DNA of 64,000 nucleotides, taken from Desulfarculus sp. GTDB lineage: Bacteria > Desulfobacterota > Desulfarculia > Desulfarculales > Desulfarculaceae. The position numbers and the translations under genes are program-made. Where the stretch lies: contig JACRDC010000004.1 in the NCBI GenBank assembly GCA_016218705.1, positions 1 through 64,000 of the forward strand. Reading direction: 5' to 3'. The notes under the pieces are model-generated. The model saw nothing but the letters and a program-made list of their open reading frames with translations. It did no database searches and was not told the origin of the DNA. Positions 1-64,000 of this stretch are shown here, one piece after another (position 1 is the stretch's first letter; the number at the start of each line of letters is the position of its first letter).

Positions 1-67
1 CAGTCGCCCTACGGGCTCCTTCCGTCAAGCCCACGACCTCTCCCATCTCCCGCTTCTCATCTGCCAT
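1..67 (-). CDS. 5' end of an unidentified protein, cut by the window edge
   Basis: An ATG at 65-67 on the minus strand is preceded by a strong AGGAGG ribosome site about seven bases upstream. It opens a frame that runs off the window after 22 codons, beginning MADEKREMGEVV. The residues are charged and show no signal peptide. It is too short to recognise. The start overlaps the end of the small reading frame at 25-210, so at most one of the two may be real, or the two are coupled. Confidence 0.35.
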   Translation of the reverse strand, partial: MADEKREMGEVVGLTEGARRAT

Positions 68-210
68 CCCAATGCCTCCTTGTACACGTCTCGGGTCTGT
101 TTATCCCAATTCCGTGTCCAAGGAAACCGGGGGCACCTCACCGACAGAGACAGGAGCAAAACCAAGGATAATGGCAACAAGGCATAACGGGACGACACTT
201 TGCTAAACAT
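25..210 (-). CDS. Small hypothetical protein with a signal-like N-terminus
   Basis: The frame encodes 61 residues. The ATG at 208-210 has a GGGGGAG ribosome site at good spacing. The N-terminus (MFSKVSSRYALLPLSLVLLLSLSV) is a basic stretch followed by a hydrophobic run, as in a signal peptide or single membrane segment, and is then followed by a short basic tail. No family is recognised. It lies downstream of the histidine kinase on the same strand. It may be the intact start of a gene whose remainder was lost by frameshift, because the tail looks unlike a mature secreted domain. Confidence 0.25.
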   Translation of the reverse strand: MFSKVSSRYALLPLSLVLLLSLSVRCPRFPWTRNWDKQTRDVYKEALGWQMRSGRWERSWA

Positions 211-443
211 CCTGAACTCCCCCAATAGACAATGGGTTATTAAGGAGCCAACCCCGCTTGGTTTGGCTCGGTTACGGTAACAGCGCGGTATTGGGCGGCA
301 TGCTAGGCTAGGTTCCCCCCTGGGACGGGGGCTAAGGCACGGCAGGCGTCCCCCCCTGACCCCGCAGATAATCTAGCACACCCGTGGCGAGGCAATCTAG
401 GGGATATCGGACCGTGAGGAGTTTTGCTTGGCCTGCGGTCTAC

Positions 444-1550
444 TCAGACGCCGGCATTCTGGCCGGCCAACAGCGTGGTGCGGATGGCCCGGCGCCGCTC
501 CAGGGGCAACTCCAGCAGAAAGGTGGCCCCCTGGCCGGGCTGGGACTGCACCCGCACGCTGCCGCCGTGGGCCTGCACGATCCTCTTGAGCACCGCCAGG
601 TCTATGCCCAGGCCGTCGGCCTTGGTGCTGAAGAAGGGGTTGAAGATGAAAGGCAGGTCCTGGGGGGCGATGCCCCGGCCGCTGTCGCTGAAGGTCAGCC
701 GGCAGCAGTTGTCCTCCTGGCGGGCCTCTATGTTGATGGCCCCGCCCTGGGGCGTGAACTCCAGGGCATTGTCAATGAGGATGCCCAGGCCCCTTTGTAT
801 TTGCTGCCTGTCCAGGGCCAGGCGCAATTCCTGCATCTGGGTGCGCACAGTTATCTGACACTGGGCGATCTGATCGCCGCGCGCCCGCAAGGTTTCCTCC
901 ACCACCTCGCCCAGAGACTCCTCGGCCAGGCTGGGGTCGTGCAGGGCCACCAGGTCGTTGACCTTGCGCACCAAAAGCTCTATGCGGTTGAGGTTGTTGA
1001 TGATGTATTTGTAGTACTGGTCATGGTCCATGGAGATGCGGCAGGACTTGTACAGACGGTTGACGAACCCGCCGATGCCGGTCAGGGGATTGCGCAACTC
1101 ATGGGCGATGGAGTTGGCGATGGTCAAGAGGTCGCCGTAGTTGGCCTTGCCCAGTATCCTTTCCAGCTTCTTCTGGTGGTCAATGTCCTCCAGGCCCAGG
1201 AGGATCAGGGGCGCCCGCCCCGGCTCGGGCGGCACCTGGTCCAGGGACAGAAAGGCGAAGAACCCCTGGCCCTGTCCGTTGCGCAATAAGAGTTCGCCCC
1301 GGAAGGCCTGGCCTTGGCTGGCCAGGTGCAGCAGGTTGGGGTAGAGGAAGTCCTGGTCGTCGGACATGAAGAAGCGTGACAGGGCCTGGCCCTGGGCCTC
1401 AGTGGCCTGGCAGCCCAGGAGCCTCTCGGCCTGGGGGTTTAGGTACAACACCGTGCCCCCCAGGTCGGCCAGGATGACGGCGTGGGTCAGGGTGCCCAGC
1501 ACCTGGCTCAGCAAATGGGGAGAAGCGGACAGGCCGGGCGGTAGTTCCAT
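444..1550 (-). CDS. PAS-domain sensor histidine kinase
   Basis: This is a 368-residue soluble two-component kinase. An N-terminal PAS domain (about residues 12-120) is followed by a DHp/H-box with the motif SIAHELRNPLTG (phospho-acceptor His150). A GHKL ATPase domain shows the N box (LIDNALEF), G1 (DSGRGI), F box (FNPFFSTK) and G2 (GLGIDLAVLKRIV). No transmembrane segment is visible, so it should sense a cytoplasmic signal. I chose the ATG at 1550 because GGAG lies just upstream; the frame is open further but lacks a ribosome site there. No response regulator gene is adjacent. It is divergent from the patatin gene, with about 225 bases between the two starts. Confidence 0.9.
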   Translation of the reverse strand: MELPPGLSASPHLLSQVLGTLTHAVILADLGGTVLYLNPQAERLLGCQATEAQGQALSRFFMSDDQDFLYPNLLHLASQGQAFRGELLLRNGQGQGFFAFLSLDQVPPEPGRAPLILLGLEDIDHQKKLERILGKANYGDLLTIANSIAHELRNPLTGIGGFVNRLYKSCRISMDHDQYYKYIINNLNRIELLVRKVNDLVALHDPSLAEESLGEVVEETLRARGDQIAQCQITVRTQMQELRLALDRQQIQRGLGILIDNALEFTPQGGAINIEARQEDNCCRLTFSDSGRGIAPQDLPFIFNPFFSTKADGLGIDLAVLKRIVQAHGGSVRVQSQPGQGATFLLELPLERRRAIRTTLLAGQNAGV

Positions 1551-1775
1551 GGGCTTTCTCCAGCGCGGGCGCGCAACATGGCCACTAATATTTATTATCA
1601 ACGTTTTGGGGGGCGCCTGGCCATGGTTTTCGCGGCTGGGCGGCGCCTTGCCGCCAGCCAGGGGGGCTTGGGCATAAGCGCTATGCAAGCGCGGGGGCGT
1701 TTGCTATCCTGGCGCTCGGCACCACTTATTAAGCTTGCAAGCTGGTTCACGGTCCTCGTCAAGGGAGCGCGCCCC

Positions 1776-4007
1776 TTGCCACGCCTTTCGCCCCGGAGTT
1801 GGCCCTTGCCACCGTTACTCTTGGCCGGCTGGGCCTTGCTGCTGGTCCTGGCCCTGGGTCTTGGCCCGGCCTTGGCCGGCCAGGCCCCAGAGGCCGCGCC
1901 CCCGGCGGCGCCACGCCTAAAGGTGGGTCTGGCGCTCTCCGGCGGCGGGGCCCGGGGCCTGGCCCACATCGGGGTGCTCAAGGTCATCGAGGAGCTGGGC
2001 ATCCCCGTGGACATGGTGGCCGGCACCTCCATGGGCTCCATCGTGGGCGGGCTTTATAGCGCCGGCTACACCCCGGCCCAGATTGAGGAGATCGTGGCCA
2101 AGGTGGACTGGAAGGAGTCCTTCTCCTCCCAGCCCGAGCGCCGGCTGTTGCGCTTCGATCAGAAAGACGAGAACCGGAAATACCTGTTCGAGGTGGGCCT
2201 GGGCGACGGCACCGTGCACCTGCCCGCCGGGCTGATAAGCGGCTACAAGCTCACGGCTCTCCTGACCCGCCTGTGCCTGCCCGTGGCCCACGTGGACGAC
2301 TTCGACCGCCTGCCCATACCCTTCCGGGCCGTGGCCACCGACCTGACCAACGGCGAGGCCGTGGTGCTGGGCCGGGGCAACCTGGCCCAGGCCATGCGGG
2401 CCTCCATGTCCATTCCCTCGGTCTTCCCGGCCTACGAGCTGGAGGGGCGCCTGCTGGTGGACGGCGGAGTGGTGCAGAACCTGCCGGTGCGCACGGTCAG
2501 GGACATGGGCGCCGACGTGGTCATCGCGGTCAACGTCTCCACGCCCCTCAAGGACCGCGGCCATTTGCGCGACTTCGTGGACGTGATGGACCAGACCCTG
2601 AGCCTGCACATGATCCGGGCCACCCTGGAGGATGCCCGCCTGGCGGACCTGGTCATCTCCCCCGACCTTACCAAGATCAGCAACTCCGACTTCGCCAAGG
2701 GCCAGGAGATCAGCGGCATCGGCCTGGGGGCCGCCCGCCAGGCCGCGCCCCGGCTGTTGGCCCTGGCCGCGGGCAAGGGCATCCAATTGGCCGTCAAGCC
2801 CCGCCCAGGGGTGGAGCCGGTGCAAGACATCGTGGTGAGCAAGGTGAGCATGATCGGCCCCCGGGTCTACCAGGCCGAGGTCAGGCGCCTGGCCCCCTTC
2901 GAGCCCGGGCGGAGGGTCAGCAGCCAGGACCTGGACCAGGCCGTGCAAAAGCTCTACGGCCTGGGCACCCTGGAAAACGTGGCCTACGAGGTCATCCCCG
3001 GCCAGGAGGGGCGTTCGGAGGTGCGCTTCACCCTGCGCGAGAAGCCCCTGGGTGACATGGTCACCCGCCTGGGCCTGCGCCTGGGCGTCAACAGCGAGCG
3101 GGCCGACGCCCTGGAGGCCCACCTCAACCTGCGGCGCAACAACCTGTTCTACGGCGGGGCCTATGGCGAGGCCGACGTGTACATGGGCCGCGTCTACGGT
3201 GTCGGCGGCCGCCTGATGCTGCCCAACAAGCCCTGGGCGGGCCTGTTCTTCAGCCCCGAGATTGGCTATCTGAGCAGGCTCTACGATGTCTACGCCAACC
3301 AGTCCATCAAGGCCCAGTACCTGCGCCAGACCTCCAGCCTGGCCCTGGAGGCGGGCCAATACCTGGGCACCCTGGGCGAGGTGCGCCTGGGCTATCTCTA
3401 TCAGGTGGAAACCATCTCGGCGCGTGTGGCCACCATAGACCTGCCCGAGGGCACCGACACCGCCGCCGGCCCCCGCCTGAGCCTGCGCCTGGACAACCTG
3501 GACCGCGACCCCTATGCCACCCGGGGCTTCCGCTCCGAGATCACGGCCTTCCGCAGCATGAAAAGCCTGTACTCCACCCTTGATTTCATGCGGCTGACCT
3601 GGGAGGCCAAGGTGGCCCTGGCCCTCACCGACCGCCAGACCCTGGTGCCCAACTGGAGCCTGGGCACCTCCCTGGACAGCGGCGCGCCCCTGGCCCAGGT
3701 GATGTTCCTGGGCGGCTACCCGGGCCTGTGGGGCTATGCCAACGACGAATTCTTCGGCCAGGAGCTTTTGCGCGCCCAACTGCTGCACCGCTACAAGCTC
3801 ACGCCCAGCCTGTACTGGCAGACCGCGGTCAACGCCGGCAAGGTCAGCGACAGCGTGGAGAGCTCCCTGGCCAAGCTGGACGATCTGCGCTGGGGCGGTG
3901 GCGCCGGCCTGGCCTATGACACCCCCCTGGGACCGGCGGAGGTGACCGTGGGCCTGGGCGAGGCAGGACGGCTGAACCTCTACTTCTACTTCGGTTACGG
4001 GTTCTAG
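1776..4007 (+). CDS. Patatin-like phospholipase with POTRA and Omp85-type barrel (PlpD-like, type Vd)
   Basis: The 743-residue protein is predicted to be an outer-membrane lipolytic enzyme. A signal peptide (to about residue 34) precedes a patatin domain with the oxyanion motif SGGGARG, the nucleophile elbow GTSMG (Ser85) and the catalytic Asp in DGG (Asp229). A POTRA-like segment and a C-terminal beta-barrel of the bacterial surface antigen family follow, ending in the aromatic YFYFGYGF. This order is that of PlpD-type self-secreting phospholipases. I chose the TTG at 1776 because AAGGGAG lies upstream and it places a clean signal peptide at the N-terminus. Upstream ATGs at 1578 and 1683 would add an implausible leader. 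Function is inferred from family. Confidence 0.85.
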   Translation: MPRLSPRSWPLPPLLLAGWALLLVLALGLGPALAGQAPEAAPPAAPRLKVGLALSGGGARGLAHIGVLKVIEELGIPVDMVAGTSMGSIVGGLYSAGYTPAQIEEIVAKVDWKESFSSQPERRLLRFDQKDENRKYLFEVGLGDGTVHLPAGLISGYKLTALLTRLCLPVAHVDDFDRLPIPFRAVATDLTNGEAVVLGRGNLAQAMRASMSIPSVFPAYELEGRLLVDGGVVQNLPVRTVRDMGADVVIAVNVSTPLKDRGHLRDFVDVMDQTLSLHMIRATLEDARLADLVISPDLTKISNSDFAKGQEISGIGLGAARQAAPRLLALAAGKGIQLAVKPRPGVEPVQDIVVSKVSMIGPRVYQAEVRRLAPFEPGRRVSSQDLDQAVQKLYGLGTLENVAYEVIPGQEGRSEVRFTLREKPLGDMVTRLGLRLGVNSERADALEAHLNLRRNNLFYGGAYGEADVYMGRVYGVGGRLMLPNKPWAGLFFSPEIGYLSRLYDVYANQSIKAQYLRQTSSLALEAGQYLGTLGEVRLGYLYQVETISARVATIDLPEGTDTAAGPRLSLRLDNLDRDPYATRGFRSEITAFRSMKSLYSTLDFMRLTWEAKVALALTDRQTLVPNWSLGTSLDSGAPLAQVMFLGGYPGLWGYANDEFFGQELLRAQLLHRYKLTPSLYWQTAVNAGKVSDSVESSLAKLDDLRWGGGAGLAYDTPLGPAEVTVGLGEAGRLNLYFYFGYGF

Positions 4008-4055
4008 CAACGCCACCGGCCAGAGGCCGGCGGCGTCAGTCAAAGGAGACACACC

Positions 4056-4823
4056 ATGTGGGAAGAGCATCTTAAAGGGCAGAACATAGGGCTCAGGCAG
4101 GGGCGCCAGGCCTTTGATCCGGCGCGGCCCAGCCTGTTGTGCGTGCATGGCTCCGGCGGCCGGGCCGAGAACTTCCTGCCCCAGTTGGCGGGGCTCTCCG
4201 GCCAGGTCAACGTGGCGGCCATTGACCTGCCCGGCCATGGCCAGACCCCAGGGCCGGGCTGCCAGGTGGTGAGCGACTACGCCGCCTGGCTGGGTGACTT
4301 TTTGGCCGCCGGGCCGCTCAGGCCGGTGCTCCTGGGCCACTCCCTGGGCGGGGCGGTGGCCATGCAACTGGCCCTGGAGCGGCCCCATCTGCTGCGAGGC
4401 CTTATCCTGGCCGGCACCGGCAGCCGGCTCAAGGTGCTGCCGGCCATCCTGGAGGGCCTGCTGAACAACTTTGCGCCCACGGTGGGCATGATCGTGAAAT
4501 ACGCCTACGCCCCGGGGGCCGACCCCCGGCTCATCGAGCAGGGCACCCGGGAGATGGCCCAGAACGACCCCCAGGTGATCTGGGGCGATTTCACGGCCTG
4601 CGACGGCTTTGACATCAGCCATCGCCTGGGCGAGATACGCCTGCCCGCCTGGTGCATCGTCGGCGACCAGGACAACCTCACCCCGCTCAAGTACAGCCAG
4701 TATCTGGTAAAAAACATCGCTGGCGCGGGCCTGACCGTCATCGAGCAGGCCGGGCACATGGCCTGCCTGGAAAAACCGGCGGCCTTCAACGAGGCGGTGC
4801 TGGACTTCATGGCCGGGCGCTAG
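4056..4823 (+). CDS. Alpha/beta-fold hydrolase
   Basis: The 255-residue single-domain protein carries the alpha/beta hydrolase signature: an early HGSGG oxyanion loop, the nucleophile elbow GHSLGG, an acid in the GDQDNLTP strand-loop, and a C-terminal histidine in QAGHM. No signal peptide is present, so it should be cytoplasmic. The start has AAAGGAGA nine bases upstream. It lies 48 bases after the patatin gene and may be co-transcribed with it. The substrate cannot be told from sequence; esters or thioesters are typical of the family. Confidence 0.85.
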   Translation: MWEEHLKGQNIGLRQGRQAFDPARPSLLCVHGSGGRAENFLPQLAGLSGQVNVAAIDLPGHGQTPGPGCQVVSDYAAWLGDFLAAGPLRPVLLGHSLGGAVAMQLALERPHLLRGLILAGTGSRLKVLPAILEGLLNNFAPTVGMIVKYAYAPGADPRLIEQGTREMAQNDPQVIWGDFTACDGFDISHRLGEIRLPAWCIVGDQDNLTPLKYSQYLVKNIAGAGLTVIEQAGHMACLEKPAAFNEAVLDFMAGR

Positions 4824-4853
4824 GCCGCCTAGGGCGGGCCAGGACGGCCAAGA

Positions 4854-4879
4854 GGAGAAAGCCAGGGATGGCTTTCTCC
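4854..4879. repeat. Perfect hairpin, member of a dispersed family
   Basis: Eleven-base arms GGAGAAAGCCA and TGGCTTTCTCC flank a GGGA loop. The 18-base core is the exact reverse complement of the core of the hairpin at 61389-61416. It lies between the hydrolase and HD-GYP genes and ends about ten bases before the HD-GYP ribosome site, so it could influence termination or translation. Confidence 0.7.
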
Positions 4880-4898
4880 GACACACTAGGGAGGCGCC

Positions 4899-5693
4899 AT
4901 GGACCAGAGCCAGGCCGGCCAACGCCTCTTGGCCGTCATCCAGGAGATCGCCGAGGGGCATTACTCCGACCGCATCATGGACCTGACCCGGCCCGAGGTG
5001 CCCGAGCCCCTGCGCACCGTGGCCGAGGCCATGGGCCTGATGATGGTCAAGGTGGAGGCCCGGGAGTTCAGGCTGCAGCAGCTCGTCGGGCAATTGGAGG
5101 AGCTGAACCAGCGCATCCGCCAGGCCACCATCGCCACGGTCTCGGCCATGGCCAACGCCCTGGCCGCGCGCAACGCCTACACCGAGGGGCACGCCAGCCG
5201 GGTGGGCGAGCTGGCCGGGGCCACGGCTTTGGCGCTGGGCCTGTCCGAGGAGGAGACCGAGGCCGTGCGCCTGGGCGGGCTCTTGCATGACATCGGCAAA
5301 ATCGGCTTCAGCGACCGGCTCTTCGAGGACCACGGCCAGAAGAACCCGCCCGAGCTGGTGAAGATCATCCTGGCTCACCCCGAGATGGGCTACGGCATTC
5401 TGCGCGGTTTGGACTTCCTGGGGCCGGCCCTGGATTTTGTGCGCTGTCACCATGAGCGCCTGGACGGCTCGGGCTATCCCCGCCGCCTCAAGGCCCCGGA
5501 TATCCCCCGGGGCGCGCTCATCATCGCCGCGGCCGACGGCTTTGACGCCATGACCACCGACCGGCCCTACCAGAAGGGCATGGACCAGGAGACGGCCCTG
5601 GCCAACCTGCGCAAGCAGTGCCCCCACCGCCTGGACCCGGAGGTGGTGGAGGCCCTGGCCCGGGTGGTGGCCCGGTGCCCGGGCGGCCCATGA
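4899..5693 (+). CDS. HD-GYP domain phosphodiesterase
   Basis: The 264-residue protein has an N-terminal helical or coiled stretch (about 1-85) and a C-terminal HD-GYP domain. Visible metal and signature residues include the HD of LLHDIGKIGF and the HHERLDGSGYP motif. The family hydrolyses cyclic di-GMP or acts as a degenerate binder; the core residues here look intact. No receiver domain or membrane anchor is present, so the input is unclear. The start follows a GGGAGG site. A hairpin repeat lies directly upstream. Confidence 0.85.
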   Translation: MDQSQAGQRLLAVIQEIAEGHYSDRIMDLTRPEVPEPLRTVAEAMGLMMVKVEAREFRLQQLVGQLEELNQRIRQATIATVSAMANALAARNAYTEGHASRVGELAGATALALGLSEEETEAVRLGGLLHDIGKIGFSDRLFEDHGQKNPPELVKIILAHPEMGYGILRGLDFLGPALDFVRCHHERLDGSGYPRRLKAPDIPRGALIIAAADGFDAMTTDRPYQKGMDQETALANLRKQCPHRLDPEVVEALARVVARCPGGP

Positions 5694-5888
5694 CGGGTCG
5701 GTTGGCGCTTTGGCGCAAGCCCGCGCTGACGGCTCCCGTTGCAGGTTGTTGACAGGACGGCGTCGGTTGGGCGTTGGCTGGTCATTCAGGAATTATCAGT
5801 GTTGCGCTTATCCTGATAAGCCATGTGTTGCCATTGTTTGCAATGCATACAATCAACCATGTCCGCATTTTTCAAATCACAAGTAGCC

Positions 5889-6005
5889 GTCATTGCGAGC
5901 GAAGCGAAGCAATCTCCCGCTTCGTTCTAATTCTCGCCGGGCTTAATGTCAAGAGATCAAGAGCGAAACGGGAGATTGCCGCGTCGCTGCGCTCCTCGCA
6001 ATGAC
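5889..6005. repeat. 117-bp imperfect palindromic intergenic repeat (MITE-like)
   Basis: The element starts GTCATTGCGAG and ends CTCGCAATGAC. The two arms match over most of their length (both include an AATCTCCCG segment and its complement) around a short centre. Repeats with these ends are widespread in proteobacterial intergenic DNA. The reading frame crossing it (5774-6004) has no other coding support. The rest of 5694-6304 holds no gene I can support. Confidence 0.75.
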
Positions 6006-6250
6006 ACTATTTGTTTGATTTTGCCTTACGCAAGGCCTTGGACCAGGCGAGGCTTTTTTTAATTCAGAAACATGGCTTGATCGTATAGGCGCATACCAGT
6101 GTTAACTTGATATGACTCTTGCGCGGGCAAAAGTAGAAGACGGGAGGGGGTAACCCCCGCCCCTGGTATGTTAAACAAGGTCTCTACGGGAGCCGACGGG
6201 GTCGGTCAGGTGAGAGCGCCGCCCGACCCGTATTGGGAGTCGAGGCACTC

Positions 6251-6280
6251 GGCCCCCGCCGGATCGCGCCGGCGGGGGCC
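6251..6280 (-). terminator. GC-rich hairpin after the nrfHA-cytochrome operon
   Basis: Twelve-base perfect arms GGCCCCCGCCGG and CCGGCGGGGGCC surround a six-base loop. It starts 24 bases past the cytochrome stop on the minus strand. There is no T tract, so it may protect the mRNA end or pause polymerase rather than be a classical terminator. Confidence 0.5.
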
Positions 6281-6304
6281 TGGTGTTGGTGGTTGGTGGG
6301 CGCG

Positions 6305-6685
6305 CTACTTCAGGCGGGCCTCCACCTGCTGGGGGCTGATGGGGCCGGCCTGGTTGCCCCAGGCCTGGCGAACGTAGGTCAGGGCGGCGGCGATCTCCTG
6401 GGGACTCAGGCTGCCCTGCCAGGCGGGCATGGTGGCCAGGCCCTTGCGGCCCTTGAGCACCGTGTCAATCAGGGGCGCGGGCTGGCCCAGCACCAGGGCG
6501 CTGCCCTTGAGGGCCGGGAAAGTGGGGGGCAGGCCCTCGCCGCTGGCCCGGTGGCAGGCGGCGCAGTTGTCCTCGAAGACCGCCTTGCCCTGGGCCGCCA
6601 GGTCGGGCTGGGCCAGGGCCTGGCCGGCCAGGACCATGAGGCCCAGGCCGGCCAGTATCGTCAGCTTGCATGGCCGATGCGCCAT
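6305..6685 (-). CDS. Periplasmic class I c-type cytochrome
   Basis: The 126-residue protein has a signal peptide cleaved near AQA/LAQ (about residue 26), one haem-binding CAACH (41-45) and a candidate axial methionine in LATMPAW (Met86), the pattern of a small mono-haem cytochrome c. It starts only four bases after the nrfA stop, so it is very probably translated from the nrfHA transcript. It could pass electrons to or from the NrfHA complex or serve another periplasmic reductase. Its specific partner cannot be read from the sequence. Confidence 0.85.
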   Translation of the reverse strand: MAHRPCKLTILAGLGLMVLAGQALAQPDLAAQGKAVFEDNCAACHRASGEGLPPTFPALKGSALVLGQPAPLIDTVLKGRKGLATMPAWQGSLSPQEIAAALTYVRQAWGNQAGPISPQQVEARLK

Positions 6686-6689
6686 GGGC

Positions 6690-8186
6690 CTACTTGCCCA
6701 GGCTGGCGGCGGGGGTGATCATTTCCTGGATGCCGTAGGGGTCCTTGAACTCCAGCTCCGGGCGGAACTTGAGCTTCTTGACGCCGCGGTCGTTCAGGTA
6801 CTTGGCCATCTCCAGGTTGATGTTCACCGGCACGTCAATGCCCGCCTTGGTCATGGCCTGGCGCAGGAGGCTCTCGGCCTTGTTGGCCATGGCCAGGGCG
6901 TCGGTGCAGATGCGTCCTGCCTCGGTGGGGTTGTGGAAGCCCACCGAGTTCTCGGCGCCGATGTAGATCACGCGGTACAGGGCCTCCAGGTAGAGGTCCT
7001 TGGCCTTGTCGTAGAGGGCCTTGTCAATGGTCTTACCTTCCTTCTGGGCCTTGTGCACGGCCTCGAACATCTTGGCGGTCACCGCCTCGGCATAGCCGGC
7101 GCGGTTCATCATGGACACGGTGCGGTCCTGGATGGCGATGACCTGGTCGGCCAGCCACTCCGGCGACTGGCTGTGGCACTGCTGGCAGGACTTCATGCCG
7201 GCCTTAAGGGGGCTGGTCACGTTGTGGTCCGAGACCTTGTTGGCGCCCACGCGGGTGTAGGGCATGTGGCAGTCGGCGCAGGAGACGTTGGCCTTGAAGT
7301 GCACGCTGTTGTCGGTGAAGAACTCATACTCGGGGTGGCGGATGAAGCCCACCTTGAAGCCGGTGACGCTCTGGGTCCACTCGTTGTGCGAGGGATTGCT
7401 GCGGATGACCTTGATGATCTCCTCGATGCGAATCTGGCCGAACTTGCTGCCCTGCCAGGGGAAGAACACCGAGGTGGACTTCATCTCGGCGTCCTTGGGG
7501 ATGATGTAGGTGACGTGGCACTGGGCGCAGACGGCGCTGCGGGCCTCCTGGCGGGTCAGGGTGGAGGGATCCTTGCCGATCGCCTTGAAGGCGTTCTGCA
7601 GGGTCCAGCGCGACAACTGGGGGCTTAGGTCCTTGTTGTTGTGGCAGTCAACGCAGGCCACGCCCATGCGCTGGAAGTCCTTGGGTATCTTGGCGTGGAC
7701 GTCCAGGTAGGGATCGGCGAAGTACTTGGCGCCCATCTCCTGCATGAGCTTGGGGGCGTAGGGGCTCTTGCAGGTCAGGCAGGCGCCGCCGGCCTTGAGG
7801 CGCGAGGGGTCAATCTCGAGCTGGTCAATGACCATGTAGTAGTGGCCCCGGGGCTCGTTGTACTCCACGCCGAAGCCCCAGCCGTTGAACAACAGCGGCA
7901 TGTAGGGGAACTCGCTGAGCTTGTCGTAGTGGGAGTTCTTCTGGTCGAAGCCGGCCTTGTACTTGCTGAAGGCCGGAGGCTTGGGATCCTTGGTCTTGAG
8001 CCACAGATCGTACTGGTGGGGATAGGCCTTGCCCCAGTTGGCGGGGTCAAAGTCACCGTCGGCGATGCTGTAGGTCTTGGTGGGCTCGGCCTTGGGGGGT
8101 TGGCAGGCCACCAGGGACATCGCCCCCCCGAGGGCCAGGGCCATGACCAGGATGCCGATGAAGGGTTTTCTCAGTTTCATGGACAT
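6690..8186 (-). CDS. nrfA: Ammonia-forming cytochrome c nitrite reductase, catalytic subunit
   Basis: NrfA reduces nitrite to ammonium with six electrons in the periplasm. The 498-residue protein shows the diagnostic catalytic haem motif CLTCK (lysine in place of histidine) and four ordinary motifs: CVDCH, CAQCH, CADCH and CQQCH. The N-terminus ends in a lipobox (SLVAC), so it should be a lipid-anchored form, as known in sulfate reducers. The start has a GAGGAG site. It lies 27 bases downstream of nrfH, which anchors it and feeds it electrons from quinol. In this kind of organism it may serve energy conservation or nitrite detoxification. Confidence 0.97.
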   Translation of the reverse strand: MSMKLRKPFIGILVMALALGGAMSLVACQPPKAEPTKTYSIADGDFDPANWGKAYPHQYDLWLKTKDPKPPAFSKYKAGFDQKNSHYDKLSEFPYMPLLFNGWGFGVEYNEPRGHYYMVIDQLEIDPSRLKAGGACLTCKSPYAPKLMQEMGAKYFADPYLDVHAKIPKDFQRMGVACVDCHNNKDLSPQLSRWTLQNAFKAIGKDPSTLTRQEARSAVCAQCHVTYIIPKDAEMKSTSVFFPWQGSKFGQIRIEEIIKVIRSNPSHNEWTQSVTGFKVGFIRHPEYEFFTDNSVHFKANVSCADCHMPYTRVGANKVSDHNVTSPLKAGMKSCQQCHSQSPEWLADQVIAIQDRTVSMMNRAGYAEAVTAKMFEAVHKAQKEGKTIDKALYDKAKDLYLEALYRVIYIGAENSVGFHNPTEAGRICTDALAMANKAESLLRQAMTKAGIDVPVNINLEMAKYLNDRGVKKLKFRPELEFKDPYGIQEMITPAASLGK

Positions 8187-8213
8187 CTCCTCATTTTTTA
8201 ACTAAGGGGGGGA

Positions 8214-8681
8214 TCACATGGCCCCGGTGTTGCGGTGCGAAAGCCGGCGGTGGCAGTCCCAGCACTGCCGTTCCTCGTTGATGCGCGACACCATCTCGGC
8301 GTGGCAACGCTTGCAGTTGTCCAGCACGATGGCCGCCCCGCTGGGGGATATCTTGATGGTCTCGGGCACCCGGCCGGAGTAGAAGGCGAATACGTCCTGC
8401 ATGCCCGTCAGACCCTTCCAGGCGGCGTGCTTGATGGGATTGTCGTTGGGCAGGTGGCAGGCCACGCATTGCTGGTTGCGGTGTCCGCCGTTGTGGAACC
8501 AGTTCTCGAACTCGCTTTCCATGACGTGACAACTGGCGCAGAACTCGGGGGTGGCCGCCTTGGCGTAGAGCCCCGGCGGCCCGAAACTCACGAACCCGGC
8601 CGCCGCCCCGCCGATCAAGACCAGGATCAGCAGGTTGCGCAGAAGCGTTTTTCGTCTGGACGTGGACTGGGGGGGTCCCAT
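8214..8681 (-). CDS. nrfH: NrfH-type membrane tetrahaem cytochrome c (NapC/NirT family)
   Basis: The 155-residue protein has one N-terminal membrane anchor (about residues 14-33) and four haem motifs (CASCH, CVACH, CKRCH, CWDCH). NrfH proteins oxidise menaquinol and pass electrons to NrfA. The start has an AGGAGGG site. It is the first gene of the nrfH-nrfA-cytochrome operon. Confidence 0.95.
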   Translation of the reverse strand: MGPPQSTSRRKTLLRNLLILVLIGGAAAGFVSFGPPGLYAKAATPEFCASCHVMESEFENWFHNGGHRNQQCVACHLPNDNPIKHAAWKGLTGMQDVFAFYSGRVPETIKISPSGAAIVLDNCKRCHAEMVSRINEERQCWDCHRRLSHRNTGAM

Positions 8682-8805
8682 GGATTCGCCCTCCTCGCTT
8701 GGATTGCCGCACGCGCGCTCGCCGCCGGCAAGCCCGCCAAAACATGCCTACTGAAAAAGTATGGAGCAGCGCCGAAGCGCAAGACAAGGACAAAATTGTG
8801 CATGT

Positions 8806-8833
8806 CTTATAAAAAATCAGTAATGCCAGCCAA
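8806..8833 (-). promoter_or_regulatory. Candidate sigma70 promoter for nrfHA
   Basis: On the minus strand TTGGCT and TATAAG are separated by 16 bases, about 125 bases upstream of the nrfH start, in the only AT-rich part of the intergenic DNA. No clear nitrite/NO regulator site (such as an HcpR-type palindrome) was found. This is pattern evidence only. Confidence 0.3.
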
Positions 8834-9006
8834 TTATGATTATGATCTAGCCGGTAGGTATTTTGGCCCTGATTAAGGGCAGTTGTAATGCCTAATTGAT
8901 GATAGGAAATGCGTGGCTGGGAAATAGGCGGCGGCGGGCCTGGCCGCGGCGAGGCCCGCGCGGGTCCGCGAGGCTTGAAATGGGGCCAGGCGTGGCCGCC
9001 AGGCCC

Positions 9007-9633
9007 TCAGCCGGCCTGCTCCAGAAAAGGCAGGAGGTCGTCGGGAGGCGGCGGGCTCAGCCGGAAGAGGCGGGGCAGGGCAGTGGCCCCCTGGCAGCGG
9101 CCCCGCCGGAAGATGGCCACCTCGGCCAGCACCAGCTTGGGCCACAAGGCCTCCCACAGGCCCAGGCTGAGCAAGGCCTGCTTGGCGTACTGGCCGGCCG
9201 GCACCAAGGCCGGGTCGCCCAGGGCCAGGCGCCGCACCTGGGGGGCCAGCAGTTCCTGGGGCTGGCTCAAGGTCGGGCTCTCGCCGGGCTGGATGATGAC
9301 CAGGGCGTTGGCCGCGAAATGGCGGCGGGTCTGGGGGAGCAGCAGGCCCTGGCGGTCAAGGCGGTCCATGTGCTCCTGGTTGGCCGAGGCGAAGACATCC
9401 ACCGGCGCGCCCTGCTCGATCTGGGAGGCCAGGGCGCCCGAGGCCCCGAAGTTGAAGGCCACCCTGGCGCCCGGGTTCTGGGCCTGAAAGGCCTGACCCG
9501 CCTCCTGCAAGGCCTCGCGCAGGCTGGCCGCCGCCGAGACCAAGACCTCGCCGGCTTGGGCCGCCAGGGGGACCGCCCAGGCCGCGGCCAGGGACAGCCC
9601 CAGCACCATGGCCAAAAACCTGCGGCGTGGCAT
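9007..9633 (-). CDS. modA: Molybdate-binding protein ModA, C-terminally truncated
   Basis: ModA is the periplasmic molybdate receptor of the ModABC importer. A signal peptide (to about residue 27) is followed by the typical start VLVSAAASLREAL, the GASGALASQIEQGAPVDVF region and LVIIQPG. The family pattern holds to PKLVLAE. The last 60 or so residues that should form the end of the second lobe are missing and are replaced by about 36 unrelated, basic and proline-rich residues. Total length is 208, against roughly 250 for the family. No other frame restores the missing part. modB and modC do not follow. The start has AGGAGG. It is probably nonfunctional as a transporter receptor. Confidence 0.8.
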   Translation of the reverse strand: MPRRRFLAMVLGLSLAAAWAVPLAAQAGEVLVSAAASLREALQEAGQAFQAQNPGARVAFNFGASGALASQIEQGAPVDVFASANQEHMDRLDRQGLLLPQTRRHFAANALVIIQPGESPTLSQPQELLAPQVRRLALGDPALVPAGQYAKQALLSLGLWEALWPKLVLAEVAIFRRGRCQGATALPRLFRLSPPPPDDLLPFLEQAG

Positions 9634-9665
9634 GGCTTTCCTCCTTGCACGGGGTGCCGGGGCTA

Positions 9666-9689
9666 CGATATGTTTTACAAAACATAACG
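9666..9689. promoter_or_regulatory. Candidate ModE operator between modA and modE
   Basis: The core TATGTTTTACAAAACATA (9669-9686) is a perfect palindrome with two central bases. It is flanked by CGA and ACG, giving a layout like ModE boxes, which have a TAT(R)T-rich inverted repeat bounded by CG. It lies in the 108-base divergent region, 33 bases upstream of the modA start. The link to ModE is inferred from position and pattern. Confidence 0.55.
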
Positions 9690-9741
9690 CAGGCCGCGCC
9701 ATAGGCCAATCTTTTTTTGTATAGCCAGCAAGGAGCCCGCC

Positions 9742-10152
9742 ATGCCCCGCCGACACCAGCAGCCCGGCGACAATGCCCTGGCCCAGGCCCCGGCCGGCCA
9801 GGGCCTCCAGGTCAAGGGGCGCATCTGGCTGGAAAGGGACGGCCAAACCTATCTGTCCTGGGGCCGGGTGGTGCTCCTGGAGCGCATCGGCCAGGCGGGC
9901 TCGGTGGCGGCGGCGGCCCGCTCCATGGGCATGAGCTACCGCCACGCCTGGGGCCTGGTGCGGGAGATGAACCAGGCCGCCGGCCTGCCCCTGGTGGAGC
10001 GGCGCGCTGGCGGCCAGGGCGGGGGCGGGGCCATGCTCACGGAGGCCGGCCAGGGGGAGGTGACCAACTTCTGGGCGCTTGCGGAGCAGTTCCAGGCCTG
10101 GCTGTCGGCGCGGCGGCCGCGCCAGCCAGGGGACGCGCTTCCCAGAGGCTAA
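9742..10152 (+). CDS. modE: ModE-family molybdate-responsive regulator, DNA-binding domain only
   Basis: The 136-residue protein has the LysR-like winged helix of ModE: LLERIGQAGSVAAAARSMGMSYRHAWGLV, followed by the wing RRAGGQGGGGAMLTEAG. There are no C-terminal molybdate-binding (TOBE/Mop) domains, so it is the short ModE type that must sense by another route or act constitutively. The start has AAGGAG six bases upstream. It is divergent from the damaged modA and shares with it a perfect palindrome that is a likely binding site. Confidence 0.85.
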   Translation: MPRRHQQPGDNALAQAPAGQGLQVKGRIWLERDGQTYLSWGRVVLLERIGQAGSVAAAARSMGMSYRHAWGLVREMNQAAGLPLVERRAGGQGGGGAMLTEAGQGEVTNFWALAEQFQAWLSARRPRQPGDALPRG

Positions 10153-10298
10153 AGGCCTCTCTCCGGACCGGCGACGGGGGCAGGTCCCCTCGCGGGCCAG
10201 GTCCATAATGAAGCATCCGCCGGCGTAGGGTATGATTCATACGCATTTCAGGTCGGACGCATAGTTTTTCGGCATATTTCCCCTGGGTACGACTCTTT

Positions 10299-10338
10299 CC
10301 GTTTAGGCGGCCCAAGAAAACCTAAGCGGTTTCTTTTT
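10299..10338 (+). terminator. Intrinsic terminator downstream of modE
   Basis: A nine-base stem CCGTTTAGG / CCTAAGCGG (one G-T pair) is followed directly by TTTCTTTTT. It lies about 150 bases after modE. The 10153-10298 stretch before it holds no gene I can support, but could be a long 3' UTR or a small RNA ending here. Confidence 0.7.
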
Positions 10339-10662
10339 GTGCCCCGCTCAGCCGCCCGGCCATACTGGCTTTGCCGGCGCGGGTGCCGGCGCGGGGTGGA
10401 CTCTTCGCCTTGGCGTGGGCAGGGGCCGCAGGGACCCCGTATCCCTTCCCGGGTGGATCATAGCGGCCCCCTGCCGGTGCCCTAAGAATGGCCGGGCTAA
10501 GAGCGGGACACGGGGCTTGGGTGGCCAAAAATCAAAACCCGCCGGCCAGAGGATGCCCGGATCAAGAGCCAACACCTAATACGATATGATGGTTGTTAAA
10601 ATGATATCAAGGCCTTCAACGCCAAGCAGCCTTGCATCTGTCTTGCGCGGCAGAGAGCGGCC
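10339..10662. other. Noncoding, structured GC-rich region upstream of uup
   Basis: No credible gene is seen. The region contains a tandem 12-base duplication (GCCGGCGCGGG units at 10373-10396) and a strong stem (GGCAGGGGCCGC at 10418-10429 with GCGGCCCCCTGCC at 10463-10475, one bulge). Its 3' end becomes AT-rich just before uup, where a promoter would be expected. A structured RNA is possible, but I could not match one to a known class. Confidence 0.4.
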
Positions 10663-12468
10663 ATGGCCCTGATAAATCTTTTTGACGTGAGCCTGGCCTT
10701 TGGCGGGCCGTTGCTTCTGGACCGGGCCGGCTTCCGGGTGGAGCCCGGCGAACGGGTCTGCCTCTTGGGGCGCAACGGCGCGGGCAAGTCCAGCCTGCTC
10801 AAGCTCCTGGCCGGCCTGCTGCCGCCCCAGTCCGGCGAGTTCAGCCGCGCCCTGGGCCTTAAAACCAGCTATCTGCCCCAGGATGTGCCCGCCGGCCTGG
10901 TGGGCCAGGTCCAGCAGGTGGCCGCTGGCGTCCAGGAGGCCGGGCCAGGCCTGGAGCCGGAGGCCTGGCGCGCGGAGCACCAGTTGCGCGCCATGCTCAG
11001 CCGCCTGGGCCTGGAGCCCCAGGCCCGCGTGGAGACCCTCTCCGGCGGTCTGCAACGCCGGGTGCTCCTGGCCCGGGCCCTGGCCGCCGGGCCGGGGCTA
11101 TTGCTCCTGGACGAGCCCACCAACCATCTGGACATCGAGTCCATCGTCTGGCTGGAGCAGTATCTGTCTGGCTACCAGGGAGCCATGGTCTTCGTCAGCC
11201 ACGACCGCGCCTTTGCCCGCAACCTGGCCACCCGGGTGGTGGAGTTGGACCGGGGCCAGATCTACGACTGGAACTGCCCCTATGACCAGTTCGTGCAGCG
11301 CCGGGAGGACGCCCTGCTGACCGAGCAGGAGCAACGGGCCAGGTTCGACAAAAAAATGGCCCAGGAGGAAGAGTGGCTCCACCGGGGCGTGAAGGCGCGG
11401 CGCACCCGCGACGAGGGACGGGTGCGCCGGCTAATGGGCATGCGGGCCGAGCGCGCCCGGCGGCGGGAGGTCCTGGGTTCGGCCAGGCTGCGCACCCAGT
11501 TGGCCGGGCTGTCGGGCAAGGTGGTGGTGGAGACCCAGGATGTAACCTTCGCCTATGACGCCGCGCCGGTGATACGTGACTTCAGCACTCTCATCCTGCG
11601 GGGCGACAAGATAGGCATCATCGGCCCCAACGGCTCGGGCAAGACCACTCTGCTGAAGGTTCTCCTGGGCCAGCTCAGCCCCCAGGCCGGCCAGGTGCGC
11701 CAGGGGGCCAACCTGGAGGTGGCCTACTTCGATCAGATGCGCCAGGAACTGGACCTGGACCAGACCGTGCAGGAGAACCTGGCCGGCGGGCATGAGTCGC
11801 TTATCGTGGCCGGCCGGCAGCGCCATGTAATCAGCTACCTCAAGGACTTCCTCTTTGCCCCGGAGTGCGCCCGCAGCCCCGTGCGGGTGCTCTCGGGCGG
11901 AGAGCGCAACCGCCTGCTGCTGGCCAAGCTTTTCGCCAAGCCGGCCAACCTGCTGGTGCTGGACGAGCCCACCAACGATCTGGACCAGGACACCCTGGGG
12001 CTGCTGGAGAACCTCTTGGTGGAGTTCGAGGGCACGGTGCTCCTGGTCAGCCACGACCGGCAATTCCTCAACAACGTGGCCGCCGGCACCCTGGTCATGG
12101 AGGGCCACGGACGGGTGGGGGAATACGCCGGCGGCTATGACGATTGGCTGGCCCAGCGCGCGCCCCAGGCGGAGCAGGCCCCAGCCAAGCCCAAGGCCCC
12201 CAAGCGGGTCAAGAGCCCGCCCCCGGCTGGGCAGCGCGGTCTAAGCTTTCAGCAGCGCCGCGATCTGGAAGACCTGCCCCGGCGCATCGAGGAGATGGAG
12301 AGGGAACAGGCCCTGTTGCTCAACAAGGTGGCTGACCCGGCCCTGTACGCCAAGGCCGGCAAGCAGGTGACGGCCATCAGCGCCCGCCTGGCCGAGTTGG
12401 AGGCGGAGATGGAAACGGCCTTTGCCCAATGGGAAGAGCTGGAGCGCCTGGCCCAGCCGAGGCCGTGA
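10663..12468 (+). CDS. uup: ABC-F family ATPase, Uup type
   Basis: The 601-residue soluble protein has two ABC domains without membrane parts. The first has Walker A GRNGAGKSS, signature LSGGLQRR and Walker B LLLLDEPTNHLD. The second has GPNGSGKTT, LSGGERNR and LVLDEPTNDLD. The inter-domain linker KARRTRDEGRVRRL and the C-terminal coiled coil (about 530-600, after a Lys/Pro-rich linker) are typical of Uup, which acts on branched DNA and/or ribosomes and limits precise transposon excision in E. coli. The ATG at 10663 lacks a strong ribosome site but begins exactly at the family start. Confidence 0.92.
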   Translation: MALINLFDVSLAFGGPLLLDRAGFRVEPGERVCLLGRNGAGKSSLLKLLAGLLPPQSGEFSRALGLKTSYLPQDVPAGLVGQVQQVAAGVQEAGPGLEPEAWRAEHQLRAMLSRLGLEPQARVETLSGGLQRRVLLARALAAGPGLLLLDEPTNHLDIESIVWLEQYLSGYQGAMVFVSHDRAFARNLATRVVELDRGQIYDWNCPYDQFVQRREDALLTEQEQRARFDKKMAQEEEWLHRGVKARRTRDEGRVRRLMGMRAERARRREVLGSARLRTQLAGLSGKVVVETQDVTFAYDAAPVIRDFSTLILRGDKIGIIGPNGSGKTTLLKVLLGQLSPQAGQVRQGANLEVAYFDQMRQELDLDQTVQENLAGGHESLIVAGRQRHVISYLKDFLFAPECARSPVRVLSGGERNRLLLAKLFAKPANLLVLDEPTNDLDQDTLGLLENLLVEFEGTVLLVSHDRQFLNNVAAGTLVMEGHGRVGEYAGGYDDWLAQRAPQAEQAPAKPKAPKRVKSPPPAGQRGLSFQQRRDLEDLPRRIEEMEREQALLLNKVADPALYAKAGKQVTAISARLAELEAEMETAFAQWEELERLAQPRP

Positions 12469-12523
12469 GCGTTCTTTTTTGCCGCGCCGGATCGTCCGCC
12501 AGGAGATGTCCCTGCCAGCCAGG

Positions 12524-12552
12524 TTGACAGAAATGGCAATCGCCGATTAAAT
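12524..12552 (+). promoter_or_regulatory. Promoter candidate for the rubredoxin operon
   Basis: A perfect TTGACA and TTAAAT are separated by 17 bases, in the AT-rich gap after uup and 107 bases before the first rubredoxin start. An inverted ATCGCC/GGCGAT pair spans the -10 region and could be an operator. Confidence 0.45.
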
Positions 12553-12658
12553 AGTAATAGTAATCGTTGGCGATAAAATGGTATTTACCGCGCCCGGGCT
12601 TGTGCCATACTAAAAAAAGAATGTATGCGCAAACCCGGTCAACACCAGGGAGGCAGCC

Positions 12659-12862
12659 GTGGCCAAGCCCGAAGAGATGTATCAGTGCCAGACCAGCAAC
12701 TGCGGTTATATCTACAACCCCGACAAGGGTTGCAAGAAACGCAAGGTGCCGGCTGGCACCTGTTGGACGGACATGCCCGAGGACTACTGCTGCCCGGTCT
12801 GCGGCGCGAGCAGGAAGATGTTCCGTCCCCTGGCCGGCCCGGGCAGCACCAAGGCCTGCTAG
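12659..12862 (+). CDS. Rubredoxin, type II-like (CX4C)
   Basis: The 67-residue electron carrier would bind one iron through four cysteines. The first pair is spaced CX4C (Cys10, Cys15) instead of the usual CX2C; the second pair is CPVCG (Cys45, Cys48). The body contains the rubredoxin GYIYNPDKG segment. The CX4C form is known from a second rubredoxin of Desulfovibrio. Extra cysteines at 25, 35 and 44 and near the C-terminus are unusual. Start is GTG with GGGAGG five bases upstream. It heads a likely operon of six redox genes. Confidence 0.85.
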   Translation: MAKPEEMYQCQTSNCGYIYNPDKGCKKRKVPAGTCWTDMPEDYCCPVCGASRKMFRPLAGPGSTKAC

Positions 12863-12907
12863 GCCCGCAACCAAGTGACACCACCCGAACCGAAGCGAGG
12901 AGACAGG

Positions 12908-13078
12908 ATGCAGAACGCGCAGAATACCTGGAAGTGCTCCAAGTGCGGCTACACCTTGACCGCCACCCCGCCGCCGCCCGAGACCTGCCCAGCCTGCAAG
13001 GAAAAATGCGAGTTCCTGGACGTGAGCTGCTACACCCCGGACTGCACCGGCACCGGCCAGGACAAGCGCCTGGGCTAA
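12908..13078 (+). CDS. Small rubredoxin-like Fe(Cys)4 protein
   Basis: The 56-residue protein resembles the C-terminal rubredoxin domain of rubrerythrins: WKCSKCGYT, then [22 protein letters not shown]. Two CX2C pairs make the iron site, and three further cysteines lie near the C-terminus. The start has GAGGAGA. It follows the rubredoxin by 45 bases. It is a likely electron carrier for oxygen or peroxide reduction in an anaerobe; its partner is unknown. Confidence 0.75.
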
Positions 13079-13143
13079 AGCGGCCGGCCGGCGCGCTCCG
13101 CACAGAACGTGGCACCTTTGCTCAAGGCAGCGGGAGGAACGCC

Positions 13144-13494
13144 GTGCGTAATTTGGCCCTGTTCGCCTTCAATGGCGAGATGGCCTGTTTCGCCCACGCC
13201 CTGCTCAACGCCCTGGACCTGCATGGCCAGGGGCACCAGGTAAGGCTGGTGGTGGAGGGGACGGCCACCAAGCTCGCCTCCCAATTCGGCGCCGGCTATG
13301 GCCCCTTTGGGGGCCTGTTTGATCAGGTGCGCCAGGAGGGCCTGCTGGCTGGCCTGTGCCGGGCCTGCGCGGCCAAGTCGGCCTCCCTGGAGGAGGCAGA
13401 GCGCCTGGGCCTGCCGCTCCTGGACGACATGTCTGGCCATGCCGGCATGGCTCCCTTCATCCAGCAGGGCTTTGACATCATCACCTTTGCCTGA
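13144..13494 (+). CDS. DsrE-like cytoplasmic protein
   Basis: The 116-residue protein resembles the DsrE/DsrF/YchN fold family: an N-terminal strand NLALFAFNGEMACFAHALLNALDL, a central conserved Cys-containing CRACAAKSAS, and the C-terminal SGHAGMAPFIQQGFDIITF. Members take part in sulfur relay or are of unknown function; the two close cysteines (CRAC) could carry persulfide. Start is GTG with GGGAGGA upstream. It sits inside the redox operon. Confidence 0.65.
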   Translation: MRNLALFAFNGEMACFAHALLNALDLHGQGHQVRLVVEGTATKLASQFGAGYGPFGGLFDQVRQEGLLAGLCRACAAKSASLEEAERLGLPLLDDMSGHAGMAPFIQQGFDIITFA

Positions 13495-13561
13495 GCCATT
13501 GGCCGTCCGTCCCTGACGCCCCAGGGGCGGCCGGCCTGGTGCTTGAGAAACGGACCGCCAG

Positions 13562-14140
13562 ATGAAAGTGCTGGGAATCTACGGCAGCCCCCGCGCGGGT
13601 GGCAACAGCGATATTCTATTGGACCAGGCCCTGGAGGCCGCCCGCCAGGCCGGGGCCGAGGTCAAGGCCGTGTACGTGCGCGACCTGGACATATCAGGCT
13701 GCCTGGAATGCGGCGGCTGCGACGAGACCGGCCAGTGCGTGGTGGCCGACGACATGGACAAGGTCTACCCCCAGCTGGAAGAGGCCCAGGCGGTCATCCT
13801 GTCCACGCCCATCTTCTTCTACAACGTGCCGGCCCAGGCCAAGGCCCTGATTGACCGCGCCCAGGCCTGCTGGGCCAAGCGCCTGCTCAAGAAGGGCAAG
13901 GACCGCGGCAAGTACGAGGGGGGCAAGGGCTATCTAATCGCCGTGGGCGCCACCAAGGGGCAGAACCTCTTCCAGGGCGTGGAGCTGACGGCCAAGTACT
14001 TCTTTGACGCCATGGACATGAGCTACCACGGCGGCCTGCTGCACCGGGGCATCGAGGCCAAGGGCAGCGTCAACGACCACCCCGAGATACTGGAGGAGGC
14101 CCGCCAACTGGGCCGGGACGTGGCCAGCGGCCAAGCGTGA
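13562..14140 (+). CDS. Iron-sulfur flavoprotein / NADPH-dependent FMN reductase family
   Basis: The 192-residue protein has the flavodoxin-like FMN-binding start GIYGSPRAGGNSD and a compact cysteine motif CLECGGCDETGQC (Cys47, 50, 53, 59) of the iron-sulfur flavoprotein (Isf) type, which binds a 4Fe-4S cluster next to FMN. Such proteins transfer electrons from ferredoxin to oxygen or peroxide in anaerobes. It lies in the rubredoxin-flavodoxin operon, consistent with a stress role. Confidence 0.85.
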   Translation: MKVLGIYGSPRAGGNSDILLDQALEAARQAGAEVKAVYVRDLDISGCLECGGCDETGQCVVADDMDKVYPQLEEAQAVILSTPIFFYNVPAQAKALIDRAQACWAKRLLKKGKDRGKYEGGKGYLIAVGATKGQNLFQGVELTAKYFFDAMDMSYHGGLLHRGIEAKGSVNDHPEILEEARQLGRDVASGQA

Positions 14141-14278
14141 TCCTCACCCCCTGGCGCCCAGAGGGAGGAGTCTGTTTGTCCAACCAACCCCAACGGGAGC
14201 CGGCGGCGTTGGTGACGCGGTAACGCCAACCGACCCGTTAATGCCAGCCCGGGCACCGGGCAAGGAGATATGCGCCAC

Positions 14279-14710
14279 ATGGCCAAAGGCTTGATCGTGT
14301 ATGCCAGCCGCACCGGGCAGACCAAGAAGATCGCCGAGCTGATCGCCGAGGGCATGCGCCTGAGCGGCATGGAGGCCGAGGTAAAGAGCGCCACCGATAT
14401 CAAGAAGGCCGAGGACCTCTTGGGCTACGACGCCTACGCCTTCGGCTCGGCCACCTACCACGGCGAGATGATGGAGAGCATGAAGCAGCTCTTGTTCCTG
14501 GCCGAGAAGGCCGACCTCTCCGGCAAGTGCGGCGGGGCCTTCGGGGCCTTCGGCTGGTCGGGCGAGGGCTCGGAGCGCACCTACAACACCATGAAGCACG
14601 TGCTGAACATGAACATGGCCGGCGACTGCCTGCGGCTCAAATCCGCCGCATTGGACGGCGGCATCCCCATGTCCCAGGGCTACGGCAAGACCATGGCCAG
14701 CAAGGCGTGA
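14279..14710 (+). CDS. Flavodoxin-domain protein
   Basis: The 143-residue protein begins KGLIVYASRTGQTKKIAELIAEG, the phosphate-binding loop of flavodoxins, and has the FGSATYHGEM and FGAFGWSGEG loops that surround FMN. It matches the C-terminal flavodoxin domain of A-type flavoproteins (FprA) as a free protein. Two ATGs are possible: 14270 is only two bases from AAGGAG, 14279 is eleven bases away; I prefer 14279. It is translationally coupled to the next small gene. Confidence 0.85.
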   Translation: MAKGLIVYASRTGQTKKIAELIAEGMRLSGMEAEVKSATDIKKAEDLLGYDAYAFGSATYHGEMMESMKQLLFLAEKADLSGKCGGAFGAFGWSGEGSERTYNTMKHVLNMNMAGDCLRLKSAALDGGIPMSQGYGKTMASKA

Positions 14711-14886
14711 GCCAGGCCACCCGCCAAGAGCTTGAGGCCCAGGTAACGTCCCTGGCCGCCGAACTGGCCGAGGCCCAGGCGGCCCTGCCGGCCCACTCGG
14801 TGCGCCCCTGGCAGTGGCAGCGCGTGGAGGACCTGGAGGAGCGCCTCAAGGAGGCCAAGGCCCAGCTCAAGGCCCTGGACCAGTAA
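14707..14886 (+). CDS. Small coiled-coil protein coupled to flavodoxin
   Basis: The 59-residue frame starts with a GTG that overlaps the flavodoxin stop (GTGA), a typical coupling arrangement. The sequence is strongly helical with heptad-like leucines (LEAQVTSLAAELAEAQ and LEDLEERL-like segments) around a short break with HSVRPWQW. I do not recognise a characterised family. Its role is unknown; the tight coupling suggests it acts with the flavodoxin. Confidence 0.65.
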   Translation: MSQATRQELEAQVTSLAAELAEAQAALPAHSVRPWQWQRVEDLEERLKEAKAQLKALDQ

Positions 14887-14904
14887 CCAGCGTTTGGCTT
14901 GGCG

Positions 14905-14948
14905 ACCCGGCCCCCCTGGCTTCGCGGCTGGGGTGGGCCGGTGTTTTT
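14905..14948 (+). terminator. Intrinsic terminator of the redox operon
   Basis: ACCCGGCCC pairs with GGGCCGGTG-type bases on the far side of a GC-rich loop, followed by GTTTTTCC. It lies 19 bases after the last gene of the operon. Confidence 0.6.
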
Positions 14949-15035
14949 CCTCTTTCCTTGAACCCTATTCATTGCTAAGCACTAGGATATGTCTGGGGGC
15001 ACCGCCCGCACGCCCACCGGTACAGAGGCACACCC

Positions 15036-15863
15036 ATGATACATGTCAAGCAACACGGCCCGGTCACCGGCTTTCGCCTGGCCCGCACCCTGCTGGGCCG
15101 GGGGCGCTACTTCACGGCCTGCTTCCACCTGGACGGCCTGATGGTGGACAGCGGCTGCCAGCACACCGTGCCCGAGCTGCTGGCCGCCCTGGAGTCCCTG
15201 CCTGTCCACAGCGTGCTCACCACCCACAGCCATGAGGACCACGTGGCCGGCAACCTGCCCCTCATGCGCCTGCGCGGGGCCAGGGTCTATGCCCACGCCC
15301 TGGCCGTGCCCCTCCTGCGCGGTGAGATTCCCCGGCCGCCGCTCATGCCCTACCAGAAGGTGTTGTGGGGCTGGCCCGCCACCTGCCAGGCCCAGGAAGC
15401 GCCGGAGTACCTCGAGACCGAGCGCTACCGCTTCGACGTGCTGCACACCCCCGGCCACTGGCCGGACCATATCTGCCTCTACGAGCCCCGCCAGGGCTGG
15501 CTCTTCTGCGGCGACGCCTACGTGGGCGGCCGCGACCGGGGCCTGCGCGCCGGCTACGACGTGTGGGGCATCATCGCCTCGCTAAAGAAGCTGGCCGCCC
15601 TGGACATCTCGCGCCTGTTCTGCGGCTCGGGCAGCGTGGTGGAGAACCCCGCCCGGGAGCTAGCCGACAAGATCGCCTACCTGGAGGACATCGGGCAGAA
15701 GGTGCTGGCGCTGCACGGCCAGGGCTGGCCGGTCAGGCGCATACGCAAGAAGCTCCTGGGCGGGCGCCAGCAGATAGACTACTTCACCCAGGGCAACTTC
15801 AGCGGCGAGAACATGGTCAGGAGCTATCTGGCTGACTCGCCCTGGAAGCCGGCGGCCCAATGA
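15036..15863 (+). CDS. MBL-fold metallo-hydrolase
   Basis: The 275-residue protein carries the zinc motif THSHEDHVAG, a second metal histidine in HTPGHWPDHICLY, and the bridging Asp in LFCGDAYVGG. The C-terminal 60 residues are a basic helical extension (about 220-270). The glyoxalase II-like family covers thioesterases, lactonases and phosphodiesterases, and the substrate is unclear. No signal peptide is seen. It is separated from the redox operon by a terminator, so it probably has its own promoter in 14950-15035. Confidence 0.85.
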   Translation: MIHVKQHGPVTGFRLARTLLGRGRYFTACFHLDGLMVDSGCQHTVPELLAALESLPVHSVLTTHSHEDHVAGNLPLMRLRGARVYAHALAVPLLRGEIPRPPLMPYQKVLWGWPATCQAQEAPEYLETERYRFDVLHTPGHWPDHICLYEPRQGWLFCGDAYVGGRDRGLRAGYDVWGIIASLKKLAALDISRLFCGSGSVVENPARELADKIAYLEDIGQKVLALHGQGWPVRRIRKKLLGGRQQIDYFTQGNFSGENMVRSYLADSPWKPAAQ

Positions 15864-15920
15864 CAGCCAGCCCCGGCGCGGGCCATCCGCCGCCGGAGCT
15901 GACCATTGCTGACTCGGCGC

Positions 15921-16424
15921 CTACTCGGGGTAGTAGGCCGCGCCCACCAGGTAGTGCTTGCCCTTGCCCTTCACTCCCTGCACATAGGCCCGGCAGGCTA
16001 CGGGCTTGTCGGTGCCGGGCTTGGCCCACTTGCAGTCATACCAGCCCTTGCCCTTGGCCTTGACCAGCTTCCACTCCTCCTGAATCACCAGCTTGCCGTC
16101 AGGGTCCTTGTAGTTCCACAGGTTTTTGCCCACCACCGTGGGGTCCACCGCGTTGGCCAGCTCCAGGCCCTTTTCGCCGCTGACGAAGATGCCCGTGGGC
16201 GCCTTGCCCCAGCGGCCATCCTTGTTGGCGTTGAACTCGGCCATGGCCGCGTCGCCCTTGGCCTTGATGAGCTTGGCAGCCGCAGCCACCAGGACCTTGA
16301 TCTCTTTCTCCTGGGCCGTGTACTTGGCGGGGGCCTTGGCTGGCTTGGCGGCAAAAGCCACGGAGGCCAGGCAGGTCAGGGAGAACACCAGCGTCAAGGC
16401 GATCACGTTGAACTTTTTGAGCAT
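15921..16424 (-). CDS. Secreted single cache-domain protein
   Basis: The 167-residue protein has a clear signal peptide (to about AFA, residue 25) and then a soluble domain with features of periplasmic single-cache sensor domains: GIFVSGEKGLELANAVDPTVVGKNLW followed by YKDPDGKLV and the end GKHYLVGAAYYPE. Such domains usually sit in chemoreceptors or kinases; here the domain is free, so it would bind a small ligand and act through a partner. The start has AGGAGG eight bases upstream. Confidence 0.75.
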   Translation of the reverse strand: MLKKFNVIALTLVFSLTCLASVAFAAKPAKAPAKYTAQEKEIKVLVAAAAKLIKAKGDAAMAEFNANKDGRWGKAPTGIFVSGEKGLELANAVDPTVVGKNLWNYKDPDGKLVIQEEWKLVKAKGKGWYDCKWAKPGTDKPVACRAYVQGVKGKGKHYLVGAAYYPE

Positions 16425-16608
16425 GAGGGGACCTCCTGAAAAGGGTTGGTTGGGAATAGGGTAGCAAGCCGGCGGGGCGGCGGTCAATTGGGGAGGCTGT
16501 TCGGTGTGGGAGGAGCCGGCGGGAGAGGGGAGCAGGAAGAATATCAGGGAAGGTGAAGATGGCCGGCGCGGGTGTGCGGGGTTGGGCGGTTCGGCAAATG
16601 GTTGCCGT

Positions 16609-16622
16609 GGTGCCGAAGGCAC
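16609..16622 (+). repeat. 14-bp repeat, left copy
   Basis: GGTGCCGAAGGCAC, which itself folds (GTGCC/GGCAC), is repeated identically at 17521-17534. The two copies bracket the AT-rich gene at 16769-17452 and mark the boundary between GC-rich and AT-rich DNA. Confidence 0.6.
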
Positions 16623-16673
16623 GAGAGATTTGACGGGAGGTGAGCTCTATATTTGACAATTCTAAGATGATGC

Positions 16674-16703
16674 TTGACATGTTTTAATAGTAGTGGCTAT
16701 ATA
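16674..16703 (+). promoter_or_regulatory. Sigma70-like promoter of the AT-rich orphan
   Basis: TTGACA and TATATA are separated by 18 bases, 66 bases before the start codon at 16769. Another TTGACA lies about 20 bases upstream. Confidence 0.5.
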
Positions 16704-16768
16704 TGCTAAATTTGACGAGGAAAAATTGATTTCAGGTGTGATATTAACTAAAATAGTGGGGCTACCTA

Positions 16769-17452
16769 ATGCGATATTTTCTTGAAAAAAACGCAAAATT
16801 AATCGGCGCTGTGGCCGGTATTGTGGCAGTGTTGTCAGCTTCAACTGCCCTTACATTATATATTATTAACTTTTTCGAAAATCGAAGTGAGCGTGCTTTT
16901 ATAAGTCAACTAAACCAGGAAGCAATGTCGTTGATGCAGGAGATGGTAAGGGAAAAGGGTGGCGTAAAAGAATTTCTAACAATGAAACCCAAGGGCAAGG
17001 TGGACGTTGACCATAAATGGAAATACCTTGAAGAACTGGACGTGATGAGTAATAAAATGATTAGCAAGGCGGAAATGGTATCCTTAAATCAAGTTGATTT
17101 TGGAGCGATCGCGCAGGGAACGCAATATGGTACTTTAACTATTGTTTCTCACCCTAGGTACGGCAATCAAATTACTTTATCCGTTAATGATGGGCTATTT
17201 TTTGCTCCTCCACGCCAAGGCAGGATTATTGCCAAGTTCGACTCTGGACAAGGCAGAGCCATACCAGCTTCTTGGCCTAGTGCTATGGCCCCTAGAACAA
17301 TCAGCATATCAAATTATGATTGGTTCATAGAAAACTTAAAAACTGCTACTAATCTATCCATCGAAGCGCGCGGATTTCAAGATGTTATCCTGACATTCTC
17401 ATTTAACGTTAAAGGTTTTGATCAAAACAAATATAGCGGTGGTAAAATTTAG
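16769..17452 (+). CDS. AT-rich membrane-anchored hypothetical protein
   Basis: The 227-residue protein has one N-terminal membrane segment (about residues 11-36, LIGAVAGIVAVLSASTALTL) and a soluble domain predicted outside or inside by topology only. A helical stretch (43-65) is followed by a mixed beta region with no motif I recognise. Base and codon use are far more AT-rich than the neighbours, which points to horizontal transfer. It has its own promoter and is flanked by copies of a 14-base repeat and by palindromes. Function unknown. Confidence 0.7.
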   Translation: MRYFLEKNAKLIGAVAGIVAVLSASTALTLYIINFFENRSERAFISQLNQEAMSLMQEMVREKGGVKEFLTMKPKGKVDVDHKWKYLEELDVMSNKMISKAEMVSLNQVDFGAIAQGTQYGTLTIVSHPRYGNQITLSVNDGLFFAPPRQGRIIAKFDSGQGRAIPASWPSAMAPRTISISNYDWFIENLKTATNLSIEARGFQDVILTFSFNVKGFDQNKYSGGKI

Positions 17453-17494
17453 ATTATTACGTTTACCTTAATAATTACGTATAAACGCAGCCGG

Positions 17495-17522
17495 CCCGGA
17501 CAACAACTAGTTGTTGTCCGGG
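17495..17522. repeat. 28-bp perfect palindrome
   Basis: The arms read CCCGGACAACAACT and its exact complement, centred on CTAG. It lies 43 bases after the AT-rich orphan and could end its transcript, though no T tract follows. It shares the core GGACAAC...GTTGTCC with the palindrome at 17586-17607. Confidence 0.8.
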
Positions 17523-17534
17523 TGCCGAAGGCAC
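17521..17534 (+). repeat. 14-bp repeat, right copy
   Basis: Identical to 16609-16622 (GGTGCCGAAGGCAC). It overlaps the last two bases of the 28-bp palindrome. Confidence 0.6.
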
Positions 17535-17585
17535 AAGCGGTTTTTTCACCCTTCCCTGACTCTAAAATTTCTTGTCGCTGCGCGC

Positions 17586-17607
17586 CCTGGACAACAAGTT
17601 GTCCAGG
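17586..17607. repeat. 22-bp inverted repeat related to the 28-bp palindrome
   Basis: Ten-base arms CCTGGACAAC and GTTGTCCAGG around AA. It lies about 70 bases past the antitoxin stop on the minus strand and could close the toxin-antitoxin transcript. Confidence 0.7.
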
Positions 17608-17674
17608 CCACCCAAGCCTGCCAGCTTAGGGCCGTAGCGGCTGACGCTACGCCACCCCGCCTTCTTCCCAAAAC

Positions 17675-17968
17675 CTATTGGTGTGCATTGTTAACAAGCC
17701 TAATATCCAATTTCATGCCCAAGGCCTGGGCATACTTCTTCAGTGTTTTAATGGTGGATATGCGGCCGCTCTCCATTCTGGCCACCGCTGATTGGGTGGT
17801 GCCCATGAGCGCGGCTACTTCCTGTTGGGTCAGCTTGGACTTGGTTCTAGCCTTGATAAGAGCCCGCGCCAAGGTAAATTCTTCCTCCAGGGCTTCGTAT
17901 TCCCGCCTGAACCCAGGGTCCTGCATGTCCCGCTGGAATTCTTCCTCAACGCTGATTCGCTTTTTCAT
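17675..17968 (-). CDS. XRE-family antitoxin (HigA-like)
   Basis: The 97-residue protein has an acidic helical N-terminus and a C-terminal helix-turn-helix (SKLTQQEVAALMGTTQSAVARMESGR, about residues 43-70). Antitoxins of this family neutralise the partner toxin and repress the shared promoter. Its start lies inside the end of the toxin gene (23-base overlap), so the two are co-translated. Toxin-first order is typical of HigBA. Confidence 0.85.
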   Translation of the reverse strand: MKKRISVEEEFQRDMQDPGFRREYEALEEEFTLARALIKARTKSKLTQQEVAALMGTTQSAVARMESGRISTIKTLKKYAQALGMKLDIRLVNNAHQ

Positions 17969-18308
17969 TTTCCAGCTCTCTTTGTCTCTGCTTGCAAATG
18001 TCCAATTCGTTTTTGGGTGTCTTCTGCGTCTTCTTGATGAAAACCCTCAGCACCACTATTTTTTTGCCTTTTTGCGTGGCGTACACGGCCCGGGCAATGC
18101 CCGCCTGGCCCCGCAGCCGCATCTCCCATAGTCCTTTGCAATTCTCCAAGGGGCCGATATAGGGCATGCCCACGTTTTCAAGGCCAACGTCTTGGATCAA
18201 TTTGCAAATACTGTGAAAAAAGGCTCGCATGTCGTCGGGCAGGCCGCGGAACTCACGCCTGACCGCCTCGCCGTAGAATTCAATGCTCCATTTACCCGGT
18301 GTCGCCAT
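17946..18308 (-). CDS. RelE/HigB-like toxin (phage Gp49-like family)
   Basis: The 120-residue basic protein matches the Gp49-like/HigB toxin family: KWSIEFYGEAVRREFRGLP at the start, then LWEMRLRGQAGIARAVYATQKGKKIVVLRVFIKKTQKTP. Family members cleave mRNA on the ribosome. The last 25 residues are charged and overlap the antitoxin start. A palindrome at 18317-18334, directly upstream of the start, is a likely autoregulation site. Confidence 0.85.
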   Translation of the reverse strand: MATPGKWSIEFYGEAVRREFRGLPDDMRAFFHSICKLIQDVGLENVGMPYIGPLENCKGLWEMRLRGQAGIARAVYATQKGKKIVVLRVFIKKTQKTPKNELDICKQRQRELENEKANQR

Positions 18309-18316
18309 GCTCTCAA

Positions 18317-18334
18317 TATAGCAATGCTGCTATA
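18317..18334. promoter_or_regulatory. Putative operator of the toxin-antitoxin operon
   Basis: TATAGCAATGCTGCTATA has perfect seven-base arms around ATGC and ends eight bases before the toxin start. Its AT-rich arms can also serve as a -10 element on the minus strand. Autorepression by the antitoxin is inferred from the family. Confidence 0.5.
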
Positions 18335-18508
18335 ATTTGCAAGCGATTTACCCGCCGGCCCCCGCCATCGCCACACCCCCGCCCGACCCGTCTCCGCCTG
18401 CCGCGGCTCGCGGCCCTTGCGCGTGGCCGCGCCTGATGCTAGCATGTCTACTTCCCGAAACCGCCGCGCAAGCGGCATGATTCGCTAGCTATTCCACGGG
18501 GGAGGAGC

Positions 18509-19407
<899 letters not shown>

Positions 19408-19408
<1 letters not shown>

Positions 19409-21486
19409 TGGCGGAGCTACTGTTTGAGATAGGCAGCGAGGAGATGCCGGCCCGCTTCGTGGCGCCGGCCATGGCCGCTTTGCAAGAGATGGCCGGCCAG
19501 GAGCTTACCCGCCAGGGACTGGCCTTCGAGGGTCTGGAGACCTTCGGCACTCCCCGGCGCCTGGCCCTGGTGGTGAGGGGCTTGGCCCCGCGCCAGGCCG
19601 ACCGCCAGGAGGTGGCCCTGGGGCCGCCGGTCAAGGCCGCCTACGACGCCTCGGGCCAGGCCAGCAAGGCGGCCCTGGGTTTCGCCAAGGGCCAGGGCAT
19701 CGAGGTGGGGCAACTGGAGCACATCGAGACCGACAAGGGCCCCCGCCTGGGCTTCACCCGCCACATACCGGGGCGGGCCGCCGGCGAGGTCTTGAGCGAA
19801 CTGCTGCCCCGCCTGGTCACGGCCATCCCCTTTCCCAAGACCATGCGCTGGGGCGGCTACAAGCTGCGCTACGCCCGGCCCATCCACTGGCTGCTGGCCC
19901 TCTTGGACGGCCAGGTGGTGCCCTTTGAGTTGACGGACATAGCCAGCGGCAACCTGACCTATGGCCACCGCTTCCACGCGCCCGGGGCCATGCAGGTCAA
20001 GGACGCCGCCGACTATCTGCAAAAGCTGGCCGGGGGCCAGGTCATGGCCCAGCGCGAGCAGCGCAAGCTCCTGGTCATCCAGGAGGTGGAGGCCGCGGCC
20101 TCCCAGGCGGGCGGGCGGCTCTTGCCCGACCCGGGGCTCATCGAGGAGGTCACCGACCTGGTGGAGCTGCCCGTGGCCTGCTGCGGCAGCTTTGACCGCG
20201 AGTTCCTGGAGGTGCCCCGGGCGGTCATCATCAACGCCATGCGCTCCCACCAGCGCTACTTCGCCCTGGAGGACGCGGCTGGCAACCTGCTGCCGGCCTT
20301 CGTGGCGGTCAACAACACCAAGGCTATTGCCCCGGCGGTGGTGACCCAGGGGCACCAGCGGGTCTTGCGCGCCCGCCTCTCCGATGCCCGCTTCTTCTTG
20401 CACGAGGACATGAAGCGCCCGCTCATCAGCCGCCTGGAGGACCTCAAGCAGGTCACCTACCACGCCAAGCTGGGCACCAGCCTGGACAAGGTGGAGCGCT
20501 GCGCCAACCTGGCGGTGTGGCTGGCCGAGAAGCTCTTGCCCGGCGAGGTGGAGAAGGTGCGCCGGGCGGCCCAGTTGGCCAAGTGCGACCTGGTGACCCA
20601 GATGGTGGGCGAGTTCCCGGACCTGCAAGGCCAGGTGGGCATGGACTATGCCCAGCGCAACGGCGAGGACCAGGGCGTGGCCACGGCCATCCTGGAGCAC
20701 TACCTGCCCGCCGGGGCCGGCGGCGAGCTGCCCGCCGGGCTCATCGGCACCATGGTGGGCATCGCCGACCGCCTGGACACCATCTGCGGCCTGTTCGGCG
20801 TGGGCCAGACGCCCACCGGCGCGGCCGATCCCTATGCCCTGCGCCGGGCGGCCATCGCCATCATCCGCCTGGTCATCGAGAAGGGGCTCAAGCTCTCCCT
20901 GGGAGCATGCCTGGAGCAGGCCCTGGTGGGGCTGGGCACCTGGCTGGCCCGGCCAGCCGGCGAGGTCAAGGCCGAGGTCACGGAGTTCTTCGCCACCCGC
21001 CTGGCCGGCATGCTGGCCGAGCAGGGGGTGCCCACCGACGTGGCCGAGGCGGTCTTGGCCGCCGGCCTGGATGACCTGGGCGCCACCCAGGCCCGGGCCC
21101 TGGCCCTGGCCGAGATGAAGAAGTCTGAAGATTTCGCGGCCTTGGCGGCGGGCTTAAAGCGGGTTATGAACATCCTGCGCAAGGAGGCGGACCAGGTGCC
21201 CGCCACCCCGCCCGACCCGGCCCTGTTCGCCGAGGAGGCCGAGCGCCAGCTCTTCGAGGCCTTCCAGGCCTTGCGCGCCGAGGCCCAGGCCCGCTTCGCG
21301 GCTGGCGAGTATTTGGCCTTTTTGCAGGGGCTCTCGGCCCTCAAGGTACCCATAGACAAGTTCTTCGACGACGTGATGGTCATGGTGGAGGACCAGGCCG
21401 TGAGGGTCAACCGCCTGGCGCTCCTTAACCAGATTGCCAGCGAATTCGGCAAGCTGGCTCAGTTTGCCCATTTGCAGTTGGCCTAG
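19408..21486 (+). CDS. glyS: Glycyl-tRNA synthetase beta subunit
   Basis: The 692-residue subunit binds tRNA-Gly. The family start ELLFEIGSEEMPARF is present, as are the FPKTMRWG and VKVERCANLAVWLAEKL-type central segments and the C-terminal anticodon-binding region. Length fits the family. The ATG shares one base with the glyQ stop, with GGAGG eight bases upstream. Confidence 0.97.
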
Positions 21487-21492
21487 AGACCA

Positions 21493-21519
21493 CCCCGGGC
21501 AAACTGCGTTGGCCCGGGG
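21493..21519. terminator. Hairpin after glyS
   Basis: CCCCGGGC and GCCCGGGG form a perfect eight-base stem with an 11-base loop, starting seven bases after the glyS stop. No T run follows. A second small hairpin (CCTCGG...CCGAGG) lies right behind it. Confidence 0.45.
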
Positions 21520-21604
21520 ACCTCGGAGAATAAGCGCCCCGAGGGGCTGCCCTGGCTAGCTGTCGGCCAGGCCATAGTTGGTGACAACGGCCCGGCTAAA
21601 TGTA

Positions 21605-21643
21605 GTAAGATAGGGGATCGGCGCTGGCCGCCGGTCCCCTTAC
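21605..21643. repeat. Long imperfect hairpin in the glyS-smc gap
   Basis: GTAAG..GGGGA.CGGCG pairs with CGCCG.TCCCCTTAC. It is followed by ATTTTGC, so it may be a second terminator. The remaining 21644-21884 holds no gene I can support. Confidence 0.45.
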
Positions 21644-21884
21644 ATTTTGCTGGCCCGGCCTTCCGCCTGCTCCCGGGAGGCTTGCCGATGATAGAGTATT
21701 AATAACGCTTGGTTATGCCACGGGAGGGCCATGGCCGTCCTTGGAGCGGACAGCGGGTGCCAACGGGCCTGGGCGGGCGGTTGGGCGGGGTTGGCGGGCC
21801 GGGCGCGGCTAAGCAGTGGTAATCGTTGGAACACCATATCTAGTTACCGATTTTGTGCCCACCAACCAAATGTAGTGTTCAGCC

Positions 21885-21913
21885 TTGACTTGAGCCCGAG
21901 GTTTTGCTATCTA
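21885..21913 (+). promoter_or_regulatory. Promoter candidate of smc
   Basis: TTGACT and TATCTA lie 17 bases apart, and the -10 element ends 26 bases before the smc start codon at 21940. Confidence 0.5.
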
Positions 21914-21939
21914 GGGGTGTACCCAAGAGCGGAGTGAGC

Positions 21940-24900
21940 ATGCGGGTTCGCCGGCTGGAGATCAACGGCTTCAAATCCTTTGCCGAGCGCGTCGTGGCCG
22001 ACTTCCCCCAGGGCCTGTGCGCGGTGGTGGGTCCCAATGGCTGCGGCAAGTCCAACGTGGTGGACGCCGTGCGCTGGGTGCTGGGCGAGCAGTCGGCCAA
22101 GGTGCTGCGCGGCCACAGCATGGAAGACGTCATCTTCAACGGCTCCGACAAGCGCAAGGCCACCGGCCTGGCCGAGGTTTCCCTGGTCTTCGATAACACC
22201 GGCAGCCTTACCAACCCTCAGTTCGCCGACCTGCCCGAGATCATGGTCACCCGCCGCCTGTACCGCAACGGCGACAGCGAGTACCTCATCAACAAGGTGG
22301 CCTGCCGCCTCAAGGACATCCAGCAGCTTTTCATGGACACCGGCCTGGGCAACCGCTCCTACGCCATCATCGAGCAGGGCCGGGTGGCGGCCTTCATCGA
22401 GGCCAAGCCCGAGGACCGCCGCCTGTGGGTGGAGGAGGCCGCGGGCATCACCCGCTACAAGAACCAGAAGAAGGTCTCCCTGCGCAAGATGGAGGCGGCC
22501 AAGGAGAACCTGGACCGCCTGCAAGACATCATGCACGAGGTCCATACCCAGATGGAGCGGCTGCGGCGTCAGTCCCAAAAGGCCGTGGTCCACCGCGATC
22601 TGCGAGACCGCATCCGCGAGCTGGACCTCAACCTGTCCAGCCACGACTTCGCCCGCCTGCGGGATGACACCGCCACGGCCCAGGCCGAGGCCGACGCCGT
22701 GGCCGCCCAACTCATGCTGGCCAACCAGGCGGTCACCAACCTGGAGACCGAGCTGGAGGCCGTGCGCGTGCGGCTCCTTAGCGCCGAGGAAGAGATCAGC
22801 CAGGCCGGCACCCGGCGCCTGGAGGCCCAGGGGGCCATCCAGAAGGCCGAGAACGAGCTGACCCTGCTGGGCCGCGAGGCCGAGAACCTAAGGCGCCTCA
22901 AGGAGCGCTACGAGGAGGAGCGGCGCCAGCTTAAGTCCCGCCTGGCCGAGCAGGAGCGCCAACTGGACAAGGCCCGCCGCCTGGCCCAGGAGAGCCAGGA
23001 CAGCCTGGCCGGCAGCCAGGAGGCCGCCCAGAGGGTGAGCGAGGAAGTCCTGGAGCGCCAGGAGGCCCTCACCAATCTGGAGCAGCGGGTGGACGCGGCC
23101 AAGCACGGCCTGGTGGACCATATGTCCGCCATCAGCCAGCAGCGCAATCGCCTGGCCGACATGGAGCGCCAGCAGTCGGAGCTGCAACGCCGCCAGGAGT
23201 CCCTGAGCGGCCGCCGCCAGGCCCTAGAGGATGAACTGTCTCGGGTGGAGGCTGACCGCCAGCAGGCCCAGGAGTCCCTGGACCTGGCGCGGGCCGAGCT
23301 GGAGGAGTCCGAGGCCAGTCTGACCCGGCTGTCCCGCCAGCGCGACGAGTATCAGCAGCGGCTCATCGGCCTGCGCAAGGCCGAGCAGGAAGCCACCCGC
23401 CGCCGCCACGGCCTGGACGCCTCGGTCAAGGCCCTGGGCGACGCCCTGGGCTCCCATGACTGGACCCAGGCGGGGGTGCGCAAGGTCATGGCCGAGGCCA
23501 AATCCGGCAGGCTGCCGGTGACGGTGCTGGGCCTGGTGGCCGAGAAGCTCGCCGTGCGGCCCGGGGCCGAGGCCCTGGTGGAGGCGGCCCTGGGGCCGGA
23601 CCTGCAGGCGGTGATCGTGCCCGACGGGCCTGCCGCCCTGGCGCTCGGCCATTACTTGGCCCAGCAGGACCTGGGGCGCATCCGGGTGGTGGCCCTGCAC
23701 GAGCTCACCGGCCGCCTGGATCATCCGGCGGGTAGCGAGCCCCTGGCCGGGCTGGTCAAGCCCGAGCAGGGATTCGAGGCCCTGGCCGCCCTGTGGATGG
23801 CGGTGGGCCACAGCCCGGACCTGGCCGGGGCCTGGCAGGCCGCCGGCGCCCTGGAGCCCGGCCAGGTGGTGGTCAGCGCCTTGGGCGAGCGCTTGGACCG
23901 TCCCGGCGCCGCCAGCCTGGGCCGCGGCAAGGCCGAGTCGGTGCTCACCCGGCAGAACGAATTGAAGCGCCGCCGCGAGGAACTGGCCGCCGCCGAGGAG
24001 GCCCAGGCCGAGGCGGCCCTGGCCCGCGAAGCCGCCGAGGCCGAGGTGGCCCGCCTGGAGGACGAGCACCGCCAGCGGCGGGGCTCCCACCAGGAGCAGG
24101 AGCGCGACCTGCGCCGCCGCGAGCAGGAGCTTTTCCGTCTGCGCGAGGCCACGGGCGTCAAGGAGCGCCAACTGGAGGGCCTGGAGTACGACGCCGGCGA
24201 GATATGGTCCGAGCTAAACCGTCTGGAGACCGAGGGCGCGCGCCTGGCCGAGGCCCTGGCCGGCCTGGAGGGTAAAAGCGCCGAACTGGAGCAGGGCCTG
24301 GCCGCCGCCCAGATGGGCTTGAGCCAGGGCCGCCAGGACCTGGAGCGCGCCCGCGCCCAGGAGGGCGAGGCCCGGCTGGCCGTGGCCTCCCTGCAAAACG
24401 CCGCCGAGCAGTCTCTCCGAGAGGCCAAGCGCCTGGGCCAGGAGATGGAGGCCGCGAGCGAACGCCTGCTGGCCTTGAGCGCCGACGCGCAAGGCGCGGG
24501 CGACACCCTGGAATCGGTCCTGGCCCGCCGCAAGGCCGAGGAGAACCGCCTGGGCGGGCTCTATGCCGAGATGGACCGTCAGGAGGAGGCCTACCGCCAG
24601 GCCCGCGAGGTCTTGAGCCAGGCCCAGGCCAGGGCCGCCGAGCTGGAATCGCGGCTCAAGCAGGGCCGCCAGGACCAGCGCCGGGTGGAGGCCGAGAGCC
24701 AGGCCCTTAGCCTGCGCCTTAAGGAACTGGACCTGGCCAGCCAGCACCTGTGCGAGCAGGTCATGGAGCGCTGCCGGGTGGAGTTGGCCGCCGAGTACCA
24801 GACCCACCTGCCCCAGGGCCCCTTCCAGCCCGCCCAGGCCAAGGAGCGTCTGGCCAAGCTCAGGCAGCGCCTCATGCGCCTGGGGCCGGTGAACATGGAG

Positions 24901-25494
24901 GCCATCAGCGAGTTCGAGGCCCTGAGCGAGCGCCACCAGTTCCTTACCGAGCAGAAGGCCGATCTGGAGGCCGCCCTGGACGACCTGCGCTCGGCCATCC
25001 GCAAGATCAACAAGACCAGCCGTACCCGCTTCACAGAAACCCTGACCGAGGTGAACCAGCGCCTGGAGGCGGTCTTCCCGGTGCTCTTCGGCGGCGGCCA
25101 GGCCCGCCTGGAGCTGGACCAGGACGTGGACCCCCTGGAGTCGGGCCTGCACCTGATGGTCGAGTTGCCGGGCAAGAAGGTCAAGAACCTGGAGGCGCTC
25201 TCCGGCGGCGAGAAGGCCCTGTCGGCGGTGGCGGTGCTGTTCGCCCTGTTCCTCATCCGCCCGGCGCCCTTTTGCATCCTGGACGAGGTGGACGCGCCCC
25301 TGGACGAGGCCAACGCTGGCCGTTTCCACGATCTGCTCAGGCAACTGTCCGGCCGCTCGCAGATACTCATGGTCACCCACAACCGCCGCACCATGGAGAT
25401 CATGGACCTGTTGTACGGCGTGACCATGGAGGAGCGCGGGGTCAGCAAGATGCTGGCCGTGAACCTGGCCCAGGGCGAGTCCCTGGCCGCTTGA
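21940..25494 (+). CDS. smc: Chromosome segregation ATPase SMC
   Basis: The 1184-residue condensin core organises and segregates the chromosome with ScpAB. The N-terminal head has RRLEINGFKSFAERV and Walker A GPNGCGKSN. Two long coiled coils (about 170-500 and 660-1000) flank a hinge (about 510-650, PVTVLGLVAEKL). The C-terminal head has the signature LSGGEKALSAVAVLFAL, Walker B FCILDEVDAPLDEAN and the D/H-loop MVTHNRRTM. The ATG has GGAG five bases upstream. It is followed by ftsY. Confidence 0.97.
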   Translation: MRVRRLEINGFKSFAERVVADFPQGLCAVVGPNGCGKSNVVDAVRWVLGEQSAKVLRGHSMEDVIFNGSDKRKATGLAEVSLVFDNTGSLTNPQFADLPEIMVTRRLYRNGDSEYLINKVACRLKDIQQLFMDTGLGNRSYAIIEQGRVAAFIEAKPEDRRLWVEEAAGITRYKNQKKVSLRKMEAAKENLDRLQDIMHEVHTQMERLRRQSQKAVVHRDLRDRIRELDLNLSSHDFARLRDDTATAQAEADAVAAQLMLANQAVTNLETELEAVRVRLLSAEEEISQAGTRRLEAQGAIQKAENELTLLGREAENLRRLKERYEEERRQLKSRLAEQERQLDKARRLAQESQDSLAGSQEAAQRVSEEVLERQEALTNLEQRVDAAKHGLVDHMSAISQQRNRLADMERQQSELQRRQESLSGRRQALEDELSRVEADRQQAQESLDLARAELEESEASLTRLSRQRDEYQQRLIGLRKAEQEATRRRHGLDASVKALGDALGSHDWTQAGVRKVMAEAKSGRLPVTVLGLVAEKLAVRPGAEALVEAALGPDLQAVIVPDGPAALALGHYLAQQDLGRIRVVALHELTGRLDHPAGSEPLAGLVKPEQGFEALAALWMAVGHSPDLAGAWQAAGALEPGQVVVSALGERLDRPGAASLGRGKAESVLTRQNELKRRREELAAAEEAQAEAALAREAAEAEVARLEDEHRQRRGSHQEQERDLRRREQELFRLREATGVKERQLEGLEYDAGEIWSELNRLETEGARLAEALAGLEGKSAELEQGLAAAQMGLSQGRQDLERARAQEGEARLAVASLQNAAEQSLREAKRLGQEMEAASERLLALSADAQGAGDTLESVLARRKAEENRLGGLYAEMDRQEEAYRQAREVLSQAQARAAELESRLKQGRQDQRRVEAESQALSLRLKELDLASQHLCEQVMERCRVELAAEYQTHLPQGPFQPAQAKERLAKLRQRLMRLGPVNMEAISEFEALSERHQFLTEQKADLEAALDDLRSAIRKINKTSRTRFTETLTEVNQRLEAVFPVLFGGGQARLELDQDVDPLESGLHLMVELPGKKVKNLEALSGGEKALSAVAVLFALFLIRPAPFCILDEVDAPLDEANAGRFHDLLRQLSGRSQILMVTHNRRTMEIMDLLYGVTMEERGVSKMLAVNLAQGESLAA

Positions 25495-25522
25495 CGCCAG
25501 CTTTTTCGCTCTATACCATGCT

Positions 25523-25555
25523 ACGGACGGGGCGCGGTGAAGGCGCTCCGTCCGT
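25523..25555. repeat. Hairpin between smc and ftsY
   Basis: ACGGACGG.GCGC pairs with GCGC.CCGTCCGT, one mismatched base on each side. There is no T tract. It fills most of the 85-base gap and could attenuate read-through or stabilise the smc mRNA. Confidence 0.45.
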
Positions 25556-25579
25556 CGCCATTTAACCCCCCCGAGGACC

Positions 25580-26758
25580 ATGGGCCTTTTAAATTTCTGG
25601 AAGAAGAAGGACAAGCCCCCCCAGGAAGAGGCCCCGCCTCCGGCTTCTTCCCAGGAGGCCCCGGAGCAGCCCCCGGCCCCGCAGCCGGCCGCCGCCCCCC
25701 AGGAGGCGCCCCTGGCCGGTACCCCGTCCGAGGCCCCAGGGGAGCTTGTGGCCGAGACCGCCCCTTCGCAGCCACAGGAGCTAATCCTGCCCGCGCCCGA
25801 GGCCCCGCCCGAGACCTCGCCAGAAGCCGCGCCCCCGCCCGAGCCCGAGAAGAAGAAGGGCTTCTTGGCCCGCCTGGCCGAGCGCCTGGGCAAGACCCGC
25901 GAGAAGATCAGCGGCTCCATTGACCGCCTGACCCTGGGGCGCAAGATTGACGAAGAGCTCCTGGACGAATTGGAGGAGGTGCTGGTCACCGCCGACCTGG
26001 GGGTCAAGACCAGCCTGGAGCTGATCGAGGGCCTGCGCGGCCAGGTGCGCCGCCAGGAGTTGAGCGACGCCGAGGCCCTCAAGGCCGCCCTGCGCGCCGG
26101 CATGGAGCGGGTGCTGACCAGCGTGGCGCCGGTGCCCAGCCGCCACAACGCCCCCCACGTCATCATGGTGGTGGGGGTCAACGGCGTGGGCAAGACCACC
26201 ACCATCGGCAAGCTGGCCAATTACTTCGGGCAGCAGGGACGCAAGGTGCTTCTGGGGGCCAGCGACACCTTCCGGGCCGCCGCCGCCGAGCAGTTGGAGA
26301 TATGGGCCGAGCGCGTGGGCTGCCCCATCGTGCGCCAGAAGCACGGGGCCGACCCCTCGGCCGTGGCCTATGACGCCGTGGAGGCGGCCCAGAACCGGGG
26401 CCGCGACCTGGTTATCATAGACACCGCCGGCCGCCTGCACACCAAGGTCAACCTCATGGAGGAGCTGAAGAAGATTCACCGCGTGCTGAATAAGCGCCTG
26501 GAGGGCGCGCCCCACGAGGTGCTCCTGGTGCTGGACGCCACCACCGGCCAGAACGCGCTAAGCCAGGCCAAGCTCTTCCACGAGGCCGTGCCGCTTACCG
26601 GCCTGGTGCTGACCAAGCTGGACGGCACCGCCAAGGGCGGGGTGGTGGTGGCCATCGCCGAGGCCATGCGGCTGCCCATCTGCTTCGTGGGCGTGGGCGA
26701 GGGCCTGGAGGATTTAAGGCCCTTTGACCCCCAAGAGTTCGCGGCGGCGATTTTTTAG
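25580..26758 (+). CDS. ftsY: Signal recognition particle receptor FtsY
   Basis: The 392-residue GTPase receives SRP-ribosome complexes at the membrane. The acidic, Pro/Ala/Glu-rich N-terminal A region (about 10-90) precedes the NG domain with G1 GVNGVGKTTT, the insertion box SDTFRAAAAEQL, G3 DTAGR and G4 TKLDGTAKGG. It ends LRPFDPQEFAAAIF, as in the family. GAGGA precedes the ATG. A strong hairpin terminator follows directly. Confidence 0.97.
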   Translation: MGLLNFWKKKDKPPQEEAPPPASSQEAPEQPPAPQPAAAPQEAPLAGTPSEAPGELVAETAPSQPQELILPAPEAPPETSPEAAPPPEPEKKKGFLARLAERLGKTREKISGSIDRLTLGRKIDEELLDELEEVLVTADLGVKTSLELIEGLRGQVRRQELSDAEALKAALRAGMERVLTSVAPVPSRHNAPHVIMVVGVNGVGKTTTIGKLANYFGQQGRKVLLGASDTFRAAAAEQLEIWAERVGCPIVRQKHGADPSAVAYDAVEAAQNRGRDLVIIDTAGRLHTKVNLMEELKKIHRVLNKRLEGAPHEVLLVLDATTGQNALSQAKLFHEAVPLTGLVLTKLDGTAKGGVVVAIAEAMRLPICFVGVGEGLEDLRPFDPQEFAAAIF

Positions 26759-26761
26759 CCA

Positions 26762-26788
26762 CCCCAAAAAAGCTGCGCTTTTTTGGGG
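26762..26788 (+). terminator. Terminator of ftsY, related to an element at 61 kb
   Basis: CCCCAAAAAAGC and GCTTTTTTGGGG form a perfect 12-base stem with loop TGC, three bases after the ftsY stop. The A and T runs let it work on either strand. With its flanks (CCA before, ACCCC after) it closely resembles 61443-61475. Confidence 0.75.
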
Positions 26789-26910
26789 ACCCCCATAAGA
26801 GCGTCCCATGCAAATGGCGTTAGCTCGGGGAGCGCCGCAAGATGGACCCCCAGGGTCTAAGCGCCTGGACATGACGCAAGAGAGGTGTCGCCTTCTTCTT
26901 CATCGGCGGC

Positions 26911-27255
26911 GTGCAACCCAAGACCGTGGAACTGGAGGACGCCAAGCGCCCCTGCCCGGCCTGCGGCCTCAATACCTGCCAGCGCCAGCGCCAGGACTAC
27001 TACCTGAGCCTGTTCTTTATCCCCCTGTTCCCGGTCAAGCGCGGCGAGCCCTATTGGCAATGCGCCCGCTGCGGCCAGGGCTGCCAAGGGCAGGTCCAGA
27101 CCTACGCCCAGACCCCCCAGCAGTCCCCAGCCACCCCCCAAGGCCCGGGGCCCAGCCGGCCCGGGCCGGCGGCCTGCCGTTTTTGTGGGGGAGAATTAAA
27201 GCAAGACTTTAAATATTGCCCCTATTGCGGCGCCAAGATTATTGATAATAGATGA
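26911..27255 (+). CDS. Zinc-ribbon protein (start codon uncertain)
   Basis: The 114-residue protein has an N-terminal zinc ribbon (CPACG ... QCARCGQGC), a helix LSLFFIPLFPV between the two knuckles, a Pro/Gln-rich linker and a C-terminal ribbon (CRFCG ... YCPYCGAKI). It belongs to a family of small zinc-ribbon proteins of unknown function that normally begin FFFIGG-V-P. That conserved stretch is encoded here (26890-26910) in frame, but a TGA lies just upstream and no ATG, GTG or TTG precedes it. The GTG at 26911 is the only usual start, yet it lacks a ribosome site, whereas AGAGAGG sits at 26879-26885. Confidence 0.6.
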   Translation: MQPKTVELEDAKRPCPACGLNTCQRQRQDYYLSLFFIPLFPVKRGEPYWQCARCGQGCQGQVQTYAQTPQQSPATPQGPGPSRPGPAACRFCGGELKQDFKYCPYCGAKIIDNR

Positions 27256-27308
27256 AAAGGAAAGGATACCAAGGGGGGACCATGTTCATTCATGGTATCG
27301 GCATAATG

Positions 27309-27332
27309 ATCTTCCCCCGATTTGGTGGACAC
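27309..27332 (-). mobile_element. Right end of an IS3-family element
   Basis: On the minus strand, just after the transposase-fragment stop, lies GTGTCCACCAAATCGGGGGA, which resembles the terminal inverted repeat of many IS3-family elements. The matching left end is absent because the 5' part of the element is gone. Confidence 0.55.
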
Positions 27333-27336
27333 GTGG

Positions 27337-27999
27337 TTAAGCGGTCAAGTTGAGCATCTCATACTCCTCTGGTGCGATGAGGCCCAAGGCGGAGTGCCTG
27401 CGGGATCGGTTGTAGAAGACCTCGATGTACTCGAAGATATCAGCCATGGCTTCCCAACGGGTCTGGTAATCCCGGTGGTGGACCCGTTCGGTCTTGAGAG
27501 TCTCGTTGGCCAAGCTTCTTCCTGCGCTACCGGGACCTCCCTTGCCTCCGTAGTAGGTTTCGTCTACTTCGACCACGCCGCCAAGGAGGTCGCCTCCGTT
27601 GTCGGCCAAGGCCCGACGGAGTTTGTGGAGCATGGTCCAGGCGGTGGCGTAGCGCAGGTTGAGTTACCTCGATACATGCATGGCCGAAACGCCGCGCTTG
27701 TCCTGGGCAAGCATGTAGGCGGCCCAGAATCACTTCACCAGGGGGAGCTTGGTCCTGTGCAGCAGGGTCCCCGCAGTGACCGACTCCTGGAAGTTACAGC
27801 GGGAGCACATGAAAACCCGTGGTTCCACCTTGAGTTGATAGGCCTTGTCCCCGCCGCACTTTTGGCAATTGTATCCATCGGGCCATCTCAGCGCGGCCAG
27901 GTGCACTATGCAGGCCTGCTCGGTGGCGAAGCGTTGCTGGAAGGCGATGAGCGACGATCCTTTGTTTTCTTGGCCATGGCGAACCCCCGAAAAGGTCAT
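27337..27999 (-). pseudogene. Chimeric dead transposase: IS1595-family front joined to IS3-family tail
   Basis: The first part (from 27999) reads as an IS1595-type transposase: IAFQQRFATEQACIVHLAALRWPDGYNCQKCGG with a zinc ribbon, later FWAAYMLAQDKRGVSAMHVSR and [13 protein letters not shown]. It has two in-frame stops: TGA at 27730-27732, where TGG (Trp) is expected, and TAA at 27664-27666, where a Gln codon is expected. At about 27510 it switches in the same frame to the C-terminus of an IS3-family OrfB ([15 protein letters not shown] ... [12 protein letters not shown]). So two different insertion sequences are fused by deletion, and neither can be active. Confidence 0.85.
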
Positions 28000-28133
28000 A
28001 CACTATACGCTAGCATAGTATAGAATCTCCGGGCTGTCAGGGCTTATAGGGATAGGCGCAAAAGGAAATTGCGCCGCGTTGGAAAGTAGGCCAAAATTTC
28101 TCATAATCGCGGGAACGCACGCAAGGAGCATAG

Positions 28134-28167
28134 AGGGCCGCCGGGCAACCGGGCGGCCCGTGTGTTT
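28134..28167 (+). repeat. 34-bp repeat with hairpin, left copy
   Basis: AGGGCCGCCGGGCAACCGGG... followed by CGGCCCGTGTGTTT; a copy with one mismatch lies at 29903-29936 in the same orientation. GGGCCGCC and GGCGGCCC form a stem followed by a T-rich end, so each copy resembles an intrinsic terminator. The pair brackets the pentapeptide-repeat gene. The rest of 28000-28251 has no gene I can support. Confidence 0.8.
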
Positions 28168-28251
28168 AGGTGGTTCAGTTCCTCCATACCGCCCGGTGCG
28201 CATATATGCTAGCCTAATCCCAATGTTAAACCTCAAGGGGGGAGGTTAGCT

Positions 28252-29883
28252 ATGTGCGCCACCGGCATATTGGTCCATACCGTTTTGTCTAATTCGTGTC
28301 TGTCGATATCAGGCCTAACCAGGAAAATATTACGTTTACTAACAGCCATTGGGTTTGTTTTAGCTTTCGCATGTCCTCTCTGGGCCACTGAAATTATACG
28401 AACTAATCATGGGGAGTCAGAGCGTTGGGAGGGGCGCCTTAAGGAAGGGATTAAATTCTCTACATCCGAGCTAAAAGAAATTCTGAAGCTACACGAGTTA
28501 TGGGTTTGGAATCTTAAGGATGGCCAACAGGCGGTCCTAGAAGGGGCCAACCTGGAAGGCGCAAACCTAGAAGGGGCCAACTTGGAAGGTGCAAACCTAA
28601 AGCGTGCAAACTTAAGCCAGGCAAATCTCCGAAAAGGTAATTTGTCTCGTGCAGACTTACAGAGTGCTAATTTGTCAGAAACAATACTAGAAAATGCAAA
28701 TTTAAGCGATGCTAATCTACAAGGTTCAATACTACATAAGACCCAATTGCTGAATGCAAAATTAGACAAAGCTAATCTTCAAAAGGCCATTTTTAATGGT
28801 ACAATACTGCACAGAGCTGAAATGGTTAACGCAAACCTACAGGGAGCGCATTTCTACAACGCCAACCTCCAACTAGCTAATATGTTTGGCACCAATTTAA
28901 AGGGGGCTAGACTTAGGGATACCGATTTGAAATCAGCGAAGCTTGTTTCCGCAAATTTGCAAGAAACAATAATGCAAAATGTAGATCTTCGGGAGGCTAT
29001 TTTAACGGCCGTAAATATGCGAAAGTCATCAATATCTGAAGTTAATTTAAAGGAAGCTGTCTTGTATGGTGCTAACCTTGAAGGCGTTATATTTCAACCC
29101 AAAGTTGGGTTTACTTCATCATCTTCGGGGCTTCCGACCATCACAGGTTTAGCAAAACTGACTTTTATTTCTTCTGGCGATGCACTTGGCGAGTTGCGAG
29201 GCTGGTACAAAACCGTTGGCCTGCGAGATCAAGAACGTCAAGTTACATATGCTTATCACCACACCAGTATGATGAAGGCATTATCGGGATCATGGTTCGA
29301 ATATTTGTTGATAAAAACAGGGCTAGAGAAGGGCCTAGACTTTTCAGTGTTAGAAAAGTATTGGGATGAGTTGGGGATAAGAAAAGAGCAAGACAAAACA
29401 AAAAAGGATGTTGCCCCCCCCGCTTTGGTCATAGGGGCTGCTATCAAGTATATTGCATTTGATCTAACCTGCGCTTGGGGATTAGATCACACGAGGCCTC
29501 TATTGATTCTATTTGTTTTAATGGTGGTGCCCTTTTCCGGTTGTTATTTTTATTCTCTTGTGAGCCAAAGCCGTGACGGTATTTGGAGAGTCTGGCACCC
29601 AGACAGGTTGCGTAACGACCAAGGCGGAGAGATACCTGAACGATTGCGGCCAAAAAACTTTTGGTCCCACCTCGGCCTTAGCCTATACTTCTCTCTACTT
29701 TCAGCCGCCCATATAGGTTGGCGCGATCTGAACGTGGGCGCTTGGATCAGCCGTATTCAGCCAAGGGAATACACCCTTAGGGCAACGGGTTGGGTTCGGG
29801 CTGTTTCAGGGGTTCAGTCACTCATTAGCGTGTACCTTCTGGCACTATTTGTCCTCAGTTACTTTGGTCGGCCATTCGAGTAG
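28252..29883 (+). CDS. Pentapeptide-repeat membrane protein
   Basis: The 543-residue protein has an N-terminal signal or membrane segment (about 26-45), then a right-handed beta-helix of A(N/D)LxxA pentapeptide repeats (about 95-285, starting with nearly identical LEGAN units). A C-terminal membrane part follows (segment at about 417-437, a pore-like stretch LSLYFSLLSAAHIG at about 475-490, last segment at about 522-540, ending YFGRPFE). The C-terminal arrangement recalls two-helix channel modules seen in other pentapeptide proteins, but transport is unproven. The gene is AT-rich against its surroundings. Start has GGGGAGG. The first repeat units are near-identical at DNA level, suggesting recent expansion. 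Confidence 0.8.
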   Translation: MCATGILVHTVLSNSCLSISGLTRKILRLLTAIGFVLAFACPLWATEIIRTNHGESERWEGRLKEGIKFSTSELKEILKLHELWVWNLKDGQQAVLEGANLEGANLEGANLEGANLKRANLSQANLRKGNLSRADLQSANLSETILENANLSDANLQGSILHKTQLLNAKLDKANLQKAIFNGTILHRAEMVNANLQGAHFYNANLQLANMFGTNLKGARLRDTDLKSAKLVSANLQETIMQNVDLREAILTAVNMRKSSISEVNLKEAVLYGANLEGVIFQPKVGFTSSSSGLPTITGLAKLTFISSGDALGELRGWYKTVGLRDQERQVTYAYHHTSMMKALSGSWFEYLLIKTGLEKGLDFSVLEKYWDELGIRKEQDKTKKDVAPPALVIGAAIKYIAFDLTCAWGLDHTRPLLILFVLMVVPFSGCYFYSLVSQSRDGIWRVWHPDRLRNDQGGEIPERLRPKNFWSHLGLSLYFSLLSAAHIGWRDLNVGAWISRIQPREYTLRATGWVRAVSGVQSLISVYLLALFVLSYFGRPFE

Positions 29884-29902
29884 GGATGAGAAACCACCTT
29901 GC

Positions 29903-29936
29903 AGGGCCGCCGGGCAACCGGGCGGCCCTTGTGTTT
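29903..29936 (+). repeat. 34-bp repeat with hairpin, right copy
   Basis: Matches 28134-28167 except one base (T for G before TGTGTTT). It starts 19 bases after the pentapeptide gene stop and is a plausible terminator for it. Confidence 0.8.
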
Positions 29937-29971
29937 TACGGCGGTATCCCCCGCCAGCAAGCCTGCCCAGA

Positions 29972-30009
29972 GGCCCGCCCCCCTTCCTCCGTGGGGGGGC
30001 GGGCCTTTT
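29972..30009 (+). terminator. Strong intrinsic terminator
   Basis: GGCCCGCCCCCC pairs with GGGGGGCGGGCC, followed by TTTT. It lies between the pentapeptide gene and the phage remnant. Confidence 0.7.
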
Positions 30010-30030
30010 CCCTTGGCGAAGGAGAGTGTT

Positions 30031-30600
30031 TTGGAGATCGTCGCCGACTGGAGCCCAGTGCAGGCCCCGAGGCCCGGTTTGCCCGGGTGCCGGGCGCCAT
30101 GCCCAAGGCCCTGGAGCTGGCCTTGAACCGCACCGGCCAGGGCATGGCGGCGCTGACCTCCCAGGGCGTGCGCGCCCAGTACACCACCAAGGCTTCGGCC
30201 AGGCGGGGCGTGTACGAGGTGCGCACCGACCCCCGGCGCGAAGGCTACCAGCGCCTGTCCTTGATGCACTTCGCCGGCGTGCGCCTCAGGGAAATGCCTG
30301 GCGCCGGCAAAGCCCGCCCGCCCAAGGGCATCCGCGTGCGGGTGCGCAAGGACCGGGGCGGCTATCTGCCGCATTCCTTCGTGGCGCCCATGCGCAACAG
30401 CCGCACCGGCGGCGACACCGGCCTGGGCATCTTCCAGCGCCAGGGCAAGGCACGCACGCCGATCCGCGAGATGACCAGCGCCTCGGTGGCCTCGCAGATG
30501 AAGAACACCGGCGTGCGGGAGCGGGTGGTGCCCGAGGCCCAGCGGCGCCTGGACGCGCGCCATCCCTTATGGGGCAGGCCGGTTGATGCCGCCAAGTGGC
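30031..30600 (+). pseudogene. Phage minor tail protein Z-like gene, frameshifted remnant
   Basis: A TTG at 30031 with AAGGAG six bases upstream opens LEIVADWSPVQA, the expected start. Near 30068-30080 the frame shifts, and the homologous protein continues in another frame: ARFARVPGAMPKALELALNRTGQGMAALTSQGVRAQYTTKAS, later RVRKDRGGYLPHSFVAPM and KARTPIREMTSASV. This is the pattern of the GPZ minor tail family. The end is not defined because the second frame reads on without a stop into unrelated DNA. No other phage genes are nearby. Confidence 0.7.
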
Positions 30601-30689
30601 GCCTGGCCACCTGGCCTAAAATTTTTTCTAATTATAGCTGGTTTCCCCGGCGGTTCGCGATAGCCGGTCTGGCGAGATTTCCTGCCGGG

Positions 30690-31439
30690 TTAGCCCCGGC
30701 CCTTGCCCGCCACCACCACCATTATGCTCCCCTGGCGGGGATCGAAGCGGCCACCCGCGAAACCCGGGTGCACTTCCACCCTGGCCCAGCCCTGGAACCA
30801 GCGGCGCAGGTCATCAAGCTCCCACAGTCGCACGCGGGTGGTCAGCCCGCCCAGCTCGTCCAGGCGCAACTCTTCCAGGCCATGCTCCACCCGGCGGCAG
30901 CGGATGCCCTCGCTGAAGTCCCGCCAGCGGCCGGGCGCCGCCTCGGGGGGATAAGAATGGGGATGGGGCAGCTCCAGGACCAAGAGCCCCCCGGGCCGCA
31001 GCACCCGTAAGGCCTCGGCCAGCAGGCGGGGCGGGTCGCCGGGCCGGGTGAGGTGGATCAGGCTGGAGTGCAGGCTGACGATGCTGGCGAAGCTGGCCGA
31101 GCGCAGGGGCAGGCCCTGGCTGGCGTCGGCCAGCACCAGCGGCGCATCCGGGCAGGCCCGCCGGGCCAGGCCCAGCATGCTGGGGGAGCAGTCCAGGCCC
31201 GCTACCGGCGCGAAGCCCGCCTCGCTGAGCGGCCCCAGCATGCGCCCGCTGCCGCAGCCCAGGTCCAGAAGCGGCCCCGGCGGGCAGACCCGGGCCAGCC
31301 AGCGCGCCTGCTGGAAGGTATAGGCTGGCGGGTGGGCGAATTGCTGGTCATAGACCGGGGCCACCTGATCGTAGAAGGCCGCGGTGGATTGGGCGCCCTG
31401 GCCGGGCCTGGCGCTTGGCAAGGGCTTTTCAAGCGGCAT
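30690..31439 (-). CDS. Class I SAM-dependent methyltransferase
   Basis: The 249-residue protein has motif I LLDLGCGSGRML, a following acidic position in AGLDCSPSML, and the post-I region LRVLRPGGLLVLELPHP. Residues 20-40 (FYDQVAPVYDQQFAHPP) are typical of ubiquinone/menaquinone-type methyltransferases, but the target is not determined. It precedes no obvious partner; gatA ends its own operon just upstream on the same strand (36-base gap), so read-through is likely. Confidence 0.85.
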   Translation of the reverse strand: MPLEKPLPSARPGQGAQSTAAFYDQVAPVYDQQFAHPPAYTFQQARWLARVCPPGPLLDLGCGSGRMLGPLSEAGFAPVAGLDCSPSMLGLARRACPDAPLVLADASQGLPLRSASFASIVSLHSSLIHLTRPGDPPRLLAEALRVLRPGGLLVLELPHPHSYPPEAAPGRWRDFSEGIRCRRVEHGLEELRLDELGGLTTRVRLWELDDLRRWFQGWARVEVHPGFAGGRFDPRQGSIMVVVAGKGRG

Positions 31440-31474
31440 GGCCCATGGCCTCGGTCCCTGGGGCGCGTCCCCTG

Positions 31475-32935
<1,461 letters not shown>

Positions 32936-32945
32936 GGGGGCCTCG

Positions 32946-33230
32946 CTAGATCACACGGGGGACGATGAAGCTGACGCCGTCGCTATCGGGGGCGTTGGCC
33001 AGGCCCTCTTGGCGGGGCAGCGAGGGCCGCGCCTGGTCGGGGCGCAGGGCCCCGGTAAGCGCCAGGGCGTGGTTGGTGCTGGGCACCCCGCTGGTGTCCA
33101 GCTTGGCCAGCTTGTCCATGTGGGTGAGGATGTCGTTGAGTTGTCCGGTGAGCTTGGCGCTCTGCTCGGGGCTTAGCCTCAAGCGGGCCAGGGCGGCCAC
33201 ATGGGCCACTTCCTCGGGGGTGATCTTCAT
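32946..33230 (-). CDS. gatC: Aspartyl/glutamyl-tRNA amidotransferase subunit C
   Basis: The 94-residue stabilising subunit of GatCAB reads [23 protein letters not shown] ... [20 protein letters not shown], a near-textbook GatC. It starts the gatCA operon; an AT-rich stretch of about 100 bases upstream separates it from the foreign gene at 33340. Confidence 0.95.
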
Positions 33231-33339
33231 GGAGACACCTTAAAGCTAATTAGTTGTTATTACGCAAGAGTATGTAACAGAAAGTTTACCAAAAGGCAAG
33301 TGGAGATAGGCATAACCGAAGGTAAGTATAATGCTTGCG

Positions 33340-34203
33340 TTATGCATTGTGTGCTCCGGTTCCAAACGAAAATTCCGCATAACCTTTTTCTTTTATCTCA
33401 GATAAATTGGCCTGAGCTATTACATAACTACTAACATATGGAGGGAATATTGTCACGTTAGCTTCTCCTTCCACAGTTGTTATTCGCAGCAGGGGGGCTT
33501 CGTAGGAAGAGCTAGATTTGAATAAATCGATATCCCTTGCTTTGTATTTTGCGTAAAGATCAGAATGAATAGCATTTGATATCTTTTCATCGTCTGTAAA
33601 AAAAGTAATTGGAAATTTACCACTTTTATATGAAAAGGTGCCTGGATGAAAAAAATTTTCCTCTTTATGTCGAGCACTGATTAACGTAGATACATCAAAG
33701 GTGATTGCGCTGGTACGTCCTGTTTCATAAAGGCGTTGGTAAAAATTACGGATAATATTTTCTATGTCCTTCCTAATTATTACTATTTGTTTTGACGCAC
33801 GAATATTTTGCGGATGCATCGTTTTTATCTCGAAATCTATTCTGCTTTTTTTGCTGATTCTTGGTATAAATACTGAGAAGGCTACAAGTATTTTAGACGA
33901 ATTAGGGTAATCGGAAAGTACAGATATCTTATGGGGAGTTTCGTGTATTTCTATGCCATATTCCGGGTTGGAAAATAGCATGGTTTGCGCTGGCAATATT
34001 CCATTAAATCCAAGGTAAATGTCTTTGCCCTCCCCCCTGCCGCTGTTATGCACCGTGCAATGAATAACTGAAGGATTCGCATCTTTGTCCAATTCACATT
34101 CTACCGAAATCCTAGGCTCTCTTTCCTGATAAATAAAGATAACAATAGTCACGCAAATCCCAAGAATTCCTACGCCCAGGCCTATCCAAAAATCTGGCCC
34201 CAT
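33340..34203 (-). CDS. AT-rich membrane-anchored hypothetical protein
   Basis: The 287-residue protein has a single N-terminal membrane segment (about residues 5-27, FWIGLGVGILGICVTIVIFIY) and a large soluble domain whose first part looks beta-rich (SVECELDKDANPSVIHCTVHNSGRGEGKDI, like an Ig-like fold). No catalytic motif is recognised. I chose the ATG at 34203 with GGAG upstream; the frame is open further but that part is the shadow of the neighbouring deacetylase gene. Codon use is AT-rich, unlike both neighbours, so it is probably acquired. Function unknown. Confidence 0.7.
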   Translation of the reverse strand: MGPDFWIGLGVGILGICVTIVIFIYQEREPRISVECELDKDANPSVIHCTVHNSGRGEGKDIYLGFNGILPAQTMLFSNPEYGIEIHETPHKISVLSDYPNSSKILVAFSVFIPRISKKSRIDFEIKTMHPQNIRASKQIVIIRKDIENIIRNFYQRLYETGRTSAITFDVSTLISARHKEENFFHPGTFSYKSGKFPITFFTDDEKISNAIHSDLYAKYKARDIDLFKSSSSYEAPLLRITTVEGEANVTIFPPYVSSYVIAQANLSEIKEKGYAEFSFGTGAHNA

Positions 34204-34295
34204 AATACTCCGGCAGGAGAAATTGATAGAAAATAATTCAATTAATATCGAATCAGCAAACCTGCTGTTCAGATATCCTCCCCGGGGGCCGGCAA

Positions 34296-35342
34296 CTATA
34301 GGCCCGGAAACACCGCCCAGTACTTGGCCATGATGGCCTTGGCCTTGGCCAGCACCTCGGGCGGCTTGGCCTGGCGGGCGGTTTCCAGGCAGGCGTCGGC
34401 CAGCACCGTATCGCCCAAAAAGGTATTGAGCACCGCCAGCACCGAGCGGGCCTGGGCCGCCGGCTGGTAGCCGCCCTCCAGGGTGAGCACCACCCGGCCA
34501 GGGCAGAACTCGCGGGCAATGTCCATGAGCACCTTGGTCATGCCGGCGTAGCCGGCCTGGCGCAGTTGCATGCCGCCCAGGGGGTCCTCGCGGTGGGCGT
34601 CGAAGCCAGCCGAGACCAGGATGAACTGGGGTGCGAAGGCCCGGGCCACAGGGTCCAGCAGGTCCAGGAAGATGCGCAGGTAGTGGGAGTCCTCCTGGCC
34701 GCCCATCATGGGCACGTTCATGGTGTAGCCCAGGCCGGGGCCGGAGCCCACCATGGCCAGAGGGCCGGTGCCGGGGTACATGGGCGACTGGTGCACAGAG
34801 AAGTACAGCACCCGCTCGTCGCGGGAGAAGCAGTCCTCGGTGCCGTTGCCGTGGTGCACGTCCCAATCCACCACCAGCACCCGCTCCAGGCCTCGGGCGG
34901 CCAAGAGGTGGGCGGCGGCGATGGCCACGTTGTTGAACAGGCAGAAGCCCATGGCCCGCTCGGGCGTGGCGTGGTGCCCCGGCGGGCGCACCAGGGCCAT
35001 GCCGTGTTGCACCCGGCCTTCCAGGGCGGCGTCGCACAGATCAATCAGGGAGCCAGCGGCCAAGAGGGCCACCTCGTGGGAGCGAGGCGAGGTGCCGGTG
35101 TCCGGGTCCAGGGAGGAGTAGCGGCCCTGGGTGGCGGCGATGCGTTTGATGTGGTTGCTGGTGTGCACGCGGCCCAGCTCCTCGGCGGTGGCGGCGCGCA
35201 AGGGCAGGCTAACGGTGCCGCCCAGGCCGGGCCAGGCCTGGAGCGCCTGGTCCAAGACCTCCAGCCGCCGGGGAGACTCCACGTGAAAGTCACCCGCCTG
35301 GTGTTCCTGAAAGATGGGGTCGTGGACTAGGCCGATGGGCAT
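34296..35342 (-). CDS. Histone deacetylase/acetoin-utilisation (AcuC-like) family hydrolase
   Basis: The 348-residue zinc-dependent amidohydrolase has the HDAC active site: RPPGHHATPERAMGFCLFNN (general-base histidine pair), the zinc-binding DWDVHHGNGTEDCF, and the later GFDAHREDPLGG with the third metal ligand. Such bacterial enzymes deacetylate acetyl-CoA synthetase or polyamines. It is followed, on the same strand, by the AT-rich orphan. The acetyl-CoA synthetase family gene at 62.6-64 kb is a conceivable but distant target. Confidence 0.92.
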   Translation of the reverse strand: MPIGLVHDPIFQEHQAGDFHVESPRRLEVLDQALQAWPGLGGTVSLPLRAATAEELGRVHTSNHIKRIAATQGRYSSLDPDTGTSPRSHEVALLAAGSLIDLCDAALEGRVQHGMALVRPPGHHATPERAMGFCLFNNVAIAAAHLLAARGLERVLVVDWDVHHGNGTEDCFSRDERVLYFSVHQSPMYPGTGPLAMVGSGPGLGYTMNVPMMGGQEDSHYLRIFLDLLDPVARAFAPQFILVSAGFDAHREDPLGGMQLRQAGYAGMTKVLMDIAREFCPGRVVLTLEGGYQPAAQARSVLAVLNTFLGDTVLADACLETARQAKPPEVLAKAKAIMAKYWAVFPGL

Positions 35343-35376
35343 GGTGCTCCTTACCGGGGTGGACCCGCTTTGCTGC

Positions 35377-36243
35377 TCAGGGTTTGCCGGCGGCGGGCTT
35401 GTCGCGCTTGGGGAAGAGCAGCACCCGGCCGTCGTACATCACGCCCCCCAGCTCCTGGGGCTCGATCTGGGCCAGTTGATCGAATATCTCTGTGAGGTTG
35501 AAGACCACCACCTTCTCGCCGGGCTCCAGGAGGTCCAGGTCGCGGGACATGTGGCCGGTCTTGAGGTTGTAGACCCCCACCATGTGCTCGGCGAACTTGA
35601 GCACCTTGCCCACCCCCGAGGAGGTCCCCTGGCGGGTGGGCTGGTCGGCCTGGGGCGGCAGTTGGTGCCCCCGGTGGCTTAAGTATTCGCCCAAGAGCCC
35701 GTAGTGTATCTTCCACAGGTTGTCGCCGGGGCGCACGGCGTACACCCCCCAGGCGGTTATCTGCTGGCCCTTGCCCAGCGGTTTGTCCAAAAGTGCCTTG
35801 CGTCCCTCCACCACCAGCTTGCGTTCCAGCTCGGCCACGGGCACGGTCTCCTTGCCCAGCTTGATGCTCTCGTCGGAGCGCACCACGGCGTCCAGGGACT
35901 TCTCCAGGCCGTAGGGCTCCTTGCGCTGCACCTGCTCCGAGGAGGGCAGGGCGGGGGTCTCGCCGGGGGGCTCGGGGGTCACGTCAACCACCGGTCCCTG
36001 CTGGCTGGGAGACGGCGGCGGGATGGCCGGGGCGCTCTCGGGCTTGGCGGCCTGGCCGGGGGCCTGCCCCGCCTTGGGCAGCGGAGCGTGGGCGGGGTCT
36101 TCGTCCAGCAGGTACCAGAACAGGAACATGGCCCCGGCGGTCACCAGCAGGACCAGCACCCAGGGCCAGGGGGAAGGCCGCCGGTGGACCACTGGGGCGG
36201 GTCTGGGAGTGGGCGCGGGCTGGGGAAGGTTTTCGGGGTCCAT
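35377..36243 (-). CDS. Membrane-anchored LysM-like protein
   Basis: The 288-residue protein has a proline-rich cytoplasmic N-terminus, one membrane segment (about residues 26-44, WPWVLVLLVTAGAMFLFWYLL), a Pro/Ala-rich spacer to about residue 100, and a C-terminal domain containing VYAVRPGDNLWKIHYGLLGEYLSHRG, which resembles a LysM peptidoglycan-binding repeat. The C-terminus (GVMYDGRVLLFPKRD) may form a small beta domain. The ATG at 36243 has CGAGGAC upstream; seven extra residues are possible from 36264. A cell-envelope role is inferred. Confidence 0.65.
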   Translation of the reverse strand: MDPENLPQPAPTPRPAPVVHRRPSPWPWVLVLLVTAGAMFLFWYLLDEDPAHAPLPKAGQAPGQAAKPESAPAIPPPSPSQQGPVVDVTPEPPGETPALPSSEQVQRKEPYGLEKSLDAVVRSDESIKLGKETVPVAELERKLVVEGRKALLDKPLGKGQQITAWGVYAVRPGDNLWKIHYGLLGEYLSHRGHQLPPQADQPTRQGTSSGVGKVLKFAEHMVGVYNLKTGHMSRDLDLLEPGEKVVVFNLTEIFDQLAQIEPQELGGVMYDGRVLLFPKRDKPAAGKP

Positions 36244-36416
36244 GCCGGTCCTCGCGGGTGCCATCGGGCACGAGGCGTTTATCAGCGTCGGTAAGGTTGC
36301 CTGCTATTCTACTACAACCGCCGAGCCCTTGTTGACAAGTGCGGCCTTGCGGACCGGTCTTCTTGCCCCCGCCGCCTCCTTTGCCCTTCCGTTCTTGCGC
36401 GCGGCCTTCTTTTCTC

Positions 36417-36475
36417 TTGACAAGGTACGGGGGTTTCGGCGAAATAGTTACAACATAGCTATATTGAAGTTACAA
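36417..36475 (+). promoter_or_regulatory. Promoter and direct-repeat region of the benzoyl-CoA gene cluster
   Basis: A perfect TTGACA at 36417-36422 is followed by a weak AT-rich -10 region. Two copies of AGTTACAA lie at 36446-36453 and 36468-36475, exactly 22 bases apart (two helical turns), as for a regulator binding direct repeats. They end 65 bases before the first gene. The regulator is unknown, and the assignment is pattern-based. Confidence 0.4.
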
Positions 36476-36540
36476 AGCCACTAAATTTCAACGGCCGAGG
36501 GCAGGTATGGCCCGCGGTCAGGCAACCTAAAGGAGACAAC

Positions 36541-37293
36541 ATGCGCCTTAAAGGCAAAAAAGCCATCGTCACCGGGGCATCTCGGGGGGTGGGCGCGGCC
36601 GTGGCCCTGGCCTATGGCCGCGAGGGCGCCGACGTGGTGGTTAACTACTCCTCCTCCCAGGGGCCGGCCCTGGAGGTGGTCAAGCAGATACAGAGTTATG
36701 GCGGCAAGGCCGTGGCGGTCAAGGCCGACGTGGCCCAATGGGAAGGCTGCCAGGCCCTGGTGGACGCGGCGGTGAACGACCTGGGCGGGCTGGACATCGT
36801 GGTCAACAACGCCGGCTTCACCCGGCCGGGCATGCTGCACAAGATGGACGAGGCCAGTTGGGACGCGGTGCTGGACATCCACCTCAAGGCCGTGTGGCTG
36901 ATGAGCAAGGCCGCCCACCCCCACCTCACGGCCCACAAGCACGGGCGCATCATCAACGTCACCAGCGTGGCCGGCGTGGTGGGCACCGTGGGGCAGGTCA
37001 ACTACTCGGCGGCCAAGGGCGGGGTCATCAGCCTGACCAAGTCCATCGCCCGCGAGATGGCCCGCTCCGCCACCTGCGTCAACGTGCTCAGCCTGGGCAT
37101 CGTGGCCACGGACATGACCGAGAAGATCCGCACCGACGAGAAGCTCAAGGACATCTACATGAACCGCATCCTGCTCAAGCGCTTCGCCGAGGCCGACGAC
37201 ATCACCCCGGCCTTCGTGTTCCTGGCCTCCGACGAGGCCGCCTACATCACCGGCCAGCTAATCTGCGTGGACGGCGGCTACGGCATGATCTAA
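36541..37293 (+). CDS. Short-chain dehydrogenase (FabG-like), benzoyl-CoA cluster
   Basis: The 250-residue NAD(P)-dependent oxidoreductase has the cofactor loop TGASRGVGAA, NNAG, and the catalytic Ser-Tyr-Lys (VTSVAG, then YSAAKGG). The C-terminus DGGYGMI is typical. It starts the cluster and is followed after 59 bases by had. From context it may oxidise 3-hydroxypimelyl-CoA, the product of Oah, or another beta-hydroxyacyl-CoA in the pathway; this is inference. The ATG has AAAGGAG upstream. Confidence 0.85.
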   Translation: MRLKGKKAIVTGASRGVGAAVALAYGREGADVVVNYSSSQGPALEVVKQIQSYGGKAVAVKADVAQWEGCQALVDAAVNDLGGLDIVVNNAGFTRPGMLHKMDEASWDAVLDIHLKAVWLMSKAAHPHLTAHKHGRIINVTSVAGVVGTVGQVNYSAAKGGVISLTKSIAREMARSATCVNVLSLGIVATDMTEKIRTDEKLKDIYMNRILLKRFAEADDITPAFVFLASDEAAYITGQLICVDGGYGMI

Positions 37294-37352
37294 CGCCACC
37301 GCGCCCGGCGCGCGCCCCAGGGGGGCGGCGGGCAATTTCGTGAGGAGATAAC

Positions 37353-38441
37353 ATGGCAGGCCTTCCCGACAAGATAAACACCTGGCAGATGGTGGCCCCC
37401 ACCTCCAAGGAGGCCCCCGGCAAACTGGAGCGCACCACCATACCCGTGCCGGAACTCAAACCCGGCGAGGCCTTGGTCAAGGTGGCCGGCTGCGGCGTGT
37501 GCCACACCGACCTGAGCTATTTCTACGATGGCGTGCCCACGGTCAACAAGCCGCCCTTGAGCCTGGGTCACGAGATCAGCGGCACCGTGGTGGCCGGCCC
37601 GGCCAACCTGGTGGGCAAGAACGTCATCGTGCCGGCGGTGATGCCCTGCAACAACTGCGACATCTGCAAGAGCGGGCGTGGCAACCGCTGCCTGAGCCAG
37701 CGCATGCCCGGCAACTCGCTGGGCACCTACGGCGGCTTCAGCGACTACATCCCCGTGCCCGCCGGCGACCTGTGCGTCATTGACGAGCTTAAGCTTCCCT
37801 TGAGCCACTACGCCGTGGTGGCTGACGCCTGCACCACCCCCTACCAGGCGGCCATGCGCGGGGGGCTCACCCCCGGCGACTTGGTCATCGTCACCGGCGC
37901 CGCCGGCGGCGTGGGCGTGTACATGACCCAGATGGTCAAGGCCCTGGGCGCCAAGATGGTGGTGGGCATAGACATCAACCAGGCCAAGCTGGATCGGGCC
38001 CTGGAATTCGGCGCCGACTACGTCATCAATTCCAAGGACAAGGACTTCAAAACCCTGCGCGGCGAGTTCTCGGCCATTTGCAAGCAGGCCGGCGTGCCCA
38101 ACAACGTGGGCTGGAAGATCTTCGAGTGCACCGGCGTAACCCCGGGCCAGGAGATCGCCCTGGGTCTCTTGAGCTTCGTGGGCAAGCTGATCGTGGTGGG
38201 CTTCACCATGAAGCCGGTGAGCTACGCCATCAGCCGGCTCATGGCCTTCGACGCCGAGATGATCGGCACCTGGGGATGCCTGCCCGAGCACTACCCCAAG
38301 GTGCTGGCCCTGGTGCAGGAGGGCAAGGTGCAGATCGAGCCCTTCCTGGAGACCAAGCCCATGAGCCAGATTCGCGAGGTCTTCGAGCAGCAGCACAACG
38401 GCCTGTTCGACAAGCGCCAGGTGCTGGAGCCTGATTTCTAG
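37353..38441 (+). CDS. had: 6-Hydroxycyclohex-1-ene-1-carbonyl-CoA dehydrogenase
   Basis: The 362-residue zinc alcohol dehydrogenase family member shows the catalytic-zinc start GCGVCHTDLSYFYDGV, GHEISG, four structural-zinc cysteines in PCNNCDICKSGRGNRC and the cofactor loop GAAGGVGVYMTQ. The sequence and the neighbours (oah, dch) support the NAD-dependent oxidation of 6-hydroxycyclohex-1-ene-1-carbonyl-CoA in the central benzoyl-CoA pathway. GAGGAGA precedes the start. Confidence 0.92.
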   Translation: MAGLPDKINTWQMVAPTSKEAPGKLERTTIPVPELKPGEALVKVAGCGVCHTDLSYFYDGVPTVNKPPLSLGHEISGTVVAGPANLVGKNVIVPAVMPCNNCDICKSGRGNRCLSQRMPGNSLGTYGGFSDYIPVPAGDLCVIDELKLPLSHYAVVADACTTPYQAAMRGGLTPGDLVIVTGAAGGVGVYMTQMVKALGAKMVVGIDINQAKLDRALEFGADYVINSKDKDFKTLRGEFSAICKQAGVPNNVGWKIFECTGVTPGQEIALGLLSFVGKLIVVGFTMKPVSYAISRLMAFDAEMIGTWGCLPEHYPKVLALVQEGKVQIEPFLETKPMSQIREVFEQQHNGLFDKRQVLEPDF

Positions 38442-38519
38442 CGGGACGCTGTCTTGCGGCAGCCTTCTAATCGCCAGTCCCTTGTGGCTGGATATTGTCA
38501 TCGTCAAGGAGGATTAATC

Positions 38520-39659
38520 ATGGCCCTGGACTGGATGCCCAGAGACAATAACATCAGAAACCACCAGCTCTTCGGCACCGAGCACTGGGGCACGGACGCC
38601 GACGCCCCCTGCGTGGTCTACACGAAAAAACCGCTTACCAACCCCAAGACCGGCGAGGCCATACCCGACCTGTTCGTCTCCGAGATCCGCCTCAACAACC
38701 CCAAGCAGTACAATTCCTACACCACCGAGATGGTCAAGGGCGTCATCGCCGGCTTTGGCGCCGCCAGCGCCGACCGCTCCGTGGTGGCGGCGGTATTCAC
38801 CGGCACCGGCTTCGACGCCTTCTGCACCGGCGGCAACACCAAGGAGTACAGCGAGTACTACTCCCGCCGGCCCAACGAGTACGGCGAGTACATGGACCTA
38901 TTCAACGCCATGGTGGACGCCATCCTCATGTGCAAGAAGCCCACCATCTGCCGGGTCAACGGCATGCGCGTGGCCGGCGGCCAGGAGATCGGCATGGCCT
39001 GCGACCTGGCCATCAGCTCCGACCTGGCCATCTTTGGCCAGGCCGGTGCCCGCCACGGCTCGGCCCCCGACGGCGGTTCCACCGACTTCCTGCCCTGGTT
39101 CCTGTCCATGGAAGACGCCATGTGGAACTGCGTGTCCTGCGAGATGTGGTCGGCCTACAAGATGAAGGCCAAGAACCTCATCAGCAAGGTCGTCCCAGTG
39201 CTGAAAGACGGCGACAAGTGGCTGCGCAACCCCATGATCGTCACCGACAAGTACGTGGAGAACGGCCAGATCGTCTACGGCGAGTATGTCGGCGGTCCGG
39301 CCGCCGGCGAGGCCAAGGCCAAGATCAAGGAGCTGCCCAAGAGCTTCGATCTCCTGGACGCCGAGGTGGCCAAGACCATCTGGACCTTCGCCAACCTCTT
39401 CCCCGGCTGCGTGATGAAGTCCATTGACGGCATCCGCGCCAAGAAGAAGTTCTTCTGGGACCAGGCCAAGCTGCCCAACCGCCACTGGCTCATGGCCAAC
39501 ATGAACTACGAGGCCTTCCTGGGCTTCGGCGCCTTCAACACCAAGAAGATCACCGGCACCGACGTCATTGACTTCCTCAAGTTCCGCCAGTTGATCGCCA
39601 AGGGCGCCGCCGCCGACGAGACCACCTTCGAGGCCGTGCTGGGCAAGCCGAAGAGTTAA
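38520..39659 (+). CDS. oah: 6-Oxocyclohex-1-ene-1-carbonyl-CoA hydrolase (ring-opening)
   Basis: The 379-residue crotonase-fold enzyme (also called BamA) hydrates and opens the ring to 3-hydroxypimelyl-CoA. The family start ALDWMPRDNNIRNHQLFGTEHWG, the oxyanion segment TGTGFDAFCTGGNTKEY and GQAGARHGSAPDGGSTDFLPWF are characteristic. It is a widely used marker of anaerobic aromatic degradation. The ATG at 38520 has a perfect AAGGAGG. It is followed by a 20-base-pair perfect hairpin. Confidence 0.96.
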   Translation: MALDWMPRDNNIRNHQLFGTEHWGTDADAPCVVYTKKPLTNPKTGEAIPDLFVSEIRLNNPKQYNSYTTEMVKGVIAGFGAASADRSVVAAVFTGTGFDAFCTGGNTKEYSEYYSRRPNEYGEYMDLFNAMVDAILMCKKPTICRVNGMRVAGGQEIGMACDLAISSDLAIFGQAGARHGSAPDGGSTDFLPWFLSMEDAMWNCVSCEMWSAYKMKAKNLISKVVPVLKDGDKWLRNPMIVTDKYVENGQIVYGEYVGGPAAGEAKAKIKELPKSFDLLDAEVAKTIWTFANLFPGCVMKSIDGIRAKKKFFWDQAKLPNRHWLMANMNYEAFLGFGAFNTKKITGTDVIDFLKFRQLIAKGAAADETTFEAVLGKPKS

Positions 39660-39669
39660 GAAAAAGACA

Positions 39670-39712
39670 TGCGGGGGGGCCCTTTTTAGTGCCTAAAAAG
39701 GGCCCCCCCGCA
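39670..39712 (+). terminator. 20-bp perfect hairpin between oah and dch
   Basis: Arms TGCGGGGGGGCCCTTTTTAG and its exact complement surround TGC. It begins ten bases after the oah stop. Strong structure in the middle of the pathway operon suggests partial termination, so that dch is expressed at another level, or mRNA processing. The next 110 bases carry no gene. Confidence 0.65.
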
Positions 39713-39828
39713 CCCCCTCCTAAAAAGGCGTGGGGGGAGATGGCAAGCATTTGCCGCAAGTGGCCGACTCAGCCCCCCAGCCAGGCGGCGCCGTGGCGAA
39801 CTTCACACCAAAAATTAGGGAGACCGGC

Positions 39829-40596
39829 ATGGCCTACGAATTCATAAAACTGGAGATGGCCGACGGCCTGGCCACGCTCACACTCAACCGCGAGCCCCTG
39901 AACGTCCTGAACATCGCCATGATGAAGGAGATGAACGCCGCCCTGGACAGCCTGGTTGGCCAGGGGGTCAAGGTCCTGCTCATCAAGGCCGAGGGCAAGG
40001 CCTTCAGCGCCGGCGTGGACGTGGGCGAGCACCTGGGCGACCAGGTCAACGAGATGATCGAGGTCTTCCACGGCATCTTCCGCCGCATGGACGCCCTCAA
40101 TTGCGTCAGCGTGGCATCGGTGCAGGGCGCGGCCCTGGGCGGCGGCTGCGAGCTGGCCGTGTACTGCGACCTGGTGGTGGCCAGCGCCAAGGCCAAGTTC
40201 GCCCAGCCCGAGATCATGGTGGGCGTGTTCCCGCCCATCGCCGCCCTGGCCTTCCCCCGCCAGATCGGCTACAAAAAGGCCCTGGAACTGATACTGACCG
40301 GTGACACCATCGGCGCCGAGGAGTGCTTGCGCCTAGGCCTGGTCAACCAGGTGGTGGCGCCCGAGGAGTTGGCCGCGGCCACCGGCAAGCTGGTGGGCAA
40401 GCTGATGGCCCTGTCGGGCCTGGTGCTCCGGCTCAGCAAGAAGGCCATCCTCAAGGGCCTCAAGGAGCCCGACCCCGAGGACGCGCTGAAGAAAATCGAG
40501 AAGGTCTACCTCAAGGAGCTGATGGTCACCGCCGACGCCGAGGAGGGGCTCAAGGCCTTCCTGGAGAAGCGCGCCCCGGTGTGGCAGGACAAGTAG
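39829..40596 (+). CDS. dch: Cyclohexa-1,5-diene-1-carbonyl-CoA hydratase
   Basis: The 255-residue enoyl-CoA hydratase family enzyme adds water to the dienoyl-CoA made by benzoyl-CoA reductase. Oxyanion-hole segments GKAFSAGVDVGEH and VQGAALGGGCELAVYCD are present; length and start (YEFIKLEMADGLATLTLNREPLNVL) fit the Dch/BamR group better than general hydratases, and the had-oah context agrees. GGGAGA lies six bases before the ATG. Confidence 0.9.
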   Translation: MAYEFIKLEMADGLATLTLNREPLNVLNIAMMKEMNAALDSLVGQGVKVLLIKAEGKAFSAGVDVGEHLGDQVNEMIEVFHGIFRRMDALNCVSVASVQGAALGGGCELAVYCDLVVASAKAKFAQPEIMVGVFPPIAALAFPRQIGYKKALELILTGDTIGAEECLRLGLVNQVVAPEELAAATGKLVGKLMALSGLVLRLSKKAILKGLKEPDPEDALKKIEKVYLKELMVTADAEEGLKAFLEKRAPVWQDK

Positions 40597-40620
40597 AACC
40601 GGGACTGTGGACGGTTTACC

Positions 40621-40653
40621 CAGGGCCCCGGTTCACCGGGGCCCTGAGCTTTT
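40621..40653. terminator. Terminator after dch
   Basis: CAGGGCCCCGG and CCGGGGCCCTG form a perfect 11-base stem with loop TTCA, followed by AGCTTTT. It separates dch from the convergent gene at 40662. Confidence 0.7.
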
Positions 40654-40661
40654 GGCGAGTG

Positions 40662-41471
40662 CTATTTGCGGGTAGGCCGCAAGGCCACCAGCCTGCGCAG
40701 AAGATCATGCCAGTAGGGCGCGCCGATACTCAGCAACAAGCCGGTCAACAGGGAGCCGGTAAACTCGAATAGCATGGCCACCCAGGGGCCGTGCTGGCGG
40801 TAGGCCTCACCTTGGGGAAAGTCCTTGCTCCACAGCCTGCCCACGCCAAATGACATGTCCGTCCTCAGCTTGCTCACCTGAGACATGAAGTTTTGGCGAA
40901 TTTCCTGCAACGACTTGTCCTGCTCGGGCGGGTCTTGTTCCTGCTTGGGCTTGGCCGCTTGCTGTGGTGGATGCAGCAGCGCCTCGATCTTGGCGGGCTC
41001 GATGAGTTTGCCGCGCACCACCTGGTCCGAATATAGGGTGGTCCAGATGGTGAAGGCGTTGATGTTGAGTATCAGGCAGATGCCCATGCCCAGGGCCAGG
41101 GTGATGTTCTTGGTGCGAGTCTCGAAGGCGTACTTGATGTTTTGCAGGTGCACCTTGATTCGGTCGTCCAGGCTGTCAATCACCACCAGGGGGGCTTCCA
41201 TGGCCAGCAGAATGCGGGTCAGGTTCTCCTTGCCTAAGAACTCCTCCCCCAGGCGGTCCCAGCGGAGGTCCTTGAGCCATGGCACGTCCTTTTGCCAGTC
41301 CTCCCAGGTGCCCCCCACGGAGGCTTTGATCAGATGCTCGAATTCGCCCTTGAGGTTGGCGCTGTAGTAATCCAGGTGATTCTTGATTAAAGAGGTCAGG
41401 CTCTTGGTCAGGAAGGAAAGGGTAAGCATTATTACCACAAAGGCGATGGTGGTTTCCAATAGCAGGAGCAT
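40662..41471 (-). CDS. Hypothetical multi-pass membrane protein
   Basis: The 269-residue protein has an N-terminal membrane segment (about 2-24), a soluble helical part, a second segment (about 122-147, TLALGMGICLILNINAFTIWTTLY), a Lys/Gln/Pro-rich loop (165-200) and a C-terminal segment (about 230-250, FTGSLLTGLLLSIGAPYWHDLL). I do not recognise a characterised family. It starts three bases after the preceding membrane gene, so the two form a unit. Confidence 0.7.
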   Translation of the reverse strand: MLLLLETTIAFVVIMLTLSFLTKSLTSLIKNHLDYYSANLKGEFEHLIKASVGGTWEDWQKDVPWLKDLRWDRLGEEFLGKENLTRILLAMEAPLVVIDSLDDRIKVHLQNIKYAFETRTKNITLALGMGICLILNINAFTIWTTLYSDQVVRGKLIEPAKIEALLHPPQQAAKPKQEQDPPEQDKSLQEIRQNFMSQVSKLRTDMSFGVGRLWSKDFPQGEAYRQHGPWVAMLFEFTGSLLTGLLLSIGAPYWHDLLRRLVALRPTRK

Positions 41472-41474
41472 GGT

Positions 41475-41927
41475 CTACCTCCCTGGCCTGGTCTGGCTAT
41501 GCCGCCGGATGTTGGGACGGAGGTTCAGCACCAATTGGGAGGTGGCCGAGGCCGTGCCTTGGGCCTCGCGGTCTCGCAGCCTTTGCAGGCCATCTCCAAT
41601 GGTCTGCCAGGCCTCCTGGATGGTTTTCTGCCCATTTTCCTGGGGTGCCCTTGTTCGCTCCTCTCTGGTCTGTACATCTGGGGGTAGGCTTTCTGGGGGA
41701 CCAAACCTGGTGCTGGGCAACACCCCCAGAATCACCACCAGCCCCAGCGTCAGGCTCGCCAGCAGCACATAGGCGATTTTATAGGTAGGAAAGGGAACCG
41801 TGACTCCAAGCAGGCGCAACGTTGCCAACACCATGACCAGCAAGGCCCAGCAGGCCAGGAACCATATGATATTGCATAGTTGCGATTGCAGTGAGGTTGC
41901 TACTTCGCGTGTTTTTTGCTCTGCCAT
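41475..41927 (-). CDS. Hypothetical two-pass membrane protein
   Basis: The 150-residue protein has two membrane segments (about 20-40 and 50-70) and a hydrophilic C-terminal tail with a coiled-coil tendency (IQEAWQTIGDGLQRLRDREAQ). I chose the ATG at 41927; a GTG six bases earlier is possible. The ribosome site is weak in either case. It is paired with the next membrane gene. No function is suggested by sequence. Confidence 0.6.
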   Translation of the reverse strand: MAEQKTREVATSLQSQLCNIIWFLACWALLVMVLATLRLLGVTVPFPTYKIAYVLLASLTLGLVVILGVLPSTRFGPPESLPPDVQTREERTRAPQENGQKTIQEAWQTIGDGLQRLRDREAQGTASATSQLVLNLRPNIRRHSQTRPGR

Positions 41928-41933
41928 GACCAC

Positions 41934-42375
41934 ATACCCCCATAGGTTTGATTGCCACTAGCGGCAGTCAGTCCAAATCAGGGCGGCCTGGCCCGCGATT
42001 GTCAGGTGGTGATTACTCTTTGATGATGGCGGGGCAGGCACCTGCATAAGAGCCAATGCCCAGGGCAGGCATGCGGTTGGGCAGTGGCTGGGAAAACCGT
42101 GCCTCGGCCAGGCGCTGGCGGCGGCGTTCCCTGTCTGATCAGACGGTGGTAAATTATAGTTTCACAGATGGCCAGGCCACGCAAGGGCGCTGGATGGCCA
42201 AGACCGGAATGGTTAGGCAATCTGGCGTGGGGCAAGCTTTTTGCACAAACCTGGATCGAAAATGGACAGCCCGGGTGGCCAAACAAGCCCATGAGGCTTA
42301 CCATAAAAAATCATTTGATTTTTTCTTTAGCTGGCCAAATGCCGTTAACCAACTTGCAACGTTAAGGAGTTGATC
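41934..42375. other. Noncoding gap upstream of the copper genes
   Basis: No gene is supported. It contains the perfect 12-base palindrome GTCTGATCAGAC (42133-42144) and an AT-only hairpin AAAAAATCA/TGATTTTTT (about 42304-42323). CGTTAA repeats lie close to the copper chaperone start, where a promoter and metal-responsive site would be expected, but no known copper-regulator box was identified. Confidence 0.4.
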
Positions 42376-42579
42376 ATGGAAAGCAAAACCGTTAACGTGC
42401 CCGGCATCCACTGCGGCCACTGCGTGATGAACATCAAGCGCGAGGTGGGCGAGCTGGCGGGCGTCAAGAGCGTGGAGGGCGACCCCAACGCCAAGCAGAT
42501 CACCGTGCAGTGGGAGGCCCCGGCCACCTGGGAGCAGATCGCCGCGGCCATGCAGGACGCCGGCTACCCGGCTGCCTAA
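42376..42579 (+). CDS. copZ: Copper chaperone, heavy-metal-associated domain
   Basis: The 67-residue single HMA domain has the metal-binding loop GIHCGHCVMNIKREV. It would carry Cu(I) to the ATPase encoded next. The ATG at 42376 has AAGGAG six bases upstream. The 170-base gap to copA contains four hairpins in a row. Confidence 0.85.
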   Translation: MESKTVNVPGIHCGHCVMNIKREVGELAGVKSVEGDPNAKQITVQWEAPATWEQIAAAMQDAGYPAA

Positions 42580-42590
42580 CTCAATATTTC

Positions 42591-42692
42591 GCCCAAAGTA
42601 CGTCCATGTACTTTGGGCTCATCGGCGAGGCAAAATATGATTTTGCCTCGCCTCCCGGGCGCTGGCGCGCCCGGCCCCGCGTCCTGCGGGGC
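42591..42692. repeat. Array of four tandem hairpins between copZ and copA
   Basis: Stems: GCCCAAAGTAC with GTACTTTGGGC (11 bp, 42591-42618); GGCGAGGCAAAAT with ATTTTGCCTCGCC (13 bp, 42624-42652); CCGGGCGC with GCGCCCGG (8 bp, 42655-42674); GCCCCGC with GCGGGGC (7 bp, 42674-42692). The second and third share sequence and architecture with 61423-61511, including compensatory changes. It may set the copZ/copA expression ratio. Confidence 0.75.
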
Positions 42693-42749
42693 ATGGGGGC
42701 TGACAGAAAAACTTACTGTTAGCCGCTGCCCGCCAGCCTGGAGGCACCC

Positions 42750-45203
<2,454 letters not shown>

Positions 45204-45292
45204 ACTCCCATGACGGGTCGCCCGCTGACCGGCCGTTACGGCGCCCGTGGGCAGTTGGCCGCGCGGTCTGGGCCTAGGCGCGTCCGCCAGGA

Positions 45293-45973
45293 TCAGCCCT
45301 GCTCGGTTTCCGGCGGGTCCTTGAAACCGATCTCGCCGTGGTTGCCGTCGCAGAAGGGCTTGTTCCTGGAACTGCCGCAACGGCAGAGTGTGCTGTGCTC
45401 GTTGGAAACCTGCTCAGCCCTCGACTCGAACCCCGCCACGCTGATGCCTCCCACCAATTGGTAGGGGCCGTCCTTGCTCACGGTAATCAAGGGCTCCCGG
45501 TCATAGTCCCGGTATTCCACCCCGTCCAGGGAATAGCTCAGCGCCCCCGAGGGGCATAGGCGCACGGTGGCCATGATCTCCTGGGCCGTGGCGCCCTGGG
45601 GATTGATCCAGGGCCGCTTGTCGGGGTCGAACACCCCGGGCAGCGAGTTTATGCAGATGGCCGAGTGGGAGCAGATGCCCCGGTTGTCGTGGATGGTGAT
45701 CCGGCCGGCATTGTAGTTCTTGCGCCGGTCTTGGCGGCCATCGGTTTCCTTGCGGTCGTTGAAGTGAATGGCGCCGTGGCTGCCGTCGCAAAAGGGCTTG
45801 TTTTCCGATGCGCCGCAGCGGCACAGGGCCGTGCCCTTGGCCGAGGCGTAGGTCTGGCCGCCCTCTCCCCGCAACCCCTGGATCGGTTGGGGGGTGAAGT
45901 CGGTGAAGTAGTAGTACGGCCCGTTGGGCAGGGCAAAGACCTGGGGCCGGGGCGGTTTGGCTTGTTCGTCCAT
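45293..45973 (-). CDS. CDGSH / Fer4_19 / CDGSH iron-sulfur protein
   Basis: The 226-residue protein has three iron-sulfur modules in order: a CDGSH domain (CRC...PFCDGSH, ligands Cys51, Cys53, Cys62, His66), a divergent 4Fe-4S domain of the Fer4_19 kind (about 88-150, with CSHSAIC and LCPSGAL), and a second CDGSH domain (Cys197, Cys199, Cys208, His212). Such proteins bind 2Fe-2S clusters with one His ligand and act in electron or cluster transfer. I chose the ATG at 45973 with GGGAGG eight bases upstream; another at 46027 lacks a ribosome site. Confidence 0.88.
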   Translation of the reverse strand: MDEQAKPPRPQVFALPNGPYYYFTDFTPQPIQGLRGEGGQTYASAKGTALCRCGASENKPFCDGSHGAIHFNDRKETDGRQDRRKNYNAGRITIHDNRGICSHSAICINSLPGVFDPDKRPWINPQGATAQEIMATVRLCPSGALSYSLDGVEYRDYDREPLITVSKDGPYQLVGGISVAGFESRAEQVSNEHSTLCRCGSSRNKPFCDGNHGEIGFKDPPETEQG

Positions 45974-46068
45974 GCCTGGGTCCTCCCGTGGTGGGTGATT
46001 GGCCGAAATATCCTTCTCATCACTCATGCAAAACACCCTGGGGGCACGGCTTGTCCGCGCCTCAAGCC

Positions 46069-47022
46069 TCACACCAGCCGGTTGGGCGGCTCGCGTCCCT
46101 CCAGAAAGGCCAGCACGTTCTCGGCCACCAGGGTGGACATGCGGGTGCGCGTCTCCTGGGTGGCGCTGCCCAGGTGGGGGCAGAGGATGACGTTGTCCAG
46201 CCCCAGCAGGCCGGGGTGCACCTGGGGCTCGTGCTCGTAGACATCCAAGGCCGCGCCCCGGATAAGGCCGTCGTGCAGGGCCCGGGCCAGGTCCTCCTCC
46301 ACGATAATGGGCCCGCGCCCAGTGTTGATCAGGTAGGCCCCGGGCTTCATGCGCTTGATGGTGTGGTAGTTGAACAGCCCCCACGTGGCCGGGTTGAGGG
46401 GGGCGTTGATGCTAATCACGTCGGAGCGGGCCAGAAGCTCGTCAAAGCCCACGTACTCGGCCCCCAGGGCGCGCTCGGCCTCGGGGCGGGGGTGGCGGCT
46501 GTGGTAGATGATCCGCAGGCCAAAGGCCACGGCGCGCATGGCCACGGCCTCGCCGATACGCCCCAGGCCCAGGATGCCCAGTGTCTTGCCCATGAGGTCC
46601 GAGCCCAGCATCCACATGGGGGCCACGCCCTTGAACCCGCCGGCCCTGAGCAACTTGTCGCCCTCCACCACTCGCCGCATCAAGGCCAGGATCAGGGCCA
46701 TGGTCAGGTCGGCGGTGGCGTCGCTCAATACCCCGGGGGTGTTGGTCATCACCACCCCCAACTCCTGGCCGGCGGCCAGGTCCAGATTGTCGTGGCCCAC
46801 GGCGTAGTTGGACACCATGCGCACCTCGGGCCGGGCCAGCAGGAACTCGCGGTCAATGGGCTCGGCCAGGGTGCAGACCAGCACCCGGCAGCCCTGGCAG
46901 AGTTCCATCAACTCTGGCCGGGTCAGGGCGCGGTCATGGGGGGAGACGACCAGCTCGGCGGCCTGGGCCATCATGTCCAGGCCGGCCTGGGGCAACTGGC
47001 GGGTAACGCAGATTTTGTCCAT
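46069..47022 (-). CDS. D-2-hydroxyacid dehydrogenase (glyoxylate/hydroxypyruvate reductase-like)
   Basis: The 317-residue NAD(P)-dependent enzyme shows the cofactor loop LGILGLGRIGEAVA, an active-site Arg in NTGRGPIIVEEDLARAL, the Glu in ALDVYEHEP and the catalytic His in CPHLGSAT. It starts 26 bases after the oxidoreductase gene, suggesting an operon. The substrate is a 2-keto/2-hydroxyacid pair, glyoxylate being a guess from similarity. Confidence 0.9.
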   Translation of the reverse strand: MDKICVTRQLPQAGLDMMAQAAELVVSPHDRALTRPELMELCQGCRVLVCTLAEPIDREFLLARPEVRMVSNYAVGHDNLDLAAGQELGVVMTNTPGVLSDATADLTMALILALMRRVVEGDKLLRAGGFKGVAPMWMLGSDLMGKTLGILGLGRIGEAVAMRAVAFGLRIIYHSRHPRPEAERALGAEYVGFDELLARSDVISINAPLNPATWGLFNYHTIKRMKPGAYLINTGRGPIIVEEDLARALHDGLIRGAALDVYEHEPQVHPGLLGLDNVILCPHLGSATQETRTRMSTLVAENVLAFLEGREPPNRLV

Positions 47023-47048
47023 GGCGAATCATCCCCTAGATGGCGGGT

Positions 47049-47684
47049 TTAGCGCGGCGTGTCTGCCTGGTCGGAGTAGCCCTTCTTTTCCCAGTAGCCC
47101 AGGTGGGGCTGGTCAGTGAGCTCCACGGCCGTGACCCACTTCACCCACTTGTAACCCAGCTTGTGCGGGGCCACCACCTGCAAGGGGAAGCCCCGGCGGA
47201 TGCCCAGCTCCAGGCCGTTTACCTTGTAGGCCAGGAGCACCTGGGCCTTCTGCACATAGGCCAGGGGTAGGGCCGAGCTGTAGCCGTCGGCGGCGCGGAA
47301 GATCACCGTGCTGCCCTGGGGCCTGGCCCCGGCCAGGGCCAGCAGGTCGGCCACGGCCACCCCCTGGAACAACAGCCTTTCGTCCCAGCCCTCCACGCAG
47401 GGCATGTTCTCCACCCGCGTCTGGGAGGCCAGGGCCAGGATTTCAGGGTAGCTCAGGGACAGGGGCTTGTCCACCAGGCCGCCCACCTCCAGGCGATAGG
47501 CCTGGCGGTCTATCTTCTGGGCGCCCTTGATGGAGTTGTCGTAGTGGCGGTCATAGGGCGAGAGCTTCTGCCCCTGATACTCGGTGATCTCGCCGGGGCG
47601 GGGGTCGGCAGCGGCGGCGGCCAGGGGCAATAACAGTAGGGCGGCGGCCAGCAGGCCAGCCAGGGCGAGGGCGCTACGATGCAT
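47049..47684 (-). CDS. Exported molybdopterin-dependent oxidoreductase, sulfite-oxidase fold
   Basis: The 211-residue protein has a hydrophobic signal peptide (about 1-26) and a single sulfite oxidase-type molybdenum domain with the cofactor cysteine in ENMPCVEGWDE (Cys96), then GYSSALPLAYV and a C-terminal PHKLGYKWVKWVTAVEL. It resembles MsrP/YedY-type enzymes in size, but the usual twin-arginine is not obvious. The tatBC genes directly upstream on the same strand fit with export of a folded cofactor enzyme. The substrate is unknown. Confidence 0.82.
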   Translation of the reverse strand: MHRSALALAGLLAAALLLLPLAAAAADPRPGEITEYQGQKLSPYDRHYDNSIKGAQKIDRQAYRLEVGGLVDKPLSLSYPEILALASQTRVENMPCVEGWDERLLFQGVAVADLLALAGARPQGSTVIFRAADGYSSALPLAYVQKAQVLLAYKVNGLELGIRRGFPLQVVAPHKLGYKWVKWVTAVELTDQPHLGYWEKKGYSDQADTPR

Positions 47685-47784
47685 GGCTATCCTCGCGAAA
47701 ATGGGCCGCCGGGGATTCGGCGGCCTTGCCTGTCATTGTAGCCCAGGGGTATAGGCGGTCAAGCGCCACGGCGCGGGGGCCTGG

Positions 47785-48621
47785 CTAGGAGGCAGGCTCC
47801 TCGCTGGCGGTCTCCTCGGCCTCGCGCTTGGCCTTGTTTTTTTCCACGCGCGCGATGAGCAGGACGGAGAACTCGTAGAGCACCATCATGGGAAGGGCCA
47901 TGAGGGTCTGGGTGATGGCGTCGGGCGTGGGGCTGACCACGGCGGCCACCACGAAGATGCCCAGGATGGCGTAGCGGCGGTATTTACGCAGCTTGGCCGA
48001 GTTGACCACCCCCAGCTTGGCCAGGAAGTAGAGGATCAGGGGCGTCTCGAAGACCAGGCCGAAGACCAAGAGCATGGTGGAGCTGAAGGACAGGTACTCG
48101 TTGACCTTGAGCATGGGCACGATCTCGGCGGTGGACAGGCCCATGAAAAAGTCGAACATGGAGGGAAAGACCACCAGGTAGCAGAAGATCGCGCCGGCGA
48201 TGAAAAGGCCCGAGGAAGTGAAGACAAAGGGCCAGACCAGCTTGCGTTCCTTCTCATAGAGCCCCGGAGACACGAACTTCCAGAGCTGGTAGAAGATCAC
48301 CGGCGAGGCCACGATAATCCCGGCCAGCAGGGAAACCTTCATGTAGGTGAAGAACAACTCGGCCGGGGCGGTGTAGATGAGCTTGGCCCCGGCGGGCAGG
48401 TAGGGTTGCAGGGGCTTTTTCAGCAGGTCGTAGAGGTGCTCCTTAAAGAAAAAGGCCACCACAAAGGCCCCCAGCACCGCGTAGCCCGAGCGGATGAGCC
48501 GCACGCGCAGCTCGTCCAGATGCTCCATGAAGTGCATCTTGGAAAAGGCGCCCCCGTTCTCGGGGGGCTGCTCCGCCTCTTGGCCCGCGCCGGTTTTGGG
48601 GGCTTCTTCGGGCTCAGGCAT
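47785..48621 (-). CDS. tatC: Twin-arginine translocase subunit TatC
   Basis: The 278-residue six-helix membrane protein recognises twin-arginine signal peptides. Family landmarks are MEHLDELRVRLIRSGYAV, FKVSLLAGIIVASPVIFYQLWKFVSPGLYEKERK and the end VSPTPDAITQTLMALPMMVLYEFSVL. Its N-terminus is extended by a 25-residue acidic segment. It overlaps the tatB stop by eight bases. Confidence 0.96.
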   Translation of the reverse strand: MPEPEEAPKTGAGQEAEQPPENGGAFSKMHFMEHLDELRVRLIRSGYAVLGAFVVAFFFKEHLYDLLKKPLQPYLPAGAKLIYTAPAELFFTYMKVSLLAGIIVASPVIFYQLWKFVSPGLYEKERKLVWPFVFTSSGLFIAGAIFCYLVVFPSMFDFFMGLSTAEIVPMLKVNEYLSFSSTMLLVFGLVFETPLILYFLAKLGVVNSAKLRKYRRYAILGIFVVAAVVSPTPDAITQTLMALPMMVLYEFSVLLIARVEKNKAKREAEETASEEPAS

Positions 48622-49165
48622 CGGCTTTGCGCGGGGCCTCGGGCGAGGCGGCGGGCGAGGGTTTGTCAGCCGGGGCCGCGGCCAGGGCGCCGGCCTCGGT
48701 CTGGCCGGCGGGCTGGGTCTCCGGCGAGGGCGGGGCCTCCGGCGCGGGCTGGTGGTGCTCGCTGACGATGCCGTCCATGACCGCCATGCGCCCCTCCAGG
48801 TTCTCCACGGGCTTCTTGGGCTCCAGCAGCGGCGCGGCGGCCTCCTCCACCGTGGCGGAGGGCGTCTCGAATTTCTTCAGTTCGGGCGCGGGTTGAGCCG
48901 GGGTGGAGGAGGTCGGGGCCTCCAGGTCCAACAGGCCCTTGGGATTGAGAGTGGAGACCGTGTCCTGCATGGTGCTCTTGATGCCTTGCAGGTCCTTGAA
49001 GGTCTCGTTGTCTTGCAGGTTGGACTTGAGGTCGTCGGTGGCCTTGCGGAATTCCTTGAGGCCCTTGCCCAGGCCCTTGGCCAGGTCGGGCAGCTTCTTG
49101 GGGCCCACCACCACCAGGGCCACCACCAAGATGAGCAGCAGTTCTTGAAAACCTATGCCCAGCAT
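48614..49165 (-). CDS. tatB: Twin-arginine translocase subunit TatB
   Basis: The 183-residue protein has an N-terminal membrane helix (MLGIGFQELLLILVVALVVVG), the hinge GPKKLPDLAKGLGKGL, an amphipathic helix and a long Ala/Pro/Glu-rich tail. TatA and TatB are alike; the long tail and the direct link to tatC favour TatB. No separate tatA is in the window. Confidence 0.9.
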   Translation of the reverse strand: MLGIGFQELLLILVVALVVVGPKKLPDLAKGLGKGLKEFRKATDDLKSNLQDNETFKDLQGIKSTMQDTVSTLNPKGLLDLEAPTSSTPAQPAPELKKFETPSATVEEAAAPLLEPKKPVENLEGRMAVMDGIVSEHHQPAPEAPPSPETQPAGQTEAGALAAAPADKPSPAASPEAPRKADA

Positions 49166-49281
49166 AACGGCCCTTGTGTGATGCGATGAACCGCGCCGGG
49201 AGCCGGCCCGGCCAAGGAATTATCGGCCTCTCGGCACCTTAGCCCGCCGAGGCGCCCGGTCCTGACATAGCCGGCTGAAGT

Positions 49282-51126
49282 CTACTCTGGTGGGGGGGGA
49301 GTGTCAAGGTGAGCCCCCAGGGAGGCCAGGAGCGCCTCCACCCGGCGGGCCGTGGCCAGGTCCACGCCGGCTAGGGCCGCCATGTCCTCGGCCTTGGCCG
49401 CCTTGAGCCCGGCCAGGGAGCCGAAGGCCCTGAACAGCTTGCGCCGCTTGCCCGGCCCCACGCCGGGCACTTCCTCCAGGATTGACTTAGTCAGCGCCTT
49501 CTTGCGCAGGGCGCGGTGATAGGTGACGGCGAAGCGGTGGGCCTCGTCGCGCAGGCGCATCAAGAGCAGCAGGCCGGGGTCGCGGGGCTTCATGGCCACC
49601 GGGTTCTTGCGCCCGGGCAAAAAGACCCGGTCGGGATCGCCGTCGCGGCCCTTGGCCAGGGCGATCAAGGGCGGCCGGCGCTGGGGCTCCACGGCCTCCA
49701 GGGCCTTTAGCCCCGCGCTGAGCTGCCCCTTGCCGCCGTCCAGCACCAAGAGATCGGGCAGCTCCAGGTCGCCGCCCAGGCGGCGGGCCACCACCTCGGC
49801 CATGGCCGCGAAGTCATCGGGCGCGCCCTCGGCGCCGATGATCTTGTAGCGACGGTAGGCGGCCTTGAAGGCCACGCCGTCCACGAAGCAGACCAGGCTG
49901 GCCACCGTGAGGCTGCCGCCCAGGTGGGAGATATCCATGCACTCCAGCCGGCGGGGGGCCTCGGGCAGGCCCAGCTTGGCCGCCAGGCCGGCCAGCACCT
50001 CCCCTGGGCTGGGGCCGGCGGCCTCGCGGGGCCGGGAAGCGTTCATCAAGGCCAGGTCCAGCAGGCCCTTCTTGTCGCCGCGCTGGGGCCGGCGCAGGTC
50101 CAGGCGCTGGCCGCTGGCCTCGGCCAGCACCTCGCAAACAAGCCCCGGGTCGCTGGGCATGTGCGAGACCAGAAGCAGCCCCGGGGCCGGCGTCTCCGGG
50201 CCGTAGAGCATCACCAGGGCCTGGGCCATGACCTCCTCGGGCGGCTCGGGCGGCTGCCCCAGGTCGTGCACCGCGCTGCCCACCACGCGCCCGCGCCGCA
50301 CCTTGAGCACCGCCAGGCGCAAGCCCTGGTCGTCCTCGGATAGCCCCAGCACGTCCAGGTCCTCGCCACCCGCCTTGGCCACCCGCTGGCGCTCCAGGGT
50401 CTTGGTCAGCGCCTGCCAGCGGTCGCGCAGCATGGCCGCCAGCTCGAACTGCTCGTCCCGGGCGGCCTGGCGCATGGCCTTCTCCAACTCAGCCGCCACG
50501 GCCTCGCCCTGGCCGGCGAAAAAGGCCTCGATCTGCCTGACCAGCTTGGCGTAGTCTTCTTTGCTGATCTTGCCCGCGCAAGGCCCCGGGCAGCGGGCCA
50601 TCTCAAAGTCCAGGCAGGGGCGCACGCGGTTGTTGATGGCGCGGTCGGAGCAGCGGCGCAAGGGGAAGATGCGCTGCAAGAGGTGCATGGTCTGGCGGGC
50701 GGCGCCGGCGCTCTCAAAAGGGCCGAAGTACTTGGCGCCGTCGGCCGGGTTGGGCCGGCGCACCAGGTTGAAGCGCGGGAAGTCGTCCCGCACGCTCAGG
50801 CGGAAGTAGGGGTATGACTTGTCGTCCTTGAGGTCCACGTTGTAGCGCGGCCGGTGGCGCTTGATGAGCGTGGACTCCAGGATGAGCGCCTCCTTCTCGT
50901 TGGCCGTGACCACGTAGTCCACCGCCGCCACGTGGGCCACCATGGCCCGCACCTTGTGGAAGTAGTAGGTCGGCGCCTGGTCCTCGCGGGCGTAGGACGA
51001 CACCCGCGCCTTGAGGCGCTTGGCCTTGCCCACATAGATGATGCGCCCGCCGGCGTCCTTCATCAGGTACACGCCGGGGTCCTGGGGGATGTGCGCTAGG
51101 GCGGCTTTGATGGCCTCGGTGGACAT
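49282..51126 (-). CDS. uvrC: Excinuclease ABC subunit C
   Basis: The 614-residue nuclease cuts on both sides of DNA lesions handed over by UvrB. It has a GIY-YIG domain (GVYLMKDAGGRIIYVGKAKRLKARV), a cysteine-rich stretch (CSDRAINNRVRPCLDFEMARCPGPCAGKIS), a UvrB-binding UVR motif, the C-terminal RNase H-like endonuclease region (ECMDISHLGG, LVLDGGKGQL) and a C-terminal HhH (VPGVGPGKRRKLFRAFGS). uvrB lies 2.6 kb away on the same strand, separated by accessory genes. Confidence 0.97.
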   Translation of the reverse strand: MSTEAIKAALAHIPQDPGVYLMKDAGGRIIYVGKAKRLKARVSSYAREDQAPTYYFHKVRAMVAHVAAVDYVVTANEKEALILESTLIKRHRPRYNVDLKDDKSYPYFRLSVRDDFPRFNLVRRPNPADGAKYFGPFESAGAARQTMHLLQRIFPLRRCSDRAINNRVRPCLDFEMARCPGPCAGKISKEDYAKLVRQIEAFFAGQGEAVAAELEKAMRQAARDEQFELAAMLRDRWQALTKTLERQRVAKAGGEDLDVLGLSEDDQGLRLAVLKVRRGRVVGSAVHDLGQPPEPPEEVMAQALVMLYGPETPAPGLLLVSHMPSDPGLVCEVLAEASGQRLDLRRPQRGDKKGLLDLALMNASRPREAAGPSPGEVLAGLAAKLGLPEAPRRLECMDISHLGGSLTVASLVCFVDGVAFKAAYRRYKIIGAEGAPDDFAAMAEVVARRLGGDLELPDLLVLDGGKGQLSAGLKALEAVEPQRRPPLIALAKGRDGDPDRVFLPGRKNPVAMKPRDPGLLLLMRLRDEAHRFAVTYHRALRKKALTKSILEEVPGVGPGKRRKLFRAFGSLAGLKAAKAEDMAALAGVDLATARRVEALLASLGAHLDTPPPPE

Positions 51127-51322
51127 GCAGCAAATATATCAGGAAGGTGGGGAGCGGGAGGTGGCGGTTTTTATTGCGCCCTGGAAATATGGGAGGATAA
51201 TGGGTTCGAAGAGGGGGGCGGGCTTGATAAGCCCATCGCGTCGACCCCGTCCCCGAATCAATTCATTTCATCTCTGGAATCTGCATCGCGCTGCCTGGGG
51301 GCGATCAGGGGGAGAACGGACC

Positions 51323-52333
51323 ATGAGAGCGAAGGCAACCTGTCTTGTGCTGGCCATGTTGTTGGGCAGCCTCCTGTTGGCCGGCAATGGCCAGGCCGCA
51401 TACGACCCCATCGATTATTCAGCGCCCAACCATTGGCTGTCCTTGCCCTCGTCGATCAACAAGGGCGTGGATGTCTTTTACCTGTACCCGACCGCCTGGC
51501 AGAAGACCAATGCCAGCGACCCGTCCATCTGCGACATCGACAACGCCTCCATGCTGTACTATTCCAAAAATGCGTATCAAAGACAGGCCACGGCCTTTGA
51601 AACCGTGGCCAACATATACGCGCCTTACTACAGGCAGGTTGATTTGACCCCGCCGCCAGAGGTTAGAACGCGGCTCACGGCGGGCATCCCCACCAGCGAC
51701 GCCACCGCGGCCTTTGACTACTACATCACCCATCTCAACAACGGGCGTTCGTTCATTCTGGCCGGGCACTCGCAGGGCTCCGACGTGCTGGTAAACCTGC
51801 TGGCCAGCTATATGAAAGACCATCCAGATGTGCAGAAAAGGATGATCGCCGCCTATGTCATCGGCTATTCAGTCACCAGTTCATACCTGGCCGCCAATCC
51901 CCATCTGAAGTTCGCCGAGGGGGCCGATGACACGGGCGTGATAATCTCCTACAACACCGAGGCGCCCGATACCGTGGCCGGCACCAACCCCGTGGTCCTG
52001 CCTGGCGCCCTGGCCATCAACCCCATCACCTGGACCCGCAGCGAAACGCCGGCCGCGGCCTCGCAAAACCTGGGCTCCATAATGCTCAATCCCGATGGCA
52101 GCGTGGTGCTGGACAAGGATGGAAATTTCCTGGTGGTGAAGGACTACGCCGACGCGCGGGTGGACCTGGCCCGGGGCGTGGTGATTTGCAGCACCGCCGA
52201 CGAGAACAAGCTGGCCCCGGGCAACGCGACCTTCGGCCGGGGCGTGTATCACAGCTTTGATATTCCGTTTTACTACTACAATATCCGCGCCAACGCCGAA
52301 AACCGGGTGTACAAGTATTTGAAGATTAGATAG
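51323..52333 (+). CDS. Exported DUF3089-family alpha/beta hydrolase
   Basis: The 336-residue protein has a signal peptide (to about GQA, residue 25) followed by a DUF3089-like domain: VDVFYLYPTAWQ near the start, the nucleophile elbow AGHSQGS in the middle and a C-terminal VYHSFDIPFYYYNIRANAENRV. It should be a secreted esterase or lipase-like enzyme; the substrate is unknown. The start has GGGGGAG. It is divergent from uvrC. Codon use is intermediate between the GC-rich core and the AT-rich island behind it. Confidence 0.8.
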   Translation: MRAKATCLVLAMLLGSLLLAGNGQAAYDPIDYSAPNHWLSLPSSINKGVDVFYLYPTAWQKTNASDPSICDIDNASMLYYSKNAYQRQATAFETVANIYAPYYRQVDLTPPPEVRTRLTAGIPTSDATAAFDYYITHLNNGRSFILAGHSQGSDVLVNLLASYMKDHPDVQKRMIAAYVIGYSVTSSYLAANPHLKFAEGADDTGVIISYNTEAPDTVAGTNPVVLPGALAINPITWTRSETPAAASQNLGSIMLNPDGSVVLDKDGNFLVVKDYADARVDLARGVVICSTADENKLAPGNATFGRGVYHSFDIPFYYYNIRANAENRVYKYLKIR

Positions 52334-52396
52334 GCGGACAAGGGAGGGGCAGGGATAAGAGGGAAGGGGTCAGGGAAGGGGTGAAACACCGGGGGT

Positions 52397-52485
52397 GTAG
52401 GTTGGGTTAGGGGCGTAGCCCCGTAACCCAACGAGTTCCAATGAGAATGAAGATGTTGGGTATCGCTGTGCTCAGCCCAACCTAC
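52397..52485. repeat. 89-bp palindromic repeat (MITE-like) abutting the TIR operon
   Basis: It starts GTAGGTTGGG and ends CCCAACCTAC, with internal inverted segments (GTTAGGGGC/GCCCCGTAAC and a further GTTGGG). Repeats with these ends are common in bacterial intergenic DNA and are thought to be mobilised in trans. It ends 17 bases before the TIR start codon, so the ribosome site sits just outside it and the promoter must lie within or before it. Confidence 0.75.
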
Positions 52486-52502
52486 GGGACTAGGAGTAAT
52501 TT

Positions 52503-53225
52503 ATGAAGAAATGGGAATATGTGGATTTAGTTGCCTCAATTAATTCGCATGGATTATCAATATCGGAGGAAAAAGAAATTCAGCACGGCAAACAAGTTAC
52601 ATTAGCTGGGGGCACCAAAGCAAATTGGTATACTTCAGGAAAAGTTGTAGTGCAAGGCAAGGATTCAGATGAAAAATCCCTATTAACTAGAGTGGTAAAC
52701 GGTGGCGAATCTATTGCGGCTCCATCTCCGCCTACTATTCAAACGGTCATTTCCGGAGCTACTACCATAAGAGAGCCAAAGGTATTTGTTGTGTACGGCC
52801 ACGACACAAGTGCCCGCGATCAACTTGAGCTTTTGTTGCTGCGTATGAATATTAAGCCTGTAATACTAAGTAACATTGCTCCAGATGGCAAAACAATAAT
52901 TGAAGCGTTAATTGCAAATACAGATGTCCCATATGCCGTTATTCTTTTAACGCCAGATGACGAAGGCCACCTAGCTGGCAAGGTTGAAGAAAAGAAATTT
53001 AGAGCTAGGCAAAACGTTGTGCTGGAAATGGGTATGTTTCTGGCAAAGTTAGGCCGAGAAAAAGTGGCAATACTCCATAGGGGAAGTCTGGAGTTACCTT
53101 CTGATATCAGCGGACTAATTTATATACCATTCAGAGATAGCATACAAGAAACTAAAAATAAGTTAGCAGCTAGCCTGCAAAAAGCTGGGTTTTATATAGA
53201 TATAGAGCATCTATCTGCCGAATGA
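52503..53225 (+). CDS. TIR-domain effector with N-terminal RNase HIII-like (TBP-fold) hybrid-binding module
   Basis: The 240-residue AT-rich protein has two parts. Residues about 1-60 resemble the substrate-binding N-terminal domain of RNase HIII, most clearly ANWYTSGKVVVQGKD (41-54), which matches the (A)xYxSGKVxxQGK signature of that TBP-like fold. Residues about 92-235 are a TIR-like domain of the CBASS Cap12 type: VFVVYGHDTSARDQL, GKTIIEAL (Glu134, candidate catalytic Glu), AVILLTPDDEG, RARQNVVLEMGMFLAKLGRE and LPSDISGLIYIPF. Family members cleave NAD+ when activated. The ribosome site AGGAG is at ideal spacing. The stop overlaps the RNase HI start (ATGATGA). The fusion and the partner suggest a sensor of RNA:DNA hybrids in phage defence; this is inference. 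Confidence 0.85.
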   Translation: MKKWEYVDLVASINSHGLSISEEKEIQHGKQVTLAGGTKANWYTSGKVVVQGKDSDEKSLLTRVVNGGESIAAPSPPTIQTVISGATTIREPKVFVVYGHDTSARDQLELLLLRMNIKPVILSNIAPDGKTIIEALIANTDVPYAVILLTPDDEGHLAGKVEEKKFRARQNVVLEMGMFLAKLGREKVAILHRGSLELPSDISGLIYIPFRDSIQETKNKLAASLQKAGFYIDIEHLSAE

Positions 53226-53725
53226 TGAAACACGTAAAGATCTATACAGATGGTGGTTGCTTGGGCAACCCCGGCAAAGGGGGATATGCGGCTGTCCTTA
53301 TTTACGGTAGGCATAGAAAGGATATTTCTGGTGGCTACGCACTGACAACCAATAATAGAATGGAGTTGATGGCATGCATAAAAGGCCTCGAGGTATTGAA
53401 ATATCAATGCGAAGTTACTATTACAAGTGATTCAAAATATGTAGTTGATGGTATTTCAAAGGGTTGGGCACAAAACTGGAGAAAGAATAAATGGATACGC
53501 AGCAATAAGTTGCGAGCTGAGAATTCTGGTTTGTGGGAAAGACTACTAAAACTATCTCAATACCATAAAGTTAACTTTGTTTGGATTAAGGGTCACAACG
53601 GACATTACGAAAATGAGATATGTGGTAAATTAGCAATAGAAGCTGCTGGGGGAGATGATTTAGCGATTGATGATGGATATATATATGATACTGAAAAACC
53701 ACCATCGATATCTCAACTGACATAA
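53222..53725 (+). CDS. RNase HI-like protein lacking the fourth catalytic carboxylate
   Basis: The 167-residue protein is a full RNase HI: IYTDGGCLGNPGKGGYAA (Asp10), NNRMELMA (Glu48), TSDSKYVVDGI (Asp70) and a basic handle WAQNWRKNKWIRSNK. His125 in KGHNGHYENE is kept, but the position of E. coli Asp134 is Gly135 (ICGKLA for the usual C-D-x-L-A), seen directly as the GGT codon. About 20 extra C-terminal residues are acidic. Loss of this metal ligand should weaken or abolish cleavage while leaving hybrid binding. It is AT-rich and coupled to the TIR gene by overlap, so it is not the housekeeping rnhA. It ends 38 bases before the convergent uvrB end. Confidence 0.88.
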   Translation: MMKHVKIYTDGGCLGNPGKGGYAAVLIYGRHRKDISGGYALTTNNRMELMACIKGLEVLKYQCEVTITSDSKYVVDGISKGWAQNWRKNKWIRSNKLRAENSGLWERLLKLSQYHKVNFVWIKGHNGHYENEICGKLAIEAAGGDDLAIDDGYIYDTEKPPSISQLT

Positions 53726-53763
53726 GATAATCAAACAACATTATTAGTAAGGAGTAGGGCTGT

Positions 53764-55812
53764 TCACCTCCACTTCAGCTCCTCCGCCTCCAACTCCCGT
53801 ATCCTATCACGTATCAACGCCGCCTCCTCGAACCTTAAATCATCCGCCGCCGCGTTCATCTCCTTCTTCAGCTTCTTTATCATGGCCGGTATTTCCTCCG
53901 GCGGCACCTCGGCGGCGGCATCAATGGGCGCGGTGCTGTAGTCGCTCTCCAGCTCATGGGGCAGCATGGCGCCGATGGCCTTGATGATGGTCTGGGGCGT
54001 GATGCCATGCTCGGCGTTGTAGGCCTGCTGCACGGCGCGGCGGCGGTTGGTTTCCTCCATGGCCCGCTGCATGGAGTCGGTTATCTTGTCGGCGTAGAGG
54101 ATCACCTGGCCGCCCACGTTGCGCGCCGCGCGGCCGGTGGTCTGGATGAGGCTGCGGGTGGAGCGCAAAAAGCCCTCGCGGTCGGCGTCCAGGATGGCCA
54201 CGCAGGTGACTTCTGGTAGATCAAGTCCTTCTCGTAGCAGGTTGATGCCCACCAGCACGTCGAAGACGCCCTGGCGCAGCTCGCGCAGAATCTCCACGCG
54301 CTCGATGGTGTCTATGTCGCTGTGCAGGTAGCGCACCTTGAGGCCGTTGTCCTTGAGAAAGTCGGTCAGCTCCTCGGCCATGCGCTTGGTGAGCGTGGTG
54401 ACCAGGGCGCGCTCGCCGCGCGCGGTCACGGCCTTCAGCTCGCCCAAGAGGTCGTCCACCTGGCCCGAGGCCGGGCGCACCTGTATCTCCGGGTCGGTGA
54501 GGCCCGTGGGGCGGATGATCTGCTCCACCACCACGCCGCCAGCCTGCTTAAGCTCGTAATCCGCCGGCGTGGCCGAGACGTAGACCACCTGGTTGACCAG
54601 CGCGCTGAACTCCTCGAAGTTCAGCGGGCGGTTGTCCAGGGCCGAGGGCAGGCGGAAGCCGAAGTCCACCAGCGTCTCCTTGCGGGAGCGGTCGCCGCGA
54701 TACATGCCGCCCACCTGGGGCACCGTGATGTGGCTCTCGTCTATGAACAACAGCCAGTCCTTGGGGAAGTAGTCCAGCAGGGTGGGCGGCGGCTGGCCGG
54801 GGGAGCGGCCCGTGAGGTGGCGGGAGTAGTTCTCGATGCCGTGGCAGTAGCCCAGCTCCTTCATCATCTCGATGTCAAAGAGCGTGCGCTCGCGTACCCG
54901 CTGGGCTTCGATGAGGCGGTTGCCCGCCTCGAAATGGGCGATGCGCTCGGCCAATTCCTGGCGGATGGCGTGGATGGCCTCTATGCGTATGGCCTCGCTG
55001 GTGACGTAGTGGCTGGCCGGGAAGATGGTGGCCCGCGTGGTCTTCTCCATGACCTTGCCGCGCAGGGGGTCAATGAAGGCGATCTCCTCCAACTCGTCGC
55101 CGAAGAAGGAGAGGCGCACGGCGCGGTCTTCCTCATAGGCCGGAAAGACCTCCACGTTGTCGCCGCGCACGCGAAAGGTGCCCCGGTGGAAGTCGTACTC
55201 GTTGCGCTCGTAGAGAATCTCCACCAGCTTCTTGATGAGCGCCTCGCGCTCGATGTCCTGGCCCACCTCCAGGTAGATGAGCTGATCGGCGTAGGCCTCG
55301 GGCGAGCCCAGGCCGTAGATGCAGGAGACGCTTGCCACGATGACCACGTCCTGGCGGGTAAGCAGGGCGTAGGTGGCCGAGTGGCGCATCTTGTCTATCT
55401 GCTCGTTGATGGAGGAGTCTTTTTCGATGAAGGTGTCGCTGGCCGGAATGTAGGCCTCGGGCTGGTAGTAGTCGTAGTAGGAGACGAAGTACTCCACGGC
55501 GTTGTGGGGCAAGAGGGCCTTGAACTCGGCGTAGAGCTGGGCGGCCAGGGTCTTGTTGGGCGCGAGCACCAGGGCGGGCTTGCCCGCGCGGGCGATGACA
55601 TTGGCCATGGTGAAGGTCTTGCCGCTGCCTGTGACGCCCAAGAGCACCTGGTGCTTGACGCCTGCCGCCAGACCCTGGGATAGCTCCTCGATGGCCCGGG
55701 GCTGGTCGCCCGAGGGCACGTAGTCGCTGACGAGAGAAAAGACGTTGCCAGTGGGGCTGGGGCGGGTGGCCCAGTAATGAGCAGTGTAATTGGATTCGCG
55801 GGGCATGGGCAT
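53764..55812 (-). CDS. uvrB: Excinuclease ABC subunit B
   Basis: The 682-residue DNA-damage helicase-like protein has Walker [11 protein letters not shown], the beta-hairpin [25 protein letters not shown], helicase motifs ([16 protein letters not shown]) and a C-terminal UVR motif. The usual start (FxLVSDYxPxGDQP) is preceded here by about 25 extra residues from the ATG at 55812; no strong ribosome site marks the true start, and 55806 is also possible. Confidence 0.96.
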
Positions 55813-55844
55813 ATCCACAGGCCGGCCCGCGCCGGAGCGGGGGC

Positions 55845-56564
55845 CTAGGAGAAGATGATCTCGCCGTAGTAGTCGGGCAGGTCGTCCCGGAAGCGCTTGG
55901 CGAAGCTCTCGGGAAAGATCACCCGGCTGACCGCTTGCAGGTCGAAGTCCAGGCGGCCGAAGACGCGCCACTCGCGCTCCATGTAGTAGTTGGCCGGGTC
56001 ATCGGCGGCCAAGCCGGCGTCGTAGAACTTGCACAGGCTGAAGAAGTGGAAGACCAGGAAGCTTAGCAGATCGTTGACCTGCTGGTTGCTCAGGCCCGGG
56101 GCCAGGGAGGGCATGTCGCCGTCGCCCATGGTGGGCAGGTTGCGGAACAGGCTTAAGATCATCTGGTGGCGCTGGTCAAAGTGGCTGGCCAGGTCCACCT
56201 GCCGGCCAGGGCTGGTTTCTATCTGGGCCTGCCGGGGCAGATAGAAGACCGGGTTGGCGCCCTTGGCCACCAGAAAGGCCTTCTTGAAGGCCAGGCCGAA
56301 GCGGCTGAACTTGCCCATGTGGATGGCCAGGTCTGGCACCGGGATGTCGGAGAAGCAGACCACGTTGGGTTTGTAGTACTCGTTTTCGCTGAACTTGGAG
56401 GCGTCGGCGTAGGCGGTGTGCTTGGTCTTGTCGGTGCCCAGTTGGCCGCTGCGCAGGATGTTGACCAACAGCTCGTACTGGCGGTCCTCTGCCTCGGGCA
56501 GAGAACGCAGGCCACGCCCCACGAAGTGGGTCAGCTCGTCGGAGACATAGCGTTGCAGGGTCAA
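55845..56564 (-). CDS. AbiGi-like abortive infection protein
   Basis: The 239-residue protein resembles the AbiGi family: [17 protein letters not shown] at the start, then [35 protein letters not shown] and ANPVFYLPR, later [10 protein letters not shown]. AbiGi is the antitoxin-type partner of the AbiG phage-exclusion pair. No AbiGii-like toxin gene follows; the next gene downstream is uvrB. Start is TTG with GGGAGG five bases upstream. Codon use is GC-rich like the host, so it is an old or well-adapted acquisition. Family assignment is from memory of the pattern. Confidence 0.6.
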
Positions 56565-56582
56565 GGCGACCTCCCGTGAAGG

Positions 56583-57152
56583 TCAAGCCGCCTGGCGCAG
56601 GGGGCGCAAGAGGGCGGCGTGGCTGCCCCAGATGGCGGGCCGCTCCAGGACCTCCCAGCCCTGGCCGACCATCAGGTCCAGCTCGGCGGCGAAGTCGGCC
56701 TGGCGCACGTGGAACTTGGGCTCCACCACCAAGAACGAACCCTCGGGGCGCAGGCTGGCCGCCACTTGGCGCACGAAGCCGACCCGCCCGGGGACCTCGT
56801 GCAGCATCCAGAAGGCCAGGGCAAAGTCCACCTGGCCGCGCAGGTCCTCGATGCCCAGGCTATCGGTTGAGCAGCGGCGGGGCTCGATGCGTCTGGCCAG
56901 CCCTTGTTTGGCCGCGCGGCGCTTGAGGGCGGCCAGCATCTTGTCTTGCAGGTCCACGCTGACCACCCGGCCGCCCTCGCCCACCAGGTTGGCCAGGCCC
57001 AGGGTGAAGTAGCCCATGCCGCAGCCCAGGTCCAGCGCCGTCTGACCGGGCTGCACAAAGGGCTTGAGGGTGGACACCGGGTCCTGCACCAGGCGGCGCA
57101 GGGGGTTGTCGAAGGTGTAGCAGAACCACCAGGGACAGACGTGCTCGGCCAT
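56583..57152 (-). CDS. SAM-dependent methyltransferase
   Basis: The 189-residue class I methyltransferase begins CPWWFCYTFDNPLRRLVQDP, with motif I ALDLGCGMGYFTLGLA and an acidic VVSVDLQDKML. The Cys-Trp-Trp start is typical of a family seen in anaerobes, of unknown target. It lies nine bases after cysS and 18 before the AbiGi-like gene, so all are probably one transcript. Confidence 0.85.
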   Translation of the reverse strand: MAEHVCPWWFCYTFDNPLRRLVQDPVSTLKPFVQPGQTALDLGCGMGYFTLGLANLVGEGGRVVSVDLQDKMLAALKRRAAKQGLARRIEPRRCSTDSLGIEDLRGQVDFALAFWMLHEVPGRVGFVRQVAASLRPEGSFLVVEPKFHVRQADFAAELDLMVGQGWEVLERPAIWGSHAALLRPLRQAA

Positions 57153-57160
57153 GGGGCCTC

Positions 57161-58602
<1,442 letters not shown>

Positions 58603-58615
<13 letters not shown>

Positions 58616-59829
58616 AAATCGCTCCGGGGGTTACGGGTCAGGCGCGGGTCTGGCCAAGCACCCTGGCGGATGATGGTGGCCAGGGCCAGGGCGGCCATGC
58701 CCTCGCCCCGGCCGGTGAAGCCCAGGCCCTCGCTGGTGGTGGCGGCCACGTTCACCTCCCCGGGGGCCAGGCCCAGCACCCGGGCCAGGTTGGCGGCCAT
58801 GGCCGGGGCCTGGGGCGCGATCTTGGGGCGCTGGGCCATAAGCGTAACCGACAGGGACAACACCCGCCAGCCCTCCTGGGCCAGGCGGTCCCGGACCAGG
58901 GCCAACAGCCCCAGGCTGTCGGCGTCCTTGAAGGCCGGGTCGCTGTCCGGGAACAGGCGGCCTATGTCGCCCAGGCCGGCGGCGGCCAAGAGCGCGTCCA
59001 TCACCGCGTGGGTGAGCACGTCGGCGTCGGAGTGGCCCAAGAGCCCCAGCTCGTAATCCAGGCGCACGCCGCCCAGGATAAGCGGCCGCCCAGGCGTCAA
59101 GCGGTGCACGTCCAGGCCCTGGCCGCTGCGTGTCTGGGCCTCGCCCACCAGGCGCCGGGCCAGGTCCAGGTCGTCGGGCGTGGTGATCTTGAGATTCTCG
59201 CGGCTGCCAGGCACCAAACGCACCTCCTGGCCCATGGCCTCCAAAAGCCCCGCCTCGTCGGTGACGGTGAGCCCCCGCGCCTTGGCTTGGCGCTGGGCCT
59301 CCAGGAGCAGGTCCAGGCCAAAGCCCTGGGGGGTCTGCGCCAGCCACAGGCGGGAGCGGTCCAGGGTCTTTTGCACCCGCTGGTCTGGCCCGGCCTCCTT
59401 GACCGTGTCCTGGCAGGGCACGGCGGCCACCGCCGCCCCGCACGCCTTGGCCGCCGCCAGCACGCGGCCAAACAACTCCGGCGGGGCCAGGGGGCGCACG
59501 GCGTCGTGCACCAGTACCCATTTGGCCCCCAGGTTGGCGGCGGCTAAAGCCCCGGCGGCCACGCTGTCCTGGCGCTCGCGGCCGCCGGGCACCACCAGGG
59601 CCACCTTGGGCAGGTGATAGGGGGCCAGGCACAGCCGGCGCAGTTCATCCTCTTTACCAGGGGGGGCCACCACCACCACCCGCTCCACCTGGGGGACATC
59701 CTCCAGGAGGGCGCAGGTGCGGCTAAGCAGCGGCAGGCCGCCCAGGGTGAGGAATTGCTTGGGCTGGGCCGCGCCCATGCGCCGGCCGCTGCCGGCCGCG
59801 GGCACCACCGCCACCACCATGTCTTGCAT
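58603..59829 (-). CDS. ispDF: Bifunctional IspD-IspF isoprenoid enzyme
   Basis: The 408-residue fusion performs two steps of the MEP pathway. The N-terminal IspD (about 1-230) has VPAAGSGRRMGAAQPKQFL and VLVHDAVRPLAP. The C-terminal IspF (about 245-400) has the metal-binding GLLGHSDADVLTHAVMDALL, GDIGRLFPDSDP and TTSEGLGFTGRGEG. The start has a GGGGGG site. It is coupled to cysS. Confidence 0.95.
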
Positions 59830-60029
59830 TCAGGCCCCCCGTGGCCGCCCGATGGTTGATGATATTACCTGGGGCCGGCCCCGGCAAGGGGCTGGTCCGA
59901 AAGGCCTATTATATATCAAGCGGCGGCCCTTGGCGTGCACGGCTGGAGGCCGCGCAGGCCATGGACACCGGGGTGCCCCTTGGGCCTATAATGTCATGAG
60001 CCTGGGCAAGGAAAAGGGGACAAACCTGC

Positions 60030-61364
60030 ATGAGCCTCAGTTTATGGTTTTGGACGATCCTCACGGGATCGCGCCTCAAGGGGATGCTTCTGGAGGGGCG
60101 GCGCCTGCTCAAGAACGAGCAGCTCACCGCCGCCTTGCATCTTTTCCGTGAGTTGACCGAAAAATGGCCCGACCGCCTGGAGGGCTACGAGGGCATGGAG
60201 CAGGCCTACCGGGCCATGGGGCTTTTGGAGGAGGCCCGGCGGGAGGCGGTCATCTCCGAGGCCCTGAAGACCCTGCGCGACAATCCCTCCGACCTGGACG
60301 CCCGCCTGCGCCTGATAAGGCAGTTGGTGGACAAACAGATGTATGCCACGGCCCTGCCCCACACCGAACAGGCACTCAAGCTGTCTTCCCACAACCAGGA
60401 CGTGCTGCGCCTGGCCGGGGTGGTGCTACGCTACAACAACCAGCTCACCCGCGCCCTGGAGGTCATCAAGCAGGCCCTGGACAAGGAACCCCTGGCCGCC
60501 GACCTCTATGAGCAGCAGGCCTTCACCCTGCGCGCCCTCAACCGGCCCCTGGAGGCCACCCAGGCCGCCGGCGTCGCCAAGTCCCTGCAGAACGTGGCCC
60601 GCGAGCCCACCAGCCAGGAGGCCATGGAGCGGGCCATCTTTCAACTGACGGTGGTCAAGCGGCGCAAGCACGCCCTGACCCTGGTGGAGCGCTGCCTGGC
60701 TGATTACCCCCAGGCCCCAGCCCTGCACTGCCTGCGGGCGGAGCTTCTGATGGAGGAGGGGCGCCAGGAAGAGGCCAGGTCCAACCTGCTGGAAACCGTG
60801 GTCCTGGACCCCACCCGCCAGAAGGCCCATGTCCTGCTGGCCGCTCTGTACCTGCAACTGGGCGACAAGGAACGCGGGGCCTGGCACCGCGAGATGGCTG
60901 AGTTGTTGGAGCAGGCCCGGCGCAATCCCGACCGCGTGGACGCCGATGGCATGGTGATCGAGGCCCTGCTGCGGCTCAAGCAGGTGGAGCAGGCCGAGCG
61001 CAAGGCCGAGGATATCTGCCGCAAGTATCCCCAGGATTGGCGTGGCCACGCCGCCCTGGGCAAGGTGCGCCAGGCCCAGGGCAAGCTGCGCCAGGCCCTG
61101 GAGAGCTACCGCCAGGCCACCCGGCTCAACGAGCGGGCGCCAGAGCCCTTCATGGCCATGGCCTGGCTCTACGCCCAGGCCGGGCAGGTCAAGGACGCCG
61201 TGTACCAGGCCCGCCAGGCCGTGGGGCTCACCTCCCGAGACCCGGCCATGCGCCGCCAGATGGCCGACCTGTTGGACGAACTGGGGTTCGCCGACCTGGC
61301 CAAGGAGGAGCGCGACCTGGCCGAGGCCATGAGCAAGGCCTATGCCTCCCGCGGCGACGACTGA
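60030..61364 (+). CDS. Tetratricopeptide-repeat protein
   Basis: The 444-residue, all-helical protein has a hydrophobic start (SLSLWFWTILTGSRLKG) that could anchor it to the membrane, then about ten TPR-like helix pairs, for example AALHLFRELTEKWPDRLEGY, ARSNLLETVVLDPTRQKAHVLLAALY and ALESYRQATRLNERAPEPFMAMAWLY. Such proteins are scaffolds for envelope or assembly complexes. Function unknown. The hairpin array behind it probably ends the transcript. Confidence 0.8.
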   Translation: MSLSLWFWTILTGSRLKGMLLEGRRLLKNEQLTAALHLFRELTEKWPDRLEGYEGMEQAYRAMGLLEEARREAVISEALKTLRDNPSDLDARLRLIRQLVDKQMYATALPHTEQALKLSSHNQDVLRLAGVVLRYNNQLTRALEVIKQALDKEPLAADLYEQQAFTLRALNRPLEATQAAGVAKSLQNVAREPTSQEAMERAIFQLTVVKRRKHALTLVERCLADYPQAPALHCLRAELLMEEGRQEEARSNLLETVVLDPTRQKAHVLLAALYLQLGDKERGAWHREMAELLEQARRNPDRVDADGMVIEALLRLKQVEQAERKAEDICRKYPQDWRGHAALGKVRQAQGKLRQALESYRQATRLNERAPEPFMAMAWLYAQAGQVKDAVYQARQAVGLTSRDPAMRRQMADLLDELGFADLAKEERDLAEAMSKAYASRGDD

Positions 61365-61388
61365 TCTCGGTACGCAAATACTAAAATA

Positions 61389-61577
61389 CAATCAAAGCCA
61401 TCCCTGGCTTTGATTGCTGATCGGCCGGGCAAAAGAGTGACTCCACCCCACAAAGCTAGCGCTTTGTGGGGACCCCGGTTTTTGCCCGGCCTCCCGGGCG
61501 CTTTCGCGCCCAGCGGGCCATCCATGGCCCGCATACCAAGTTGCGATCAAACTACTCGTTTGATCGCAACTTGGTAT
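61389..61577. repeat. Array of five hairpins, one nested, at the TPR/DRTGG gene junction
   Basis: In order: CAATCAAAGCCA with TGGCTTTGATTG (12 bp, 61389-61416); GGCCGGGCAAAA with TTTTGCCCGGCC (12 bp, 61423-61491), which encloses CCCCACAAAGC with GCTTTGTGGGG (11 bp, 61446-61471); GGGCGC with GCGCCC (61496-61511); GCGGGCCAT with ATGGCCCGC (61513-61532); and a 20-bp perfect stem at 61533-61577 with loop TACTC. The last stem includes the C-terminal codons of the convergent gene. Parts recur at 4854, 26760 and 42624. Confidence 0.8.
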
Positions 61578-62643
61578 AAGGCTTGAGCCCCAGGCCGGCG
61601 TAAAGGGCCGCGAAGTCCAGGCTGGCGGCCACCAGCTCCTGGGCGCGGGCGATCTTCTCGGGCGTGCGCAGGGAAGAGGTGAGCCGCAGGCGCTCCAGGC
61701 GGTGGGCCACGCCGTAGGTGTCATCGCGAACCACCAAGACCGGCACCTCGAGTTCCTCGGCTCTTGAGAGTATGATCTCGCTGGGATAGAGGTTGCCGGT
61801 CAGTATCAGGCAGGCCGCTCCGCCCTCCAGGGCCGCCAGTTGGATGTCCGGGCGGTCGCCGCCCACGATGCAGCCGAAGTCGCGCACTCCGCCGAAGAAC
61901 TTGTGGGCATGGCTGACCTGCATGGCCCCGATGAAAAAGCGCGTCACCAACCGCCCAGCCTGCTTGGCCCCCGTGAGCACCTTGGCCCCCAGCATCTCCA
62001 CCAGGCTCTGCACCGCCAGCGAGCCCAGCACCTCGTCCTTGGGCAGCCGGCCCAGGCAGGCTATGCCCTCGGCGGCCAGGAAGGGCAGCACCCGCTCCTC
62101 CAGGGCGCCGGCCATCTCCGGGTCCACCGAGTTCATCACCACCCCCAGGAGCGCCGGCCCCAGGCGGTCGCGGGTGCACAAGAGGTTGTCCAGGAAGTGC
62201 TGGTTTTCGTAGCGGTCCACCAGGACCACCCGCGCCTGAAGCTCCTTGACCAGGGTGTGGCCGCTGATGCCGCTCATGGCCCCCGAGGCCAGGGTGCCCG
62301 AGCCGGCCAGCAGCAACAGGTCACGGCCTCGGGCCAGGCCGGCGCAAGCCGCCCGGATCACTCCCAAGAGGCCGCTGGCCTGGTGGCGCAGGGACAGGGC
62401 CACCAGGTCCTGGGTGCGCACCACCGGGCAGGCCTCCTCGGGTGTCTGCCCCAACCCCAGTTCCTCCACGATCATCCAGGCGTCGGAGTCGGTGTAGTCC
62501 CGGCCCACCCGCAAGGGGCTGGTGCCGAAAGGCTTCATGAAGGCCAGCCGAAGGCCGTCGTCCAGAAAACGGCGGCCCAGGCCCAGGCAGACCAGGTTCT
62601 TGCCCGAGTGGCTGCTGCTGCTGCCCACGTACAAAGGCTGCAT
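61552..62643 (-). CDS. DRTGG-domain, BioD-like P-loop protein (Pta N-terminal-like)
   Basis: The 363-residue protein resembles the N-terminal half of long phosphotransacetylases: a BioD-like start YVGSSSSHSGKNLVCLGLGR, RYENQHFLDNLLCTRDRLG, then a DRTGG domain (about 215-330) with GGVRDFGCIVGGDRPDIQLAALEGGAACLILTGNLYPS. It probably binds nucleotide and regulates rather than catalyses; its close link to an ADP-forming acyl-CoA synthetase gene (one base apart) suggests a role in acetyl-CoA/acetate conversion. The ATG at 62643 has GGGAG upstream. The last eight codons (YTKLRSNE) and the stop come from a 20-bp hairpin. Confidence 0.82.
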   Translation of the reverse strand: MQPLYVGSSSSHSGKNLVCLGLGRRFLDDGLRLAFMKPFGTSPLRVGRDYTDSDAWMIVEELGLGQTPEEACPVVRTQDLVALSLRHQASGLLGVIRAACAGLARGRDLLLLAGSGTLASGAMSGISGHTLVKELQARVVLVDRYENQHFLDNLLCTRDRLGPALLGVVMNSVDPEMAGALEERVLPFLAAEGIACLGRLPKDEVLGSLAVQSLVEMLGAKVLTGAKQAGRLVTRFFIGAMQVSHAHKFFGGVRDFGCIVGGDRPDIQLAALEGGAACLILTGNLYPSEIILSRAEELEVPVLVVRDDTYGVAHRLERLRLTSSLRTPEKIARAQELVAASLDFAALYAGLGLKPYTKLRSNE

Positions 62644-62644
62644 G

Positions 62645-64000
62645 CTATGTGTCTCCCTTCGCCGGGGCCAGGGTGATGCGCCCGTCCACGGCCACGGCCC
62701 CCTGGCCCCGGGGCAGCACCAACAGGGGGTTGATCTCCGCCTCCGCCACCTCGGGGAAGTCATGGGCCAGTGACCCCAGGGCCAACAGGGCCTGGGTCAG
62801 GGCGGTCAAGTCGGCCGGCGGTTCGCCGCGCACTCCCCGTAGCAGGGGGAAGGAGCGCACGGAGCGCACCATCTCCAAGGCCTCGTCCCGGGCCAAGGGC
62901 GCCACCCGGAAGGAGACGTCCCCCAGCACCTCCACGTAGATGCCCCCCAGGCCGAACATCAAGAGGTGGCCGAACTGGGGGTCCCGCGAGACGCCCACGA
63001 TGGTCTCGCGGCCGCCGGCCACCATCTCCTGCACCAACACCCCGCGCAGCCAGGTCTCGGGATGCTGGCGCTGGATGCGGGTGGTCATGTCCAGGAAGGC
63101 CTCGGCCACCGCCGCCTCGCTGGCCAGGTTGACCCGCACCCCGCCCACGTCCGACTTGTGGATGATGCCCGGCGAGTCAATCTTCATCACCACCGGCAGG
63201 CCCAGCTCGCGGGCCGCGGCCACGGCCTCCTCGCTGGTGGCGGCGGCCAGGGAGCGGGCCACGGGCACCCCGTAGGCCACCAGGCAGGCGCGGGCCTCCA
63301 ACTCGCTCAACTGGCGGCGCCCCTGGCGGCGCAGGCTGGCAATGATTTTTTGCACGGCCTGGCGGTCGCCGGGCACCAGGTCGGGCCGCGCCGGCGGGGC
63401 CTCCAGCCATTGCCGGTAGTTCAGCATGCCGGCCAGGGCCTGGGCCGCCTCCTCGGGAAATTCGTAGGCCGGCAGGTTATGTGCCAGGCAATAATCCCGC
63501 GCCTGCTGCACCGAGTGGTGGCCCATGAGCACCGCGAAGACCGGCTTCTCGGCGGGCACGGCGCAAATCTCCCGGGCCACGTCCAGGGGCTTGAGGGCGG
63601 CGGTGGGAGTTGCGATGACCACTCCAGCGCTGACGTTGTCGTCGCTGAGCAGGGTGGCCAGGCAGCGGCGGTAGGTCTGGGCCGTGGCCCCGCCGGTGGT
63701 GTCCACGGGATTGTAGACCGAGGCGATGCCGGGCAGGAAGGAGCGCAGCTCCAGGGCGGTCTCGGGACGCAAGGCCACCAGGTGCAGGCCCTGGGCCTCG
63801 GCGGCGTCGGCGCAGATTATGCCCGGCCCTCCGGAGTTGGTGAGGATGCCCAACCCCCGGCCCAGGGGCAAGGGCTGGTTGGCCAGGGCCACCGCCAGGT
63901 TGAAAAGCTCGCGCACGCTGTGCGCGCGCTGCACCCCGCACTGCCGGAAGGCCGCTTCGTAGGCCACGTCGGCCCCGGCCAGGGCCCCGGTGTGGCTGGA
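62645..64000 (-). CDS. ADP-forming acetyl/acyl-CoA synthetase, 5' end outside the window
   Basis: The visible C-terminal 451 residues start within SSHTGALAGADVAYEAAF, which belongs to the end of the CoA-binding domain of the alpha part. A succinyl-CoA ligase-like domain (GILTNSGGPGIICADAAE, YNPVDTTGG) and an ATP-grasp beta part (VPVARSLAAATSEEAV, VVMKIDSPGIIHKSDVGGVRVNL, AEINPLLVLPRG) follow, so it is the fused alpha-beta type. It makes ATP from acyl-CoA or activates acyl acids; in an aromatic-degrading anaerobe either direction is plausible. Confidence 0.9.
   Translation of the reverse strand, partial: SSHTGALAGADVAYEAAFRQCGVQRAHSVRELFNLAVALANQPLPLGRGLGILTNSGGPGIICADAAEAQGLHLVALRPETALELRSFLPGIASVYNPVDTTGGATAQTYRRCLATLLSDDNVSAGVVIATPTAALKPLDVAREICAVPAEKPVFAVLMGHHSVQQARDYCLAHNLPAYEFPEEAAQALAGMLNYRQWLEAPPARPDLVPGDRQAVQKIIASLRRQGRRQLSELEARACLVAYGVPVARSLAAATSEEAVAAARELGLPVVMKIDSPGIIHKSDVGGVRVNLASEAAVAEAFLDMTTRIQRQHPETWLRGVLVQEMVAGGRETIVGVSRDPQFGHLLMFGLGGIYVEVLGDVSFRVAPLARDEALEMVRSVRSFPLLRGVRGEPPADLTALTQALLALGSLAHDFPEVAEAEINPLLVLPRGQGAVAVDGRITLAPAKGDT

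Follow-up and report, generated by a model that had tools for sequence, protein, structure and literature searches.

In the 64,000-nucleotide stretch of Desulfarculus sp. DNA analysed here (the window), two genes on the forward strand at 52503-53725 encode a TIR protein and a ribonuclease HI (RNase HI), both open reading frames being present as described in an earlier note made from the sequence alone. The first protein carries a TBP-lobe domain ahead of its TIR domain, an architecture referred to below as TBP-TIR. The features of the locus are as follows:

52397..52485, no strand assigned: REP-like palindrome (GTAGGTTGGGTTA...CCCAACCTAC) marking the insert's left edge; folding z = -3.9
52492..52496, + strand: AGGAG, Shine-Dalgarno-like, 6 bases ahead of the ATG of the TIR gene
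52503..53225, + strand: TBP-TIR gene of the PADLOC PDC-S35 family, 240 aa; PF10137, E = 3.6e-33; PDLC05006, E = 2.8e-78, residues 8-236
52503..52712, + strand: N-domain with TBP-lobe fold, residues 1-70; helix, four strands and helix in the AlphaFold model
52713..52778, + strand: low-confidence linker, residues 71-92; pLDDT below 50 at residues 68-90
52779..53135, + strand: CAP12/Pycsar-type TIR domain, residues 93-211; the PF10137 match
53222..53225, + strand: ATGA overlap of 4 bases, read from the sequence, joining the TIR stop codon and the RNase HI start codon
53222..53725, + strand: RNase HI gene, 167 aa; D10, E48 and D70 retained, with Gly135 where E. coli has D134
53624..53626, + strand: GGT codon of Gly135; Asp in all 31 homologues compared

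The two genes differ markedly in composition from their surroundings, with GC contents of 0.41 (TIR) and 0.39 (RNase HI) against approximately 0.60-0.70 on both sides and approximately 0.65 for the genome. Their codon usage is correlated between the pair (r = 0.80) but not with that of the flanking uvrB and uvrC genes (r = -0.15 to -0.23). No obvious Shine-Dalgarno site precedes the RNase HI gene, and the ATGA overlap, an operon-like arrangement, is compatible with translational coupling. These data bear out the earlier description of two AT-rich, overlapping genes that are unlike their neighbours and have a ribosome site of their own. A search of Rfam around the locus gave no match, and no excess of promoters or terminators was found there.

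The insert is flanked by a DUF3089 gene and by uvrB. The REP-like element at its edge occurs once within the window, and a copy (90% over 95 bases) is found in a same-genus genome at L083 3406-3500, on the matching side of the slot adjacent to uvrB. In two same-genus genomes the slot beside the uvrB stop codon is filled by other, unrelated AT-rich genes (L083 2801-3415, which has no Pfam match, and L067 281-682). Together with the palindromic edge element in one of these genomes, this marks the uvrB-adjacent site as a variable slot, and the TIR and RNase HI genes look imported. On the opposite side, just upstream of uvrB, the window also contains an AbiGi-like gene (55845-56564, - strand; PF10899, E = 1.5e-11; PADLOC AbiGi, E = 1.3e-9).

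The TIR domain scores 114.5 bits against PF10137, above the curated cut-off of 24.7 bits, and the best fold matches of the protein are TIR-STING proteins. Its R169-x-N171-x-x-x-E175 motif aligns with R78, N80 and the catalytic E84 of Sf TIR-STING, such that the catalytic Glu and the NAD-site Arg and Asn are kept, and E175 is invariant in both alignments of relatives (A1 and A2). The TIR protein probably destroys NAD. It scores 37 on the NCBI Cap12 equivalog models, for which the cut-off is 450; it has the TBP lobe in place of a STING or SAVED sensor, and the insert contains neither a cyclase (CD-NTase) gene nor a second effector gene. The PADLOC PDC-S35 model PDLC05006 spans nearly its full length, and is also matched by the two closest TIR relatives and by the relatives at L004, L005 and L028. 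The TIR gene is thus an already listed phage-defence candidate, and the word undescribed, applied in the earlier note to the two-gene system, does not hold for it. A literature search found no paper naming PDC-S35 and no TIR-RNase H defence system.

Since the full-length AlphaFold model of the TIR protein is modest (pLDDT 70.5), claims about the fold of the N-domain rest on a separate N-domain model (mean pLDDT 83.7) and on sequence profiles. DUF3378 (PF11858), which we take to be the RNase HIII N-domain, is matched by the single N-domain sequence weakly and under the Pfam cut-off (E = 0.0028), and a search of the PDB with that single sequence returned chance lectin matches alone. Profiles of the N-domain family, searched against 177,635 PDB sequences, place RNase HIII first (E = 0.0023 with 10 members, 0.0013 with 15 members) and TBP next, and the 15-member profile also matches residues 107-159 of LsoA (E = 0.17). 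This match falls inside the range of the NRD (aa 91-197), the part of RnlA for which binding of RNase HI has been reported (PMC5308261). Foldseek searches with the N-domain model gave the IntS9-IntS11 complex at rank 1, RNase H3 with an RNA/DNA hybrid bound (4py5) at rank 2 and E. coli RnlA at rank 4, with TBP within ranks 1-10, all at weak E-values of 0.02 and up and none below 0.001. By profile or fold, the N-domain therefore matches RNase HIII, RnlA and LsoA. The earlier reading of an RNase HIII-like module fused to a CBASS-type TIR, with an RNase HI-like partner (PF00075, E = 3.2e-40), is sustained by these searches, as is its analogy with RnlAB.

As an isolated domain, the N-domain of RNase H3 binds RNA/DNA hybrid exclusively. 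In the structure of RNase H3 with a hybrid, E27 and G52 recognise 2'-OH groups of the RNA, H28 and Y43 stack against sugars of the DNA strand, S45 and S47 together hold a phosphate of that strand, and a single weak contact comes from R32 (PMC4132731). In a profile alignment, the TIR protein has Q27, H28, Q31, Y43, S45, K47 and G52 at these seven hybrid-contact positions. Four of the seven are identical (H28, Y43, S45 and G52), including both DNA-stacking aromatics, while Q27, Q31 and K47 differ. Across 15 members of the N-domain family, G46, Q51 and G52 show no variation, and position 43 always holds an aromatic residue. On this evidence the N-domain looks built to grip RNA:DNA hybrids, and the conserved contact residues, which yield a prediction from sequence, are the strongest new point for hybrid sensing by the TIR protein. 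The proposal in the earlier note that hybrids or loss of RNase H may act as the trigger is strengthened by the contact residues. Of the claims that reach beyond this locus, the one carrying most weight is that TBP-lobe TIRs of the PDC-S35 kind carry an RNase HIII/RnlA-type domain that probably reads hybrids.

The product of the second gene is a full-length match to the NCBI ribonuclease HI equivalog NF001236 (196 bits against a cut-off of 160). Its 167-aa frame is intact and three of the four catalytic acids are kept along with the active-site His, but the DEDD tetrad is incomplete, the fourth Asp being replaced by Gly135. This substitution was unnoticed in the earlier note and is, with the functional anatomy of the TIR protein, what is new here. 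In the RNase HI family tree its sister clade, drawn from a different family of the phylum, is made up of rnhA genes that occur singly (support 83/88), and its terminal branch is long (0.66 against a median of 0.29). Gly135 and the long branch could mean decay of the gene; from the sequence, the substitution fits a role in binding more than in cleaving, but it fits decay equally. Viral contigs searched with this RNase HI as query held no relative. A recent phage origin of the gene was considered and rejected, with no near DNA match in phages and a best phage protein match of 54%.

This RNase HI is the sole E. coli-type RNase HI in the host genome, and none was found in the other genomes of the host family that were searched. 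Across 63 genomes of its own class, the type occurs in two genomes of other families besides the host. The class has a divergent RNase H instead, which in the host genome is of the RVT_3 type (L021), and the host also has RNase HII. A housekeeping rnhA gene in its original place was accordingly rejected as an explanation: the family otherwise has no E. coli-type enzyme, and an RVT_3-type RNase H occurs elsewhere in the host genome in addition to RNase HII. In all four of the other TBP-TIR genomes searched, an E. coli-type RNase HI is encoded elsewhere in the genome; this sample is too small to demonstrate a dependence on RNase HI, and the type is common in any case (163 of 395 genomes in the phylum sample).

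The TBP-TIR architecture was found at 59 loci, which reduce to 21 lineages at 80% identity. With flanks of less than 1 kb to approximately 6 kb examined per side, an RNase HI profile matched beside none of the 21 lineages (0/21), the sole match being the window locus itself. The two closest TIR relatives (74% and 73% identity) have no RNase HI nearby, and homology to their genes stops at the TIR stop codon. Conversely, no TIR gene was present in the flanks examined around the closest RNase HI relatives. The pair was sought in a scan of genome contigs that gave two TIR relatives, in samples of the phylum (395 genomes), class (369) and order (399), in IMG/VR (7 and 63 loci), and in plasmids and phages (a sample of the plasmid and phage matches, with 5 regions examined), and was not found within the flanks examined. 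By the earlier note's own test, recurrence of the pairing in other genomes, everything examined speaks against the pair; a conserved two-gene system is not supported, and any claim of a two-gene system has a single locus behind it.

Most TBP-TIR genes stand alone, among neighbours that are mixed and unrelated, and relatives occur in phages and prophages. At two loci (L004 32-3670 and L005 1-2608) the gene lies between genes for a NOV_C-type protein and a DUF1156-type methyltransferase; the neighbours in L004 match HmaA and HmaB, and L005 has a Schlafen/AlbA_2 gene in between. These two may represent a TIR guest in Hma-type operons. Separately, a TBP-TIR gene is present in an E. coli phage (36 kb record; L023 2875-3636), with near-identical copies in 37 of 5426 complete E. 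coli genomes, and at L100 846-1385 and L112 the gene stands beside related genes that, by eye, resemble pieces of type I restriction HsdS.

We tentatively favour, at somewhat less than an even chance, a reading of the pair as an imported abortive-infection module in which a TIR NADase, triggered by hybrids and/or RNase HI, is accompanied by its own RNase HI cofactor; its NADase activity, hybrid binding, RNase HI dependence and part in phage defence are inferred. The first protein would be the NADase effector, its front domain being one TBP lobe of the kind found in RNase HIII and RnlA. This lobe would dock on RNA:DNA hybrids, such as phage replication primers and R-loops, and/or on RNase HI bound to hybrids, and docking would cluster the TIR domains, such that NAD+ is destroyed and the infected cell is stopped. 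The overlapping second gene would supply, as cofactor or adaptor, an E. coli-type RNase HI that the host family otherwise lacks, and with Gly in place of Asp134 cleavage would be slower, so that a hybrid would tend to be held and not removed. Precedent comes from RNase LS: in E. coli, the NRD of RnlA is the binding site of RNase HI, which stimulates RnlA and recruits the antitoxin too (PMC5308261), RnlA-type toxins are known TBP-lobe proteins (PMC7221094), and fusions of RNase LS with TBP lobes or RNase H were earlier interpreted as a means of targeting hybrids (PMC3710099). Should TBP-lobe TIRs share the requirement of RnlA for RNase HI, a linked copy would be needed in this host but not in hosts that possess a normal RNase HI.

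Support for the cofactor model is drawn from the profile and fold matches of the N-domain, the four of seven identical contacts, the TIR catalytic residues, the gene overlap and the foreign codon usage, as well as from the occurrence of relatives in phages and prophages, the position of L004 and L005 beside defence genes, and the distribution of RNase HI. It is weakened by the single sighting of the pair, by homology that ends at the TIR stop codon, by possible decay of the RNase HI gene and by the weak match of the N-domain. The main rival, a serious contender that we nevertheless hold to be short of even, is that the TIR protein makes up a whole defence by itself, as PADLOC lists PDC-S35, possibly triggered by hybrids, and that the RNase HI is a passenger joined by chance within the imported fragment and now degenerating. 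The lack of an adjacent RNase HI in the other TBP-TIR lineages argues for a passenger, as do the stand-alone habit of most TBP-TIR genes, the nearest relatives of the RNase HI being single rnhA genes with no TIR gene adjacent in the flanks examined, and the loss of a catalytic Asp on a long branch. Less easily accommodated are the exact ATGA overlap, a codon usage common to both genes, an intact frame with three of four catalytic acids, and an N-domain resembling the NRD of RnlA, for which binding of RNase HI has been reported.

Two further explanations are each improbable. In one, the RNase HI serves as an antidote that clears hybrids and keeps the TIR protein quiet until phage infection overwhelms or inhibits it. 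The gene order and overlap resemble those of toxin-antidote pairs, and three catalytic acids and the active-site His are kept; however, with Gly in place of the fourth metal-binding Asp, Mg-dependent cleavage is probably reduced, although E. coli D134 mutants are described as activated by Mn2+ (Tsunaka 2005, as cited in PMC9719913), and the relatives of the TIR protein manage with no linked RNase HI. The plain antidote role that was among those offered in the earlier note is therefore weakened by the Asp-to-Gly change. In the other, the TIR protein is not a hybrid-triggered defence NADase: its TBP lobe would serve only for dimerisation or for binding a different ligand, or else the TIR domain would make a signal molecule for another effector. 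TBP-like lobes serve as protein-binding modules as well, the IntS9-IntS11 complex heads the fold matches, and PF10137 members with quite different front domains exist; this explanation sits poorly with the conservation of nucleic-acid contact residues across the subfamily and with an insert in which no second effector gene was found.

Returning to the cofactor reading, its broadest form would hold that TBP-lobe TIRs are widespread, RNase HI-dependent, hybrid-sensing NADases, the TIR counterpart of RnlA, most of which use the RNase HI of their host, and that the catalytically altered RNase HI found here, in a lineage lacking the E. coli type, is a dedicated sensor subunit; in this generality we consider it doubtful. 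If the reading is right, PDC-S35, a family that is listed but unexplained, would gain a concrete trigger in the RNA:DNA hybrid and/or RNase HI, and TIR NADases and RnlA/LsoA would be joined through one common sensor lobe. It would also provide a second system in which to study why RNase HI is required by E. coli RnlA in the first place.

The locus can be compared with several known systems. The TIR protein belongs to PDC-S35, whose S label presumably means solitary, that is, standing alone as a single gene; at the window, in contrast, the RNase HI gene overlaps it by 4 bases. Sf TIR-STING, Cap12 and PycTIR share its PF10137 TIR with the R-x-N-x-x-x-E NAD site, whereas the window protein is without a STING or cyclic-nucleotide sensor and its operon without a cyclase gene. 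With the RNase HIII N-domain (DUF3378) it has in common the fold and four of the seven hybrid-contact residues, but here a TIR domain follows in place of a type 2 RNase H catalytic domain. Its partner, like canonical RNase HI (rnhA), is full-length and above the NCBI equivalog cut-off, and differs in having Gly for the fourth Asp, in being apparently imported and in lying in a TIR operon. In RnlA and LsoA of RNase LS, a TBP-lobe domain, of the NRD kind that the TIR front domain resembles, is likewise carried by the effector, which is toxic, and RNase HI acts as a regulator in E. coli. There the effector is a HEPN RNase paired with the RnlB antitoxin, whereas the window system has a TIR effector, no RnlB-like gene and only RNase HI linked to it; and while E. 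coli RnlA uses an RNase HI from elsewhere on the chromosome, the window system encodes one within its operon.
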